Assembly (NCBI GenBank): GCA_022841915.1
Contig: JALHQN010000003.1
Span: forward strand, 1-64,000
Length of the DNA stretch: 64,000 bases
Origin: Burkholderiales bacterium
GTDB taxonomy: Bacteria > Pseudomonadota > Gammaproteobacteria > Burkholderiales > WYBJ01
Direction: 5' to 3'
Shown piece after piece: positions 1-64,000 of the stretch; position 1 is the stretch's first letter; the number at the start of each line of letters is the position of its first letter. Both the position numbers and the translations under genes were made by a program. The notes under the pieces were generated by a model that worked only from the letters and a program-made list of their open reading frames with translations, ran no database searches and had not been told where the DNA came from.

Positions 1-53
1 GGTGTGATGCGAAACGGGGCCTCGGAGAGTCCGAAATGCGCGTAATACATGGC

Positions 54-1502
54 TTATTGGTCTTCCGCCCCCTCTTGCGCGCCGTAGTTCTGGATGCGGC
101 TGTAGAGCGTGGTGCGGTGGATGCCGAGCAGGCGCGCCGCCTGGGAGAGGTTGCCGTGCGTGATCGACAGCGCCGCTTCCACGTAGCCGCGTTCCCACTG
201 CTGGAGGGTCATGTCGAGATTGAAGTTCTTTTGCAGCTGCAGATGCTTGCGCGCTGCTTCCTGGAGTGTCTTGAAATCCTGCGTCGGCGCGAGGCCGGGC
301 AGCGCGACATCCACGCTCTCGAGGTCGAGTTCCGATTGCAGTTGCTCGGCGCTGACGCGTTGCCCGGCGTGTTTGGTGGTGAGCCGGATGACGATGTTGC
401 GCAATTCGCGAACGTTGCCCGGGAAGCCGTATTCGAGCCAGTCCTGGACGGCGCGCTTGTCGAAGTCGAAGGGCGCGCATCCGGCCTGCTTGGCATAAAA
501 CTCGCGAAAGTGATCGAGCAGCATGCATTTGTCTTCGCCCAGATCACGCAAGGGCGGCACGCCGATGGTGAACACCGACAGGCGATGATAGAGATCGGCG
601 CGAAAACGTCCGCCCCGCACCTCTTGGCGCAGGTCGCGATTGGTGGCGGCGACGACGCGCGCGTTGCTCTTGCGGCTTTGCGTTTCGCCGACCCGCTGGA
701 ATTCGCCGTTCTCGAGTACGCGCAGCAGTTTCGCTTGCAGTTCCAGCGGCAATTCGCCGATTTCGTCGAGGAACAGCGTGCCGTCGGAGGCGTCCTCGAA
801 ATAGCCCGAGCGCGAGGTGGTCGCCCCCGTGAAGGCGCCCTTCGCATAGCCGAACAACGTGGGTTCCACCAGCGTGGGCGAGATCGCAGCACAGTTGAGG
901 GCTAGGTAGGGCTTGGCCGCGCGTCCGGATTTCGAGTGCAGAGAGGAGGCGACCAACTCCTTGCCGCTGCCCGATTCACCTTCGATCAACACCGGAAAAG
1001 GCGCATTGGCATACTGCCCGATCTGCTGGCGCAGTTTCTCCATCGGCATGCTGGCACCGATCAGCTTGCTCGCCGCTTCGGGCGCTACGCTGGTTTCGGC
1101 ATCGGTGAACTCGAGCGCCTTGAGCAACTGCGCCTTGATGACCGCAGGCTCGCAGGGCTTGGCGATGAAATCGATCGCGCCGAGAGTGCGGGCATGCTTG
1201 GCATTTGTTTCGTCGCTCTGGCCCGACAAAACCAGAATCTTGATCGTGGGCGAGTAAGCGATGAGTTCGCTGATCAGCTTGAAGCCCTCGTCGGGGCGGT
1301 GAGGCGTGGGTGGCAGGCCGAGATCGACGAGGGCGAGCTTGGGCGCGACGTCGAGCTGACGCAGCAGGCTCTTCATCTGCTCGCGGGAGTCGGCGACGTA
1401 CACGTTGAAATCACGGCTCAGCACGAAGTTGAGCGTATCGCTGATCAAGGGGTCGTCGTCGACGATGAGGAGGTCGGGCTTCGAACGGGTCGTGGGTTCC
1501 AT
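54..1502 (-). CDS. sigma-54-dependent response regulator (NtrC family)
   Basis: Transcription activator with three parts in order. An N-terminal receiver domain (about residues 10-125) carries the acidic DDD pocket, the phospho-acceptor Asp in LVDLGLPP and the conserved Lys in FIAKP. A central AAA+ domain follows with Walker A GESGSGKE, the sigma-54 contact loop GAFTGA and a Walker [13 protein letters not shown]-terminal Fis-type helix-turn-helix ends in [16 protein letters not shown]. The ATG at 1502 is preferred over one 33 bases upstream because AGAAAG sits just before it. No sensor kinase is adjacent. The receiver somewhat resembles PrsR-type PEP-CTERM regulators, but that assignment is not secure. 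Confidence 0.88.
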
Positions 1503-1577
1503 CCCATCTTTCTCTGTAGCGTGCTTAATGCGCAATTGTGCCAGATCGACTGTCGTCGGACAGCCCCGGCATCCGGA

Positions 1578-2321
1578 CTAGGCCGTCGGCGCGGCTTGCG
1601 GCTCCTCGTCTATGCAGCGCAGAAAGGCCTGCTCCATGTCATCGGTGTCATGACGGGACAGCAGTTCGGTCGGCGTGCCTACGTAGCGAACGACGCCGCC
1701 GTGAAGCACGGCCATCCGGTCACAAAGCTGTTCCACGTCTGCGAGCAGGTGGGAGGTGAGGAACAAGGTGCGTCCGGCCGTGCGTAGCGCAAGCAGCTGA
1801 CGCTTGAGCAGGGCGCGGGCTTTCGGGTCCAGACCGCTGGTGGGCTCATCGAAGACGTAGAGGCGCTTGTCCGAAAGCAGGCATGCGGCCAGACCGAGCT
1901 TCTGGGTCATGCCCTTGGAGAAGGATCGGACGGGCAACTCCAGCGCCCGTAAGTCCAGGTCGAGCGATTCGAACATCGTGCGGGTGCGCTCGGTGGAATA
2001 AGTGCCCCGGTGCAGTTTGAGCATGTAGCCGAGGAAATCGCGGCCGGTAAGGTAATACGGGGGCAGGAAGCGCTCGGGCAAAAACGCCAGCTCTCGCCGT
2101 GCAGCCGTCTGAAGATGCGGGCGACCGAACACCGAGATGCTCCCGCTGTCGGCGCTGGCGAAATCCAGCAAGCACTTGATGAGCGTCGTTTTGCCGGCCC
2201 CATTGACGCCGACCAGCCCAAAGAGCTCGCCCTCGTGCACCTCGAGGGTGAAGTCGGCCAAGGCGACGTGCGTGCCGAAGGTTTTGCGCACGCGGTTGAA
2301 CGACAGTGCGGTGGCGTTCAT
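1578..2321 (-). CDS. ABC-2 type transporter ATP-binding protein
   Basis: Cytoplasmic ATPase subunit of an ABC exporter, 247 residues. It has Walker A GVNGAGKTT near residue 38, the signature SFSKGMTQK, Walker B LYVFDEPTSGLDP and the switch His in LTSHLL. The layout matches NosF/CcmA-like ATPases that pair with ABC-2 membrane subunits. No permease gene lies on either side: upstream is a divergent AurF-like oxygenase and downstream a response regulator. It either works with a permease encoded elsewhere or has lost its partner. The substrate cannot be read from the sequence. Confidence 0.85.
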   Translation of the reverse strand: MNATALSFNRVRKTFGTHVALADFTLEVHEGELFGLVGVNGAGKTTLIKCLLDFASADSGSISVFGRPHLQTAARRELAFLPERFLPPYYLTGRDFLGYMLKLHRGTYSTERTRTMFESLDLDLRALELPVRSFSKGMTQKLGLAACLLSDKRLYVFDEPTSGLDPKARALLKRQLLALRTAGRTLFLTSHLLADVEQLCDRMAVLHGGVVRYVGTPTELLSRHDTDDMEQAFLRCIDEEPQAAPTA

Positions 2322-2423
2322 TCGGAGGCCCGGTTGAAGTATCGGTCGATTATATGCACGGCCCGACGAGCCCCCCCCTGTCTCGCGGGGCTGGTTGGGA
2401 CCGCGTTGTGCTAAATTGCGAGT

Positions 2424-3284
2424 ATGTCACCCCCTGAGGCGCCTTTACTCGAGCAGCTCGCCGCAAACAGCGTCCCGTACAGGGATCCGCTCGCTGCGCT
2501 GGATTGGCGTGCGCTCGCGCTTGATCGCTATTGGTTGCCCCCCGAGGCGATCTCTCTGCACGGAACGCCCGAGTTTTCCGCGTTGTCCGAGCCGGCCCGC
2601 ATGCGCCTGTCGCAGTACGAGTTGCTGGGCATCGCCCAGGCGGCAGTCGCGCTGGAGCGGGTTGCCCTGGAGTCGGCCGCCTGGCGGCTGCATCGCGCCA
2701 AGTCGAGCGCCGAGTATGCGTTTCTGCTGCACGAAATGCGCGAGGAGGCCGGGCATGGACTCATGTTCCTGCGGCTCGTCGCCGCGAGCGGACTGGAGGT
2801 GCCGGAATGGCAGGCAGCGCTGCCCCGTTTCGCGCGGCCTGTGACGCGTCTGATTCACAGCGATCTCCTCTACTGGTTCATGCAGGTCGTCGTTCAGGAT
2901 ATTCCCGACAAGCTCTACCGGTTCGTGCGTCGCCATGCTGGCCCGGAGCTGAGCGGCTTCGTGCGTCAGATGATCACCGTGCACATGCTCGACGAAGCGC
3001 GGCATCTGACTTACGCGCGCCGCCGGCTGGAAGTGGTGGCTCAGGGCCGCGGGCTGACGGTGACCCGTTTCATTCCGCCGTTGTGTGAAATCTTGTTCAA
3101 TCGCTTCGTTCGACGGCTGTTCTGGCCGGACGCCGAACTGTACGAACGCGCGGGGCTGGGCGATGGCCGCCCGTGGCGTCTGGTGGCGTTGCGCAATCCT
3201 CACCGGCGTGAGTTCGTCTTGCGATTGATCGCGCCGACGATGCGTCTGCTGCAGCAGCATGGCGTCGAGGTCCGGCTGCGCTAG
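2424..3284 (+). CDS. AurF-like diiron oxygenase
   Basis: Ferritin-like helical protein of 286 residues. It resembles p-aminobenzoate N-oxygenase AurF, which oxidises aromatic amines to nitro compounds using a diiron centre. Metal-ligand motifs are visible: E83, an ExxH (E108/H111), and HxxxExxH at H187/E191/H194, matching the AurF H-E-H cluster. It stands alone, divergent from the orphan ABC ATPase, with no biosynthetic genes beside it. The true substrate is unknown, and N-oxygenation is only the best-known activity in the family. ATG at 2424 is the first in-frame start. Confidence 0.75.
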   Translation: MSPPEAPLLEQLAANSVPYRDPLAALDWRALALDRYWLPPEAISLHGTPEFSALSEPARMRLSQYELLGIAQAAVALERVALESAAWRLHRAKSSAEYAFLLHEMREEAGHGLMFLRLVAASGLEVPEWQAALPRFARPVTRLIHSDLLYWFMQVVVQDIPDKLYRFVRRHAGPELSGFVRQMITVHMLDEARHLTYARRRLEVVAQGRGLTVTRFIPPLCEILFNRFVRRLFWPDAELYERAGLGDGRPWRLVALRNPHRREFVLRLIAPTMRLLQQHGVEVRLR

Positions 3285-3350
3285 CAAGTGTCTTGTCTCT
3301 TAATTGGCGGCGTGTCGCCCCGCAATCCGTGTATTGGGAAGCGCTTCGGT

Positions 3351-3378
3351 TTGCGCCCCCACTCGCCTGGTTTAGAAT
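3351..3378 (+). promoter_or_regulatory. possible sigma-70 promoter of the mla operon
   Basis: A TTGCGC -35 box and a TAGAAT -10 box are separated by 16 bases. Transcription would start near 3385, just before mlaF. That also argues against the TTG at 3387 as start codon. Prediction by eye only. Confidence 0.4.
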
Positions 3379-3407
3379 GATCCGCTTTGCTCCCCGCGAA
3401 GGCTCCG

Positions 3408-4205
3408 GTGGCGTCTGAATATCTCGTCGAGATCCGCAATCTCACTTATGCCTACGGCCCGCGCCCGGTGTTGGTCAACATCGACATGGCGATTCCGCGC
3501 GGCAAGGTGGTCGCGATCATGGGTATTTCCGGGTCCGGCAAGACGACCATCCTGCGCCTGATCGGCGGCGTGATCGCCGCCCAGCGTGGCGAAGTCTTGT
3601 TCGATGGACAAAAGGTCGATCCACGCGCTCGCGCGCAGTTGTACCGGCAGCGCCGACGCATGGGGATGCTGTTCCAGTTCGGCGCGCTGTTCACCGATCT
3701 TTCGGTTTTCGACAATGTGGCTTTTCAGGTTCGCGAGCACACCGACCTGCCCGAATCCATGGTGCGAGACTTGGTGTTGATGAAACTGCACGCGGTCGGC
3801 TTGCGCGCCGCGCACGCGTCGATGCCCGGCGAGCTCTCCGGCGGCATGGCGCGCAGGGTCGCGCTGGCGCGCGCGATTGCGCTGGACCCGGCCTTGATGA
3901 TGTACGACGAACCCTTCACGGGGTTGGATCCGATTGCGCTCGGCGTCACCGCCAATCTGGTGCGTCGGCTGAACAGCGCGCTGGGAATCACCTCCATCGT
4001 CGTGACGCACGATGTGGCGGAAGCCCTGAAGATCGTCGACTACGTCTATTACTTGTCCCAAGGACGCATCGTCGCCAAAGGCACGCCCGAGGAGATGCGC
4101 GCCAATCCCGATCCGCTGGTGCGCCAGTTCGTCTATGGCCAGGCCGAGGGTCCGGTCTCATATCAGTATCCGAGCCGGCCGATTGCCGAGGAGTTGGGCG
4201 TATGA
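3408..4205 (+). CDS. mlaF: phospholipid transport ABC ATPase MlaF
   Basis: ATPase of the Mla system, which moves phospholipids between outer and inner membranes to keep outer-membrane lipid asymmetry. It has Walker A GISGSGKTT, signature LSGGMARRVALAR, Walker B ALMMYDEPFTGLDP and the His switch VVTHD. I chose the GTG at 3408 because AAGG sits five bases upstream and the likely promoter ends just before; a TTG at 3387 would add seven residues. It heads the operon mlaF-mlaE-mlaD-mlaC-mlaB, with ATGA overlap into mlaE. Confidence 0.93.
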   Translation: MASEYLVEIRNLTYAYGPRPVLVNIDMAIPRGKVVAIMGISGSGKTTILRLIGGVIAAQRGEVLFDGQKVDPRARAQLYRQRRRMGMLFQFGALFTDLSVFDNVAFQVREHTDLPESMVRDLVLMKLHAVGLRAAHASMPGELSGGMARRVALARAIALDPALMMYDEPFTGLDPIALGVTANLVRRLNSALGITSIVVTHDVAEALKIVDYVYYLSQGRIVAKGTPEEMRANPDPLVRQFVYGQAEGPVSYQYPSRPIAEELGV

Positions 4206-4999
4206 TGTTCGGACGCAATGCCCTGTCGCTTCGCGGCATTGGCGCGCATACGATAGACGCGCTATGGCGTCTGGGATACGCCACGCGCTTTCTCGGCCTG
4301 ACGATCACCCACTCGGGTACGAGCCTGCGACGCCCGCGTTTGATCATCCGCGAGATCTACTACACGGGCGTGCTGTCGCTCGTGATCATCCTTGTTTCGG
4401 GGCTGTTCGTGGGCATGGTGCTGGGTTTCCAGGGCTACCATACCCTGCAGACCTACGGTTCCGAGTCGGCACTCGGCGTCTTGGTGGCCTTGTCGCTGGT
4501 GCGCGAACTCGGTCCGGTCGTGTCTGCTTTGCTGTTCGCGAGCCGTGCCGGGTCGGCGGTGACCGCCGAAGTCGGGTTGATGAAAGCGACCGAACAACTT
4601 GCCGCCATGGAGATGATGGCGGTAGACCCGATAGCTCGCGTGATGGCGCCGCGCTTCTGGGCGGGCGTCATCTCGATGCCACTGCTGGCGGCGATGTTCA
4701 GCGCAATGGGCGTATTCGGCGGCTATCTGGTCGGTGTCGTGCTGATCGGCGTCGATCAGGGCACTTTCTGGTCGCAGATGCAGGCGGCCGTCGATTTCCG
4801 CGAGGACGTGCTCAATGGCGTCATCAAGAGCTGCGTATTCGGGGTTGCAATCAGTTGGATCGCGGTGTTCGAGGGGTACGATGCGCCGCCCACGGCAGAA
4901 GGCGTTTCGGGCGCGACGACGCGCACGGTGGTCACGTCTTCGCTGGCCGTGCTGGGGCTCGATTTCATCATGACCGCATTCATGTTCCAGGGGGTGTAA
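4202..4999 (+). CDS. mlaE: phospholipid transport permease MlaE
   Basis: Inner-membrane permease of the Mla complex, 265 residues with several hydrophobic helices and the MlaE-family signature region SLVRELGPVVSALLFASRAG. It starts inside the mlaF stop (ATGA overlap). A GAGGAG ribosome-binding site lies about eight bases upstream, so translational coupling is likely. It acts as a dimer with two MlaF ATPases and a MlaD ring. Confidence 0.95.
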   Translation: MMFGRNALSLRGIGAHTIDALWRLGYATRFLGLTITHSGTSLRRPRLIIREIYYTGVLSLVIILVSGLFVGMVLGFQGYHTLQTYGSESALGVLVALSLVRELGPVVSALLFASRAGSAVTAEVGLMKATEQLAAMEMMAVDPIARVMAPRFWAGVISMPLLAAMFSAMGVFGGYLVGVVLIGVDQGTFWSQMQAAVDFREDVLNGVIKSCVFGVAISWIAVFEGYDAPPTAEGVSGATTRTVVTSSLAVLGLDFIMTAFMFQGV

Positions 5000-5484
5000 T
5001 GCAACGAGGAACGCTCGATCTGTGGGTGGGGATATTCGTGATGGCGGGGCTGGGTGCCCTGGTGATTCTGGCGCTCAAGGTGGGCAATCTGGGTTCGTTC
5101 AGCGCCCCCGAGACCTATACGGTGTACGCGGAGTTCGAAAACGTCGGCGGCCTGAAGGCGCGGTCGCCGGTGAGGAGCGCCGGGGTGGTGGTCGGTCGCG
5201 TCAACGGGATCGAGTTTGATACCCAGACCTATAAGGCCCGCGTGCGCCTCGACCTGGAGATGCGCTATCCGTTCTCCAAGGACACCTCGGCTTCGATCCT
5301 CACCGCGGGTCTGCTCGGCGAGCAGTACGTCGGTCTCGAGACCGGGGCGGAAACCGAAATGTTGAAAAATCAGGACAAGATCATGCTGACGCAATCGGCG
5401 GTCGTGCTCGAAAAGCTCATCGGTCAATTCATCTACGGCAAGGCGGGAGAGAGCGGCGGCAGTGCCGAAGCCACCCCGAAGTAA
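4999..5484 (+). CDS. mlaD: phospholipid-binding MCE protein MlaD
   Basis: 161-residue MCE-domain protein anchored by one N-terminal transmembrane helix (about residues 7-28). The MCE domain follows (YTVYAEFENVGGL, then SPVRSAGVVVGRV). It forms the periplasmic hexamer that passes lipids between MlaC and the MlaFE permease. The ATG overlaps the TAA of mlaE by one base. Length and domain order are normal for the family. Confidence 0.95.
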   Translation: MQRGTLDLWVGIFVMAGLGALVILALKVGNLGSFSAPETYTVYAEFENVGGLKARSPVRSAGVVVGRVNGIEFDTQTYKARVRLDLEMRYPFSKDTSASILTAGLLGEQYVGLETGAETEMLKNQDKIMLTQSAVVLEKLIGQFIYGKAGESGGSAEATPK

Positions 5485-5580
5485 ACTTCATTCGCTGGAT
5501 AACGTTATTACGTGCTGCGGTTGGCCGTCGCACTTTACTGCTCAATGATCCGAAGCCGTCGGCACAGGCTCGAGGGAACC

Positions 5581-6216
5581 ATGAAAAGCATATTGATTAA
5601 GCATCTGCTTGCGCTGCTCGCGCTGTGTTTTGCCGTACTGGGCGGTGCCCATGCGCAGGAACTGGCGCCCGATGCCTTGGTGAAGAAGACGACCGACGAG
5701 ATCATCTCCCAGATCCGCAGCGACAAGGAACTGGTATCGAACTCCCGCAAACTGCTCGATTTGGTCGACGCCAAGGTTCTGCCGCATTTCAATTTCACCC
5801 GCATGACGACGCTGGCGGTGGGGCGTCCCTGGCGCGATGCGACACCCGCGCAGCGCGAGCAACTGGTGCGTCAATTCCGCACTTTGTTGGTCCGGACCTA
5901 CTCCACGGCGCTGGAACAGTATAGCGATCAGACCATCGAAGTGCGGCCCCTCAACATGAAGCCCGGGGATGCCGAGACGACGGTCCGCACGCAAATCAAT
6001 CAGCGCGGCGGGCCGCCCATTCCGATGGATTATCGGATGGAAAAAACGGCGAACGGGTGGAAAGTGTTCGATGTGACGGTCGAAGGGGTCAGCATCGTGA
6101 CCAATTACCGCTCGACGTTCGCCACCGAGGTAAGCAGGGGCGGCATCGAAGGGCTGATCAAGACGATCTCCGACCAGAACAGCAAGCTGGAACAGCGGGC
6201 GGCCGCCAAGAAATGA
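5581..6216 (+). CDS. mlaC: periplasmic phospholipid carrier MlaC
   Basis: Secreted MlaC/Ttg2D protein of about 211 residues with a clear signal peptide ending near AHAQE. It shuttles phospholipid between an outer-membrane MlaA and inner-membrane MlaD. The ATG at 5581 after GAGGG is preferred; an upstream GTG at 5512 would put a charged stretch before the signal peptide. In many betaproteobacteria an mlaA (vacJ) gene lies at or near this point; here the mlaD-mlaC gap is under 100 bases, so mlaA must be elsewhere or absent. Confidence 0.94.
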   Translation: MKSILIKHLLALLALCFAVLGGAHAQELAPDALVKKTTDEIISQIRSDKELVSNSRKLLDLVDAKVLPHFNFTRMTTLAVGRPWRDATPAQREQLVRQFRTLLVRTYSTALEQYSDQTIEVRPLNMKPGDAETTVRTQINQRGGPPIPMDYRMEKTANGWKVFDVTVEGVSIVTNYRSTFATEVSRGGIEGLIKTISDQNSKLEQRAAAKK

Positions 6217-6518
6217 TCGAGCGTTCGGGCGATAGGCTGATCGTTCGCAGTGCGATGACGTTCGCGCAGGCGGTGGCTTTGCGCGAGGCCGTCTTGCAGT
6301 CGCTCGACAAAGACGGGCTCGTGATCGATCTCGCCGCCGTGGAGGAGTCAGACTCGACCGCCTTGAGTCTGTTGCTGGAATGGCAGCGAGCGGCGAAGGC
6401 GCAGGGTTGGCGTATCGGCGTCGCCAATCTGCCGGCCAACATGCGCAGTCTCGCCGAAGTCTATGGCGTGGTGGAGTTGATCCCCGTGACGGACGCTTCG
6501 CCCGCCTCGCGGGCTTAG
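6213..6518 (+). CDS. mlaB: STAS-domain protein MlaB
   Basis: 101-residue STAS domain protein. It overlaps the mlaC stop by four bases (ATGA), which supports this start. The core VIDLAAVEESDSTALSLLLEW contains the SxxT/S motif of anti-sigma-antagonist-like STAS domains. In the Mla complex MlaB binds MlaF and stabilises it. Confidence 0.88.
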   Translation: MIERSGDRLIVRSAMTFAQAVALREAVLQSLDKDGLVIDLAAVEESDSTALSLLLEWQRAAKAQGWRIGVANLPANMRSLAEVYGVVELIPVTDASPASRA

Positions 6519-6557
6519 GATCGCTCGCGCCTTGTCGACACGGTCGGACCCTCACTA

Positions 6558-7499
6558 GTGACCGCAGCGATCCGCATTGCGCAATTGCACAAGCGTTACG
6601 GCGCAGTCCAGGCGCTCGATGGCGTCGATCTCGAAATCCAGCAAGGCGAATTTTTCGGGCTGCTGGGCCCCAATGGTGCGGGCAAGACGACGCTGATCAG
6701 CGTGCTTGCCGGCCTCGCGCGGGCGGATTCCGGCTCCGCGCAGATCATGGGTTACGACGTCGTGCGCGACTACCGGCAGGCCCGTCGCGCCGTCGGCGTG
6801 GTGCCTCAGGAACTGGTTTTCGACCCATTCTTCAATGTGCGCGAGATGCTGGTGTTCCAGTCCGGGTACTTCGGCATCCGCGACAACGGCGATTGGATCG
6901 ACGAGCTGCTGCATCATCTGGATCTGACCGCCAAGGCCGACACCAACATGCGGCGCCTGTCCGGCGGGATGAAGCGACGCGTTCTGGTGGCGCAGGCTCT
7001 CGTCCACAAACCGCCCGTGATCGTTCTCGACGAACCCACCGCCGGCGTCGACGTGGAACTGCGCCATGCGCTGTGGCGCTTCGTGCGGCGATTGAACACG
7101 GACGGGCACACGATCGTCCTGACGACGCACTATTTGGAGGAGGCGGAAGGGTTGTGCGGGCGTATCGCGATGCTCAAGCAGGGGCGGGTGGTGGCGCTCG
7201 ACACGACACAGAATCTCCTCGCTCGATTTTCAGGCAGCTATGTGCGCCTCAAGCTGGTCGCGGGCGATCTGCCGCCCGGTCTTCGCACTCGGGAGACGGC
7301 TGCCGACAGCGAGGGGCGTCATACGCTTCAGTTGCACGACTATGCCGACCTCGAGCGGGTCATGCAGGAATTGCGCAACAGCGGCTTGAAGGTGCAGGAA
7401 ATGGAGTTGCTGCAGCCGGATCTGGAAGAAGTCTTCATGAAGCTCACAGGCTCGCAATCGGCGCAGCACGCTGCGGCAGGAGTTCACGATGAACGCTGA
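6558..7499 (+). CDS. ABC-2 exporter ATP-binding protein (YadG-like)
   Basis: 313-residue ABC ATPase with Walker A GPNGAGKTT, Q-loop VVPQELVFDP, signature LSGGMKRRV, Walker B VIVLDEPTAGVD and the switch LTTHYLEEAE. A C-terminal extension of about 90 residues is usual for YadG/DrrA-like subunits. The GTG start follows mlaB by 39 bases. The 3' end overlaps the permease gene by 11 bases, so the pair is one transporter. The substrate is unknown; position after mla genes is conserved in Burkholderiales. Confidence 0.88.
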   Translation: MTAAIRIAQLHKRYGAVQALDGVDLEIQQGEFFGLLGPNGAGKTTLISVLAGLARADSGSAQIMGYDVVRDYRQARRAVGVVPQELVFDPFFNVREMLVFQSGYFGIRDNGDWIDELLHHLDLTAKADTNMRRLSGGMKRRVLVAQALVHKPPVIVLDEPTAGVDVELRHALWRFVRRLNTDGHTIVLTTHYLEEAEGLCGRIAMLKQGRVVALDTTQNLLARFSGSYVRLKLVAGDLPPGLRTRETAADSEGRHTLQLHDYADLERVMQELRNSGLKVQEMELLQPDLEEVFMKLTGSQSAQHAAAGVHDER

Positions 7500-8328
7500 G
7501 CGCGTGAGCGGCCGGCCCCTCGCAACACCAGGCCAAGAAGCGCCTTTCGATCCGACGCGTGCTGTCTCGGCGCCGAGCGGCTTTCCCATGCTGTTGTACA
7601 AGGAATGGCTGCGCTTCTGGAAGGTGAGCGTGCAGACGGTGCTCGCGCCCGTGCTCACCGCGCTGATGTATCTGCTGGTGTTCGGCTACACGCTGCAAGG
7701 CCGCTTGGAGCCCTTGCCCGGGATAGGCTATACGTCGTTCCTGGTGCCGGGACTGGCGATGATGTCGGTGCTGCAGAATTCCTTCGCCAACAGTTCTTCC
7801 AGCCTCATGCAGTCCAAGATGCAGGGAAGCATCGTCTTCGTTCTGCTGCCGCCGATCTCCCATCGCGAGTTTCTGGCCGCCTATGTGCTGGCGGCGATGG
7901 CGCGAGGGTTTGTCGTGGGGCTGGCGGTCGTGATTGCCGCCGTATGGTTCGTGCATCTGGAGGTGCGGCATCCGCTCTGGGTGCTCGCCTTCGGCCTGCT
8001 GGGCAGCGCAGTCATGGCGACCTTGGGTGTGATCGCCGGCATCCTGTCGGAGAAGATCGATCAGATCTCGGCGATACAAAACTTCGTGATTCTCCCGCTC
8101 ACCTTTCTCTCGGGCGTGTTCTACTCGGTGCACAGCCTGCCCGCGACATGGCAGTTCGCGACGCACTTCAATCCGATGTTCTACATGATCGACGGCTTTC
8201 GCTATGGCTTCTTCGGCGTGTCGGATGTCGGGCCATGGATCAGCGCCGGGTTTGTCGCGGTCAGCGTGGCGGCCTTATCATTGGGGGCGCTCTGGATGCT
8301 CGCGAGCGGATACAAGCTGCGGCACTGA
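7489..8328 (+). CDS. ABC-2 type permease (YadH-like)
   Basis: 279-residue integral membrane protein with about six hydrophobic helices, the partner of the preceding ATPase. ABC-2 family features include the region LPLTFLSGVFYSVHSLP near residues 204-220, followed by FNPMFYMIDGFRYGFFG. The first 25 residues are hydrophilic and likely cytoplasmic. Translation is probably coupled to the ATPase gene through the 11-base overlap. Confidence 0.9.
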   Translation: MNAERVSGRPLATPGQEAPFDPTRAVSAPSGFPMLLYKEWLRFWKVSVQTVLAPVLTALMYLLVFGYTLQGRLEPLPGIGYTSFLVPGLAMMSVLQNSFANSSSSLMQSKMQGSIVFVLLPPISHREFLAAYVLAAMARGFVVGLAVVIAAVWFVHLEVRHPLWVLAFGLLGSAVMATLGVIAGILSEKIDQISAIQNFVILPLTFLSGVFYSVHSLPATWQFATHFNPMFYMIDGFRYGFFGVSDVGPWISAGFVAVSVAALSLGALWMLASGYKLRH

Positions 8329-8412
8329 GCCTGCAACCCGAGGGCTGCAGTCATCAACCCCTTGTTTGTCGACAACAATGTCTATTTTCATTCCCTGCTA
8401 CCGGGGGTACGC

Positions 8413-8649
8413 ATGATTACGCCGGAACAAATCAAGCACTACATCGAGCAGGGCATGCCTTGCGAGCACGTCGAAGTGAGCGGCGATGGCCATCATTTCG
8501 AGGCCGTCATCGTCAGTACGGAGTTTCAAGGGCGCAGCCGAGTGCAGCAGCATCAACGCGTCTATCAAGCCTTGGGCGATCGGATGAAGTCCGAAATCCA
8601 CGCGCTGTCGATGCAGACGCTCACGCCCGAGCAGTGGAAGAACGCCTGA
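8413..8649 (+). CDS. ibaG: BolA family protein IbaG
   Basis: 78-residue BolA-fold protein containing the family core VSGDGHHFEAVIVS and RVQQHQRVYQALGDRM. Members bind monothiol glutaredoxins and [2Fe-2S] clusters. The ATG at 8413 gives the usual YrbA/IbaG length; longer reading upstream uses a poor start. It lies 23 bases before murA, the conserved ibaG-murA order in proteobacteria. Confidence 0.88.
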   Translation: MITPEQIKHYIEQGMPCEHVEVSGDGHHFEAVIVSTEFQGRSRVQQHQRVYQALGDRMKSEIHALSMQTLTPEQWKNA

Positions 8650-8666
8650 AACCCGAATCGGACTGA

Positions 8667-10611
<1,945 letters not shown>

Positions 10612-10615
<4 letters not shown>

Positions 10616-11931
10616 GCATGATCGCGCGTCTGAGCACTCGGGATGGCGATTTCGAACAGCGCCTCGGGGCTCTGCTCGCCTTCGAATCGGCGCAGGATCC
10701 CTCGGTCGAGCAGGCGGTTGCGCAGATCATCGAGGCGGTTCGCGCACGCGGTGACGAGGCCGTGCTCGAATTCACTCGTCGCTTCGATCGCGTGCAGGCG
10801 GTCGAGATGGCTCAACTCGAAATTCCGAAAAGCGAGTTGTCCGCAGCGCGCGCCCGGATCGACGCGGCCAAGCTCGGCGCGCTGGAGCAGGCGGCGCAGC
10901 GCATACGCGCCTATCACGAGCATCAACGGCTGCAGTCGTGGAGTTTCACCGAGGCCGATGGCACCGTGCTCGGTCAGCGCGTCACCCCGCTGGAGCGGGT
11001 CGGGGTCTACGTGCCCGGCGGCAAGGCGGCCTATCCCTCCACCGTGTTGATGAATGTCATTCCGGCGAAAGTCGCCGGCGTGAGTGAAGTGATCATGACC
11101 GTGCCCACTCCGGGCGGTGAGCGCAACGATCTCGTGCTGGCTGCCGCTGATCTCACGGGCGTCGATCGCGTGTTCGCGATCGGGGGGGCGCAGGCGGTCG
11201 CTGCGCTCGCCTATGGCACCGCGACCGTGCCCGCGGTCGACAAGATCGTCGGGCCGGGAAACGCCTACGTGGCTGCCGCCAAACGGCGGGTGTTCGGCGT
11301 GGTGGGCATCGACATGGTCGCCGGCCCGTCCGAGATCCTGATCGTCTGCGACGGCGCGAACGATCCGGATTGGATCGCGATGGACATGTTTTCTCAGGCC
11401 GAGCACGACGAGATCGCGCAGGCCGTCGCTATCAGCTGGGACGCGGCTTTCCTCGACAAAGTGCAGGCGAGCATCGAGCGCCTGTTGCCGAGCATGCCGC
11501 GCCGCGCCGTGATCGAGGCGTCGCTGCGTGCGCGAGGGGCGCTCATTCTTGCGCGGGACGCCAGCGAAGCATGTGCTTTGGTGAACCGGATCGCTCCGGA
11601 GCATTTGGAACTGGCAGCGAGCAATGCGCAAGATCTCGTCGAGTGCATTCGCAACGCCGGCGCCATTTTCGTCGGCAGCTACACCTCCGAGGCCTTGGGC
11701 GACTACTGCGCAGGGCCCAATCACGTCTTGCCCACGTCGCGCAGCGCGCGGTTTTCATCGCCGCTCGGGGTCTACGATTTTCAGAAGCGCTCCAGCCTGA
11801 TCGCCGTCTCCCGGGAGGGTGCCGACAAGCTGGGCCGTATCGCGCTCACGCTCGCCCGCGGCGAGGGGCTCTCGGCACATGCGCTCTCTGCGCGGTATCG
11901 GCTGCAGCACCCGCACGAAGATATCGAGTGA
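10612..11931 (+). CDS. hisD: histidinol dehydrogenase HisD
   Basis: Zn- and NAD-dependent enzyme for the last two steps of histidine synthesis (histidinol to histidine). 439 residues. Recognisable blocks are [42 protein letters not shown], the catalytic and zinc region SQAEHDE, and IAPEHLEL. The ATG overlaps the hisG TGA (ATGA). Confidence 0.97.
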
Positions 11932-12010
11932 CAGGGCGGCGCCGTCTCGTTGATCGTCGGCCGCCCAGCGGCGTGCTGCCATCGGCCCAAATCCATGCCT
12001 GCTATTTGCC

Positions 12011-12697
12011 ATGCCTAATCGCGTCAAAGCCCTGACTCTGGATCTCGACGATACCCTGTGGGCGGTCGATACCGTGATCGAGCGCGCCGAGCAGGCGCTG
12101 CACGCCTGGTGCGAACGCAGCGCCCCCCGGTTTGCGCAGAATCTGCCGCCGGCGCAGTTCGCGCTGTATCGCCGCGCGCTTGCACGGGAGTTGCCGGCGC
12201 TTGCGCACGACTTCACGGCCTTGCGGCTGGAGGCTTTGCGCCGAGCGCTGCGAGAGCATGGCGAGGATCCCATGCTGGCCGAGGCAGCGTTCGAGGTGTT
12301 TATCGCTGCGCGCAACCAAGTCGAGCTGTATCCGGATGCGGCCGATGCGCTGTGCCGGTTGTCGGCGCGCTACAAGCTTGCGGTCGTCTCGAATGGCAAC
12401 GCGGACGTCGGCCGAATCGGCATCCACGGGCATTTCGTTGCGGTGGTGAATGCCCGCAGTGCCGGTTGCGCGAAGCCGGACCGGCGCATTTTCCATGCTG
12501 CCTGCGAGGCGCTCGAAGCCCGGCCGGATGAAGTCCTGCACGTGGGCGACGATCCAGACCTCGACGTGCGCGGCGCCGTTGGCGCGGGTGTGCGTGCAGC
12601 CTGGATCAATCGTCATGCGCGTCCATGGAGCGGTGAGCCGGTCGACATGATGGAGTTCCGCGATCTGCATGCCTTGTGTGCTTGGCTCGGCGTCTGA
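12011..12697 (+). CDS. HAD-superfamily phosphatase within the his operon
   Basis: 228-residue HAD hydrolase with all four motifs: I, DLDDTL near residue 11 (nucleophile and acid Asp); II, SNGN; III, a Lys in AKPDRRIF; IV, GDDPDLD. A helical cap lies between motifs I and II. Such proteins dephosphorylate small metabolites. It sits between hisD and hisC, and no histidinol-phosphatase (HisN or HisB N-domain) gene is in this operon, so histidinol phosphate is a candidate substrate; this is inference. It may equally be a general nucleotide or flavin phosphatase. Confidence 0.8.
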   Translation: MPNRVKALTLDLDDTLWAVDTVIERAEQALHAWCERSAPRFAQNLPPAQFALYRRALARELPALAHDFTALRLEALRRALREHGEDPMLAEAAFEVFIAARNQVELYPDAADALCRLSARYKLAVVSNGNADVGRIGIHGHFVAVVNARSAGCAKPDRRIFHAACEALEARPDEVLHVGDDPDLDVRGAVGAGVRAAWINRHARPWSGEPVDMMEFRDLHALCAWLGV

Positions 12698-13559
12698 TCC
12701 GACCGATCCCCGCGTGGGTGCGCCAGCAGGATCCCCGCTGATCCATGGCGTCGACTTCACGAGCGCGCCTCGCGCCGCCAAGCCGATCACGGTCGCCCAG
12801 GGTCATTTTTCTGCGGGCACATGGGAGCTGGAGCGCTTCGAGGATCTCACGACCTTCGACGCCTACGAGACCTGGCTGCGGCAACCGGGGCCCTGGGTCG
12901 GCGGCTTCGATTTTCCCTTCGGCTTGCCGCGCGCGGCGCTGCCGGATCTGGGGTGGCCTCTTTCCTGGCCGGAACTGACGCAGCATTGCACGGCGCTCGG
13001 CCGAACCGGGATGCGGTCGGCGCTCGACACCTATCGCGCCGGTCGGCCCGTCGGCAGCAAGTTCTGCTTTCGCCGCGGGGATGCGGCGGCAGGTTCACAC
13101 AGTCCGCTCAAGCTGGTGAACCCGCCGGTGGCTCTGATGTTCCTCGAAGGTGCGGCGCGATTGCTCTCTACCGGAGTGAGCGTCCCGGGCATGTTCGCGG
13201 GTGATCCGGAACGTATCGCGCTCGAGGCTTACCCCGGATACGCCGTGCGTCGGCTGCTCGATGCCCGCGCCCGTGTCTCGTACAAGAACGACGCGCTCAA
13301 CAAGCAGACCCACGAGCAGCGTCGGACTCGCGAGCGCATCGTCGAGCGGCTCCTGCAGGAGGGCTTGGGCGGGATTCGCTTGCGCGCCGCACCTTCGATG
13401 CTGCAGAGACTGCGCGAGGACGTGCGAGGCGACTACCTGGACGCGGTTTTGTGCGCCTTGCAGGCGGCGTGGGGCTGGCAACGCAAGGACACGTTCTACG
13501 GACTGCCGCACGACCTCGATCCGGTCGAAGGTTGGATCGTCACTGTGCCTGGGCGCTGA
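12669..13559 (+). CDS. DUF429 family protein
   Basis: 296-residue protein of a family without firm function. An N-terminal beta strand with an acidic residue (HGVDFTSAP) and GGFDFPFGLP suggest an RNase H-like fold of the DUF429 type. Also conserved are SKFCFRRGD and EAYPGYAVRRL. It overlaps the HAD gene by 29 bases; a GTG at 12714 is an alternative start. It lies inside the his operon, but nothing ties it to histidine synthesis. Confidence 0.7.
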   Translation: MPCVLGSASDPTDPRVGAPAGSPLIHGVDFTSAPRAAKPITVAQGHFSAGTWELERFEDLTTFDAYETWLRQPGPWVGGFDFPFGLPRAALPDLGWPLSWPELTQHCTALGRTGMRSALDTYRAGRPVGSKFCFRRGDAAAGSHSPLKLVNPPVALMFLEGAARLLSTGVSVPGMFAGDPERIALEAYPGYAVRRLLDARARVSYKNDALNKQTHEQRRTRERIVERLLQEGLGGIRLRAAPSMLQRLREDVRGDYLDAVLCALQAAWGWQRKDTFYGLPHDLDPVEGWIVTVPGR

Positions 13560-13624
13560 AGATCGCCGTCGGTCGGCGCGTGAGGCGCGAGCGTCGCGCG
13601 GGTCGATTGAGGTAACATTCGCGC

Positions 13625-14752
13625 ATGATGAATATGGTCGAAAGCAGCGCGGCACCCGACGTGCAGGACTGGGTCACGAGCGTGGTACGCGAGGACATTC
13701 GGGCGCTGGCCAGCTATCACGTTCCTGATTCGTCGGGGATGATCAAGCTGGATGCGATGGAAAATCCCTATCCGCTACCCGAAGCGGTGCGCCGGGAGAT
13801 CGGCGATATCGCCGCGGGCGCCGAGCTGAACCGTTATCCGGACGCAGATGCGCGCGAACTGAAGGGGCTGCTGCGCCAAGCGATGGCGGTCCCTCCTGGG
13901 ATGGATCTGCTGCTGGGCAACGGCTCGGACGAGATCATCCAGTTATTGGCGCAAGTCTGCGCCCGCCCGGGGGCGGTGATGCTCGGTGTCGAGCCCTCGT
14001 TCGTCATGTTTCCCATGATTGCGAAGGTCTGCGGGCTGCGCTTCGTCGGTGTCCCGCTCGCGCCCGACTTCGGCCTCGACGCCGACGCGGTGCTCGCCGC
14101 CATGGCGCAGCATCGACCGGCGGTTTCGTTCTTCGCCTATCCGAACAATCCGACCGGCAACCTCTTCGATGCCGATGCGCTCGAACGCATCGTGCGCAAT
14201 GCCAGCGGATTGGTGATCATCGACGAGGCCTATCATCCATTTGCCCGCGCGAGCTTCATGGCGAGGTTGCCTGAATTTCCCAACCTGCTGGTGATGCGTA
14301 CTCTTTCCAAGCTCGGGTTGGCGGGCCTGCGCTTGGGCTTGATTGCCGGCAGGCCCGAGTGGTTGGCCGAGCTGGACAAGGTGCGGCTGCCCTACAATCT
14401 CAATGTCCTCACACAACGGGTTGCGCTCCACATGTTGAGCCGGGCCGACATTCTTGATGCCCAGGCGCAGGCGATTCGTGACGGCCGCACTCTTTTGAGT
14501 GCGGGCATGTCCAGAATTGCGGGCATCCAGATTTATCCCAGCGATGCCAATTTCATCTTGTTTCGCGCGCCAGGCGCCGAGCGAGTATTCGAAGCGCTCA
14601 AGCGGCGCCGCATCCTGATCAAGAAGCTCACCGGCTCGCACCCGGCGTTGCGCGATTGTCTGCGTGTGACCGTGGGGACGCCTGAACAGAACGAAGCGTT
14701 TTTGGGCGCTTTGAGTGCAAGTTTGCAAGAGGTCGGTGCGGGCCATGCGTGA
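13625..14752 (+). CDS. hisC: histidinol-phosphate aminotransferase HisC
   Basis: PLP enzyme converting imidazole-acetol phosphate and glutamate to histidinol phosphate. 375 residues, fold type I. Seen: substrate-side [39 protein letters not shown] and the PLP-lysine block [13 protein letters not shown], followed by the Arg of [11 protein letters not shown]. The start ATG could also be 13628 or 13634; all are in frame. The 3' end overlaps hisB by eight bases. Confidence 0.96.
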
Positions 14753-15332
14753 AGCCGAAATCAATCGCAATACGTTGGAAACCCAGATTGCCGTCCGGGT
14801 GCGTCTGGATGGCTCCGGACACTCTGCCCTCAACACCGGTGTTCCCTTTCTCGACCACATGCTCGACCAGATCGCCCGGCATGGGCTGGTGGATCTGGAG
14901 ATCACCGCCAAGGGTGATTTGCACATCGATGCGCACCACACGGTAGAAGACGTGGGCATCGCTCTGGGCACCGCGTTTGCGCAAGCCGTGGGGGACAAAG
15001 CCGGTATCCGTCGCTACGGCCATGCGTACGTGCCGCTCGACGAGGCGCTTTCGCGCGTTGTCGTGGATCTCTCGGGCCGTCCCGGGCTGGAGTTTCACGT
15101 GCCGTTCACGCGAGCGCGCGTGGGCGAGTTCGACGTGGACTTGGTCAGGGAATTCTTTCAAGGATTCGTGAATCACGCCAAGGTGACCCTGCACATCGAC
15201 AATCTGCGCGGCGTCAATGCTCACCATCAGGCGGAGACGGTGTTCAAGGCGTTTGGTCGAGCGCTGCGGATGGCGATCGAACACGATCCTCGCTTGGGCG
15301 GGGCCGTGCCCTCCACCAAGGGCAGTCTTTAG
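14745..15332 (+). CDS. hisB: imidazoleglycerol-phosphate dehydratase HisB
   Basis: Monofunctional Mn-dependent dehydratase, 195 residues. It has both metal-binding repeats: [14 protein letters not shown] near residue 65 and [16 protein letters not shown] near residue 160. It lacks the N-terminal phosphatase domain of the enterobacterial fusion, so histidinol phosphatase must be another protein. The ATG at 14745 overlaps the end of hisC and gives the typical N-terminus. Confidence 0.96.
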
Positions 15333-15377
15333 TTCTCTTTTATCGTTGCAGCAAATGGCGGGTGGGCAAGGCGGCAG

Positions 15378-16055
15378 ATGAATACGATCGCTGTGGTCGA
15401 CTACGGGATGGGCAACCTGCGCTCGGTGGCGAAGGCGCTGGAGCATGTGGCGCCGCAGGCGAGCGTGGTCGTCACCAGCGAAGCTTCAGTGATCGCAGGG
15501 GCCGACAGGGTCGTGTTCCCGGGGCAGGGCGCGATGCCCGATTGCATGCGAGAACTGGAGCTGCGCGGATTGCGCGCCCCGGTGCTGGCGGCGTCCAAGG
15601 CCCGGCCCTTCCTCGGCATCTGCATCGGACTGCAGATGCTGTTCGACTTCAGCGAAGAGGGCGGCGTGGCGGGATTGGGCGTGTTTCGCGGCCAGGTGAA
15701 GCGGTTTCCGACCGACGCGATGACCGGCACCGACGGTGCGCGGCTCAAGGTGCCGCACATGGGATGGAACCACGTTCGCCAGGAGTTCGATCATCCCTTG
15801 TGGGCAGGTATTGCATCCGACAGCCGGTTCTATTTCGTGCACAGTTTTTATCCCCAGCCCGAGGATGCGAGCATCGTCGTGGGGACCACCTGCTATCCAT
15901 TCCGGTTTACGTGTGCGGTCGCGCGCGATAATATCTTTGCCGTGCAATTCCACCCGGAGAAAAGCCAGGCCGCAGGATTGGCGCTGTTAAGGAACTTCGT
16001 CGATTGGGACGGCTGTGCGCCGGCTCGACCGAGCGCTACAGCTGCGATTGCCTGA
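15378..16055 (+). CDS. hisH: imidazole glycerol phosphate synthase glutaminase HisH
   Basis: Class I glutamine amidotransferase that releases ammonia for HisF. 225 residues. Catalytic triad visible: nucleophile Cys in [12 protein letters not shown], and His/Glu in VQFHPEKSQ. Also [11 protein letters not shown] at the N-terminus and the oxyanion region PGQGAMPD. The C-terminus is slightly longer than usual. It is 45 bases after hisB. Confidence 0.96.
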
Positions 16056-16162
16056 ATTTACTCTGCCGCTTTTCATCGACGCGATGTCAACGACGAGTCC
16101 TCGCTGGGTGTGCAACTTCAACGTCGCCCCCGCGAGTACCGTCCCGTTTGTTCCGAGCCGCC

Positions 16163-16903
16163 ATGCTAATCATTCCTGCGATCGACCTTAAGGACGGTAA
16201 ATGTGTTCGCCTCAAGCAAGGCGACATGGACCAAGCCACGATCTTCTCCGAGGATCCGCCGGCGATGGCCCAACACTGGCTGGCACAAGGTGCCAGGCGT
16301 TTGCATGTCGTCGATCTCAACGGCGCGCAGGCGGGTGTTCCCAAGAACGAAGCCATCATCAAGAAGATCGTGGCTGCTGCCGGGGAAGACATGCCCGTGC
16401 AGCTCGGCGGGGGCATTCGTGACCTCGACACCATCGAGCGTTATCTCGACGACGGCGTCAGCTACGTGATCATCGGCACCGCTGCGGTGAAAACCCCTGG
16501 CTTCCTCCACGACGCATGCGGTGCCTTCCCCGGTCACGTCATGGTGGCGCTGGATGCGCGCGATGGCAAGGTGGCTGTCGAGGGCTGGTCGAAGATGACC
16601 CGCCATGAAGTCATCGATCTGGCCAAGAAATTCGAGGATTACGGCGTGGAGGCGATCATCTACACGGATATCGGCCGCGACGGCATGCTGACGGGCGTGA
16701 ACATCGAGGCCACGGTGCGGCTTGCGCGCGAGCTGAGCGTGCCGGTCATCGCCAGCGGCGGGATCACGGACCTCAAGGATATCGAGGCCTTGCGTGAAGT
16801 CGAGTCCGAGGGGATCGTCGGCGCAATCACCGGAAGCGCGCTTTATCAAGGGACGCTGGATTTCGCGCAAGCCCTCGCCGCGGCACGAGCCGACCGCGGC
16901 TGA
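16163..16903 (+). CDS. hisA: ProFAR isomerase HisA
   Basis: (Beta-alpha)8-barrel isomerase of histidine synthesis, 246 residues. It has the N-terminal catalytic Asp in [14 protein letters not shown], the phosphate loops GGGIRD and ASGGIT, and the C-terminal catalytic Asp in [10 protein letters not shown]. The gap to hisH is about 107 bases, wider than the other junctions, but no terminator is evident. Confidence 0.97.
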
Positions 16904-16955
16904 TGCCGCGAGTCGCCGTGAGACCGGCGCCTGTGCAGAGAGGGACCTGATCACC

Positions 16956-17726
16956 ATGGGACTCGCCAAGCGGATCATTCCTTGTCTCGACGTCACCGGT
17001 GGCCGAGTGGTCAAGGGCGTCAATTTCGTGGGTCTGCGGGATGCCGGAGATCCGGTGGAAATCGCCCGCCGCTACGATCGCGAGGGCGCCGACGAACTCA
17101 CCTTTCTCGACATCACCGCCAGTTCGGACGGTCGCGGCCTCATCCTGAAGATCATCGAAGAGGTGGCTGCGCAGGTATTCATCCCGCTCACCGTCGGCGG
17201 TGGCGTGCGCTCGGTGGACGACGTCAGGCGTCTGCTCAATGCGGGCGCAGACAAAGTCAGCATCAACACCGCGGCGGTGCACGATCCTCAGTTCGTGAAG
17301 GATGCCTGCAGTCGTTTCGGTTCCCAGTGCATCGTGGTGGCCATCGACGCCAAGCGGGTGGTCGGCGCTGCAGATCTGCGCTGGGAGGTCTATACCCACG
17401 GCGGACGCCGTGCGACCGGGCTCGACGCGCTAGAATGGGGGCGCCGAATGCAGTCGGCAGGAGCGGGCGAGATTCTGCTCACGAGCATGGATCGCGATGG
17501 TACTCGGCAAGGCTTCGATATCGAGTTGACGCGGGCGTTTTCCGATACGCTGGAGGTCCCCATCGTCGCGAGTGGGGGCGTCGGAGAGATCGGGCATTTC
17601 GCCGACGGCGTCCTGTCAGGGCATGCCGATGCGGTTCTGGCAGCCAGTGTCTTTCACTACGGCGAACTCAGCGTCGCCGAGGTCAAGGCTCACATGGCGA
17701 GTCGCGGCATCGAAGTTCGACGCTGA
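16956..17726 (+). CDS. hisF: imidazole glycerol phosphate synthase cyclase HisF
   Basis: Barrel subunit that uses ammonia from HisH to form imidazole glycerol phosphate and AICAR. 256 residues. Catalytic Asp in [17 protein letters not shown] and the second in [13 protein letters not shown]; phosphate loops GGGVRSVDD and ASGGVGE. Normal length and order after hisA. Confidence 0.98.
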
Positions 17727-17756
17727 ACGAAGCGCAGATAGTCCGAACGGAACAAG

Positions 17757-18191
17757 ATGGCGATGAACGATCGTTGGTTGCGTGAAATAAACTGGTCGCA
17801 AGATGGCCTGGTGCCTGTCATCGCCCAGGAAGAGGTCACCGGGCGGGTACTGATGGTCGCCTGGATGAACCGGGAAGCGTTGAAGGAGACGGCAGAGTCG
17901 GGGACCGCGGTGTATTGGTCCCGTTCGCGCAAGCGGCTGTGGCGCAAGGGCGAGGAGTCGGGTCATGTACAGAAGGTGCGATCGATCCGGCTCGATTGCG
18001 ACGAAGACGTCATCTTGCTCGAGGTGGAACAGTTGGGGGGCATTGCCTGCCATACTGGGCGCGCGAATTGTTTTTTTCGTCGTCTCGACGGCGATCAATG
18101 GGTGGTCACCGATCCGGTGTTGAAGGATCCGGGACAGATTTACGGTGCGGGTACGGCGGATGCCGCGGGCAACGGAGGCGTAGCTGCGTGA
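17757..18191 (+). CDS. hisI: phosphoribosyl-AMP cyclohydrolase HisI
   Basis: Monofunctional Zn enzyme hydrolysing PR-AMP, 144 residues. Core WMNREAL, the block [18 protein letters not shown], the metal-binding DCDEDV with the Cys, and [11 protein letters not shown] are all present. The C-terminus extends a little past the domain. The TGA overlaps the GTG of hisE (GTGA). Confidence 0.95.
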
Positions 18192-18508
18192 TCGACACGG
18201 GAATATTGCGGCGCCTCGGGGAAACGCTCGACAGCCGGCGGGATGCCGATCCGGATTCCTCCTACGTCGCCGGTCTGTTCGCGCGCGGAGAAGACGTGAT
18301 CCTGCGCAAAGTGCTCGAAGAGGCCACCGAGTGTCTGCTGGCCTCCAAGCAGGGCGATAAGCTGAACGTGGTGCGGGAAGTGGCGGATTTGTGGTTTCAC
18401 TCGATGGTTTTGTTGTCCTGGCATCAACTCAAGCCCGATGACGTTCTGGCCGAGTTGCGCCGGCGCGAAGGCATCTCCGGCATCGACGAGAAGGCGAGTC
18501 GCAGCTAA
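18188..18508 (+). CDS. hisE: phosphoribosyl-ATP pyrophosphatase HisE
   Basis: 106-residue MazG-like all-alpha pyrophosphohydrolase converting PR-ATP to PR-AMP. Metal-binding EEATE plus REVADLWFH are the expected Glu/Asp sites. The GTG start is chosen because it overlaps the hisI stop as GTGA. This is the last his gene of the run. Confidence 0.93.
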
Positions 18509-18543
18509 TCGAACAGTTGTTGCAACCAGATTGCCCGAAAGCC

Positions 18544-18894
18544 ATGGAAGACTGCATTTTCTGCAAGATCGTTCGAGGTGAGGTTCCGAGTCGCAAGATC
18601 TACGAAGACGAGTTCGTGTTTGCGTTTCATGACATTCATCCTGTAGCGCCGGTCCACTTCATGCTGATCCCGAAGGAGCACGTGACCTCCATGGCGCATC
18701 TGCAGGATAAGCACGAGGCTGCGATGGGTCGTATCATGGTGCGTGCGCACCAGCTTGCCGAACAGGAAGGCGCGACGGATGGTTTCAGGACCATCGTCAA
18801 TACGGGGCGCGTTGCGCGCCAGGATGTGATGCATCTGCACGTGCATGTGATCGGCGGGAAGGACGTCTTGCCGCCCATGCTGGTGCGAGTCTAG
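18544..18894 (+). CDS. hinT: HIT family purine nucleoside phosphoramidase HinT
   Basis: 116-residue histidine triad protein. The signature HLHVHVIGG is at the C-terminal side, and the N-terminus [14 protein letters not shown] is typical of HinT. The family cleaves AMP-N phosphoramidates such as AMP-lysine. It lies between hisE and tatA, a common betaproteobacterial order. Confidence 0.92.
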
Positions 18895-18911
18895 AGGCTA
18901 AGGAGTCGATC

Positions 18912-19142
18912 ATGGGAACCTTCAGTATTTGGCATTGGCTCATCGTGCTGCTGGTCGTGGTGCTGGTGTTCGGTACCAAGAAACTGCGGAACATGGGCAC
19001 GGATCTCGGGGGCGCGGTGCGCGGCTTCAAGGAAGGCATGAAATCCGAGGAAGACAAATCGGCTCAAGCCAGAGGGGAGATTCCCGCGTCCCCTGCCGGT
19101 CAGACGATCGAGGGGGAGGTCAAGGAAAAGACCCGGGCTTGA
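18912..19142 (+). CDS. tatA: Sec-independent translocase subunit TatA
   Basis: 76-residue TatA: one N-terminal membrane helix (about residues 5-20), the [10 protein letters not shown] hinge, then an amphipathic helix and an acidic tail. AAGGAG precedes the ATG. It forms the protein-conducting oligomer of the Tat pathway. Likely clients nearby are the Rieske protein, a Bug protein and MsrB. Confidence 0.93.
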
Positions 19143-19226
19143 CCGCCCACGTGCGGTTGGCCGAGGTAGGCGAGCTGAATTTTTCCGACACGCGGCACGG
19201 CCGCATCCACCGGGATTGCTCGAAGC

Positions 19227-19679
19227 ATGTTTGATATCGCTTTCTCGGAGATGATGGTCATCGCGGCCATCGCTCTCATCGTGATCGGACCGGAGAAGCT
19301 GCCGCGCGTGGCACGCACCCTGGGGCATTTGATCGGGCGCATGCAGCGTTACGTGAACGATGTGAAGTCGGATATCCAGCGCGAGGTCGAACTCGACGAG
19401 TTGAGAAAGCTCAAGGAGAGCGTGGAGGAATCCGCGCGTTCCATCGAGCAGTCCGTCAACCAGGAAATCAACACCGCTCGCGATGAAGTGCGCGAGATCG
19501 AAAGCCTCACGCAAAGTGCGGTAAACGCGCAGGATCCCGGCGGTTCTTCCGCGGCTCCGCCCGCACCCGAATCGATCGCGGCGCCTCTCGCGACGCCCTC
19601 GGCGGATCCGGCGGCTGCAGCTTCCTCTACTTCGACCGATCAAGCCTCAGGTCGGTCGATCGACCATAAGGCCGTCTGA
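19227..19679 (+). CDS. tatB: Sec-independent translocase subunit TatB
   Basis: 150 residues. The N-terminal helix starts with the TatB-type FDIAFSEMMVIA and the conserved Glu, then IGPEKLPRVART and a long charged amphipathic/coiled region. The tail is rich in Pro, Ala and Ser. TatB with TatC forms the twin-arginine signal receptor. Confidence 0.93.
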   Translation: MFDIAFSEMMVIAAIALIVIGPEKLPRVARTLGHLIGRMQRYVNDVKSDIQREVELDELRKLKESVEESARSIEQSVNQEINTARDEVREIESLTQSAVNAQDPGGSSAAPPAPESIAAPLATPSADPAAAASSTSTDQASGRSIDHKAV

Positions 19680-19700
19680 CGTGACGCGTGAGATCATCCG

Positions 19701-20465
19701 ATGAGTGCGGCCGGCGAGGAGACCTTCGTCTCGCACTTGATCGAACTGCGGGATCGCCTGCTCAGAATCGTGATCTCCGTGTTGGTGGTATTCCTGCTCC
19801 TCTTCTATTGGGCGTCCGATATCTACACCCTGTTCGCGAGGCCGCTGCTCGCCGCTCTGCCTGCGGACGGACGCATGATCGCCACCGACGTTGTCGGCGT
19901 GTTCCTCGTGCCGGTCAAGGTGACCATGCTGGTGTCCTTCCTGCTGGTGCTGCCCTACGTCCTGTACCAGGTCTGGGCATTCGTCGCGCCCGGGTTGTAC
20001 TTGCACGAAAAGAAGCTCGTGTTGCCCCTGGTTGTCAGCAGTTCGATCCTGTTCTTCTTCGGCATGGCCTTCGCCTATTTCGTCGTCTTTCCGTCGGTGT
20101 TCCAGTTCATGGCCGCCATCGCGCCCGAAGGGGTGGCGTGGATGACGGATATCGAAAAATATTTCAGTTTCGTGCTGACCATGTTCATGGCCTTCGGGCT
20201 GACGTTCGAGACGCCGGTGGCCGTAGTCGTGCTCGTGCGCATGGGGGTGGTCACGATCGATCAACTCAAGCAAGCGCGTCCCTATGTCATCGTGGGGGCT
20301 TTCGTGGTCGGCGCGATCTTCACGCCGCCCGATGTGATTTCCCAACTGTTGCTGGCAATTCCGGTGTGCTTGCTTTACGAGGCGGGGATCTGGGTTGCCC
20401 GCTTCGTCTCTTCGTCCGCGCGGGTGGACGAAACTCAGCCGCTCGCCGGTTCCGATTCCAAATAG
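19701..20465 (+). CDS. tatC: Sec-independent translocase subunit TatC
   Basis: 254-residue six-helix membrane protein. The N-terminal HLIELRDRLLR motif with its key Glu contacts the signal peptide; also PYVLYQVWAFVAPGLY and FGLTFETPV. It follows tatB by 21 bases and converges on the DegS-like gene 25 bases downstream. Confidence 0.96.
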   Translation: MSAAGEETFVSHLIELRDRLLRIVISVLVVFLLLFYWASDIYTLFARPLLAALPADGRMIATDVVGVFLVPVKVTMLVSFLLVLPYVLYQVWAFVAPGLYLHEKKLVLPLVVSSSILFFFGMAFAYFVVFPSVFQFMAAIAPEGVAWMTDIEKYFSFVLTMFMAFGLTFETPVAVVVLVRMGVVTIDQLKQARPYVIVGAFVVGAIFTPPDVISQLLLAIPVCLLYEAGIWVARFVSSSARVDETQPLAGSDSK

Positions 20466-20490
20466 CCGGGTGTGGTGCAAGGCCGCGCGA

Positions 20491-21672
20491 TTACTGCGGG
20501 GGGTTCGGGGTGGGGCGCCGGCCGACGACAAGATCGAGATCCAATCGTTGGCGTTGACGCATCACAGTGAGTCGAACTTCCGAGCCGGGCTTGAGCATGG
20601 CGACCATGTTCAGTAGTCCGTTGGTGTTCGCGACAGGCTTGTCCGCCAAGGTGACCAAGATGTCGCCGCGTCGAATACCTGCCAGTGCCGCAGGGCCGCT
20701 CGGCATGATGTTGGTCACCAAAACGCCCTGCAAGACCTGATCGCCTTCTTTGGCCGGATTGAGAGGCAGATCCTGCGGTTCGATGCCGATCCATCCACGT
20801 GTCACGGTGCCTGTCTTGATGATGCTGTCCAGGACATCTCGCGCCACCGAGACCGGGATGGCGAAGCCGATGCCCAGGCTGCCCCCCGTCTTGGAGAAGA
20901 TGGCCGTATTGACACCGATCAGATGCCCTCTGCTGTCCACCAGAGCGCCGCCGGAGTTTCCGGGATTGATCGCGGCATCGGTTTGGATGAAGTTCTCGTA
21001 CGTGTTGATTCCGATCTGCGAGCGGCCAAGTGCGCTGACAATGCCTGAGGTGACCGTCTGTCCGACGCCGAATGGATTGCCGATGGCCAGCACGATATCG
21101 CCGACCTGAGCCCGATCGGATTGTGAAAAAACGATCGCGGGCAGGTCTGCTACATCCGTTTTGAGGACGGCAAGATCCGTTTCCGGGTCGATGCCGACGA
21201 TCCGGGCGGTGAGCTTGCGCCCGTCGATCAGCAGCAGTTCGATCCCATCCGCGCCTTCGACCACGTGATTGTTCGTGAGGATGTACCCGTCGGGCGAGAC
21301 GATGACACCGGACCCCAGACTGGACGCGCGCTGCACTTCTTCGCCAAACAGATGGCCGAAGAACTTGCGGAAAAGCGGATCGTTGGTGGGGGCGATGCGA
21401 GCGACCTTCGTCTCTTTCGTGGTGTAGATGTTCACCACCGACGGCATGGCGCGCGCAGCGGCCTCGCGCAGGGAACTCACCGGAAGAGCTCGGCCGCTCG
21501 GCTCGACGGCGATCGTCGGCAGGGATGGGACTGACTGCGTTGCTTCAGAGGGTGGCGCCGCCGAATGCGTGCGAACCGGCGGAAGCAGATCGGGTCGCAA
21601 CGTCATAATGACGAAGAGCACCGCGAGGGATACGGTGGCGGTTTGGGCGAAGATTAACCAGAGGCGGCGCAT
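20491..21672 (-). CDS. membrane-anchored HtrA-type serine protease (DegS-like)
   Basis: 393 residues: an N-terminal membrane anchor (about 7-25), a trypsin-like domain with triad H136 (TNNHVV), D166 (ETDLAVL) and S240 (GNSGG), then a single PDZ domain near 285-375. One PDZ plus a transmembrane anchor is the DegS-type layout, and periplasmic quality control or RseA-type signalling is the usual role. Betaproteobacterial proteins of this kind are often annotated only as Do family protease. It is transcribed divergently from petABC. Confidence 0.88.
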   Translation of the reverse strand: MRRLWLIFAQTATVSLAVLFVIMTLRPDLLPPVRTHSAAPPSEATQSVPSLPTIAVEPSGRALPVSSLREAAARAMPSVVNIYTTKETKVARIAPTNDPLFRKFFGHLFGEEVQRASSLGSGVIVSPDGYILTNNHVVEGADGIELLLIDGRKLTARIVGIDPETDLAVLKTDVADLPAIVFSQSDRAQVGDIVLAIGNPFGVGQTVTSGIVSALGRSQIGINTYENFIQTDAAINPGNSGGALVDSRGHLIGVNTAIFSKTGGSLGIGFAIPVSVARDVLDSIIKTGTVTRGWIGIEPQDLPLNPAKEGDQVLQGVLVTNIMPSGPAALAGIRRGDILVTLADKPVANTNGLLNMVAMLKPGSEVRLTVMRQRQRLDLDLVVGRRPTPNPPQ

Positions 21673-21871
21673 GGAAGGCTCTTTTGGCCATTATACCGAC
21701 GGTGTCGGGGCTGTGTTCTATGCGTGCGACGTCTGAATGCCGACGTCGAATCCTGTAAGGTCGGCACGGTTTTGCATAGGCTTCTGCCGCCGACGGGCGC
21801 TCCGGGGGTGCTCTGGGTGGCCGAATCTATGCCATAAGCCTATGAAAATGCTTGCGTAAAGAGAAAGAGGG

Positions 21872-21900
21872 TTAAGTTTTTCGCGGGCATCGGGTAAAAT
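21872..21900 (+). promoter_or_regulatory. possible promoter of petABC
   Basis: TTAAGT and TAAAAT boxes with a 17-base spacer lie 40 bases before the petA start, in the divergent intergenic region with the DegS-like gene. The -10 is strong and the -35 weak. Confidence 0.45.
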
Positions 21901-21939
21901 CTCCAGCTTTTGAGCTGGACTCTGGGAACGCGGACGAGC

Positions 21940-22530
21940 ATGAGCGATAAAGAGCTGGATCGAAGCAAGCGCGGGTTTCTCGTGGCGACATCTGTCGTGG
22001 GTGGCGTAGCCACTGTCGGCGTTGCGGCGCCGTTCGTAGCAAGCATGTTCCCCTCCGAGCGGGCGAAGGCGATGGGGGCGCCGGTAGCGGTCGATGTAGG
22101 GCAACTGGCTCCCGGGGAGATGATCCGGGTCGAGTGGCGCGGGAAGCCGGTCTGGGTTGTCCGCCGAACCAAGGAAATGCTCGAATCGATCCAGAAGTCC
22201 GAAGACAAGGTCACCGATCCGAAGCTGGAGATCGATCAGCAGCCCGAGTACGCCAAGAACGAAAGCCGCTCGATCAAGCCGGAAATTCTGGTGCTCGTGG
22301 GTGTTTGCACACATCTCGGATGCTCACCGCAATTCAAGCCCAAAGAAGTCTCTCCCGAGATGGGAGAGGACTGGGTGGGCGGCTTCTACTGCCCGTGCCA
22401 CGGCTCCAAATTCGATTTCGCCGGCAGGGTTTACAAGGGCGCGCCGGCGCCAACGAATCTCGTCGTGCCGCCCCACACATATTTGGCCGAGTCGACCATC
22501 CTCATCGGCGAAGACAACAAGGGAGCGTGA
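21940..22530 (+). CDS. petA: ubiquinol-cytochrome c reductase Rieske subunit
   Basis: 196-residue Rieske [2Fe-2S] protein of the bc1 complex. Cluster motifs CTHLGC and CPCHGS are intact. The N-terminal membrane anchor is preceded by RSKRGFL, a Tat-like signal with Lys-Arg instead of Arg-Arg. The ATG at 21940 starts an operon with petB (3-base gap) and petC. It takes electrons from ubiquinol and passes them to cytochrome c1. Confidence 0.96.
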   Translation: MSDKELDRSKRGFLVATSVVGGVATVGVAAPFVASMFPSERAKAMGAPVAVDVGQLAPGEMIRVEWRGKPVWVVRRTKEMLESIQKSEDKVTDPKLEIDQQPEYAKNESRSIKPEILVLVGVCTHLGCSPQFKPKEVSPEMGEDWVGGFYCPCHGSKFDFAGRVYKGAPAPTNLVVPPHTYLAESTILIGEDNKGA

Positions 22531-22533
22531 GCG

Positions 22534-23847
22534 ATGGCTGCAGTCGATAAACAGCCGGTGACGGGCGCAGGGCCTTTCAACGGCGTACTCACTTGGGTAG
22601 ATGCGCGTTTCCCGCTCATCTCGCTGTGGCGGGATCATCTTGCCGACTACTACGCGCCCAAGAATTTCAACTTCTGGTACTACTTCGGTTCACTCGCACT
22701 GCTGGTCTTGGTCATTCAGATCCTGACCGGCATTTTCTTGACGATGAACTACAAGCCGGACGCCGCCCAGGCGTTCGCGTCGGTCGAGTACATCATGCGG
22801 GACGTGCCTGGTGGCTGGATCATCCGCTACATGCACTCGACAGGCGCCTCCATGTTCTTCGTGGTGGTGTATCTGCATATGTTCCGCGGGATCATGTATG
22901 GCTCGTATCGCAAGCCGCGCGAACTGCTGTGGATTTTCGGCTGCCTCATCTACCTCGTCATGATGGCCGAGGCGTTCCTCGGATACCTGCTGCCCTGGGG
23001 TCAGATGTCGTACTGGGGCGCGCAAGTCATCGTCAACCTGTTCGCTGCGGTGCCGATCATCGGGGAAGACTTGTCCATCTGGATTCGCGGCGACTACGTC
23101 GTCTCGGATGCGACGCTGAATCGCTTCTTCGCCCTCCATGTGATCGCTGTGCCGCTTGCACTGCTGTTGCTCGTGATGCTGCATCTGATTTCGCTGCATG
23201 AGGTCGGCTCGAACAATCCCGATGGCGTCGAGGTCAAGAAACGTCTCGATCCCAAGACGAACAAGCCGGTGGATGGCATTCCGTTCCATCCTTACTACAC
23301 GGTCAAAGACATCTTCGGCGTTTCGGTCTTCCTCCTCGTCTTCTGCGCCATCATGTTCTTCGCGCCGACCATGGGCGGCTATTTCCTCGAGTACAACAAT
23401 TTCGTGCCGGCCAATCCGATGCAGACGCCGGAACACATCGCACCCGTCTGGTATTTCACCCCCTACTACTCGATTCTGCGGGCGGTTCCGCCCTTGTTCG
23501 GATCGCAGTTCTGGGGCGTGGCTGCGATGGGCGGTGCAGTGATGATCCTGTTCTTGATGCCCTGGCTGGATCGCAGCCCCGTCAAGTCCATTCGCTACAA
23601 AGGGACATTGTTCAAAAGCTGGCTCGCTGCCTTCGTCATCACCTTCATCATCCTGGGTTATCTCGGCACCAAGCCGACGACGGTTTGGGGGCAATTCGGT
23701 TTCCAGACGTTCTTCATGGACACACGGGACGTAGCGACCTGGGTTGCCCGACTCGGCACCCTGATCTACTTTCTGTTCTTCCTGCTGATGCCATGGTATT
23801 CCCGCCGGGACAAATGCAAACAAGAGCCGGAAAGGGTGACGCACTAA
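22534..23847 (+). CDS. petB: cytochrome b of the bc1 complex
   Basis: 437-residue membrane protein with about eight helices. Heme-b histidine pairs are in RYMHSTGAS / VVYLHMF and FALHVIAVP / VMLHLISLH. The Qo-site motif reads PVWY, where the classic form is PEWY; PVWY is known from proteobacteria. Normal length for the full-length (not split) proteobacterial form. Confidence 0.97.
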   Translation: MAAVDKQPVTGAGPFNGVLTWVDARFPLISLWRDHLADYYAPKNFNFWYYFGSLALLVLVIQILTGIFLTMNYKPDAAQAFASVEYIMRDVPGGWIIRYMHSTGASMFFVVVYLHMFRGIMYGSYRKPRELLWIFGCLIYLVMMAEAFLGYLLPWGQMSYWGAQVIVNLFAAVPIIGEDLSIWIRGDYVVSDATLNRFFALHVIAVPLALLLLVMLHLISLHEVGSNNPDGVEVKKRLDPKTNKPVDGIPFHPYYTVKDIFGVSVFLLVFCAIMFFAPTMGGYFLEYNNFVPANPMQTPEHIAPVWYFTPYYSILRAVPPLFGSQFWGVAAMGGAVMILFLMPWLDRSPVKSIRYKGTLFKSWLAAFVITFIILGYLGTKPTTVWGQFGFQTFFMDTRDVATWVARLGTLIYFLFFLLMPWYSRRDKCKQEPERVTH

Positions 23848-23848
23848 A

Positions 23849-24577
23849 ATGAGAACCTTGCTTGCCGTACTTCTTCTGGCTCCGGCGCTCGCACTGGCGG
23901 CATCGGCTGGCATCAAGCTCGACCGGGCGCCGGTCGACTTGAACGATAACCCCTCCCTGCAGCGGGGAGCCCAGGTTTTCGTCAATTACTGCTTGAGTTG
24001 CCATAGCGCGAACTACATGCGCTACAACCGTTTGCAGGATCTCGGTCTCACCGAACAGCAAATCAAGGACAACTTGATGTTGGCGGGGGAGAAGGTGGGC
24101 GACACCATGACCATCGCCATGAGAGCCAAGGATGGCGCAGAGTGGTTCGGTGCTGCGCCGCCCGACCTGACGGTCATCGCGCGCTCCCGCGGTGCCGATT
24201 GGCTGTACACGTTCATGCGCACCTTCTACCAAGACCCGGCGCGGGCGACGGGCTGGAACAACCTCGCGTTCCCGAGCGTAGGTATGCCCCATGTTCTCTA
24301 TGAATTGCAGGGCACTCAGGTCTTGAACGTCGTAACCGCCACGGATGCGCTTGGCCATCAGGTCGAATCGCGCACGCTGGCGCTGGCGGCGCCTGGAAAG
24401 ATGGACAAGATTCAATACGACCAACTCGTGGGCGATCTCGTCAATTACCTGGTCTACATGGGCGAGCCGTCGGCAAAATCGCGGGTTCAGATCGGTCTGT
24501 ATGTCATGATCTTCTTGCTGATCCTGATTCTCGTGACCTGGTTGCTGAAGCGCGCCTATTGGAAGGACCTGCACTGA
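23849..24577 (+). CDS. petC: cytochrome c1
   Basis: 242 residues: signal peptide (1-20), covalent heme motif CLSCH at residues 48-52, probable Met ligand in SVGMPHV, and a C-terminal membrane anchor before WKDLH. It completes the petABC operon, one base after petB. It accepts electrons from the Rieske centre and reduces cytochrome c in the periplasm. Confidence 0.97.
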   Translation: MRTLLAVLLLAPALALAASAGIKLDRAPVDLNDNPSLQRGAQVFVNYCLSCHSANYMRYNRLQDLGLTEQQIKDNLMLAGEKVGDTMTIAMRAKDGAEWFGAAPPDLTVIARSRGADWLYTFMRTFYQDPARATGWNNLAFPSVGMPHVLYELQGTQVLNVVTATDALGHQVESRTLALAAPGKMDKIQYDQLVGDLVNYLVYMGEPSAKSRVQIGLYVMIFLLILILVTWLLKRAYWKDLH

Positions 24578-24601
24578 TATGCAGCACAGGGAAACCTTAT
24601 C

Positions 24602-25201
24602 ATGATGACGCTCTACTCCGGTACGACGGACCCCTTCTCGCAACGTTGCCGAAACGTGCTCTACGAGAAGGGCATGGATTTTCAGATCATCGACGTCGAT
24701 ATGTACAACAAGCCCGAGGATCTGGCGGTGATGAATCCGTACAATCAGGTCCCGGTGCTCGTCGAGCGGGATCTGGTACTGTACGAATCGAACATCATCA
24801 ACGAGTACATCGACGACCGCTTTCCGCATCCTCAGCTCATGCCAGCCGATCCGGTAATGCGGGCGAGAGCGCGACTGTTCCTTTTCAGATTCGAGAAGGA
24901 GTTGTTCTCCAACATCGAAGCGATCGAGAAGGGCAGTCAGAAGGCGGCGGAGAAAGCGCGGACCGTGATTCGTGACAATCTTTCGCAGATCGCGCCGGTT
25001 TTCAGCAAACAGAAGCACATGCTGGGCGAAGAGTTCTCCATGCTCGACGTGGCGATCGCTCCGTTGCTTTGGCGCCTGGATTACTACGACATTCAGATGC
25101 CCAAGCAGTGCGCCCCGCTGATGAAGTATGCCGAGCGTCTGTTCAGTCGGCCCGCCTTCATCGAGTCGCTGACGCCCTCCGAGAAGGTGATGCGCAAGTG
25201 A
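24602..25201 (+). CDS. sspA: stringent starvation protein A
   Basis: 199-residue glutathione-transferase-fold protein that binds RNA polymerase rather than catalysing conjugation. The N-terminus TLYSGTTDPFSQRCRNVLYEKG and NPYNQVPVLVERDLVLYESNII are typical of SspA. Upstream AGGGAAA precedes tandem ATGs. Its stop overlaps the sspB start, as in other proteobacteria. Confidence 0.93.
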   Translation: MMTLYSGTTDPFSQRCRNVLYEKGMDFQIIDVDMYNKPEDLAVMNPYNQVPVLVERDLVLYESNIINEYIDDRFPHPQLMPADPVMRARARLFLFRFEKELFSNIEAIEKGSQKAAEKARTVIRDNLSQIAPVFSKQKHMLGEEFSMLDVAIAPLLWRLDYYDIQMPKQCAPLMKYAERLFSRPAFIESLTPSEKVMRK

Positions 25202-25641
25202 TCAGCAAGGCCACGAAGCCGTATCTCGTGCGCGCCATTTGGGAATGGTGCGCCGACAACGGCTACACGGCGTATCTCGCAGTCCAGGTGGACGAACATA
25301 CCCGCGTGCCCACTGAGTTCGTGAAGAACGGCGAGATCATCTTGAACATCAGCGGGGACGCGACGCACAAGCTCACCTTGGGCAACGATGTCATCCAGTT
25401 CGCAGCCCGATTTGGCGGGCTCTCGCGCGAATGCTCGGTTCCGATGTCCGCCGTGCGCGGTGTGTTTGCGCGCGAGAACGGGGAGGGGATGTTCTTCCAG
25501 GCGGATCTGCGTGAAGCGCCCGTTGCTGCGCCGGAGGCCGTCGAGCCCGCGGCCGGCAGCACACCTCCGCAGCCGTCGCCACCCGCACCTGCGCCGGCGA
25601 GCCCCAACGGCCGCAAGTCGCATCTCCAGGTCGTCAAGTAG
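25198..25641 (+). CDS. sspB: ClpXP protease adaptor SspB
   Basis: 147 residues. The N-terminal substrate-binding domain (KPYLVRAIWEWC, VPTEFVKNGEIILNIS) recognises ssrA tags. A flexible Pro/Ala linker leads to the extreme C-terminal tail LQVVK, close to the ClpX-binding LRVVK of E. coli. The GTG overlaps the sspA TGA as GTGA. Confidence 0.92.
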   Translation: MISKATKPYLVRAIWEWCADNGYTAYLAVQVDEHTRVPTEFVKNGEIILNISGDATHKLTLGNDVIQFAARFGGLSRECSVPMSAVRGVFARENGEGMFFQADLREAPVAAPEAVEPAAGSTPPQPSPPAPAPASPNGRKSHLQVVK

Positions 25642-25783
25642 CCGGCTTCCACCGGGCTGTCGTGTCGAGTCGGTTGCCGACACAGGTTCGATCGGCGCGG
25701 GTCGACTGTCTTTTCCGCGCGCAGAACGAGGCGAACCACCAAGGATTTTGCTGCACGTATCGATGAAGCTTGCGCGGTGCTGC

Positions 25784-25811
25784 TTGGCGCCCACGGTTGC
25801 CGCGCTATAAT
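25784..25811 (+). promoter_or_regulatory. possible promoter of tRNA-Thr
   Basis: TTGGCG and a consensus TATAAT with 16-base spacing lie about 130 bases before the tRNA and after sspB. The distance would give a long 5' leader. Confidence 0.4.
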
Positions 25812-25942
25812 TCCAATCTCGTTTGTGGTCTGACAACATCCACGCTCGAACCAGCCGCCGATCTCAGGATCAACGCTCGACGGCTGCGGTTCCAAGGGTT
25901 CGAGCAGGCCACGAGCATGCCGAGCAGTACACGCCCGAACAC

Positions 25943-26017
25943 GCCGGATTAGCTCAGTGGTAGAGCAACCGCCTTGTAAGCGGTAGGTCGTCCGTTCAAT
26001 CCGGACATCCGGCACCA
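25943..26017 (+). tRNA. tRNA-Thr (anticodon TGT)
   Basis: Complete cloverleaf read by eye. Acceptor stem GCCGGAT pairs with ATCCGGC; D-arm AGCTCAGTGGTAGAGC; anticodon stem ACCGC/GCGGT with loop CTTGTAA, giving anticodon TGT at 25975-25977; T-arm GTCCG-TTCAATC-CGGAC. The CCA is encoded. Confidence 0.97.
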
Positions 26018-26204
26018 AGCGAGATCGGCCAGGGAAGAGGATAGTCGCCTTCCCGGCACGTTCGGTGGCCTTGCATCGCCCGCATAAGGCTCTCATCCGC
26101 GCGCGGCGCCGCTGGCTAGGCGGCCTCGGCCGCCACCCTCGGGCAGCCGCTTACCTAAGCGGTGTGTCGGTCGGCTCGGTTCGTGCTCGGATACGGGAAG
26201 CGCA

Positions 26205-27173
26205 TCAGTTGATCGGTATCTCTGCCGCCTTGACGATCTTGGCCCACTTCGCCACTTCGGACCGCAGATGCGAGCGCAGCTTTTCCGGCGATGAGCTGCC
26301 CGCGTTGACCCCCGTGCGCGCAAGCTTTTCGCGCATGTCGGGTTCGGCCAGCGCCGTGACGATCTCTTGGTTGAGTCGTGTGATGATGGCCTTGGGCGTT
26401 GCACTCGGAGCAAACAGGCCGAACCAGATGCCGAATTCGTAACCCGGCACACCCGCTTCAGCCACGGTCGGCACATCGGGCACGGTGGGCTCGCGGGTCG
26501 CCCCGGTGACGGCGAGGATGCGCAGCCGCCCCGCCTTCAGGTGCGGCACGGCGGTAGGATAAGCCGGAATAGAAAGATCGACCTGACCGGCGACGACGGC
26601 CACCATCGAGGGGCCGCCACCCTTGTACGGGATGTGGTTGAATTTCAACTGGGCCGAGTATTCCAGCAGCGCCAGCGCCAGATGCGCGGCACTGCCGATA
26701 CCCGCCGAGCTGCCAGCGAGCTTGCCGGGTTGCTTTCGCGCCAATGCGAGCAGTTCCTGCATGCTCTTCGCCGCCAGCGCGTTGGTCACCACCACTGCGT
26801 TCGGGGTTTCGCCGATCAGCGAAATGGGTGCCAAGTCCTTGAGCGCGTCATATGACCGACGGGCGTAGAGCGTTTCGTTCACTGCGAGCCCCACGTGCGA
26901 GACCAGCAAGGTATATCCGTCCGGATTCCCCTTCGCGCCCAATGCGGCGCCGATGGTACCGCCTGCGCCGTCACGATTGTCGATGACCACGGTCGTCCCG
27001 AGCCCCTCGGCAATTCTCGCGCCGACGACTCTTCCGAGCAAATCGCTTGTCCCGCCGGGCGAAAACGGCACGATCAAGCGAATCGGTCGATCCGGATACT
27101 TCTGCGCATGTGCCTCGGACAAGCATCCGATGCCGACCGCGAGCGACCCAGCCGCAAGCAGAAGTTTGCTCAT
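26205..27173 (-). CDS. Bug/TctC family tripartite tricarboxylate binding protein
   Basis: 322-residue secreted solute-binding protein: signal peptide ending in EAHAQ, then the Bug core YPDRPIRLIVPFSPGGTSD, VIDNRDGAGGTIG, NPDGYTLL, HIPYKGGGPS and VPDVPTVAEAGVPGYE. These bind carboxylates or amino acids in the periplasm. A strong GAGGAGGGG site precedes the ATG. No TctA/TctB permease is nearby, common for orphan Bug proteins. Confidence 0.9.
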   Translation of the reverse strand: MSKLLLAAGSLAVGIGCLSEAHAQKYPDRPIRLIVPFSPGGTSDLLGRVVGARIAEGLGTTVVIDNRDGAGGTIGAALGAKGNPDGYTLLVSHVGLAVNETLYARRSYDALKDLAPISLIGETPNAVVVTNALAAKSMQELLALARKQPGKLAGSSAGIGSAAHLALALLEYSAQLKFNHIPYKGGGPSMVAVVAGQVDLSIPAYPTAVPHLKAGRLRILAVTGATREPTVPDVPTVAEAGVPGYEFGIWFGLFAPSATPKAIITRLNQEIVTALAEPDMREKLARTGVNAGSSSPEKLRSHLRSEVAKWAKIVKAAEIPIN

Positions 27174-27481
27174 GATGTCCCCTCCTCATTGATGTTCGGA
27201 TCTGTTCGGCGGCGCTCGATGCGGGCTGTCGCGCCTGCGAGCCCAAAGGGCGATCACGTGCGCCAATAGTGCCTGACCGCCCGACGAAAGACGACCCCCC
27301 GACAATGCGCAGCGCGTTTGTTCGGCCCCTGGCTGGTCCCTGCCCGCTTTGTCGAGTAATCTCTCGCGGGCGACTGGTCCGGGCCGGCGTGATGAACCAT
27401 GAACGCAGATCTGGTCGGATCTGCAGCAGGCCCAGGCAGTAGAGCGCCCGGCACGAAACCGTGAACTACGGAGCAAGCACC
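27174..27481. other. 308-base intergenic region, Bug gene to rmlC
   Basis: Divergent spacer between the minus-strand Bug gene and rmlC. I see no tRNA, convincing promoter pair or repeat, and the open frames here have no ribosome-binding site or family resemblance. Confidence 0.5.
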
Positions 27482-28027
27482 ATGCAGGCGACCCCGACTC
27501 CATTGCCCGGGGTTCTTGTCCTCGAGCCCACCGTCTTCCGCGACGAACGCGGTGCGTTCTACGAAAGTTACCATCGCCTGCGGTTCCAGGAGCTGACCGG
27601 TTACGCGGGCGAATTCGTGCAGGACAATCATTCGTCGTCGTGCCGCAACGTGCTGCGCGGCTTGCATTACCAGATCGAGCAGCCGCAAGGAAAGCTGGTG
27701 CGCGTGGTCGAGGGCGAAGTGTTCGACGTGGTGGTCGACATCCGCGCCGGTTCGCCGACCTTCGGCCAGTGGCTCGGCACTCACCTCTCGGCAGCGAACA
27801 AGAAGATGCTTTGGGTGCCACCGGGCTTCGCCCATGGTTTCCTCGTGCTCTCCGAGCGCTGCGAGTATCTGTACAAGACGACTGCCTACTGGGCGCCGAG
27901 GCATGAGCGCTGCATTCGCTGGGACGATCCCATGCTGGCGATCGCTTGGCCGCTGTCCGGTTCGCCCATCGTGTCGTCCCGAGACATGAACGGGGTCTCG
28001 TTCGAGACGGCCGAGGTCTATCCATGA
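27482..28027 (+). CDS. rfbC: dTDP-4-dehydrorhamnose 3,5-epimerase
   Basis: Cupin-fold epimerase of dTDP-L-rhamnose synthesis, 181 residues. Motifs: VFRDERGAFYESY, the catalytic His in NVLRGLHYQ, KLVRVVEGEVFDVVVDIR, and WVPPGFAHGFLVLS. The ATG at 27482 has GGAG eight bases upstream; a GTG 21 bases earlier is less likely. The ATGA overlap with rfbD indicates coupling. The rmlA and rmlB genes are not in the window. Confidence 0.94.
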   Translation: MQATPTPLPGVLVLEPTVFRDERGAFYESYHRLRFQELTGYAGEFVQDNHSSSCRNVLRGLHYQIEQPQGKLVRVVEGEVFDVVVDIRAGSPTFGQWLGTHLSAANKKMLWVPPGFAHGFLVLSERCEYLYKTTAYWAPRHERCIRWDDPMLAIAWPLSGSPIVSSRDMNGVSFETAEVYP

Positions 28028-28929
28028 ACTCGATCCTGCTGACGGGAGCCGACGGGCAACTGGGTTGGGAGCTGGCGCGGACGCTGGGGCCACTGGGTGA
28101 AGTTCATGCCTGCGCGAGAACTCATCTCGACGTGACGAACGCCGATGCCGTTCGTGAGGTCGTGGCTCGACTGAAGCCTGACGTCATCGTCAATGCGGCA
28201 GCCTATACCGCGGTCGATCGGGCGGAGTCGGAGGAGGTCTCGGCCATGCTCGTCAATGCTCGGGCGCCGCGGCTATTGGCCGAGGAGGCGGAAAAGCTCG
28301 GCGCCTGGCTTTTGCACTATTCGACGGACTATGTCTTCGACGGCGCGAAGCGAGCTGCCTATCGCGAGGACGACGAACCGAATCCGTTGAGCGCCTATGG
28401 ACGCAGCAAGCTGGCGGGTGAGCAGGCGATCGTGGCGGCCGCCAGTCGCCATCTGATCTTTCGGGTCAGCTGGCTGTACGGCAATCATGGCAACAATTTC
28501 CTGCGTTCCATGTTGGAGCTGGGAGCTGCGAGAGACGCATTCGGCGTGGTGGCCGACCAGCAGGGGGCCCCAACCTGGCATCGTCTCGTCGCCGAGGCGA
28601 CGGCGATCGTGATCGGACAACTGCGCTCTGCGGCTCACCCCCGATCGGTATCCGGAATCTATCACCTGACCTGCAGCGGGCACGCGAGCTGGTTCGATTT
28701 CGCGCAGGCGATCTTCGACGCATACGAGCCGTCGAGGCGGCCGACCCTCATGCCCTTGACGACCGAGCAGTACGCCGCCACGGCGCAGCGGCCGCGCAAC
28801 AGCGTCCTGGCGAACGACAAGATCCGGGCGAAGTTCGGGATCGTGATGCCGTCATGGCGCGATGCGCTCGCACTTTGCGCCAACGAGGCGCGTGCCTTCG
28901 CGGTCCCTCGGCCAGGTCGGCGTGCTTGA
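28024..28929 (+). CDS. rfbD: dTDP-4-dehydrorhamnose reductase
   Basis: 301-residue short-chain dehydrogenase making dTDP-L-rhamnose. N-terminal Rossmann motif LLTGADGQLGWEL, then DYVFDG, the catalytic YGRSKLAGE (YxxxK) and RVSWLYG. It starts in the rfbC stop codon. Product use is probably LPS or another surface glycan. Confidence 0.93.
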   Translation: MNSILLTGADGQLGWELARTLGPLGEVHACARTHLDVTNADAVREVVARLKPDVIVNAAAYTAVDRAESEEVSAMLVNARAPRLLAEEAEKLGAWLLHYSTDYVFDGAKRAAYREDDEPNPLSAYGRSKLAGEQAIVAAASRHLIFRVSWLYGNHGNNFLRSMLELGAARDAFGVVADQQGAPTWHRLVAEATAIVIGQLRSAAHPRSVSGIYHLTCSGHASWFDFAQAIFDAYEPSRRPTLMPLTTEQYAATAQRPRNSVLANDKIRAKFGIVMPSWRDALALCANEARAFAVPRPGRRA

Positions 28930-28948
28930 CGGGGCGCGTCGACTGTTC

Positions 28949-28977
28949 GTGACGCGGGGGGCGAACCCCATTAGAAT
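28949..28977 (+). promoter_or_regulatory. possible promoter of tRNA-Pro
   Basis: GTGACG and TAGAAT boxes with a 17-base spacer, after the rfbD stop and about 160 bases before the tRNA. Weak-to-moderate match. Confidence 0.35.
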
Positions 28978-29134
28978 CGAGCGGCGGAAAACCCTGCTTC
29001 GAACGGACAGCCCTTGTCCGCCGCGGCAACCCAGGGCAGGGTTGAGTGAGGTCTGCGCCGGAGAGTCGTTCGAGCCTGATTGATTCGGGCGACGCGCCCA
29101 GGGGCATTCCCGCCGGAGTCATCCGTAATTCAGT

Positions 29135-29211
29135 CGGGGCGTAGCGCAGCCTGGTAGCGCGCGTGCCTTGGGCGCACGAGGTCGCGAGTTCGAATCTCGC
29201 CGCCCCGACCA
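29135..29211 (+). tRNA. tRNA-Pro (anticodon TGG)
   Basis: Full cloverleaf. Acceptor CGGGGCG pairs with CGCCCCG; D-arm GCGCAGCCTGGTAGCGC; anticodon stem CGTGC/GCACG with loop CTTGGGC, anticodon TGG at 29169-29171; T-arm CGAG-TTCGAAT-CTCG region; discriminator A and encoded CCA. Confidence 0.97.
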
Positions 29212-29299
29212 CTGAAGGCGCACCCTGGTGCGCGATGGGCCCGACCCTTGCTTGGTTCAAGGCATGAACGGCCAACTTACTGCGACGGAACGCGGATCC

Positions 29300-30142
29300 A
29301 TGGAAAGTCTGATCGGTTCGATCAAGCGCAGGAACGTGGTGCTGTTCGTCGGTGCCGGCGTGTCGATGAACCTGGGCTTGTTGTCCTGGAAAGGCCTCAT
29401 CAGCAAGATGGCCGAGGACCTCGGTTTCGAGCCCGAGCAGTTCAACACCTTCGGCGACTACCTGGCGCTCGCCGAGTACTACAAGATCAAGACCGGCAGC
29501 CTCGGCGGACTGCGCAGTTGGATGGATCGAACCTGGCACTCCGATGCGGTGGACATCGGGCAGTCCGAGATCCACAGGTTGATCGTCGAGACCGAATTTC
29601 CCATCATCTACACCACCAACTACGACCGCTGGCTGGAAATCGCATTCGATTACTACCAGCGCCCCTACAGCAAGATCACCAACGTGACCGATCTCGTTCG
29701 GATACGCGAGGGTTCGACGCAGATCGTGAAGTTTCACGGCGACTTCGACGACGACCGTTCCCTGGTGCTGGACGAGTCCAGCTACTTCGAGCGTCTCGAA
29801 TTCGAGTCGCCCCTGGACATCAAGCTTCGATCCGACGTCCTCGCCCGTTCCGTCTTGTTCATCGGCTATTCGCTTTCCGACGTCAGCCTGCGCTATCTCT
29901 TCTACAAGCTCGACAAGCTATGGAAGCTCCACGGCAAATACTCGGTGCGGCCGCGGTCGTACATTTTCGTGCCCAAGCCCAATCCGGTTCAGGAGGCCGT
30001 GCTCGACCAGTGGGGCATCAGCATGATCAGTTCGGATCACGCCGATCCGAAGACCGCGCTGGGCGAGTTTCTGCAGGGGCTGAAGGAACGCGCAGGCGAG
30101 GAAGTTCGCGTGGATGCCCCGCCCAACCTGCGCGCGGTCTGA
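29300..30142 (+). CDS. stand-alone SIR2-domain protein
   Basis: 280-residue protein made almost wholly of a bacterial SIR2-like domain. The NAD-binding loop VLFVGAGVS is near residues 14-22, TTNYD holds N107, and VKFHGDF holds H146; these are the residues expected for NAD hydrolysis. FIGYSLSD lies at 188-195. In defence systems such domains deplete NAD after phage infection, but no partner (Argonaute, HerA, SLOG, TIR) adjoins it. It lies 88 bases after tRNA-Pro. ATG at 29264 or GTG at 29228 are alternative starts; the chosen one gives a typical N-terminus. The cellular role is unknown. Confidence 0.75.
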   Translation: MESLIGSIKRRNVVLFVGAGVSMNLGLLSWKGLISKMAEDLGFEPEQFNTFGDYLALAEYYKIKTGSLGGLRSWMDRTWHSDAVDIGQSEIHRLIVETEFPIIYTTNYDRWLEIAFDYYQRPYSKITNVTDLVRIREGSTQIVKFHGDFDDDRSLVLDESSYFERLEFESPLDIKLRSDVLARSVLFIGYSLSDVSLRYLFYKLDKLWKLHGKYSVRPRSYIFVPKPNPVQEAVLDQWGISMISSDHADPKTALGEFLQGLKERAGEEVRVDAPPNLRAV

Positions 30143-30242
30143 GTCGATCGATGCATAGAGATACGCAAGCGCATCAGCGAGCGGGGCAGGCGTCTGCGCC
30201 GAGGCTGCTGCCGAAGCGGATGTTCGAGGAGTGTGGAAGCCG

Positions 30243-30857
30243 ATGAAGCTATTGGGATCAGCGGGTAGCCCGTTCGTGCGCAAGGTGCGTGTGATCGCGG
30301 CCGAAAAGAACGTTCCGATCGACTATGTGGTGCAGCGGCCTAATGTGCCGGGTTCGCCTGTGCCTCAGCTCAATCCCCTGGGCAAGATTCCGCTTCTGGT
30401 GCTGGAGAACGGCGAGGTGGTCTACGACTCCGTCGTCATCGGCGAGTACCTGGATGGGCTCAAGCCCGGACCGAGCTTGGTTCCGGCCGATTTCCCCGGG
30501 CGCATCGCCGTCAAACGCTTCGAGGCGCTCGGCGACGGACTGGCGGAGATCGCGGTGACCATCTCGCACGATCTCGGGCCGATGAACGACCCGGAGCGCC
30601 GGGCCGAGTGGATGCCTCGTCAACACGGCAAACTGCAGCGCACCTTGGCGACATACGAGCAGAGTATCCAAGGGCGCACATGGCTGCACGGAGACCAGTT
30701 CAGCCTCGCGGACATCTGCGCCGGCTATGCCTTGTTCTATCTCGATCAGGTGCTCGCGGATGTCGATTGGCGCGGCCAGTATCCCGGACTCGTGCCTTAT
30801 GCGCAGCGACTGGCCGAGCGCCCGTCCTTCGTCGTGACCGCTCCGGCCAAAGCTTGA
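30243..30857 (+). CDS. glutathione S-transferase family protein
   Basis: 204 residues: N-terminal thioredoxin-like domain (KLLGSAGSPFVRKVRVIAAEK, then NPLGKIPLLVLENGEVVYDSVVI) and a C-terminal helical domain with GDQFSLADICAGYALFYLDQ. It resembles YibF-type GSTs. A GTG 12 bases upstream is possible, but ATG 30243 has GGAAG close by. The substrate is not predictable. Confidence 0.85.
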   Translation: MKLLGSAGSPFVRKVRVIAAEKNVPIDYVVQRPNVPGSPVPQLNPLGKIPLLVLENGEVVYDSVVIGEYLDGLKPGPSLVPADFPGRIAVKRFEALGDGLAEIAVTISHDLGPMNDPERRAEWMPRQHGKLQRTLATYEQSIQGRTWLHGDQFSLADICAGYALFYLDQVLADVDWRGQYPGLVPYAQRLAERPSFVVTAPAKA

Positions 30858-31005
30858 GTACCGAGGGCCGCTGTTTCGGCCCTGATGCCCACTGCGCGTC
30901 GCTGCGTCGGCGCGCCCGCTCCGCCAAAGCTCGGGCGGTGTGCAGCGACGAGCGCCGTGGGCCCTGCGCGTTTGCGATGCCCGCCGAGCGCGACATCGCC
31001 GAGTC

Positions 31006-32169
31006 GTGAAATCTCCGAAGCCACCACGTAGGCCCTTCGACCCGATCTACTTCGTGTCGGGCATCGTCGTGCTGACGCATATCAGCTTCGGCGGCAGCCG
31101 GATCCTGCTGGCGCTGTACGCGCTGTCGCTCGATGCCACGCCGTTCGTGATCGGATTGCTGATCTCGGTCTATGCCCTGACGCCCATGTTCGTCTCGGTC
31201 AAGGCTGGTCGGGTGTCCGATCGCATCGGACATCGGCTGCCCATGTTCTACGGCGCCTTGGGATTGGCCGTGGCCTTGATGATCCCCTTCATCTGGCAGG
31301 GCTTGCCGGCGTTGTTCGTGTCCGCCGCACTCGCCGGCGGCAGTTTCTCCGTCTTCAACGTGGCTGCGCAGGCATTGGTCGGTGCGATGAGTTCGCTCGA
31401 GCGGCGGGCGTTCAACTTCAGCACCTTGTCCATGGGCTATTCGGTGGCCAGCTTGGTGGGGCCGCTGGTGGTCGGCTATGCCGTGGATCATGTCGGTCCG
31501 GTGTCCGCCTATGCCATTTTGAGCCTGATTCTGGTCGCGCCTATCCTCGCGCTGCTCTCGAAGCGCCGCATCCCCGCAACCGCCCAAGTGGCCGGATCGG
31601 AAGGTGCCAAGCGCAGCGTGCTCGATCTGCTGCGCAACCGCAGCCTGCTGGCCATCTTCGCAGCGAGCGGGGCCTGCGTCACCGGGTGGGACTTGTTCAC
31701 GTTCTTCATGCCGATCTACGGGACTCGCATCGGCTTGTCCGCAACCATGATCGGCGTGGTGATCAGCGCCTTCGGCGTGGCGACGCTGGTCGTGCGGATA
31801 TTTATTCCGCGGCTTACGCGCCGCTTCGGCGAGTCCGCCGTGCTCGCGTGGGCGATGGGGTTGGGGGCGATCGCGTTCGGTTCCTTGCCGTTCTTCGAGA
31901 ACGTCGCTTACCTGATCACCGCCGCTTTCCTGATGGGGTTGGGCCTCGGCTGCGGCCAGCCGCTGACGATGATGATCACCTACAACCGCTCGCCGGCAGG
32001 TCGAGCCGGCGAGGCGAACGGCATCAGGCAGATGGCCAACAATCTTACTCACATGGTCGTTCCGCTGGTGTTCGGGGCGCTGGGCTCGGTTTTCGGCATG
32101 GGCCCCGTGTTCTGGATGAACAGCTTGATCCTGCTCGGCGGGGCCTATCTGGGCGGCAAGAAGTATTAG
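31006..32169 (+). CDS. MFS transporter
   Basis: About 387 residues with 12 hydrophobic segments. The loop 2-3 MFS motif is seen as VKAGRVSDRIGHRLP near residues 65-80. Start set at the GTG 31006; the reading upstream is Arg-rich and low-complexity and lacks a start with a ribosome-binding site. It resembles drug/metabolite exporters, substrate unknown. Confidence 0.82.
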   Translation: MKSPKPPRRPFDPIYFVSGIVVLTHISFGGSRILLALYALSLDATPFVIGLLISVYALTPMFVSVKAGRVSDRIGHRLPMFYGALGLAVALMIPFIWQGLPALFVSAALAGGSFSVFNVAAQALVGAMSSLERRAFNFSTLSMGYSVASLVGPLVVGYAVDHVGPVSAYAILSLILVAPILALLSKRRIPATAQVAGSEGAKRSVLDLLRNRSLLAIFAASGACVTGWDLFTFFMPIYGTRIGLSATMIGVVISAFGVATLVVRIFIPRLTRRFGESAVLAWAMGLGAIAFGSLPFFENVAYLITAAFLMGLGLGCGQPLTMMITYNRSPAGRAGEANGIRQMANNLTHMVVPLVFGALGSVFGMGPVFWMNSLILLGGAYLGGKKY

Positions 32170-32226
32170 CCGAGGCAGCGCGTGACGCGGTCCGTGCACC
32201 CTTTCCCCCTGGCTTCGAAGGCGGCC

Positions 32227-32232
32227 TATAAT
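32227..32232 (+). promoter_or_regulatory. consensus -10 box TATAAT
   Basis: Perfect TATAAT 30 bases before the small 32262 gene. No good -35 hexamer lies 16-18 bases upstream. Confidence 0.35.
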
Positions 32233-32261
32233 CGTGCGCGTCATCCTTGGGAATCACAGTC

Positions 32262-32462
32262 ATGATGAACAACAAGCCCGTCAAGAAATCGCCCGTCTAC
32301 GCAGCCGAAGAGCGCTGGGATGCGAAGCCCGATGAGCGCCTGTACGAATCGGAGTTGACTGCCATGGTGCGCTCGATGCTCCAGGATCCGCAGATCCGCG
32401 AAGACCAGGAATGGGCGTGGCGGCGCTGGCGTTCGGGCGACAACGCGATACGCCAGGATTGA
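32262..32462 (+). CDS. small hypothetical protein (66 aa)
   Basis: Charged protein of 66 residues with no membrane segment or recognisable domain; the centre is rich in Glu and Trp (EDQEWAWRRWRSGD). Tandem ATGs follow GGGAAT and a consensus -10 box, and codon use matches the neighbours, so it looks like a real gene. I do not recognise a family. Confidence 0.5.
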   Translation: MMNNKPVKKSPVYAAEERWDAKPDERLYESELTAMVRSMLQDPQIREDQEWAWRRWRSGDNAIRQD

Positions 32463-32547
32463 GTTTTTCCGCGCGGCTCACGACCCGCGCGAGACCACGA
32501 GTCGTCCACGCCGGCGAAGACCGGCCAAACATGCGAGGAGAGAAGCG

Positions 32548-33093
32548 ATGTCCCGATTAAAGCCGGTGGACCCGGCCGCAATGACTCCGGATCAGCGCAA
32601 GGTGTACGACGCGATCGCCTCTGGACCGCGGGGCGGCGTGCGGGGGCCCTTCCTGGCACTGTTGCACGTGCCCGAACTCGCCGACCGCATCCAGCATGTC
32701 GGAGAACTGCTGCGCTACAACACCAGCTTCGACCGCAAGCTCTCCGAACTGGCGATCATCGTGACTGCGCGCGGCCTGCGCTGTCAGTACGAGTGGTTTG
32801 CCCACGCCCGCCAAGCTGCGGAGAGCGGCGTGTCGGCTGAGGTGATCGAGGCCATCCGGACCGACACGACCCCCCCCTTCGGCGACCCGAAAGAGAAGCT
32901 GGTCTACGATTTCTCCCGCGAACTGGTCAACGATCGTCGCGTTTCGGACGCAACCTACGATGCGGTGACGGCGGCTTTCGGTGCCCGAGGTGCGATCGAG
33001 CTGGCGGGTATTTGCGGCTATTACTCGATGATCGCAATGACCCTCAACGGGCACGAGATCAACCCTCCGGGACCGCCGCCCTTTACGGACTGA
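32548..33093 (+). CDS. carboxymuconolactone decarboxylase family protein
   Basis: 181-residue AhpD-like helical protein. The family core is KLSELAIIVTARGLRCQYEWFAHARQA, but the redox CxxC of AhpD-type members is absent (QYEW replaces it), so this is not a peroxidase-type member. Preceded by GAGGAGA. Function unknown; related proteins are often near aromatic or hydroxyacid catabolic genes. Confidence 0.85.
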   Translation: MSRLKPVDPAAMTPDQRKVYDAIASGPRGGVRGPFLALLHVPELADRIQHVGELLRYNTSFDRKLSELAIIVTARGLRCQYEWFAHARQAAESGVSAEVIEAIRTDTTPPFGDPKEKLVYDFSRELVNDRRVSDATYDAVTAAFGARGAIELAGICGYYSMIAMTLNGHEINPPGPPPFTD

Positions 33094-33132
33094 ACCTGCT
33101 TTCCCCGGCCTGCCGTGCTTGGAGCAGCAGGC

Positions 33133-33160
33133 AAAAAAAACGCAACCCGAGAAGGTTGCG
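33133..33160 (-). terminator. intrinsic terminator of the MFS gene
   Basis: Perfect 7-base stem CGCAACC/GGTTGCG with a 6-base loop, followed on the minus strand by eight T residues. It lies about 150 bases after the minus-strand MFS gene ending at 33313. Confidence 0.9.
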
Positions 33161-33312
33161 TGAAGCCACTTGCGTGGAGGAGGATAGGAGGTAACACAAC
33201 ATCTAGGGAGATCTTAATCCTGCTCGGCGTGCGGCCAGTCGCGGAATAAGGCCGCAATTGCACCGCAAATTCGGCGACGGACCGCGAATCGCCGGGGGGG
33301 GGGCGGCAGGCC

Positions 33313-34554
33313 TCAGGCCTTCGAGTTGTTCGCCTGAACGTAGGTCACCGCTGCGGCGAGGCGCTTTCTCACACGCCCGAGTGCGAGGCCCGCGAGAGCG
33401 CAGCATGTCCCTCCGAGTGCCAGTGTGCTCGGTGTGCCGATGTGGTCGGCGGCTGCACCGGCGACGAAGCCGCCCAGGGGCGCAACACCGAGGAAGGCCG
33501 CGGTATAGAGGCTCATGACCCGTCCGCGCATGCGGTCTTCGACCATCGTTTGCAGGATCATGCTGATCGATACCGTCGTCGCCAGCAGGCCGAACCCTGT
33601 GATGGCCATCAGCAGCAGCGAAAGCGGATACCAGCGCGTCACCGAGAATGCGACCAGCGCCAGGCCGGCGCAGAGGGTCGATATCGCGATCAAGGGAATG
33701 AATCCCCGGGTGGTGGCGCGCACCGACAAATAACCGGTGCCGCACAGTGCGCCCAGGCCCGCGGCAGCGACGAGGAATCCCAGGGTTTGCGGACCACCCG
33801 CATAAGCCTCGCGGACGAAGGCCGGCATCAAGGGCTGATAGGGCGTCGCCATGAAGCTCACCACGGCCAGTACCAAAAGGAGGGCGCGCATGGGGCGGGA
33901 ATGCCATGCATATAGCGCACCTTCGCGCAAATCGGCCCACATGGGGCGAGGCGCTGCGTGCCGCGTGCTCGGTTTGCGGCGGATCGCCGCCAGCGTGGCC
34001 AGCACGATGAAGTAGCTCAATCCATTGATCAGGAAGCATGCCGCTTCGCTGAAAACCGCGATCACGATGCCGGCCACCGAGGGCCCGACCAGCCGTCCGG
34101 CGCTGCCGATGAGCGAGGTGACCGCAACGGCGTTGGGAAGATCCTCCCGAGATCCCAGCAGATCGGGCAGATACGCGTGCCGTATCGGCAGTTCGATGGC
34201 GACGGTGGCGCCGAGGAACATGGCGAGTGCGATCATGTGCCAAGGTTCGATGATCTGAAAGAAGGCCAGTCCCGCCATGACGAAGGCCTGCAGCAGCTGC
34301 AGCGTCTGCACGATGACGAAGGCGCGATGCCGGTCGACCCGGTCGGCCATGGCGCCCGCGATCGGGCCCAGCACGAGGACGGGAATCTGTGAGGCGAACA
34401 CGGTGATGCCCAGCAGCAACGCCGAGCCCGTCAGCCGATACATGAGCCAATGGACGGCGATCTGCTGTATCCAGTAGCCGAGAATGCCGGCGCCTTGGCC
34501 GAAGACGAACAAGGCAAAGTCGCGGTGACGCAGCGCGCGGAACGGGTGGTTCAA
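33313..34554 (-). CDS. MFS transporter (MFS_3/EntS-like)
   Basis: 413 residues with about 12 membrane helices. The N-terminus FRALRHRDFALFVFGQGAGILGYWIQQIAVHWLMYRLTGSALLLG is the MFS_3 pattern (shown here in parts: RDFALF, WIQQIAVHWL). Motif A appears as GAMADRVDRHR. The start codon is TTG, with AGGAAG upstream. Exporters of siderophores or drugs are in this group; substrate unknown. A clear terminator follows. Confidence 0.87.
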   Translation of the reverse strand: MNHPFRALRHRDFALFVFGQGAGILGYWIQQIAVHWLMYRLTGSALLLGITVFASQIPVLVLGPIAGAMADRVDRHRAFVIVQTLQLLQAFVMAGLAFFQIIEPWHMIALAMFLGATVAIELPIRHAYLPDLLGSREDLPNAVAVTSLIGSAGRLVGPSVAGIVIAVFSEAACFLINGLSYFIVLATLAAIRRKPSTRHAAPRPMWADLREGALYAWHSRPMRALLLVLAVVSFMATPYQPLMPAFVREAYAGGPQTLGFLVAAAGLGALCGTGYLSVRATTRGFIPLIAISTLCAGLALVAFSVTRWYPLSLLLMAITGFGLLATTVSISMILQTMVEDRMRGRVMSLYTAAFLGVAPLGGFVAGAAADHIGTPSTLALGGTCCALAGLALGRVRKRLAAAVTYVQANNSKA

Positions 34555-34767
34555 TCCGCTTCCTGGAAAGATGTGCCCTGGGGAGGGGGGATTCTATGTC
34601 AGCTCGCCGAAGTGCTCTCGGTTCGTGGTCGCATCTTGAGGGGCCGGCACCGCAAGGACCGTATAGCTGGGGTTCCCGGTTCGAGAAAGTCCGCACGTGT
34701 CTTGCGGCGCACTCGTGAAGCGTGCAAACTTCCGCGGCCCTTACGTACCCCGCACCGGAGCAGGACG

Positions 34768-35754
34768 ATGCGCATTGCGATTCTAGACGACTACCAGGAT
34801 GCCGCTCGAACGCTCGCCTGCTTCAGCAAGCTGCGCGGGCACGCGTTCACCAGCATCACCGAACACGTCCGCGATCCCGCGCTGCTCGCGGCCCGGCTCG
34901 AGGGCATGGATGCCGTGGTGCTCATTCAGCAGCGCTGTCGCATGCCCCGCGAGGTGATCGAGCGGCTGTCGACGGTCAAGCTGATCAGTCAAACCGGGCG
35001 CAACGTATCTCATATCGATGTCGCCGCCTGCACCGAGCGCGGCATCACCGTGTGCGCGGGCGGTACGAGCAATTCCCACACGACGGCAGAGTTCACCTGG
35101 GCACTGCTGCTCGCTGCGTTGCGGCACGTTCCCCGCGAAGCGCAGGCGCTGAAAGCCGGCCACTGGCAGTCCACCTTGGGCACGCAGTTGCACGGGCGCA
35201 CACTCGGCGTCTATGCATTCGGCAAGATCGGCAGTCTCGTCGCGGGCTATGGGCGGGCTTTCGGCATGAAGGTGCTGTGCTGGGGGCGTGAGGGATCCAC
35301 CGAGCGTGCCCGCCAGGCCGGATTCGAGGTGCCTGCCAGCCGGGAGGCATTCTTCGAATCCTGCGACATCGTCACGCTGCACCTTCCGCTCAACAAGGAG
35401 ACTCGCGGCATCGTGACCAGCGCGGATCTTGCCCGAATGCAGCCGCATGCGCTGCTGGTCAACACCAGCCGCGCCGGATTGATCGGCGACCGAGTGCTGG
35501 CTGCGGCCCTCGAACAAGGGCGCCCGGGGCGGGCGGCGGTGGACGTGTACGACGATGAGCCCGTGCTCGGGGCCGACAATCCGCTGCTGCAGTTGGACAA
35601 CTGCCTGTGCACGCCCCATTTGGGCTACGTTGAGCGCGACACCTACGAGCGCTACATCGGCACGGCGTTCGATCAAGTCACTGCCTTCGCCGCGGGCAAG
35701 CCGATCAATGTGGTGAACCCTGAAGCACTCGACACAACCAAGTCAACGGGCTGA
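34768..35754 (+). CDS. D-2-hydroxyacid dehydrogenase family protein
   Basis: 328-residue NAD(P)-dependent dehydrogenase. Rossmann motif YAFGKIGSLVAGYG near residue 150; catalytic Arg in VNTSRAGLI, Glu in DVYDDEP, and His in CTPHLGY. These reduce 2-keto acids or act on phosphoglycerate-like substrates. AGGA precedes the ATG. It stands alone between two transporter-like genes. Confidence 0.9.
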   Translation: MRIAILDDYQDAARTLACFSKLRGHAFTSITEHVRDPALLAARLEGMDAVVLIQQRCRMPREVIERLSTVKLISQTGRNVSHIDVAACTERGITVCAGGTSNSHTTAEFTWALLLAALRHVPREAQALKAGHWQSTLGTQLHGRTLGVYAFGKIGSLVAGYGRAFGMKVLCWGREGSTERARQAGFEVPASREAFFESCDIVTLHLPLNKETRGIVTSADLARMQPHALLVNTSRAGLIGDRVLAAALEQGRPGRAAVDVYDDEPVLGADNPLLQLDNCLCTPHLGYVERDTYERYIGTAFDQVTAFAAGKPINVVNPEALDTTKSTG

Positions 35755-36043
35755 ATGCAAGCGCTCGAAAGCGAGCTGGTTTGCATGTCGGCCTAGGGGG
35801 GATGGATTTGAAGTTTTACGTTGCATTGCGGCTCGTCGCATGGCGTCGCCCTGAATGATTCTATTGCCTGTCGCAATGATGCAGCTGACATCGGACGACA
35901 ACCGGCGCGATGCCACCCACCAGGCGCTGCCCGAGCTAGCGCGACCGAACGTGTCCGTCGCGACTCGCTCTGACGGTCCTTGTTCGATCCGGGCGCTGGC
36001 GCTTACCCCTAAACGCTCGCAAACAAGAAGACGGTTCCCATAG

Positions 36044-38068
36044 ATGGTCATCTACGCCGCAACGATTTTCGTCAGCGCATTTTTGCTCTTTCTGGTTCAA
36101 CCGGTCATCGCCAAGCAGATCTTGCCTTGGTTCGGCGGATCGGCAGCGGTCTGGACAACCTGTCTCGTCTTCTTTCAGTTTCTGCTGCTGTTCGGCTACG
36201 CCTATTCGGACTTCACCACCCGGCGCTTGAAGCCGCGCAATCAGGTATGGCTGCACTGCGCGCTGCTGCTGACAAGCCTCGCGGTCCTGCCGATCATTCC
36301 GGATGCCGTGTGGAAACCTGCGGGAGACGAAGAGCCCGTGGGCCGCATCCTCGGGTTGCTTGCCGCCACCATCGGGTTGCCGTACTTCCTGCTCGCGACG
36401 ACTGGGCCTCTGGTGCAAGCCTGGTTCGCGCGCAGCTTTCCCACGGGTACCGTTTATCGATTGTTCGCGCTTTCGAACTTCGCCTCGCTGCTCGCTTTGA
36501 TGGCTTACCCCCCGCTGATCGAGCCTTGGATTCCCACCCGCACCCAATCGCTCACCTGGAGCGCGGGCTACGTCTTGTTCGCGGTCTTGTGCGCGCTCGC
36601 CGGCTTCTTCAGTTTGCGGGCCGGCACGCTGCGAGCGGCAGCAACCGTGAAGTCCGAGGACGAACACGCTGGCGCGGCACCCGGTGCGCGTCACTACATC
36701 GTGTGGCTGCTGCTCGCGGGCATGGGATCCTACATGCTCCTCGGAGTAACGAATCACATCACGCAGAACGTGGCGTCGGTGCCGTTTCTCTGGATCTTGC
36801 CGCTGATCCTCTATCTGGTGACGTTCATTCTGTGTTTCGAGGGCCGGGGCTGGTATCAGCGGCGATTCTTTCTCGCGCCCTTGGCACTCATCGTGCTGGC
36901 CATGGGCTGGGGGCTGCATGCCGGGGGCGATATCATGGAAGTCACGCATGCCGTCCCGCTGTACTGCGCCGGGCTTTTCGTCTGCTGCATGTTCTACCAC
37001 GGCGAACTCGCCAATCTGAAGCCGGCGCCGCGCTACCTCACCCGCTTCTATTTGATGATTTCTCTGGGGGGCGCGCTCGGTGGACTCTTCGTCGGGGTCG
37101 TTGCGCCGCTGGTGTTCGTGACCTATTACGAGTTCGGTATCGGTCTGATCATCACCGCGCTGCTGGCCTTGTATCTGCTATGGCCGTTGCCGAAATGGAT
37201 CCCGGCCTCGGCGCTCGGGGTGGCACTGGCCAGCGCCTATTTCCTGAGCGAATACATCGGCGACTTGAAGCGAGGCACCATCCACATGAGCCGCAGCTTC
37301 TACGGCACCTTGCGGGTGAAGGACACCGGCCCGATCGACGAGCCGACCACGGTGCGCCGTTTAATGCACGGCGTCATCATGCACGGCGAACAATATCTGG
37401 AACCCAACCTTCGCCGGCAGCCGACCAGCTACTACGGCCCGCAGTCGGGCGTCGGCCTGGCCATCAAGCACTACGAGAAGCGACCGCTGCGCCTGGGCGT
37501 GATCGGCCTCGGCACGGGAACGTTGGCGGCCTGGGGCAAGCCGGGCGACATGTTTCGGTTCTACGAGCTCGATCCGGACGTCCTCGCAGTCGCGCGCAAG
37601 GAGTTCAGCTATCTCGGAGACAGTCGCGCCAGGATAGAGACAGCGATCGGCGATGCACGCCTGAACCTCGAGCGCGAACCCGCGCAGCGCTTCGATGTTC
37701 TGGTCATCGATGCCTTTTCCAGCGACTCGATACCGGTTCACCTGATCACTCGGGAGGCGCTTGCGGTCTACATGAAGCACATGCAGCCCGATGGCATCAT
37801 CGCCTTTCATGTGACCAACCGCTATCTCGATCTGCCCCCTGTGGTGCAGAAGATCGCCGATGCTGCCGGCATCGGTGCGGTGCTCGTCAGCCACGATCCG
37901 GACGAACATGACGACCGCTATTCGCGCACCGACTGGATGCTGGTCACTCGCGACGCCTCGTTCCTGAAGAGCGATCCCGTGCAGCGGGTGGCTACGCCGG
38001 TCGAAGTGCCCGCCAAGATCTCGCTATGGACCGACAACTTCAATAATCTGCTGCGCATCCTGAAGTAA
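36044..38068 (+). CDS. fused membrane / spermidine synthase-like protein
   Basis: 674 residues: an N-terminal membrane half with about ten helices (residues 1-400), then a Rossmann methyltransferase-like domain of the polyamine synthase family (VIGLGTGTLAAWG near 490, FYELDPDVL, and VLVIDAFSSDSIPVHL). Such fused MFS/spermidine synthase proteins are common in proteobacteria; whether they make polyamines is not established. Genes for decarboxylated SAM supply are not nearby. Confidence 0.85.
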   Translation: MVIYAATIFVSAFLLFLVQPVIAKQILPWFGGSAAVWTTCLVFFQFLLLFGYAYSDFTTRRLKPRNQVWLHCALLLTSLAVLPIIPDAVWKPAGDEEPVGRILGLLAATIGLPYFLLATTGPLVQAWFARSFPTGTVYRLFALSNFASLLALMAYPPLIEPWIPTRTQSLTWSAGYVLFAVLCALAGFFSLRAGTLRAAATVKSEDEHAGAAPGARHYIVWLLLAGMGSYMLLGVTNHITQNVASVPFLWILPLILYLVTFILCFEGRGWYQRRFFLAPLALIVLAMGWGLHAGGDIMEVTHAVPLYCAGLFVCCMFYHGELANLKPAPRYLTRFYLMISLGGALGGLFVGVVAPLVFVTYYEFGIGLIITALLALYLLWPLPKWIPASALGVALASAYFLSEYIGDLKRGTIHMSRSFYGTLRVKDTGPIDEPTTVRRLMHGVIMHGEQYLEPNLRRQPTSYYGPQSGVGLAIKHYEKRPLRLGVIGLGTGTLAAWGKPGDMFRFYELDPDVLAVARKEFSYLGDSRARIETAIGDARLNLEREPAQRFDVLVIDAFSSDSIPVHLITREALAVYMKHMQPDGIIAFHVTNRYLDLPPVVQKIADAAGIGAVLVSHDPDEHDDRYSRTDWMLVTRDASFLKSDPVQRVATPVEVPAKISLWTDNFNNLLRILK

Positions 38069-38109
38069 GGGGCTCGCCGGGACCAGGCCGGCGCCGAGCC
38101 GGGTGCGGT

Positions 38110-39372
38110 TCAACGCTTGGTCGGGACGAACAAGACCAGTACGTTGGCCACGACCATCAAGCCGGTGAGGAAGTAGAAGGTTGCTCTGAGGCCGTGCGCA
38201 TCGGCGATGATGCCGCCGGCCCAGGGCGAGATGGCCGCGCCCACTGCCTGCAATCCGAAGATGATGCCGACCACCGTGCCGGCCATCGACGCCGGGGCGG
38301 CTTCCAGCGACCAGGCCTGGATCACCGGCCGCGTGGCGTACATGAAAAATCCCAGCAGGGCGACCAGGAAGATCACCCAGCTCGAATCGCTGGCGAGTGC
38401 CATTGCGAGCACGACCAGCACCGTCATGAACATCGCGCCGGTCAGGACGCTCTTGCGCCCGAGTCGATCGGAGGCATAACCGGCGATGGGCGCAGCAGCG
38501 AATGCGCAGGCCTGCATGGTGAATAGGGCGACGCCCACACCCGCGAGCGTGTAGCCCATGTTGTTCGTCAGATAAAGCGGCAGGAAAGTCAGCAGCGCCG
38601 ACTGTGCGCCGGTGCGAAACAGCGCGCATAACGAGATCAGCAGCAGCGCACGGTCGGCGAACAGGGACTTCACCTGTGCCATGTAGGCTGCTGCCGTCCA
38701 TGTCTGCGTGCGCTTCTTGCGCCCCGAATCGTGATCGAGGTTCATGCGGCCCAGGTAGACCAGCAGTGCTACGGCCATCACGAGGCCGGGAATCAGGTTG
38801 ACGATGACGACGCTGCGCCAACTGTAGACGGCGAGCAGCGCCCCGATGATGAGAGGTGCGAGCGCTTCGCCGAAATTCCCGCCCATGCCGTGGAACGAAA
38901 GCGCGAGGCCTTTGCGCTCGGGAAAACGCTGGCCGAGGGTCGAGATCGCGGCGGGATGCCAAAGATTGTTGCCGATGCCGATCAGCACCATGCATGCGAG
39001 CAGCATCCAGTAGCTGTGCGTGAAGGCCATCAGCAGATACGGGAAGCCGATCCAGAAGAGCGAGATCGCCATCAGCCGGCCCTTGTAGCCGATCGCATCG
39101 ACCAGAATGCCGCCGGGGATGTTGAAGATCGCCCCCACGGCATGCTGCATGGTCATGATCAGTCCGATCTGCGTGTAGGACAGACCGAGCTCCTTGCCGA
39201 TGATGGGCAGCAGCAGATAGAAGGTGGCGGGATACCAATGCGTCAGGCCGTGGCCGAGAGAAATCAGCCAGACCTCCTTGAAGGGCGCGGGCGCGCGCCC
39301 AGCGGCGTCTGCGGTGGCGGCAGCGGGTGCATTCACGATGGCGTTCCGGCGGCAAGGTCTGACGACGATCAT
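38110..39372 (-). CDS. MFS transporter, fosmidomycin-resistance-like
   Basis: 420 residues, 12 helices. The N-terminal SLGHGLTHWYPATFYLLLP and ELGLSYTQIGLIMT pattern resembles the Fsr group of MFS exporters. Motif A reads GYASDRLGRK. I chose the ATG at 39372; earlier in-frame starts read through the divergent promoter region. It is divergent from an acyl-CoA dehydrogenase. Confidence 0.82.
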   Translation of the reverse strand: MIVVRPCRRNAIVNAPAAATADAAGRAPAPFKEVWLISLGHGLTHWYPATFYLLLPIIGKELGLSYTQIGLIMTMQHAVGAIFNIPGGILVDAIGYKGRLMAISLFWIGFPYLLMAFTHSYWMLLACMVLIGIGNNLWHPAAISTLGQRFPERKGLALSFHGMGGNFGEALAPLIIGALLAVYSWRSVVIVNLIPGLVMAVALLVYLGRMNLDHDSGRKKRTQTWTAAAYMAQVKSLFADRALLLISLCALFRTGAQSALLTFLPLYLTNNMGYTLAGVGVALFTMQACAFAAAPIAGYASDRLGRKSVLTGAMFMTVLVVLAMALASDSSWVIFLVALLGFFMYATRPVIQAWSLEAAPASMAGTVVGIIFGLQAVGAAISPWAGGIIADAHGLRATFYFLTGLMVVANVLVLFVPTKR

Positions 39373-39460
39373 AGCAAAGACCCGCGCTATATAATCCGTG
39401 GGTTCATTCGCCGGCCTGCGCGTGAGCGCATGACCGAACGTCCAACCACGAGGCGCCCGC

Positions 39461-40615
39461 ATGATTCGCGATCAGGAAACGCTCAATATTCTTCTCGACA
39501 CGGTACGGCGCTTCGTGCGCGAACGCTGCGTGCCGGCCGAAGCCGTCACCGCCGAGACCGATCGCATTCCCGAGGACATCGTCGCGGACATGCGCCGAAT
39601 GGGATTGTTCGGTTTCGCGATTCCGCAGGCGTATGGCGGCATGGGCCTCACGCTCGAGGAGGAGGTGCTGGTCAATTTCGAGATGTCCCAGTGTTCCCCG
39701 GTCTTTCGCTCGATCGCCGGAACCAACAATGGCATCGGCTCGATGGGCATCGTCATCGATGGCTCGGACGAGCAGAAGCTCAAGTATCTGCCCCGACTCG
39801 CCTCGGGCGAGATCATCGGTTCGTTCGCTCTGACCGAGCCGGGATCGGGGTCGGACGCCGGGGCGCTGCGCACCAGTGCCAGGCGCGAGGGCGATCACTA
39901 CATCCTCAACGGCACCAAGCGCTATATCACCAATGCGCCCGAAGCCGACATCTTCACCGTGATGGCGCGTACCGATCCGAACACCAAGGACGCCTCCGGG
40001 GTGACGGCATTCATCGTCGAGCGCGACACGCCCGGACTGTCTCTGGGGCCGATCGACAAGAAAATGGGCCAGCGAGGCGGCCATACGAGCGATGTGATCT
40101 TCGAGAACGTGAAGGTGCCCGCAACCAGCATCATCGGTGGCAAGGAAGGCATGGGATTCAAGACGGCGATGAAGGTGCTGGACAAGGCGCGGCTCAACAT
40201 CGCTGCTGTCTGCGTCGGGGTCGCCGAGCGTATGCTGCAGGACGCGCTGCGCTATGCGATGCAGCGCCAGCAGTTCGGCCGCCCCGTGGCCGAGTTCCAG
40301 CTGGTTCAGGCGATGCTCGCCGATTGCCGCACCGAGATCTTCGCCGCGCGCTCCATGACCCTGGAGGCCGCGCGCAAGCATGACGCGGGCGAGCGGATCG
40401 CCACCGAAGCCTCCTGTTGCAAATACTTCGCATCCGAGATGTGTGGCCGGGTTGCCGATCGTGCCGTCCAGATTCACGGGGGCGCCGGCTACATGGCCGA
40501 GTACGGCATCGAGCGGTTCTATCGCGATGTGCGTCTGTTCCGCATCTACGAAGGGACCAGTCAGATCCAGCAACTGGTGATCGCGCGCAACATGATCAAG
40601 GCCGCGGGCGGTTGA
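39461..40615 (+). CDS. acyl-CoA dehydrogenase
   Basis: 384-residue FAD enzyme. Signature FALTEPGSGSDAG, and FNGTKRYIT-like LNGTKRYITNAP; the catalytic Glu lies in RIYEGTSQIQQ. It oxidises acyl-CoA to enoyl-CoA; chain specificity cannot be read. A Bug protein gene follows by 32 bases and may be co-transcribed. Confidence 0.93.
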   Translation: MIRDQETLNILLDTVRRFVRERCVPAEAVTAETDRIPEDIVADMRRMGLFGFAIPQAYGGMGLTLEEEVLVNFEMSQCSPVFRSIAGTNNGIGSMGIVIDGSDEQKLKYLPRLASGEIIGSFALTEPGSGSDAGALRTSARREGDHYILNGTKRYITNAPEADIFTVMARTDPNTKDASGVTAFIVERDTPGLSLGPIDKKMGQRGGHTSDVIFENVKVPATSIIGGKEGMGFKTAMKVLDKARLNIAAVCVGVAERMLQDALRYAMQRQQFGRPVAEFQLVQAMLADCRTEIFAARSMTLEAARKHDAGERIATEASCCKYFASEMCGRVADRAVQIHGGAGYMAEYGIERFYRDVRLFRIYEGTSQIQQLVIARNMIKAAGG

Positions 40616-40647
40616 TCCGCTACGCTCGGCGCCGGGAGGTTTCATCG

Positions 40648-41634
40648 ATGGTCCTACGAGATGCAGTCGTGAAGCTGATGGTTTCGGCATGCGCCCTGAG
40701 CGCTGCGGGTTTGGCCGGGGCACAGGCGCAAAGCGCCTATCCGAGCAAGACGATCCGCATCGTCGTTGCGTACACGCCGGCGGGCACCACCGACATCCTT
40801 GCACGGACGATGGGGCAGAAATTCACTCAGGCCTGGTCTCGGCCGGTGATCGTCGACAATCGGCCGGGTTCCAACGGAAACATCGGTACCGAGGTGGCGG
40901 CGAAGGCCTCTGCGGACGGCTATACCCTGCTCATGGGGACGGCGGCGACGCACGCCATCAATCCCGGGCTGTATCCGAAACTGCCCTTCGATCCGGTGGC
41001 CGATTTCGCGCCGATCACGTTGGCGGCGGTCGTGCCCAACATCGTGGTGGTCGCGAACGCCCTGCCGGTGAAGAACCTGCAATCCTTGATCGCGCATGCC
41101 AAGGCGAATCCGGGCAAGCTGTCGCACGGTTCTCCGGGCCAGGGCAGCACGGGACACTTGTCGGCCGAGCTGTTCAAGTCGATGGCGGGCATCAGCATGA
41201 CCCATGTGGCATACAAGGGCAGTGCGCCGACCCTGCAGGATCTCGTCGGCGGACAGATCCAGGTGGTCATCGACAACCTGCCGCCGTACCTGCCGCCAGT
41301 CAAGGCGGGCAAGATCAGAGCGCTCGCGGTGACTTCCTCCAAGCGATCGCCTGCCGTGCCTGATTTGCCGACTGTGGAGGAGGCCGGACTCAAGGGCTAC
41401 GAGGCCTCGGCATGGTTCGGCTTGTTCGCACCCGCCGGCACACCCTCGGAGGTCGTTGCGAAGCTTGGCGCCGAGTCGCAGCGCATTCTCGGTTTGGCTG
41501 ATGTGCGCGAGCGCCTGCTTGGGCTGGGCGCGCAACCGGTCGGGAACTCGCCCGACGAGTTCGCGCGATACTTGCGCGACGAGATCGCCAAGTGGCGCGC
41601 AGTCATTCAACGAGCCAACGTCACGTTGCACTGA
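40648..41634 (+). CDS. Bug/TctC family binding protein
   Basis: 328 residues: signal peptide ending near AGAQAQ, then YPSKTIRIVVAYTPAGTTDI, VIVDNRPGSNGNIG, ADGYTLLMG, VAYKGSAPT and VPDLPTVEEAGLKGYE. GGGAGG lies 10 bases before the ATG. Just downstream of the acyl-CoA dehydrogenase, so its ligand may be an acid degraded via CoA esters (inference). Confidence 0.9.
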   Translation: MVLRDAVVKLMVSACALSAAGLAGAQAQSAYPSKTIRIVVAYTPAGTTDILARTMGQKFTQAWSRPVIVDNRPGSNGNIGTEVAAKASADGYTLLMGTAATHAINPGLYPKLPFDPVADFAPITLAAVVPNIVVVANALPVKNLQSLIAHAKANPGKLSHGSPGQGSTGHLSAELFKSMAGISMTHVAYKGSAPTLQDLVGGQIQVVIDNLPPYLPPVKAGKIRALAVTSSKRSPAVPDLPTVEEAGLKGYEASAWFGLFAPAGTPSEVVAKLGAESQRILGLADVRERLLGLGAQPVGNSPDEFARYLRDEIAKWRAVIQRANVTLH

Positions 41635-41702
41635 GCGATCGGTCGCTGCCGCAGGCGGCGCTCGCGCATCCCGCGAGGCCGCCGTCACTGCCGTATCGAT
41701 GC

Positions 41703-42749
41703 TTACTTGGGCGTTGCGAGCCCCAGGCGCTCGACGACTTCCTTCTCGGCTGCGAAGGATTTCCGCGCGAACTCAAGGAAGGCATCCGGGCTCATGTAGT
41801 AGGGCTCCATGCCGACCCGATGCAGTTGCTGCAGATAGGCGGGGTCGTCCATCGCTTTGCGGATCGCATCGTGCAGGAACGTCACGATCTGAGGCGACAT
41901 GCCCTTCGGGCCGGCGATCCCCCAGGGCGAGTTGGCGACGATGCCGTAGATCTCCTTGAGGGTCGGCACGTTGGGGGTCTGCGCTGCGCGATTCACGCTC
42001 CAGGTGGAGAGCACACGCGCCTTGCCGCCTTCGACAAGGCCCCAAGGGGGTGGGCCGACGATGCATTCGACCTCGCCGCCGAGCAGCGCAGCAGTCGACA
42101 GCGCCGTGCCCTTGTAGGGCACGTGTATCCATTTGATCCCTTCGCGCAGGGCGAGGTCTTCCATGGTGATATGCAAGGAGGTGCCCACGCCCGGGCTGCC
42201 GTAGCGGATCGCGCCTGGCTTGGCTTTCGCGGCGGCGATGAACTCCTGCCAGGTCTTCCAGGGCGCGTCCGCCCTGACCGTCAAGCCGAAGTTGTAGCCG
42301 GCCACGCCGATGATGTAGGTCAGATCCGTGATCGGGTTGAATGTCGTCTTGGTCATGTACGGCAGACGGAATACCCCGAGAGGGATCTGCGAGAGCATGT
42401 AGCCATCCGGCTTTGCACTTTGACCCAGGAATTGCCCGCCGAGCGCGCCGCCGGCGCCGGGCTTGCTTTCGATGAGGATGCGCTTGTTGCCCAAGGTGCG
42501 ACTGAGCGCCTCGGCGAGCGCGCGCACGGCCGAGTCCGTCGGCCCGCCTGGCGCCCACGGGCAGATCAGCGTGATCGGGCGCTCCGGATAACCCTCGGGG
42601 ACCTGCGCAAAGGCAGACTGGCCGCGTGCCAACGTCCCGGCCAGCGCGATGCCCATCGATTGCGCGAGGAAGGTTCGACGACGCTTGTCGGGCAGGGTAT
42701 CGGGCGCTTCGCGGGCAGGCTCGCGGAATGTGTCGTGATCATATGTCAT
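41703..42749 (-). CDS. Bug/TctC family binding protein with Tat-type signal
   Basis: 348 residues. The N-terminal extension has KRRRTFLAQ before a hydrophobic stretch ending in SAFAQ, a twin-arginine signal, unusual beside the Sec-type Bug proteins here. Core: YPERPITLICPWAPGGPTD, LIESKPGAGGALGG, KPDGYML, HVPYKGTALS. The ATG at 42749 has GAGGAGGAG upstream. Next to the divergent MmgE/PrpD gene. Confidence 0.88.
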   Translation of the reverse strand: MTYDHDTFREPAREAPDTLPDKRRRTFLAQSMGIALAGTLARGQSAFAQVPEGYPERPITLICPWAPGGPTDSAVRALAEALSRTLGNKRILIESKPGAGGALGGQFLGQSAKPDGYMLSQIPLGVFRLPYMTKTTFNPITDLTYIIGVAGYNFGLTVRADAPWKTWQEFIAAAKAKPGAIRYGSPGVGTSLHITMEDLALREGIKWIHVPYKGTALSTAALLGGEVECIVGPPPWGLVEGGKARVLSTWSVNRAAQTPNVPTLKEIYGIVANSPWGIAGPKGMSPQIVTFLHDAIRKAMDDPAYLQQLHRVGMEPYYMSPDAFLEFARKSFAAEKEVVERLGLATPK

Positions 42750-42960
42750 TGCCGTGCTCCTCCTCATGATCGATCGCTTGACGGGCTCTTGCGCCGGGCT
42801 GTCGTGAATCATCGTGCATCCCGTGTCGCTGCGGCCATTATGCGACATCCCGAGCCGGTCGCCGCATGTTCGTGAGTCGGGCTGTGCTGGTCGAACGCCC
42901 TTGCGCCCGGGCATACTCGGACACCCGGTCGATCCCGGGTCTGCCAAGGAGGAGTGCCCC

Positions 42961-44310
42961 ATGACCGCGATCACGCGTACGCTGGCCCGTTATGTCGTCG
43001 AATCCCGTTTCGATGCACTGCCGGGTGCAGTCCAGCACGAGGGCCTGCGAGCCTTCACCAACTTCATCGGGTGTGCCGCAGGCGCTTCACGCGAGGACGT
43101 CGTGGAGCGCATGATCTCGCTGCTCGCCGAGTACAACGGCGGCCCGCACGCCACAGTGATCGGACGGCCCGAACGCCTGGATGCGCTCAATGCGGCGCTC
43201 GTCAACTCGCTGGGCTCGAGCGCCCTGGCCTTCAACGATACCCATTACGTGACCGTCGCTCACCCGACCAGCCCGGTGGCCGCTGCAGCGCTGGCGCTGG
43301 CAGAGCGCCAGCCGGTCAGCGGCAAGGCGCTCATACATGCGGTCGTTCTGGGGGTGGAACTGCAATGTCGGGTCGGCATGATCTTGAGCGTGCCGCCCGC
43401 GGAAGCCTCGGTCGGGCTGTCCATGCAGGGTCTGGTGGGCGGGGTGGGCGCAGCGGTGGCGGCTGCGAAGCTGCTGGAACTCGACGAAGATGGCGTCTGT
43501 CGCGCCATCGGCCATGCGATCAACCAGATCGGCGGCTTGCGCGAGGCGCATGGCAGCATGGGCAGTCCCTACACGCCCGGGCATGCGGCGCGATGCGGAC
43601 TGTTCGCTGCTTTGCTCGCGCAGCGCGGTGTGACCATCTCCGACGCGATGATCGAGGGGGTCAAGGGGTTCGCAGTGACTTACGCCCAACACGCACAGCC
43701 GCACGCTGCCGTCGAGAAGCTGGGCGAGTCGTTCGAGATCTTGTCGCTGGCATACAAGCCTTACCCCTCGGGCTTCGTGACGCATCCGGTCATCGATGCT
43801 TGCCTCGATGTGGCGCGACGCGAGCGCTACGACCCGGCCTCGATCGAGCGGGTGGAACTCGTGGTCAATCCGCTTACCCTGCATTTGTGCAACCGGCCCG
43901 AGCCCAAGGATCGGGCCCAGGCCATGGTGAGCTTTCAGCACTGGGCGGCGGTTTCGCTGCTGTTCAAGGCCGCCGGCGTGGCGCAGGTCACGCAAGCCAT
44001 GGTGGACGATCCGACGATCGCTGCACTGCGCCGCAAGGTGCTGGCCGTCGGGCGCGACGACATGGGCCGGGAAGCGGCGGAGGTGCGTGTCCTCTTGCAG
44101 GGGGGGCGGATGCTGGCCGCTCGCGTAGAGCACTGCATCGGCAGTGCGGGGATGCCGATCTCGGACGAAGACATCACGCGCAAGACCTACGGCCAGCTGC
44201 AGACAGCCTATGCCGATTCGATGTGCGAGCGCATCGTCGACCAATGTTGGCAGATGCCGGATGCGCCGCGCGCCGATGCGCTGTGTGCGCTATTGCAGCA
44301 GGTCAGCTGA
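42961..44310 (+). CDS. MmgE/PrpD family protein
   Basis: 449 residues of the family that includes 2-methylcitrate dehydratase PrpD and cis-aconitate decarboxylase. Seen: ALVNSLGSSALAFNDTHYVTVAHPTSPV (in parts: LAFNDTHY, AHPTSPV), GSMGSPYTPGHAARCGL and KPYPSGFVTHP. GGAGG before the ATG. Without prpB/prpC neighbours the substrate is open; a hydroxy or unsaturated dicarboxylate is likely. Confidence 0.87.
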   Translation: MTAITRTLARYVVESRFDALPGAVQHEGLRAFTNFIGCAAGASREDVVERMISLLAEYNGGPHATVIGRPERLDALNAALVNSLGSSALAFNDTHYVTVAHPTSPVAAAALALAERQPVSGKALIHAVVLGVELQCRVGMILSVPPAEASVGLSMQGLVGGVGAAVAAAKLLELDEDGVCRAIGHAINQIGGLREAHGSMGSPYTPGHAARCGLFAALLAQRGVTISDAMIEGVKGFAVTYAQHAQPHAAVEKLGESFEILSLAYKPYPSGFVTHPVIDACLDVARRERYDPASIERVELVVNPLTLHLCNRPEPKDRAQAMVSFQHWAAVSLLFKAAGVAQVTQAMVDDPTIAALRRKVLAVGRDDMGREAAEVRVLLQGGRMLAARVEHCIGSAGMPISDEDITRKTYGQLQTAYADSMCERIVDQCWQMPDAPRADALCALLQQVS

Positions 44311-44390
44311 AGGAGGCCCCTGTCGGCGAACCGGGCACGGTCCGATCCCGGCCATGCCCGGTACGACAGCCGCGCAACAGATCTCGCCGC

Positions 44391-45758
44391 TCAGACGGCG
44401 ACGCGATCCTTGCGCGTGCGGGACACCTCGTCCTGCAGCTCTTCGATCGTTTCGCAGATGACGCTTGCGAGTTCATCGACCTGCGCGCTGTCGATGCACA
44501 GCGGGGGCGCCAGACGCAGCACGCTTCCGCGCGCGAACGGGATCACGCCTCGCTTCCATCCGCGCATGTTGAGGCTCCCGACCAGATCGCGAGCCAGCGG
44601 CTGATCCTTGTTCTGAGGATCGACGAAATCGACCGCCATGAGCAACCCGCGGCCGCGCACCTCGCCGACGATCGGCAGGCCGCCGACCCGAGCCTCGATG
44701 GCGCGCTGCAGCCGCTCACCCATGCGAGCGGAGTTTTCGATCAAGCCCTCTCGCTCCATGATGCCGATGTTGGCCAGCGCGGCAGCGCAGGCGACGGGGT
44801 GGCCGCAGTAGGTGTTCGGATGCACGTTCTCCTCGGTGCTGTCGCCGGCGAATACATCGGCGATGCGCGAGTGGGCGATCGATGCCGACAGCGGAATGTA
44901 GCCTGAGGTAATGCCCTTGGCCACCGACAGAAGGTCGGGGACCACCGATTCGTGCTCGACGGCGAACCACTTGCCCGTGCGGCCGAAGCCGGTGATGACT
45001 TCGTCGGCGATCATGAGCACTTCGAGTTCATCGCAGATGTCGCGTACGCGCTCGAGCCAGCCCAAGGGCGGAATGATGATGCCGCCCGAGCTCAAGCAAG
45101 GCTCCAGGATGATGGCCGCCACGGTTTCCGGGTCTTCCTTGCGCACCGCGTCCGCCAGCATGTCGGCGCACCGGCGCACGATCTGCTCGTCGGAGCCTTG
45201 CGCACGGTCGCGCAGCGGATAAGGCGCGGGGGACTTCACGAAGCCCGGCCAGGCGAGCGGCTCGTAGGGCTGGAAGAGTTCGGGGATACCGCAGACTTCG
45301 AGCGTGCCGATGGTGGCGCCGTGATAGCCGCGCTGCAGGGCGATGACCTTGTACTTCTTCGGGCGGCCCTTCTTGAGCCAGTAATGGCGGGCGATCTGGA
45401 TCGAGCGCTCGTTCGCCTCCGAGCCGCTGACGGCGAACAAGCTGTACTTCAGGTCGCCGGGTGTGATCTGCGCGAGCTTGGCGGCAAGCTCGGCCGCGGG
45501 CCGGTTGGAGAATTGTCGCGTCGTCGGATAGTAGGCCAGGGTGGAGGTTTGAGCGCGCACCGCTTCGGCGATTTCGGGGCGTCCGTGCCCGACATTGACC
45601 ACGGCCAGTCCAGCGAAGGCATCGATGAAGCGGCGTCCTTCCTTGTTCCAGACGTAGATACCCTCCCCGCGCTCGAACAGCATGGCTTCGTCGGGAAGGT
45701 GAGGGTGGTCCTGGGTCTTGTGCGTCCACAGGTGGTTGATCATTTCGGCGTCGGTCAT
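44391..45758 (-). CDS. class III aminotransferase
   Basis: 455-residue PLP enzyme of the omega-aminotransferase group. Motifs: GSEANERSIQIARHYW, GYHGATIGTLEV, the aspartate in MIADEVITGFGRTGKWF, and the PLP Lys in SVAKGITSGYIPLSA. GAGGAG precedes the ATG. Donor and acceptor are unknown; taurine-, beta-alanine- or putrescine-type enzymes are all in this group. Confidence 0.92.
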   Translation of the reverse strand: MTDAEMINHLWTHKTQDHPHLPDEAMLFERGEGIYVWNKEGRRFIDAFAGLAVVNVGHGRPEIAEAVRAQTSTLAYYPTTRQFSNRPAAELAAKLAQITPGDLKYSLFAVSGSEANERSIQIARHYWLKKGRPKKYKVIALQRGYHGATIGTLEVCGIPELFQPYEPLAWPGFVKSPAPYPLRDRAQGSDEQIVRRCADMLADAVRKEDPETVAAIILEPCLSSGGIIIPPLGWLERVRDICDELEVLMIADEVITGFGRTGKWFAVEHESVVPDLLSVAKGITSGYIPLSASIAHSRIADVFAGDSTEENVHPNTYCGHPVACAAALANIGIMEREGLIENSARMGERLQRAIEARVGGLPIVGEVRGRGLLMAVDFVDPQNKDQPLARDLVGSLNMRGWKRGVIPFARGSVLRLAPPLCIDSAQVDELASVICETIEELQDEVSRTRKDRVAV

Positions 45759-45881
45759 CGGAGCGCTCCTCGGTGGCTATCGCCTGGCACGCTATCGTCG
45801 CCGGGAATGATTGTCAACGCGATCGTGATGGGCGGGCGCGAATCAGGCGTTCATGACGCCACGGCCGGATGCGCCGAGCGC

Positions 45882-45915
45882 AAAAAAAAACGGCGGATCC
45901 CAAAGGAATCCGCCG
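45882..45915 (-). terminator. intrinsic terminator of the Bug gene at 45956
   Basis: Perfect 8-base stem CGGCGGAT/ATCCGCCG, with a partial inner CC/GG pairing, followed on the minus strand by nine T residues. It lies 40 bases after the minus-strand Bug gene stop. Confidence 0.92.
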
Positions 45916-45955
45916 CTGCTGCTGGGCGATGGCCGCGCCGAAACGGCGTGGCGGC

Positions 45956-46957
45956 TCAGTAGGCTTTTGCGCCGCTCGCCTGGACCACCTTGCGCCACTT
46001 CTCCATGTCGGCCAACATGAACTTGCGGAACTCGTCCGGCGAGTTGCTGGTGGGCACCCCGCCGAGGTCGAGGATCGTCTTTTCCATCTTCGGCTCGTGC
46101 AAGAACTTCACGAACTCGGTGTGCAGCTTGGTCAGGATCGGCTTGGGCAACTTGGCAGGCGCGACCACACCGTACCAACCCACCACTTCGAAGCCCGGCA
46201 GCCCCGATTCGGCCACGGTCGGAACGTCGGGCAAGGCAGGTGAGCGCTTCAACGAGGAAACCGCGAGAGGTTTGAGTTTGCCTGCCGACGCCAGGCGCGA
46301 GGCGGCCGCGATGCCGGCGAAATTGAAGTGATATTCCTGGCCGAGCAAGGCTGCCATCGCGGGTCCGGTGCCCTTGTAGGGAACATGGGTGGCTTGGACG
46401 CCCGTCATGAGCTTCATCAGTTCTCCGGCGAGGTGGCCGCCGCTGCCTATACCGGCGGAGCCGAAGTTGAGGCCGCCTTTGAGTGTTTTGCCGTAGGCGA
46501 GCAGTTCCTTGAAGTTACTGGCAGGCAGATTGGGGTGTACGACCAGCAGCAGCCCCGCTTCGATCAGTTGCGTGATGGGCGTGAAGCTGTTGACGGGGTG
46601 ATAAGGCAGCTTGGGCAACAAGGCTGCGTTGATCGTGTGTTGATGGTAGGCAAGAAAGAGCGTGTGGCCGTCGGGTGCCGCGTTTGCAGTGGCCTCGGCA
46701 GCGAGAACCCCGGACGCGCTTGCGCGGTTGTCGACGATGAATGGCTGCTTCCACTCCTGCGTCAGTCGTTCGCTGAACAGGCGGGCCAGAATGTCGGTAG
46801 TGCCGCCGGGTGCTGCCGGTGTGAGGAAGCGCACGGGCCGGGTGGGATAGCTGGCAGCATCGTCTCGGGTTTGTGCCTGGGCGGTTCCGATCACGGCGGC
46901 CAAGCTGCCAATACATGCGATTGCAGCCCAAGGCCAGGTTGTCCAGCGAGATTTCAT
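45956..46957 (-). CDS. Bug/TctC family binding protein
   Basis: 333 residues: signal peptide ending in GTAQAQ; YPTRPVRFLTPAAPGGTTDI, FIVDNRASASGVL, APDGHTLFL, HVPYKGTGPA and LPDVPTVAESGLPGFE. GGAG precedes the ATG. Followed by a strong terminator, so it forms its own transcription unit. Confidence 0.9.
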   Translation of the reverse strand: MKSRWTTWPWAAIACIGSLAAVIGTAQAQTRDDAASYPTRPVRFLTPAAPGGTTDILARLFSERLTQEWKQPFIVDNRASASGVLAAEATANAAPDGHTLFLAYHQHTINAALLPKLPYHPVNSFTPITQLIEAGLLLVVHPNLPASNFKELLAYGKTLKGGLNFGSAGIGSGGHLAGELMKLMTGVQATHVPYKGTGPAMAALLGQEYHFNFAGIAAASRLASAGKLKPLAVSSLKRSPALPDVPTVAESGLPGFEVVGWYGVVAPAKLPKPILTKLHTEFVKFLHEPKMEKTILDLGGVPTSNSPDEFRKFMLADMEKWRKVVQASGAKAY

Positions 46958-47269
46958 GTCGAGCTCCAGTGACCAAAAAAGCGGGTAAGCATACTGGGTT
47001 CAGGCGCTTGCGAGCAATCCGCCATGCGCCCTGGATCCTGCGGCCCCCAGGCGGACAGTGAGTCATGGAGGCGATCAAGAAACGGTCGCGAGCGGCCGCT
47101 GCGCCAGGCTCTAGGGCATGCCAGAAGATCGCGGTAGCCGAGCGGGTGCGGGCGCCCCCTGCATCCCGGTGCCAGGGGTGGTTTGCTGCGTTGCCGCAAA
47201 CTCAGCCTGCCCAGCCACGATGAGGGTGGAGTAGACTGGATCGAATGAGCATCGCAGGAGGAGGCAAAG
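46958..47269. other. 312-base divergent intergenic region
   Basis: Spacer between two divergent Bug genes. GGAGGAGG before 47270 is the ribosome-binding site of the downstream gene. No convincing promoter hexamers, repeats or RNA seen. Confidence 0.5.
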
Positions 47270-48244
47270 ATGCATATTCTTCGACAGGCGCCCTTGTGCG
47301 CAGTCGGCATGGCGATCGCACTTGCATGCGGAACGGTCAGTGCGGCTTCGGCTGAATACCCGACGCGTTCGTTACGCTACGTCGTGGCATTCGGTCCCGG
47401 AGGTCTCAACGATGTGGTGGGGCGCGTTTTCTGCCAGAAGCTGAGCGAGGCTTGGGGCCAGCCCGTCATCGTGGACAACCGTCCGGGAGCGGGTGGCAAT
47501 GTCGGTGCCGAGCTCGTCGCGCGTTCGAACCCGGACGGTTACACGATGCTCAGCATCAGCACGGCGCACGCCATCGCGCAAACCTTGTACCGCAAGCTCA
47601 ACTACAACCTGGAGCGGGATCTGATCCCCGTGGCGACGCTCGGCTCGGCGCCGCTGATTACGGTGGTCCATCCGAGTCTGCCGGTGAAGAGCCTCGCCGA
47701 GATGGTGAGTCACGCTCGAGCCAATCGCCTTGCCTACGGCTCGGGCGGCGTCGGCGTGATCAGTCATCTTTCGATGGAGATGTTCAAGCAGGCTGCCCGT
47801 TTCGACGCCACCCACGTGCCTTATAAAGGCGGCGGGCCGGCGCTCGTCGACCTGCTTTCGGGCCAGGTGCAATTGCATACCAACGACATCGGGCTGGTGC
47901 TGCCCAACGTGCGCGCGGGCAAGCTGCGGGCGGTCGGGATGATGACCGAGCAGCGTCACCCGCTGCAGCTCGAGGTGCCGACCTACATCGAACAGGGCCA
48001 CAAGGATTTTGTCATGGGCAACTGGATCGGTGTCGTCGCCCCGGTTGGCACGCCGCGTGCCGCGATCGGCAAGCTCTCGGCCGAGTTCGGGCGCATCGCC
48101 AAGGAGCCTGACGTGGTGAAGCTTTTTGCCAATCAGGGATTCGATACCACGGGGCTCGCTTCCGGCCCGTCCGCCGAACTCATCAAGAATGAGGTGGCCC
48201 GCTTCGGGGCGGCGGTGAAGGCGTCGGGCGCCAAGGTGGACTGA
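47270..48244 (+). CDS. Bug/TctC family binding protein
   Basis: 324 residues: signal peptide to about residue 26, then YPTRSLRYVVAFGPGGLNDVV, VIVDNRPGAGGNVG, NPDGYTMLS and HVPYKGGGPALVD. Position 175 bases before the CoA-transferase-like genes suggests it feeds that pathway (inference). Confidence 0.9.
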   Translation: MHILRQAPLCAVGMAIALACGTVSAASAEYPTRSLRYVVAFGPGGLNDVVGRVFCQKLSEAWGQPVIVDNRPGAGGNVGAELVARSNPDGYTMLSISTAHAIAQTLYRKLNYNLERDLIPVATLGSAPLITVVHPSLPVKSLAEMVSHARANRLAYGSGGVGVISHLSMEMFKQAARFDATHVPYKGGGPALVDLLSGQVQLHTNDIGLVLPNVRAGKLRAVGMMTEQRHPLQLEVPTYIEQGHKDFVMGNWIGVVAPVGTPRAAIGKLSAEFGRIAKEPDVVKLFANQGFDTTGLASGPSAELIKNEVARFGAAVKASGAKVD

Positions 48245-48419
48245 AGCGTTCGCGTGGCGGAATTCCTCTTGCACGGGTGAGCGGCAGCGTGGAATCTGCC
48301 GAAGCAAGTCCTCGCCGCGTTCGGCGAGTCGCTCCAGGACGATCATCGACGGCGTTCGAGGTCGAGCACCGAAAGATGGAAATGCGCTATCGTTCGGCTG
48401 TCCAGTCGAGGAGATCCCC

Positions 48420-49298
48420 ATGAGAGACAAGCTCGTTTCGTTGCCCGAAGCCGCTGCCCGTGTGGCGAGCGGCAACCAGATCGTGATGAGCGCGACCATG
48501 CAGCGCCCGCCGATGGCATTGTTGCGCGAACTCGTCCGGCGGGGCGTGAACGATTTGCGGCTCATCGGCGTCACCACCGGCGACATCAATTTCGATTTTC
48601 TCGTCGGCGCAGGCGCGGCGAGCGTCATCGATACCTGTGCGGTGACCTTGGGTGAATTCGCCCGGACCGGACCGAATTTCGCGCGTCTTGCGATGGCCGG
48701 ACGAATACGCGCCCTCGACAACACGTGAGGGGTGATCTATTCACAGGCCCAGGCTGGGTCTATGGGAGTGCCCTACGTGCCGGTGATGGGTTTGGTCGGA
48801 ACCGATCTGCTTGCCCGCCGCGACGACATGGTCATGTCGCCGGATCCGTTCGGCAGCGGGAAATCCACGGTCGTGGCCAAGGCGATGCGACCGGACATCG
48901 CAGTCTTTCATGTCGAGAAGGCCGATCGCTACGGCAACGTGTCTTGCGGCTATCCAGTGGAGGCCGTGGTGCTCTCGGAAGCGGCGACGCATGTCATCGT
49001 CACTGCCGAGACCATTGTCGATCGATTGACGGAGAAGGAGGCGGTCGGATGCTTCGTGCCCGCCATCCTGGTCGACAGCGTGGTACATGCGCCCTTCGGC
49101 GCGCATCCGGGCGCCATGACCAGTTGCTACGGTATCGACAAGGCGCACATGACGCGCTACGCGGCGGCGGCGAAGGACGAAGCGTCGTTCGCCGAGTATG
49201 TCAAGTCGTGCGTCTTCGATGTGGCCGGTCACGAGCAATACGTCGAGCGCTTCGTGCCGCGTGAATGGCGCGAGGCCGCGCGCAGCCGGGTCGCCTGA
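48420..49298 (+). pseudogene. CoA-transferase family I alpha subunit, interrupted by in-frame TGA
   Basis: Two segments in one frame, 102 residues (48420-48728) and about 188 (from a GTG at 48732), separated only by a TGA at 48726-48728 plus GGG. Joined, they give a normal GctA-like alpha subunit (N-terminal LPEAAARVASGNQIVMS; later YVPVMGLVGTDLLAR and VFHVEKADRYGNVS). No frameshift is needed, so a single-base nonsense change, an error in the sequence, or translation of two parts are the options. Downstream operon genes look intact. Confidence 0.7.
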
Positions 49299-49325
49299 GC
49301 GCGGCCGTCGAAAGGAAACGACACG

Positions 49326-50063
49326 ATGACGGCTCTCGCCTACAACGATTCGGAATACATCGCCATCCTGATGTCGCGCGAGGTGCGCGACGGCGAAGTA
49401 TCCGCCTGTGGTGCGTTGTCGCAGATTCCCGCGGCTGCGTTGCTGCTGGCGCAGGCAACCCATGCCCCGAATGCCGAAATCATTCTGCTCAACACCGTGT
49501 TCAGGCCCTTCGGTACCTCGCGGCAGTTCCATTTTCTATGCCAGCGCGGAGAGCTGGGCTTGTTCTTCTTGAGCGGGGTGCAGATCGACCGCCATGCCAA
49601 CTACAATCTGCACCAGCTCGGCCCGGACAAGCAACATCCGACGGCGCGGTTTCCCGGCGGCTATGGCGGCGGCATGATCTACTACATGGCCAAGCGCACC
49701 ATATTGTTTCGCACCGAGCACACGCGCCGGACCTTCGTCGAGCGCGTGGACTACATCTCCTCGGCGGGAAGTTCGCCGCCCGACACGATCCGCGGCGGGC
49801 ATCCGCACCAGGTCATCACGCCCAAAGCCGTATTCGGTTTCGACCGGGCCGCGGGCATTTTGCGGCTGCAGTCCGTCCATAGCCCTTACACGCTGGACGA
49901 TATCCGCGAAAACACGGGCTTCGATCTCGGTGTGGACGGTGCCGTGGATACCACGCCTGTGCCCACTCAGGAGGAGTTGCGCGTGCTGCGCGAAGTGGTG
50001 CGACCGAAGATGATATCGACGGGCACCTACGGCGCGTGGGCGGAGAAGACGATCGGCGTTTGA
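49326..50063 (+). CDS. CoA-transferase-like beta subunit
   Basis: 245 residues, the pair of the preceding alpha subunit (27-base gap). Where family I transferases carry the catalytic Glu of an ESG/ENG motif (after a block like HAPNAEIIL), this protein has LNTVF with Asn at residue 56. That loss is known from IpdAB, which hydrolyses a ring instead of moving CoA. So the pair may be a hydrolase or lyase acting on a CoA ester; this is inference. Confidence 0.75.
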   Translation: MTALAYNDSEYIAILMSREVRDGEVSACGALSQIPAAALLLAQATHAPNAEIILLNTVFRPFGTSRQFHFLCQRGELGLFFLSGVQIDRHANYNLHQLGPDKQHPTARFPGGYGGGMIYYMAKRTILFRTEHTRRTFVERVDYISSAGSSPPDTIRGGHPHQVITPKAVFGFDRAAGILRLQSVHSPYTLDDIRENTGFDLGVDGAVDTTPVPTQEELRVLREVVRPKMISTGTYGAWAEKTIGV

Positions 50064-50133
50064 ACGCGGGCGGCCGGCGTCGGTCGCCCGACGATCGCAC
50101 AGCATCCATTACATCAAAGAGGAGGAGTCGCCG

Positions 50134-50535
50134 ATGTGGAATGTCAATGTAGCTCGCATCTATACGGGGCCGGATAACCGCTCGTATTTCGAAGAGCTCA
50201 GGGTCAGGATGAACGACATCGTTCAGGGCGACCGCGTCTCGAAGCGCTCGTCGCTGATCCCGACCGCCAACATGTTGTTTCGCGAGAATCCGCTCGGACG
50301 CTCCGAGGAGTATCACTGTCCGAAGAACCGCCAGTTCGTGATCACGATCAGCGGTGCGGTGGAGATCACCTGCGCCGGCGGGCGCCGCGTGTTCGGTCCG
50401 GGGGACGTGCTGTTCGCCGAGGACACCACCGGCGAGGGGCACTCCAATCGCGAGCTCCACGGCCCGCGCCGCAGTCTCATTATCCAGGTGCCGGAGGATT
50501 TCGATATTCGGCAGTGGACCGAGCCGCGCACCTAG
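50134..50535 (+). CDS. cupin-like small protein
   Basis: 133-residue predicted cupin: conserved FVITISGAVEITCAGGRRVFGPGDVLFAEDTTGEGHSN (parts: GPGDVLFAEDTTGEGH) is the second cupin motif with its His. The first motif is weak. GAGGAG precedes the ATG. It sits in the operon between the CoA-transferase beta subunit and the acyl-CoA synthetase; the exact reaction is unknown. Confidence 0.7.
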   Translation: MWNVNVARIYTGPDNRSYFEELRVRMNDIVQGDRVSKRSSLIPTANMLFRENPLGRSEEYHCPKNRQFVITISGAVEITCAGGRRVFGPGDVLFAEDTTGEGHSNRELHGPRRSLIIQVPEDFDIRQWTEPRT

Positions 50536-50586
50536 TCTACCGACCGGGCGCAGGCCCGGCCTCCCTTAATCCAACGACGTCTTGCC

Positions 50587-52713
50587 ATGCGAACCGATCT
50601 AGACCGGCTGTTCAATCCGCGCTCCATCGCCGTCATCGGCGCCTCCGCCGAACTCGGCACGATCAGCGGCCAACCGATGAATTTTCTCGTCAAGCGCGGC
50701 TATGGCGGCGCCTTGTATCCGATCAACCCGAAGTACCAGGAGCTGCTCGGGCACAAATGCTACGGCTCGGTCGAGGCCTTGCCCGAGACACCCGATCTCG
50801 CGCTCATTCTCGTCAACGCGCGCCTCGCGGTGAAGATGCTCGAGGCGTGCGGGCGCAAGGGCATCGAGTTCGTCATCATGTTCAGCTCCGGATTCTCTGA
50901 GATCGGCGAGGAAGGCGCCTCGATGCAGGAGGAGCTGCTTGCGATCGCCAAGCGCTACAACATCGGCTTCGTCGGGCCCAACTGCCAGGGCATGATCGGC
51001 GTGCCGAGCAAGGCCTACGCGGGGTTCGGCTCGGCGTTCATCTACGACTACAAGCCCGGCCCGGTCAGCATGGTGAGCCAGAGCGGGGGCTTCGGGTTTT
51101 CGGTCATGTCGCTGGCGGCGATGGAAGGCGGCGTGGGTTTTCGCTACGTCGTCACCACCGGCAACGAAGTCGGCATAAGCACTTTGGACTTCATGCGCTT
51201 CCTCATCGACGATCCGCAGACGCGCATGATAGCCAGCTATACCGAGGGCATGAAGGACGCGAACCGGCTGCGCGAGATCGGCGAGGCGGCCCTGGATGCA
51301 CGCAAGCCCATTCTCGTCTGGAAGGTGGGCAACTCTGAAGAGGGGCAGCGCGCCGTCGCCTCGCACACGGCGAACCTGAGCGGTGCCATGGCTTTGTATC
51401 AGGCGGCGTTCAAGCAGACCGGGATTCTGCAAATCGAAGACATCCAGGATATCGTCGATTACAGCAGCGCTTTCCAGTGCGGCAAGGTGCCGTGCGGCAA
51501 TCGTGTGGCCATCATCACGATATCGGGCGGCGCGGGCATCATGATGACGGATGAAGCCATCGCCCGCGGGTTGGCGGTGCAGCCGCTGTCGCCGCAGACG
51601 GTGGAGAAATTGCGCCCGCTCGTGCCGGCGTTTGCCGCTCTGGGCAATCCGATCGATCTCACCGCGGCCATCTTCGACGACACCGATCTTTGTCGCAAGG
51701 CCTTGGAACTCATCATCGACGATCCTCTGGTCGACTCCGTCACGATGGCGAACGCGGGCCTGCAAGGAGAGATCGCCACCAAGGTGGCGCGCGAAGTGGC
51801 CAATGTCGCGCGGCGATCGGATAAACCGATCATGCTCGGGTGGAGCGCACGCAAGGAAGTCGCCGGCGAGGCGTATGCGCTGCTCGACGAAGTGAAGGTG
51901 CCGCATTACCGCTCGCCCATGCGCTGCATGCGCGCTCTGGCCGCCCTCACCCACCATGCGGAAGCCTGCCGTCGCCACGAGGCGCGTAAAGCCGAGCCGC
52001 TGCTCCGGATCACCAGCGAGCAGGCGCGTGCGGATCTCGCCGGTGCAACGACCGATTTGGCGGAATATCGGGCGAAGCAGCTGCTTGCTCGCTACGGGAT
52101 CGCGGGCACGGCCGAAGGGCTAGCGACCAGCGCGAAGGATGCAGCGCGGATCGCCGGGAGCATCGGCTATCCCGTGGTCCTGAAGATTCAGTCGGCGGAC
52201 ATTCCGCATAAGACCGAGGCTGGCGGCGTCCGGGTGGGATTGAAGTCCGCAGCCGAAGTCGAGGCCGCCTACGAGGCCATCATGGCGGCCGTGCATCGGT
52301 ACAAGCCCGATGCGCTCATCGACGGGATTCTGGTGCAGGAGATGGTGGTCGATGCGGTCGAGGTGATTCTCGGCATCAACAACGACCCGCTGTTCGGGCC
52401 GGCGCTCATGTTCGGCTTGGGCGGCATCTTCACGGAGGTGATGAAGGACGTTGCTTTCCGCCTGGCGCCCATACAAGCCTCGGTGGCGAGCGAGATGATC
52501 CGGGAAGTGAAGGCCTACCCCTTGCTGTCGGGCGCGCGCGGCAGGCCTCCTTGCGACGAGGCCGCATTGGTCGATGCCTTGTGCAAGCTCTCGGCGCTTG
52601 CCGTCGATCTGAAGGACCATCTCGGCGAGTTGGATATCAACCCGCTCTTCGTGTTGCCCGCCGGTCGCGGCGTCAAGGCGGGCGATGCGCTCATCAAGCC
52701 GCGGTTGAAGTAG
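50587..52713 (+). CDS. NDP-forming acyl-CoA synthetase
   Basis: 708 residues of the acetate-CoA ligase (ADP-forming) family with alpha and beta parts fused. CoA-binding domain at the N-terminus (FNPRSIAVIGAS), succinyl-CoA ligase-like middle with MVSQSGGFG and the phosphorylated His260 in ASHTANLSGA, and a C-terminal ATP-grasp domain with VVLKIQSADIPHKTEAGGV. It joins or releases acid and CoA with ATP or ADP. Last gene of the run from 48420; acid substrate unknown. Confidence 0.9.
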   Translation: MRTDLDRLFNPRSIAVIGASAELGTISGQPMNFLVKRGYGGALYPINPKYQELLGHKCYGSVEALPETPDLALILVNARLAVKMLEACGRKGIEFVIMFSSGFSEIGEEGASMQEELLAIAKRYNIGFVGPNCQGMIGVPSKAYAGFGSAFIYDYKPGPVSMVSQSGGFGFSVMSLAAMEGGVGFRYVVTTGNEVGISTLDFMRFLIDDPQTRMIASYTEGMKDANRLREIGEAALDARKPILVWKVGNSEEGQRAVASHTANLSGAMALYQAAFKQTGILQIEDIQDIVDYSSAFQCGKVPCGNRVAIITISGGAGIMMTDEAIARGLAVQPLSPQTVEKLRPLVPAFAALGNPIDLTAAIFDDTDLCRKALELIIDDPLVDSVTMANAGLQGEIATKVAREVANVARRSDKPIMLGWSARKEVAGEAYALLDEVKVPHYRSPMRCMRALAALTHHAEACRRHEARKAEPLLRITSEQARADLAGATTDLAEYRAKQLLARYGIAGTAEGLATSAKDAARIAGSIGYPVVLKIQSADIPHKTEAGGVRVGLKSAAEVEAAYEAIMAAVHRYKPDALIDGILVQEMVVDAVEVILGINNDPLFGPALMFGLGGIFTEVMKDVAFRLAPIQASVASEMIREVKAYPLLSGARGRPPCDEAALVDALCKLSALAVDLKDHLGELDINPLFVLPAGRGVKAGDALIKPRLK

Positions 52714-52725
52714 ATCGGATGCGAC

Positions 52726-53682
52726 CTAGCGCTGGGCGTCCTCGGCGCGGTAGCCGATCGCGCCTTCGTATTTGGCGCTGACTTCTTCCGCGGGCAGAAA
52801 CGCTTTCTCCAGGGCGAGCACCTCGGGGAAGCCGACGAAGGTGTGCAAGTCGCCGGCAGGATGGTGCTTGGTGCGCGCGGCGAAATCGAGCAGGAACGCG
52901 GCGTCTTCGCGAGCGAATTCGTGCATGTAGTCCCACATGCCGATGGCCGACGATCGCAGGGCGCCGGTGGCATTGCTCACCATGGCGATGCCGATCTGGT
53001 CCAGCCGCGCGAGCGGTACTCGCGGCGATACGCCGGTGCGATTGAAATGCAGCGGGCCGCGAATCTCGCGCGCACAGCGCTCGAGTTCGGCTTCCGAGGT
53101 CAGCGCCTCGGGAAAAATCATGTCGGCGCCGGCATCGATGTAGGCGTTCGCCCGATCGATGAGATCGTCGATGCTGCCGCCGGCGACGCCGCGCGCATCG
53201 CACCGGGCGATCAGGACGAAATCGGGATCGAGTTCGCGTCGCACCCGGTCGGCCGCACGCAGCTTGCCGACCATTTCGTCGCACGGGATCACCTGCTTGC
53301 CGGCGACGTGGCCGCAGCGCTTGGGCGCGACCTGGTCTTCGATGTGGATGGCAGCGACGCCGGCGCCGATGAAGTCTTCCACCGTGCGCAGAACATTGAT
53401 CGCGTTGCCATAGCCGGTGTCCGCGTCGGCGATGACGGGAATTCGCACCGCCTGGGCGATGTAGCGGGAGACCATGACCATTTCCGAGGCAGTGATCAAT
53501 CCCACATCGGGTTTGCCGAGTAGCGATACCGAGACGCCGTAGCCCGTCACCCCGCAGCAGTGAAAACCGGCCTGCTCGATGATGCGCGCCGCCAGTGCGT
53601 TATGAGCGCCGGGTTTGACGAGCGTGCGTTTCTCGGCGAGCAGTTGGCGCAATCGGGTGGAGCCCTTGATTCGTGTCGTCAC
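52726..53682 (-). CDS. isocitrate lyase/PEP mutase family lyase 1
   Basis: 318 residues with the superfamily barrel. Metal-binding DADTGYGN (about 87-94), and the catalytic loop KRCGH (121-125) with Cys, as in 2-methylisocitrate lyase. GTG at 53682 is preferred, with GGAG upstream; an ATG at 53751 would add an unrelated leader. Convergent with the acyl-CoA synthetase and divergent from a paralogue. Confidence 0.85.
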   Translation of the reverse strand: MTTRIKGSTRLRQLLAEKRTLVKPGAHNALAARIIEQAGFHCCGVTGYGVSVSLLGKPDVGLITASEMVMVSRYIAQAVRIPVIADADTGYGNAINVLRTVEDFIGAGVAAIHIEDQVAPKRCGHVAGKQVIPCDEMVGKLRAADRVRRELDPDFVLIARCDARGVAGGSIDDLIDRANAYIDAGADMIFPEALTSEAELERCAREIRGPLHFNRTGVSPRVPLARLDQIGIAMVSNATGALRSSAIGMWDYMHEFAREDAAFLLDFAARTKHHPAGDLHTFVGFPEVLALEKAFLPAEEVSAKYEGAIGYRAEDAQR

Positions 53683-53914
53683 GGCCGCGTTCTCCGGCGA
53701 AGATTCGATGCGGCATTGTAGTCGGCCTGATCTCGTGACGGGTTGGTGCATGGCCTGGACTGGATGGCTTCAATCACGCGTTCGTCGAGGGCACGATCGG
53801 CATCGTCGGCATGCGCACGTGCGTTCCATCTTGCCGGTGCGATTTGCCGGCAACACGCGCTTCGCCGAGTCAACGGGCGCGGGTATGATTCGGGATCCAT
53901 CGAGGAGAAAGATC

Positions 53915-54808
53915 ATGGCGAGCAAAGGTGCTGAACTCGAGGCGTTGATCCAGGCGCCCGAGATCGTGATCACGCCGGGCGTGTACGACGGTTATTCGGC
54001 GCGTCTGGTGGAGAAGGCCGGATTCCGGACGGCCACGATTTCCGGTGCCGGCGCATCCGAGAGCCGCATGGGCTGGGCCGATCGGGGCATCCTCGGCTTC
54101 GAGCAGAACCTCGACAACGCCCGGCGCATCGCCGACTGCTGCGATCTGTTGCTTCAAGCCGATGCCGACACCGGCTACGGCAACGCGATGAACGTGTATT
54201 TCGTGACGCGCGCCTTCGAGAAGGCAGGCATGGCCGCGATCATGATCGAGGATCAGGTCTGGCCCAAGCGCTGTGGGCACATGAAGGGCAAGCAGGTCAT
54301 TGCGGCCGAGGAAATGGTGCAGAAGGTCCGTGCCGCGGTCGATGCGCGTCAGGACAAGCACTTCGTGATCAAGGCGCGCACCGATGCAGCGGGTCCGCTG
54401 GGGTTGGAGGAGGCGATTCATCGCCTGAACCTGTACGCCGAGGCCGGCGCCGATTGTCTGTTCGCCGATGCGCTGCTCGACGCCGAATCCATCGCCAAGG
54501 TGGCCAAGAGCGTGCCCAAGCCCTTGTCGGTGAACATGGGGCTCGGCATTCGGGCCCGGCCCACGACGCCGTTGATGACGCCGAAGCAGCTGCAGGAGAT
54601 CGGCGTGGCGCAGATCTCCTACCCGCGCCTGCTGTCCACCGCCGCGTTGATGGGCATGACGAAGGCCATGCAGGTATTCAAGGAGGAGTACGTCGGCCAG
54701 AACAAGGTCGTCGATCGGCCCGACTTGCAGGTGAGCTTCGATGAGTTGAACGATCTCATGGGGATGGATTTCCTCGACGAAATCGAACAGCGCTACACCG
54801 GCGGCTGA
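53915..54808 (+). CDS. isocitrate lyase/PEP mutase family lyase 2
   Basis: 297 residues. DADTGYGN at 83-90 and KRCGH at 118-122; the loop continues MKGK, not the RPNK of PrpB. The family makes or breaks C-C or C-P bonds in malate-like acids. GAGGAG precedes the ATG, and a LeuCD-like hydratase follows after only 27 bases, so the two act in sequence most likely. Candidates include dimethylmalate or citramalate cleavage. Confidence 0.87.
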   Translation: MASKGAELEALIQAPEIVITPGVYDGYSARLVEKAGFRTATISGAGASESRMGWADRGILGFEQNLDNARRIADCCDLLLQADADTGYGNAMNVYFVTRAFEKAGMAAIMIEDQVWPKRCGHMKGKQVIAAEEMVQKVRAAVDARQDKHFVIKARTDAAGPLGLEEAIHRLNLYAEAGADCLFADALLDAESIAKVAKSVPKPLSVNMGLGIRARPTTPLMTPKQLQEIGVAQISYPRLLSTAALMGMTKAMQVFKEEYVGQNKVVDRPDLQVSFDELNDLMGMDFLDEIEQRYTGG

Positions 54809-54835
54809 TCGCAACGGCGAAGCAAGGGCGGCAAC

Positions 54836-56089
54836 ATGGGCATGACCATCGCAGAAAAGATCCTGGCGCGTGCGAGCGGACGCGAGCGCGTGGCGGCTGG
54901 CGATCTCGTCACCGTGCAAGTCCATACCACGGTGTTGTTCGACAACAACTTCATGCCGAACAACTGGCCCGATGTGCGCCGCATCGATCATCCCGACCGG
55001 GTCGTCGTCATTCTCGATCACCGTGTGCCGGCGCCGACGATCCAGGCTGCGGGCGCGCATGTGACCGCGCGCAAGTTCGTGGAGCGGTTCGGCATCGAGC
55101 GCTTCCACGATGTCGGTCAGCGGCAGGGCATCTGCCATCAGGTGGTCGCCGACGAGGCCTATGCTTTGCCGGGAACGATTTTGGTCTGCAGCGATTCGCA
55201 TACCTGCAGCGCCGGTGCGCTCAACTGCGTGGCGCGCGGCGTCGGCGGTCCTGACGTCTTTTTCGCGGCGTGCAAGGGCGAGACGTGGTTCCGCGTCGGC
55301 TCGACCGTGCGCTATGAACTGCGCGGCCACCTGCGCCCGGGTGTGACGGCCAAAGACATCTTCCTGCATATTGCGGGGCTTTACGGCGCGCACGCCACCC
55401 AGAACATCGAGTTCGGCGGGCCCGCGCTGGCCGGTTTGTCGATATCCGCCCGCAAGACGCTTGCGACCATGGGCGCCGAACTGTCGTGCGAATTCGCAAC
55501 CTTCGAATGCGACGATCTGCTGCTCGACTACCTGCGCTCCCGCACGAGCGCGGCATTCGAGCCTCAGCACCCGGACGCGGATGCGGACTACGCCGAGGTC
55601 CGCGTGATCGACCTCGACACGCTCGAACCGCTGGTGGCCTTGCCGGACAGCGTCGTTAACAATTCTCGCCCCTTGTCCGAGGTGGCGGGCACCACGATCG
55701 ACCAGGCCTTCATCGGTTCGTGTGCGAACGGCACGCTGGAAGATCTGCACCTGGCCGCGCGGGTGTTGACGGGGCGGCAGGTATCGCCGAAAGTGCGCCT
55801 GATCGTCACCCCGGGATCGCAGCGGGTGTATCTAGAGGCGGCCCGCGACGGTACCCTGGCGCAACTGGTCGAATCGGGTGCGCTCGTCACGAATCCGACC
55901 TGCGGTGCATGCGGAGGCGGCCATATGGGCGTGCTCGGTCCTGAAGAGACTTGCATCACCGCCAGTACGCGCAACTTCAAGGGGCGCATGGGTGATCCAA
56001 GCTCGCGTGTATTCATGGGTTCGCCGGCCACGGTGGCGGCATCCGCATTGGCGGGTGTGATTGCCGATCCGCGTCGATACCTGCCATAG
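54836..56089 (+). CDS. 3-isopropylmalate dehydratase-like large subunit
   Basis: 417-residue aconitase-superfamily protein of the short LeuC/homoaconitase type. 4Fe-4S ligands: GSCANGTLEDL and NPTCGACGGGHMGV. N-terminal SDSHTCSAGALN holds substrate residues. It is tightly linked to a PEP mutase-family lyase upstream and the small subunit 11 bases downstream, with no leuB. That argues for a catabolic hydratase (as in dimethylmaleate hydratase) over leucine synthesis. ATG 54842 is an alternative start. Confidence 0.87.
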   Translation: MGMTIAEKILARASGRERVAAGDLVTVQVHTTVLFDNNFMPNNWPDVRRIDHPDRVVVILDHRVPAPTIQAAGAHVTARKFVERFGIERFHDVGQRQGICHQVVADEAYALPGTILVCSDSHTCSAGALNCVARGVGGPDVFFAACKGETWFRVGSTVRYELRGHLRPGVTAKDIFLHIAGLYGAHATQNIEFGGPALAGLSISARKTLATMGAELSCEFATFECDDLLLDYLRSRTSAAFEPQHPDADADYAEVRVIDLDTLEPLVALPDSVVNNSRPLSEVAGTTIDQAFIGSCANGTLEDLHLAARVLTGRQVSPKVRLIVTPGSQRVYLEAARDGTLAQLVESGALVTNPTCGACGGGHMGVLGPEETCITASTRNFKGRMGDPSSRVFMGSPATVAASALAGVIADPRRYLP

Positions 56090-56100
56090 GAGAAACGCTC

Positions 56101-56607
56101 ATGCGTTTCAGCGCCCGTACCTGGAAAGCTGGCGACAACATCAACACCGATTTGATCCTGCCCAATCGTGCCTTCTACCTCACGCCCCAGGAACAGACCC
56201 AGTTCGTGTTCTCCGCCAATCGTCCCGGATGGAGCGATCTGGTCGTGAAGGGGGATATTCTCATCGGGGGGCATAATTTCGGCATGGGATCGAGCCGGCC
56301 GGCGGCGAGGTCGCTGCGCAATCTCGGGCTCGCCTGTCTGGTCGCGGAATCGATCAACGGGCTCTTCTTCCGAAATTGCGTGAATTTCGCGTTTCCGGCC
56401 ATGGAATGCCCGGGCGTTGCCGCCGCCTTCGTAGAAGGCGATGTTGCGGAGGTTTCGTTCGAGGATGCCACGATCGTGAACCGGCGCACCGGCGTGCGGC
56501 TCCTGGGTAAATCCATGCCGGCGGAATTGCGCGCGGTGGTTGCAGCGGGCGGGCTGTTCCCGTTGCTGGAGCAGCAGGGTTACATCGCTTCGCGCGCGAG
56601 CGCGTGA
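56101..56607 (+). CDS. 3-isopropylmalate dehydratase-like small subunit
   Basis: 168-residue swivel domain partner of the large subunit. Block [16 protein letters not shown] at 57-72 corresponds to the substrate loop; leucine enzymes usually read GCGSSREHA, so the Cys is Met and Glu is Pro here. The N-terminal [13 protein letters not shown] is normal. The changes fit a different substrate. Confidence 0.87.
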
Positions 56608-56692
56608 GCGTGGCGGAGGATCGCATGCAGAAACTTCGCCCGCTTCGCGGGGTCAGCCTTGCTTTTACGTTCATTCACCCACATATCGAAGC

Positions 56693-57826
56693 ATGAACAT
56701 GAGTGCATCCGAGCGTTTCAGCGTTGACTTCTGCCGTCACGACTCCACGGTGGCACGCGCTTGGGCGCGCGCACCGATCGAGCCGACGCCTGACGAGCGG
56801 CACGAACTCAAGGAGCGTATCCGGCGCTTGTTGCGCGAGCAGGATGCCACTTTGCTCGCGCACTATTACGTCCATCCAGATCTCCAGGATCTGGCCGAGG
56901 AGACTGGCGGCTGCGTGGCCGATTCGCTCGAGATGGCCCGCTTCGGCCATGCCCAGACTTCCCGTACACTGGTCATCTGCGGCGTGCGTTTCATGGGCGA
57001 GACGGCCAAGATCCTCAATCCGGAAAAGCGCGTGCTGATGCCCGACCTGGAAGCGACCTGCTCCCTGGACCTGGGCTGTTCGGCGCAGGAATTCGTCCCC
57101 TTCTGCGATGCGCATCCCGATCGAACGGTCGTCGTGTACGCGAATACGAGTGTCGAAGTCAAAGCGCGAGCCGACTGGGTCGTCACTTCGGCCGTCGGGC
57201 TGGAGATCGTGCGCGAGCTCCATGCACGCGGAGAAAAGTTGTTGTGGGCGCCCGATCGGCATCTGGGCAACTACATCCAGCGCGAGACCGGCGCGGACAT
57301 GCTGATCTGGCAAGGCGCCTGCGTGGTCCATGACGAATTCAAGGGCGCGGAACTCGAAGCGCTGATGCGCAGTCACCCGCAGGCGAAGGTGCTGGTGCAT
57401 CCGGAGTCGCCGGCAGCCGTGATCGGCATCGCGGACGTGGTCGGCTCCACCAGCCAGCTCATTCGCGCCAGTCGCGAGCTGGACAGCGATGAGTTCATCG
57501 TCGCGACCGACGGTGGCATCATCCACCAGATGCGCAAGCTCTCGCCGCACAAGCGCTTCATCGAAGCGCCGACGGCGGGCAACGGCGCCACGTGCAAGAG
57601 TTGCGCCCATTGCCCCTGGATGGCCATGAACGGACTGAAGAATCTTGCGCAGGTGCTGGAGAACGGCCGCAACGAAGTGCATATCGATCTGGATGCGGGA
57701 GCCAAGGCCTTGAAGGGCATCCAGCGCATGCTCGATTTCGCGCAGTCTCGCAAGGCCGCCGTTGCGGCACCTCCTGCGGTGAAGGACTACGGTACGACGT
57801 ATGCTCATGGGATGGGGCCTGCCTGA
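56693..57826 (+). CDS. nadA: quinolinate synthase NadA
   Basis: NAD biosynthesis enzyme making quinolinate from iminoaspartate and dihydroxyacetone phosphate with a [4Fe-4S] cluster. 377 residues. Cluster cysteines: C123 (EATCSLD), C210 ([11 protein letters not shown]) and the CKSCAHC block at 301-307. [10 protein letters not shown] at 56-65 is typical. A second ATG at 56699 is possible. nadB/nadC are not adjacent. Confidence 0.96.
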
Positions 57827-58280
57827 GCCGCCCCCGATGCCTTGACGCAGCAAGTCGCTGCACGATGGGCCGTTTACGTCCGCCTCCCTGGCCGGTCTTG
57901 AATTCTGCCGAGCATGCGCTGGCCAGAGGCCCTGCCGCGCGAAACATGTGCGAGTGTCATGACGACATCCCGCGCCGTGGGTGAATCACCACGGATCCCT
58001 CCCATTGCGGCTTATCACACGCCCGTGCGCATGCTTGCGGCAACCGGCGCGGTTGGGTAAGTCCTAGGGATTTTCTGCCTGCCGCCCGCGCGAGCCGCGT
58101 CGAAGCGCATCGTCGTTTACCCACGACGCCGTCGCAACGGGCATGCCCGTCATGCGCCGGTTTCAGGGGTTCCGAGTGTGACGTGTTACCTAAATTTGAT
58201 AACAGACCCCGTCTTAGGATGGGCTTCGAGTCCGCAGCGCACACGGCGCGGACAGCTACGAAGTCGCACGGGGGTAGGAG
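57827..58280. other. 454-base intergenic region before the prepilin gene
   Basis: No ORF with a good start or family match. A perfect 14-base palindrome ACGGGCATGCCCGT lies at 58137-58150, and an AT-richer stretch with TTGATA near 58196; the spacing to the next TAGGAT is too short for a normal promoter. I looked for, and did not find, a c-di-GMP-type riboswitch. Confidence 0.5.
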
Positions 58281-59024
58281 ATGCACGACCACGGTCAAAG
58301 AGGTTTTACGCTGATCGAGATCGTGATCGTCCTGGTGATCCTGGGGCTCCTCATGGGGGGCGTGATGAAGGGCCAGGAACTGATCACGAGCGCACGCGTT
58401 CGCAGTGTCAATGCGCTGATGGAGGGCGTGAAAGCGGCATACTACGGATTCCAGGATCGCTTTCGGGCTTTGCCCGGCGATTATGTGCAGGCCGACAAGC
58501 TATTGCGGTGTCCGGGTGGTGTGTGTCTGCGAGGCAATGGGGATGGCGTCATCGAGCGCAACGCTGCGCCTTTGGCCGGCTCCGAGCCCAATGAATCGAC
58601 ACTGGTCTGGACGCATCTCACGGCTGCCGGGATGCTCAATGGCAGCTACTCGATGACGGCCGGCGAGACGGTGGCGACCGACGTCAATACCCCGAAGAAT
58701 CCCTTCAACATCTATCTGCAGATTGCATACGACAATCGCTATGCCGACAAGATGACGCCGACACCCAATCGCCATAACCTGAAGAGCGGCGCGCTCCTGC
58801 CGGTCGAGATCGCGGCCGAGGTGGATCGAAAGGCGGACGATGGCAATGGCATCAGCGGCAGTTTCCGCTACTCGACCTATGGCGATACGGCCAGCGGCGG
58901 GAACGCACCGGCGACGCCCCCGGCGCCATCGGCCACGTACTCGATCGGACAGTGCGTTTCGGACAGCGGCCTTTGGTTCGTCGCCGAGGGCGAAGCGAAT
59001 TGCGGCGCAGCGGGGCTGCTTTAG
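58281..59024 (+). CDS. type IV prepilin-like protein
   Basis: 247 residues with a class III signal: cleavage after Gly8, then FTLIEIVIVLVILGLL (mature Phe1, Glu5 conserved), and a hydrophobic helix continuing to about residue 35. The C-terminal globular part has paired Cys (CPGGVC; ending QCVSD...NC). GGTAGGAG precedes the ATG. No pilus assembly genes adjoin, so it is an orphan major- or minor-pilin or pseudopilin. Confidence 0.85.
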   Translation: MHDHGQRGFTLIEIVIVLVILGLLMGGVMKGQELITSARVRSVNALMEGVKAAYYGFQDRFRALPGDYVQADKLLRCPGGVCLRGNGDGVIERNAAPLAGSEPNESTLVWTHLTAAGMLNGSYSMTAGETVATDVNTPKNPFNIYLQIAYDNRYADKMTPTPNRHNLKSGALLPVEIAAEVDRKADDGNGISGSFRYSTYGDTASGGNAPATPPAPSATYSIGQCVSDSGLWFVAEGEANCGAAGLL

Positions 59025-59128
59025 GCTGCGGCGGTCGCGGCCGGGCGATGGTCGCCGAGGTCAGGGTCGGCCTGCTCCCGGTGCGCCAGACGGGAGCGGG
59101 CGAGCCCTGACGAGATGCACCGTCCTGG

Positions 59129-60775
59129 CTACAGGCCTACCGATCGCGGAAACCTGAACACGTTGCACGGCTCGGCGGAGCGCTCGTGCTTGCGTCGCAC
59201 GCGGTCTGCCATGGCAAGGGCGTACGGCGCCGCTTCGAGCAGCAGCCCCATCTGCCGCTCGTTCAATTGCAACTGGGCCTTGGCGGCAAGGGATCTCACC
59301 AGTGCGACCGTTTTCGCATCCAGTCCTTTAGGCTTGGCTGGCGTATGCGTCGGCGGCGTGAGCTTCGGCTGTCGGGCGTCGGGATCGAGCTGCGGTCGAC
59401 GCTGGTGCCAGTCGGTGGCCTGTTCGTAGGCATAGCCGATGCGCAGCGCCGTCTTTTCATCGAACGGGCGCCCCATGATCTGCATGCCGAGCGGCAGTCC
59501 GTCGGCGCTGTAGCCGTTGCACAAAGCAAGCGACGGGCAGCCGAGCACATTAGCCATGGGATTGGCGTTCGGACGTGCCCAGAAGTTCAGGGGATGGTGC
59601 TTGTCGAGGCCTGGAGCCGGGCCGAAAACCACGCTCACCAGCGCGTCGTACTTTTTCCACAGGGGCGCCATCTCGTCGATCATGCGACGCTGCTCGCGGC
59701 TGGCGGCGACGTAGTCGCTCGACTGGAACAGGCAAGCCGGCAACGCGCGCGACAGGAAGTCCTCGCCAAAGTCGCCAGCGCGTGTGGCGAGGTCGGGATA
59801 GTTGATGGTGTAGATTTCCGTCTCGGCCAGCACGACCTTGACGTCGCTGTACTCCAGGGCGGGTCGGACGCGTGCATCCTCCACCTTTGCGCCGAGCTTG
59901 CGCAGGGTCGCAATGGCGTCGTCCATGGCCTTCACCACTTCGGGCGACTGCGGAACGTCTTCTTCCCAGACGTGGCGCAACACACCGATGCGCATGCCCT
60001 TGATGCCCTTCTTCAGGTTCGCCCGGTAGTTGGGGATCTGCACCGGAATGCTGCCGCCGTCGTCCGGATCGTAGCCTGCGATCGCCTGCAGCATGATGGC
60101 GCAGTCTTCGACCGAGCGGGTCATCGGGCCGCAATGATCCAGCGTGAACGAATTGGGGACGACGCCGGCACGGCTCACCAGCCCGGCGCTCGACATCATG
60201 CCGACGATGCCGCAGAAGGAGGCCGGACCCCGGATGGAGCCGCCCGTATCCGAGCCTAAAGCGCCGGCGACCAGGCCGGCGGCCACCGCAGCCCCCGAGC
60301 CACTCGAGGAGCCGCCGGTGAAGTGCGCGAGATTCCAGGGGTTGCGGGCGGGTGGCCAGGGCAGGTCGAAGGAGGGGCCGCCGTGGGCAAACTCGTGCGT
60401 CTGCAGCTTGCCGAGCAGAATGCCTCCCGCCTCGTAGAGTTTGCGGGTACAGGTGGAGTCTTGCGCAGGGATGTTCTCCTTGCACAGCTTCGAACCCGCG
60501 GAGGTCATGATGCCTTGCGTGTTGTAGATGTCCTTCAGGCCGAAGGGGATGCCATGCATCGGTCCGCGGTAGTTGCCGGCCGCGATTTCCCGCTGCGCCC
60601 GTTTGGCTTGTCGCAAGGCCAGATCCGAGGTGACGGTGATGAAGGCGTCGAGCTGGGGCTCGTACGTTTCGATGCGCGCCAGGTGCGCCTTGGTCAACTC
60701 GACCGGGGAGAGTTTGCGTGCGCGCAGCAGGCGCGAGAGTTCGGCAATGGACAAACCGCAGACATCAGCCGTCAT
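59129..60775 (-). CDS. amidase with C-terminal GatC/AtzG-like tail
   Basis: 548-residue amidase signature enzyme. Catalytic triad: K81 (GLKDIYNTQG), cis-Ser in GGSSSGSG (154-161), nucleophile S180 in SDTGGSIRGP. After about residue 460 a linker leads to a helical tail (AKTVALVRSLAAKAQLQLNE, ending near VFRFPR) resembling GatC or AtzG/DUF4089 small subunits that complete related amidases. The substrate is unknown; it stands alone. Confidence 0.88.
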   Translation of the reverse strand: MTADVCGLSIAELSRLLRARKLSPVELTKAHLARIETYEPQLDAFITVTSDLALRQAKRAQREIAAGNYRGPMHGIPFGLKDIYNTQGIMTSAGSKLCKENIPAQDSTCTRKLYEAGGILLGKLQTHEFAHGGPSFDLPWPPARNPWNLAHFTGGSSSGSGAAVAAGLVAGALGSDTGGSIRGPASFCGIVGMMSSAGLVSRAGVVPNSFTLDHCGPMTRSVEDCAIMLQAIAGYDPDDGGSIPVQIPNYRANLKKGIKGMRIGVLRHVWEEDVPQSPEVVKAMDDAIATLRKLGAKVEDARVRPALEYSDVKVVLAETEIYTINYPDLATRAGDFGEDFLSRALPACLFQSSDYVAASREQRRMIDEMAPLWKKYDALVSVVFGPAPGLDKHHPLNFWARPNANPMANVLGCPSLALCNGYSADGLPLGMQIMGRPFDEKTALRIGYAYEQATDWHQRRPQLDPDARQPKLTPPTHTPAKPKGLDAKTVALVRSLAAKAQLQLNERQMGLLLEAAPYALAMADRVRRKHERSAEPCNVFRFPRSVGL

Positions 60776-61047
60776 GTGGGGCTCCGGGATAGGGGGAAGG
60801 GCGATGAAGTGTTCGCGAGGGCGCGAGGGGTGTCAAGCCTTTGCGAGGCGCCTGAACGCCCCGACCGGCGGCGAGCGACGGAATGACATCCGACGACGCG
60901 CTCATGTAACCTTGCCGCGGGGTTGCGCGAATACACGTGTATCGAGTCCTGGCGCATTGCCGGTCGGCCTTGAAATCAGCGCAGTCCAAGGGTGTCATAG
61001 TGTTCAGGCGCGCAATCGTGCAGCGCTTTCGTCTACGGAGCCACTTC

Positions 61048-61605
61048 ATGAAGCGTCGCAATTTTCTGAGCGTGTTCGGCGTCGGCGCTCTGGGCATGTT
61101 CGCGTCTGCCGTCGCCCGTGGCGCGGAGTCGCCAGCGGACATGAAGGCGATCGCGAAGCTGCAGAACGATTGGAAGGCTTTGCTCGCACCGGGGGCGAAA
61201 GTCGAACTGTCGCGCGAGCCGCTGAAGCGCTCCGATGCCGAATGGCGCAAGCTGCTCACACCGGAGCAGTTCCACATCCTGCGCGAAGAAGGTACGGAAC
61301 GCGCAGGCACGAGTCCCCTGAACGACGAAAAGCGGCCGGGTGTTTACGTGTGCGCAGGCTGCTCCCTGCCGTTGTTCACTTCGGCGATGAAGTACGACAG
61401 CGGCACTGGTTGGCCGAGCTACTTCACGACGATTCCGGGTGTGTTCGGCACCAAGCGCGATTTCAAGCTGATTTTGCCGCGCACCGAATACCATTGTGTT
61501 CGCTGCGGCGGCCACCACGGCCACGTCTTCGACGACGGGCCGCGGCCGACCGGGCTGCGTTATTGCAACAACGGGCTGGCGTTGCGGTTCGTGCCGCGAG
61601 GCTAG
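61048..61605 (+). CDS. msrB: Tat-exported methionine sulfoxide reductase B
   Basis: 185 residues: Tat signal MKRRNFLSVFGVGALG, then MsrB with Zn ligands C102/C105 and C150/C153 (CAGC; CVRCGGHHGHVF) and catalytic C173 in RYCNNGLALRF. It reduces the R epimer of methionine sulfoxide. ATG 61048 is chosen because the reading upstream has no Tat signal. Export puts it in the periplasm as a repair enzyme. Confidence 0.92.
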   Translation: MKRRNFLSVFGVGALGMFASAVARGAESPADMKAIAKLQNDWKALLAPGAKVELSREPLKRSDAEWRKLLTPEQFHILREEGTERAGTSPLNDEKRPGVYVCAGCSLPLFTSAMKYDSGTGWPSYFTTIPGVFGTKRDFKLILPRTEYHCVRCGGHHGHVFDDGPRPTGLRYCNNGLALRFVPRG

Positions 61606-61617
61606 CTTTGAATCAAT

Positions 61618-63285
<1,668 letters not shown>

Positions 63286-63318
63286 GCTGGGCTCTCGTTG
63301 CGACTCGGGAAGGTTCAC

Positions 63319-63783
63319 GATTGATTATCGTGGCACCGTGGCGCGTTCAGCAAGCACGCGCAGTTCGCAAGTCCAGGGTCCGAATTGACACTAGGACCAG
63401 GCGGACCCTATAGTCATCGAGTGCCTGCACGGTCGATCGTCCAGGTCATCGAATTGCAGTACTTACAACTATATAACCCTTCGATAAAGCATGGAGGGAA
63501 CATGTCGCTAACCGTCCAGGAACACTCAGTCCTCGCGCCGTTCCGCGCCCGCGTCGTCATCGAGCGAACGTCCGGGGATTCGATAGCAGCAGCCATCTGC
63601 ATTACCCGGTGCCGTTCGCGGTCCCACCGCAGGCGACGATCGGGCGCCTTGTTGAGGGCTTGCGAACTCCGAACCTCCGACTGAAGCCAAGTCGCATATC
63701 CGACCCGTTGCGTCGGGCCGAGCTTTTGCAATGCAGCCCGGCGGATGCGGCGGCCGCGTTCCTCTACTTTCTTCGGAGGCGCC
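63319..63783. other. about 465-base region before the dioxygenase gene
   Basis: Holds the weak small ORF at 63502-63684. TATAAC near 63471 could be a -10 box, but no matching -35 is at normal spacing. GGAGG at 63775-63779 serves the downstream gene. Confidence 0.45.
63502..63684 (+). CDS. possible small ORF (60 aa)
   Basis: ATG preceded by GGAGGGAAC, a strong site at slightly short spacing. The product has a plausible first half and an Arg/Ser-rich end that resembles out-of-frame GC-rich sequence. It may be a broken remnant. No family recognised. Confidence 0.25.
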   Translation: MSLTVQEHSVLAPFRARVVIERTSGDSIAAAICITRCRSRSHRRRRSGALLRACELRTSD

Positions 63784-64000
63784 ATGGCTCAGGGCAAAGT
63801 CGGCATGGCTGCCGATGTCTCGATGCTGGCAATGACTGCGGATCTCGGTGCCGAGATCCGCGGCGTGGATTTGTCGTCCCCGCTTTCCGATGCGTGCTTT
63901 CGTCGCATCGGCGAGGTCTATCAACGTTACTGCATGGTCTTCCTGCGCAACCAGCGGCTCGATCCCCGGCTGCTGCTGAGGTTCGCAGCGCGCTTCGGCG
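63784..64000 (+). CDS. TauD/TfdA family dioxygenase (partial, 3' end outside window)
   Basis: First 72 residues of an Fe(II)/2-oxoglutarate dioxygenase. The N-terminal pattern LGAEIRGVDLSSPLSDACF and VFLRNQRL matches TauD/TfdA. GGAGG at 63775-63779 precedes the ATG. Substrate cannot be told; the iron-binding HxD lies beyond the window edge. Confidence 0.8.
   Translation, partial: MAQGKVGMAADVSMLAMTADLGAEIRGVDLSSPLSDACFRRIGEVYQRYCMVFLRNQRLDPRLLLRFAARFG

Follow-up and report, generated by a model that had tools for sequence, protein, structure and literature searches.

A putative hydratase-lyase operon of LeuC/LeuD-like subunits and a PEP-mutase-family lyase in a Burkholderiales genome, distinct from leucine synthesis

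The window is the whole stretch of DNA that was analysed (64,000 nucleotides). The genes and regions relevant to the operon at 53915-56607 were as follows:

53915-54808, + strand: lyase of the PEP-mutase/isocitrate-lyase (ICL) superfamily (PF13714 PEP_mutase, 175 bits), proposed to cleave a substituted malate
54836-56089, + strand: LeuC-like large subunit, a [4Fe-4S] hydro-lyase (PF00330), proposed hydratase
56101-56607, + strand: LeuD-like small (swivel-domain) subunit (PF00694), with GSSRPAA replacing GSSRE
52726-53751, - strand: second PEP-mutase/ICL-family lyase, named lyaseB (PF13714, 175.1 bits), divergent from the operon
53752-53914, no strand: divergent intergenic region between lyaseB and the lyase, 163 bases between start codons
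50587-52713, + strand: NDP-forming acyl-CoA synthetase (ATP-grasp_5, Succ_CoA_lig and CoA-binding)
47270-48244, + strand: Bug/TctC periplasmic carboxylate receptor (PF03401, 230.7 bits)
42814-44310: MmgE/PrpD gene, family confirmed
48420-50063: CoA-transferase-like genes, family confirmed

The lyase and LeuC genes were separated by 27 bases (54809-54835) and the LeuC and LeuD genes by 11 bases (56090-56100); at the latter junction the LeuC stop codon runs into TAGGAGAAACGCTCATG (read directly), which suggests a ribosome-binding site for LeuD. An earlier note on this DNA had given these coordinates and gaps correctly, together with the lyase, LeuC-like and LeuD-like families (on which Pfam and NCBIfam agree) and the position of SSRPAA in the small subunit; a LeuD of the same genome reads GSSREHA. 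The note had overlooked lyaseB, which is divergently oriented 163 bases upstream of the first lyase, and the region between the two lyase genes (53752-53914) probably has a promoter role. The one putative hydratase of the window and a second, different lyase would have this divergent promoter region in common.

The MmgE/PrpD, Bug, NDP-forming synthetase and CoA-transferase-like genes reported nearby in the earlier note were all confirmed. The catabolic module that it had proposed was supported for the hydratase-lyase pair but probably does not include the CoA-transferase-like genes: no matches to these were found near the unit in relatives, and one subunit (48420-49298, + strand) has a frame that is open except for one in-frame TGA (48726-48728), which points to a possible pseudogene or sequence error. 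The CoA-transferase-like genes were rejected as unit members on both grounds, and so was the downstream nadA (frame of the open reading frame at 56540-57826), no ortholog of which stands beside the unit in the clustered loci. Genes of the bc1 complex were recognised by eye at about 21910-24577, and the host of the operon appears to respire.

The large subunit scored over the curated NCBIfam subfamily cut-offs of hacA_fam, IPMI_arch and PRK00402 (NF001614, TIGR01343, TIGR02086), and stayed below those of the leuC equivalog (184.9 bits, cut-off 560.25) and the LEU2 equivalog (364.4 bits, cut-off 610.65). The small subunit did not reach the leuD equivalog (25.6 bits, cut-off 116.25) and narrowly missed the LeuD/DmdB subfamily TIGR02087 (103.3 bits, cut-off 108.95). 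The same genome carries seven LeuC-like loci and ten PEP-mutase-family hits, as well as a canonical leuC-leuD-leuB set on another contig (C1), of which all three members were over their curated cut-offs (783.9, 272 and 500 bits). The absence of leuB, stated in the earlier note, is thus true locally but not of the genome. In an IQ-TREE tree of LeuC, where some long-branch joins are unsure and the operon's clade is firm, this clade (25 rows, support 100/99) stood apart from the four bacterial-type LeuC proteins of the genome. Clustering with true LeuCD in a genome with no second leuCD, which the earlier note had named as contrary to its reading, was not found, the separate leuCDB being on C1.

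Other LeuC/LeuD-like loci of the genome were also noted. A pair on contig C7 (L092:9586-11484) has the cluster cysteines, has lost GSSR (GMGPKMNG) and the RNF motif, and lies on a very long tree branch; it possibly has a new function. Two contigs carry modules parallel to the operon: contig C10 (L093) has an MmgE/PrpD-like gene, two PEP-mutase-family lyases, Bug, an acyl-CoA synthetase and a bacterial-type LeuCD, and on contig C9 (L091) an archaeal-type LeuCD is accompanied by Bug and an MmgE/PrpD-like gene.

No close homolog of characterised function was found for the unit. The closest solved relatives of both subunits belong to the isopropylmalate/citramalate isomerase of M. jannaschii (LeuC, 4nqy, 338 bits; LeuD, 3vba, 128 bits), and M. 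jannaschii LeuC has been reported with maleate hydratase activity (PMC8307300). In a clade alignment with the M. jannaschii isopropylmalate isomerase (IPMI) and with HACN, the operon's LeuC kept the DH and DSH motifs, the three cluster cysteines and both arginines of RNFxGR; the cluster cysteines, the catalytic Ser-x-Arg and the Asp-His pairs are those of an aconitase-superfamily [4Fe-4S] hydro-lyase. On the substrate side, SNRNF has become STRNF and GSCTNG has become GSCANG across the clade, and the HDxT motif reads [FY]DNNF in most members. GSSR[PA] takes the place of GSSRE in nearly all LeuD proteins of the clade (GSSRP in the operon's copy), with departures within the SSR motif at two loci (L054 and L076). 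GSSRE is a highly conserved motif of the small subunit of IPMI and of aconitases related to it, and a nearby recognition region sets specificity (PMC7308503); this region is RAFYL in the operon's LeuD, against RYLVY (IPMI) and PYLRT (homoaconitase) in the M. jannaschii enzymes. Judged by these alignments, the active site of LeuCD is a re-tooled one, in which the predicted catalytic residues are intact and the substrate-side residues changed. The operon differs from the M. jannaschii isomerase in these three motifs (GSSR[PA], STRNF and the [FY]DNNF type in place of HDxTx), in its adjacent lyase and in having no leuB. Homoaconitase was rejected as an identity, since the NCBIfam equivalogs were not reached and the YLRT loop is absent.

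The first lyase kept S45, D58, D85, D87, E115, C123-G-H and N210 (E. coli PrpB numbering), and its Mg and catalytic residues were conserved in 17/17 orthologs. Residues D83, D85, C120, G121, H122 and R155 (own numbering) were invariant, R155 being the equivalent of R158 in methylisocitrate lyase, the enzyme in which the roles of D58, E115, C123 and the arginine are discussed (PMC7609661). The fold, the Mg-binding Asp residues and the KxCGH general-acid loop place it in the PEP mutase/isocitrate lyase superfamily. The positions of PrpB R241 and R270 are occupied by T/A and F in all 17 orthologs, and by Y and F in the petal death protein; E188 is D in all 17. The family also has a conserved 4-residue insertion after N210 bearing two basic residues (R-x-R/K), which could bind a carboxylate and so offset the loss of R241 and R270. 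In PrpB these two arginines presumably hold the third (distal) carboxylate of methylisocitrate. If this role is right, both partner enzymes lack what the binding of a third carboxylate should require, and the substrate is therefore probably a dicarboxylate rather than a tricarboxylate, in keeping with the term used in the earlier note.

Against the curated prpB profile, the lyase scored 227.6 bits (cut-off 354.4). Its nearest solved relative by profile was the petal death protein (293.9 bits), the others scoring 267 and below and the Aspergillus dimethylmalate lyase (3fa3) 242.4. The AlphaFold2 model of the lyase (pLDDT 91.5) also matched the petal death protein (1zlp) best, with Z 37.0, rmsd 1.7 and 37% identity over 282 aligned residues; oxaloacetate acetylhydrolase, methylisocitrate lyase and dimethylmalate lyase came within about 1 Z, and the modelled fold does not tell the first two of these and the petal death protein apart. 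The shared loss of R241 and R270 adds to this likeness, but the petal death protein is a plant protein, and the operon's lyase has the insertion after N210 and E188D.

Among 399 genomes of the order, LeuD orthologs (65-71% identity; own copy 100%) were found in 12, and lyase orthologs (69-79%, with 69% as the lower limit; own copy 100%) in precisely these 12 genomes and no others. LyaseB orthologs (73-76%) were present in six of the 399, own genome included, and these six all belong to the 12 LeuCD-bearing genomes. When 84,980 species genomes were scanned, LeuD orthologs (55-70%) turned up 25 times, in MAGs of Beta- and Alphaproteobacteria and in Bosea, some of these loci being the same records as genomes of the order set; LeuCD of this clade is carried, for example, by Bosea sp. 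Root381 (L079). In 22 of the 23 loci having enough flank, LeuCD had a lyase-family gene no more than 3.5 kb away, a count which, like those that follow, is drawn from related genomes. The order was lyase-LeuC-LeuD in 14 betaproteobacterial loci (in two of them, L062 and L068, with other genes between the members), and lyaseB-LeuC-LeuD in five alphaproteobacterial loci, with lyaseB directly upstream in place of the first lyase; the lyase followed LeuD in three. The divergent lyase/lyaseB pair, about 90-150 bases apart, was seen again at G048, G091, G232, G271, G375, L060 and L066. LyaseB keeps R241 (PrpB numbering), and is proposed to act in some species as the partner lyase of LeuCD. The gene order, whose recurrence the earlier note had wished to see checked, does recur: the lyase, LeuC and LeuD are a real unit, in an arrangement beyond chance that is found across genomes and families. 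In genomes of the same genus the unit was not found (best match only 36-42%), and a relative of it is carried by a plasmid of Ancylobacter, next to transposase genes of the IS21 and Mu types; together these observations suggest horizontal movement of the unit.

The neighbours of the unit were compared between loci. Copies of the acyl-CoA synthetase (59-60% identical) lie upstream of the lyase-LeuCD unit in L059 and L061, where acyl-CoA dehydrogenase and SDR genes follow them, and the NDP-forming synthetase is possibly an accessory gene that activates the acid product. Nearly every betaproteobacterial copy of the unit is flanked by Bug genes, but these are also present in most other examined stretches of the own genome; because they are abundant in these genomes, their adjacency is weak evidence for an uptake role, and the Bug/TctC receptor is a possible uptake component. 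Genes for BhcC-like and 2-hydroxy-3-oxopropionate-reductase-like proteins, well below curated cut-offs, occur downstream in several loci. Among more distant relatives of the unit, MmgE/PrpD immediately precedes LeuC-LeuD-lyase in L064 and is close by in L090, the genes LeuC-LeuD-MmgE-PrpF-lyase are consecutive on a plasmid of Streptantibioticus (S. cattleyicolor), and L132 reads TcuA-lyase-LeuC-PrpF-TcuA-AcnA-like-MmgE, with a lyase paralog 53% identical to that of the window. In this last locus (L132:7921-14954, genome G098), the two TcuA tricarballylate-dehydrogenase genes that flank the lyase, LeuC and PrpF were over the curated cut-off. PrpF-family isomerases, which include 2-methylaconitate isomerase, are neighbours of relatives of the unit at two loci, L100 and L132; none was recognised within the 64,000-nt window, and the own genome has three on other contigs. 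Methylitaconate isomerase (Mii) of nicotinate fermentation is also a member of the PrpF family (PMC4720413). From these contexts, the unit may be part of a wider kit for several acids, in which an isomerase or dehydratase is followed by a hydratase and then by a lyase.

On the sequence comparisons, the three genes are a predicted catabolic unit of known enzyme families, distinct from leucine synthesis. The hydratase-then-lyase pair proposed in the earlier note is supported by the tree, the HMM cut-offs, the perfect lyase/LeuCD co-occurrence and the active-site changes, and we consider that the unit probably acts in two steps. The LeuC/LeuD-like heterodimer, an iron-sulfur hydro-lyase, would convert a substituted maleate-type dicarboxylic acid into a 3-substituted malate by hydration of its double bond. 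The adjacent lyase (lyaseB in some species) would then cleave this malate between C2 and C3 in a Mg-dependent retro-Claisen reaction, and the products would be a simple monocarboxylic acid and a 2-oxo acid, either pyruvate or glyoxylate. It is plausible that the Bug receptor also imports the starting acid and that the neighbouring acyl-CoA synthetase activates the released one. We infer the direction of the reaction, the class of the substrate and the products; LeuCD could alternatively be an isomerase that feeds another step. More tentatively, the unit may represent an undescribed catabolic route of Alpha- and Betaproteobacteria, in which the distinct GSSR[PA]/STRNF clade of the aconitase superfamily would hydrate a substituted maleate from the environment that is a substrate of no known member, and the two interchangeable lyases would allow a choice of products.

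Several other readings were weighed against this two-step dicarboxylate unit. Relatives of the unit are found in the company of PrpF, TcuA and MmgE/PrpD, handlers of aconitate-like tricarboxylates, which counts against a dicarboxylate, and LeuCD might instead hydrate a dehydrated citrate-like acid (an alkylcitrate, tricarballylate or aconitate analogue), with the lyase then cleaving the product. The 2-methylcitrate branch (PrpD, AcnD, PrpF, PrpB) is the model for this reading: there, too, an aconitase-superfamily hydratase feeds a lyase of this family, and MmgE/PrpD and PrpF are also carried by relatives of the unit. The L064, L090, L132 and S. cattleyicolor loci and the R241 of lyaseB speak for such a tricarboxylate, but the main lyase is without R241, R270 and E188 in 17/17 orthologs and is below the prpB cut-off, LeuD has no counterpart of the homoaconitase YLRT arginine, the operon encodes a LeuCD-type heterodimer and not AcnD, and neither TcuA nor PrpF was seen in the loci nearest to the window's copy; we regard this reading as unlikely. 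Equivalence to the dimethylmaleate hydratase and 2,3-dimethylmalate lyase of E. barkeri, giving propionate and pyruvate, is a special case of the preferred two-step reading, and one that we judge distinctly unlikely. In the nicotinate fermentation of that organism, the DmdAB hydratase is followed by 2,3-dimethylmalate lyase; as compared by description only, the two systems have the same enzyme families (a LeuCD-family hydratase, then a PEP-mutase/ICL-superfamily lyase) in the same logical order. The petal death protein, nearest to the lyase, acts on 2,3-dimethylmalate-type acids, and relatives in L100 and L132 have isomerases of the family of Mii; yet methylitaconate isomerase and methyleneglutarate mutase were not recognised beside the operon, no PrpF gene was recognised in the window, the lyase is nearer to the petal death protein than to the Aspergillus dimethylmalate lyase (293.9 against 242.4 bits) and the score of the small subunit falls short of the LeuD/DmdB threshold. 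Dimethylmaleate is one candidate substrate among several, favoured by none of the tests made.

Degradation of 2-/3-isopropylmalate-type acids, in which LeuCD would turn a 2-alkylmalate into a 3-alkylmalate and the lyase would release glyoxylate and a branched acid (isovalerate) to be activated and oxidised, fits LeuCD chemistry, the acyl-CoA synthetase, acyl-CoA dehydrogenase and SDR genes of L059 and L061, and the downstream BhcC-like and reductase-like genes, whose families belong to glyoxylate metabolism. It is nonetheless very unlikely in our estimation: those downstream proteins are well below curated cut-offs, the GSSRE of known isopropylmalate isomerases (PMC7308503) is altered, and no such pathway appeared in the literature searched. 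Family membership and similarity to archaeal-type IPMI speak for an isopropylmalate isomerase of leucine biosynthesis that happens to lie next to an unrelated gene; the subunits are far below the leuC/leuD cut-offs (184.9 against 560 bits for leuC), a genuine leuCDB is encoded elsewhere, the clade is far from LeuC and the lyase co-occurs perfectly, and this role was rejected as extremely improbable. The literature on dimethylmaleate hydratase, LeuCD-lyase-Bug modules and isopropylmalate degradation was searched, with most subscription papers outside the search, and no such operon was found.

Genes of this kind are filed under leucine biosynthesis as '3-isopropylmalate dehydratase' and as generic 'isocitrate lyase/PEP mutase', for example in Ancylobacter, and the copies would form a separate catabolic unit with a patchy distribution, in one case plasmid-borne near insertion sequences. 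Identification of the substrate would correct these annotations, show a carbon source of uncultured soil and water bacteria and add a specificity to the aconitase superfamily; the lyase-LeuCD set is small and testable in vitro. Lyase paralogs were also observed beside Amidohydro_2 and Bug genes without LeuCD (L135:8009-9825 and L131:8549-10328, which share 71% and 53% identity, respectively, with the lyase of the operon). The Amidohydro_2-like protein of L058 is nearest, below the cut-off, to 4-sulfomuconolactone hydrolase, and the Amidohydro_2 neighbours of the lyase paralogs hint at lactone-derived substrates.
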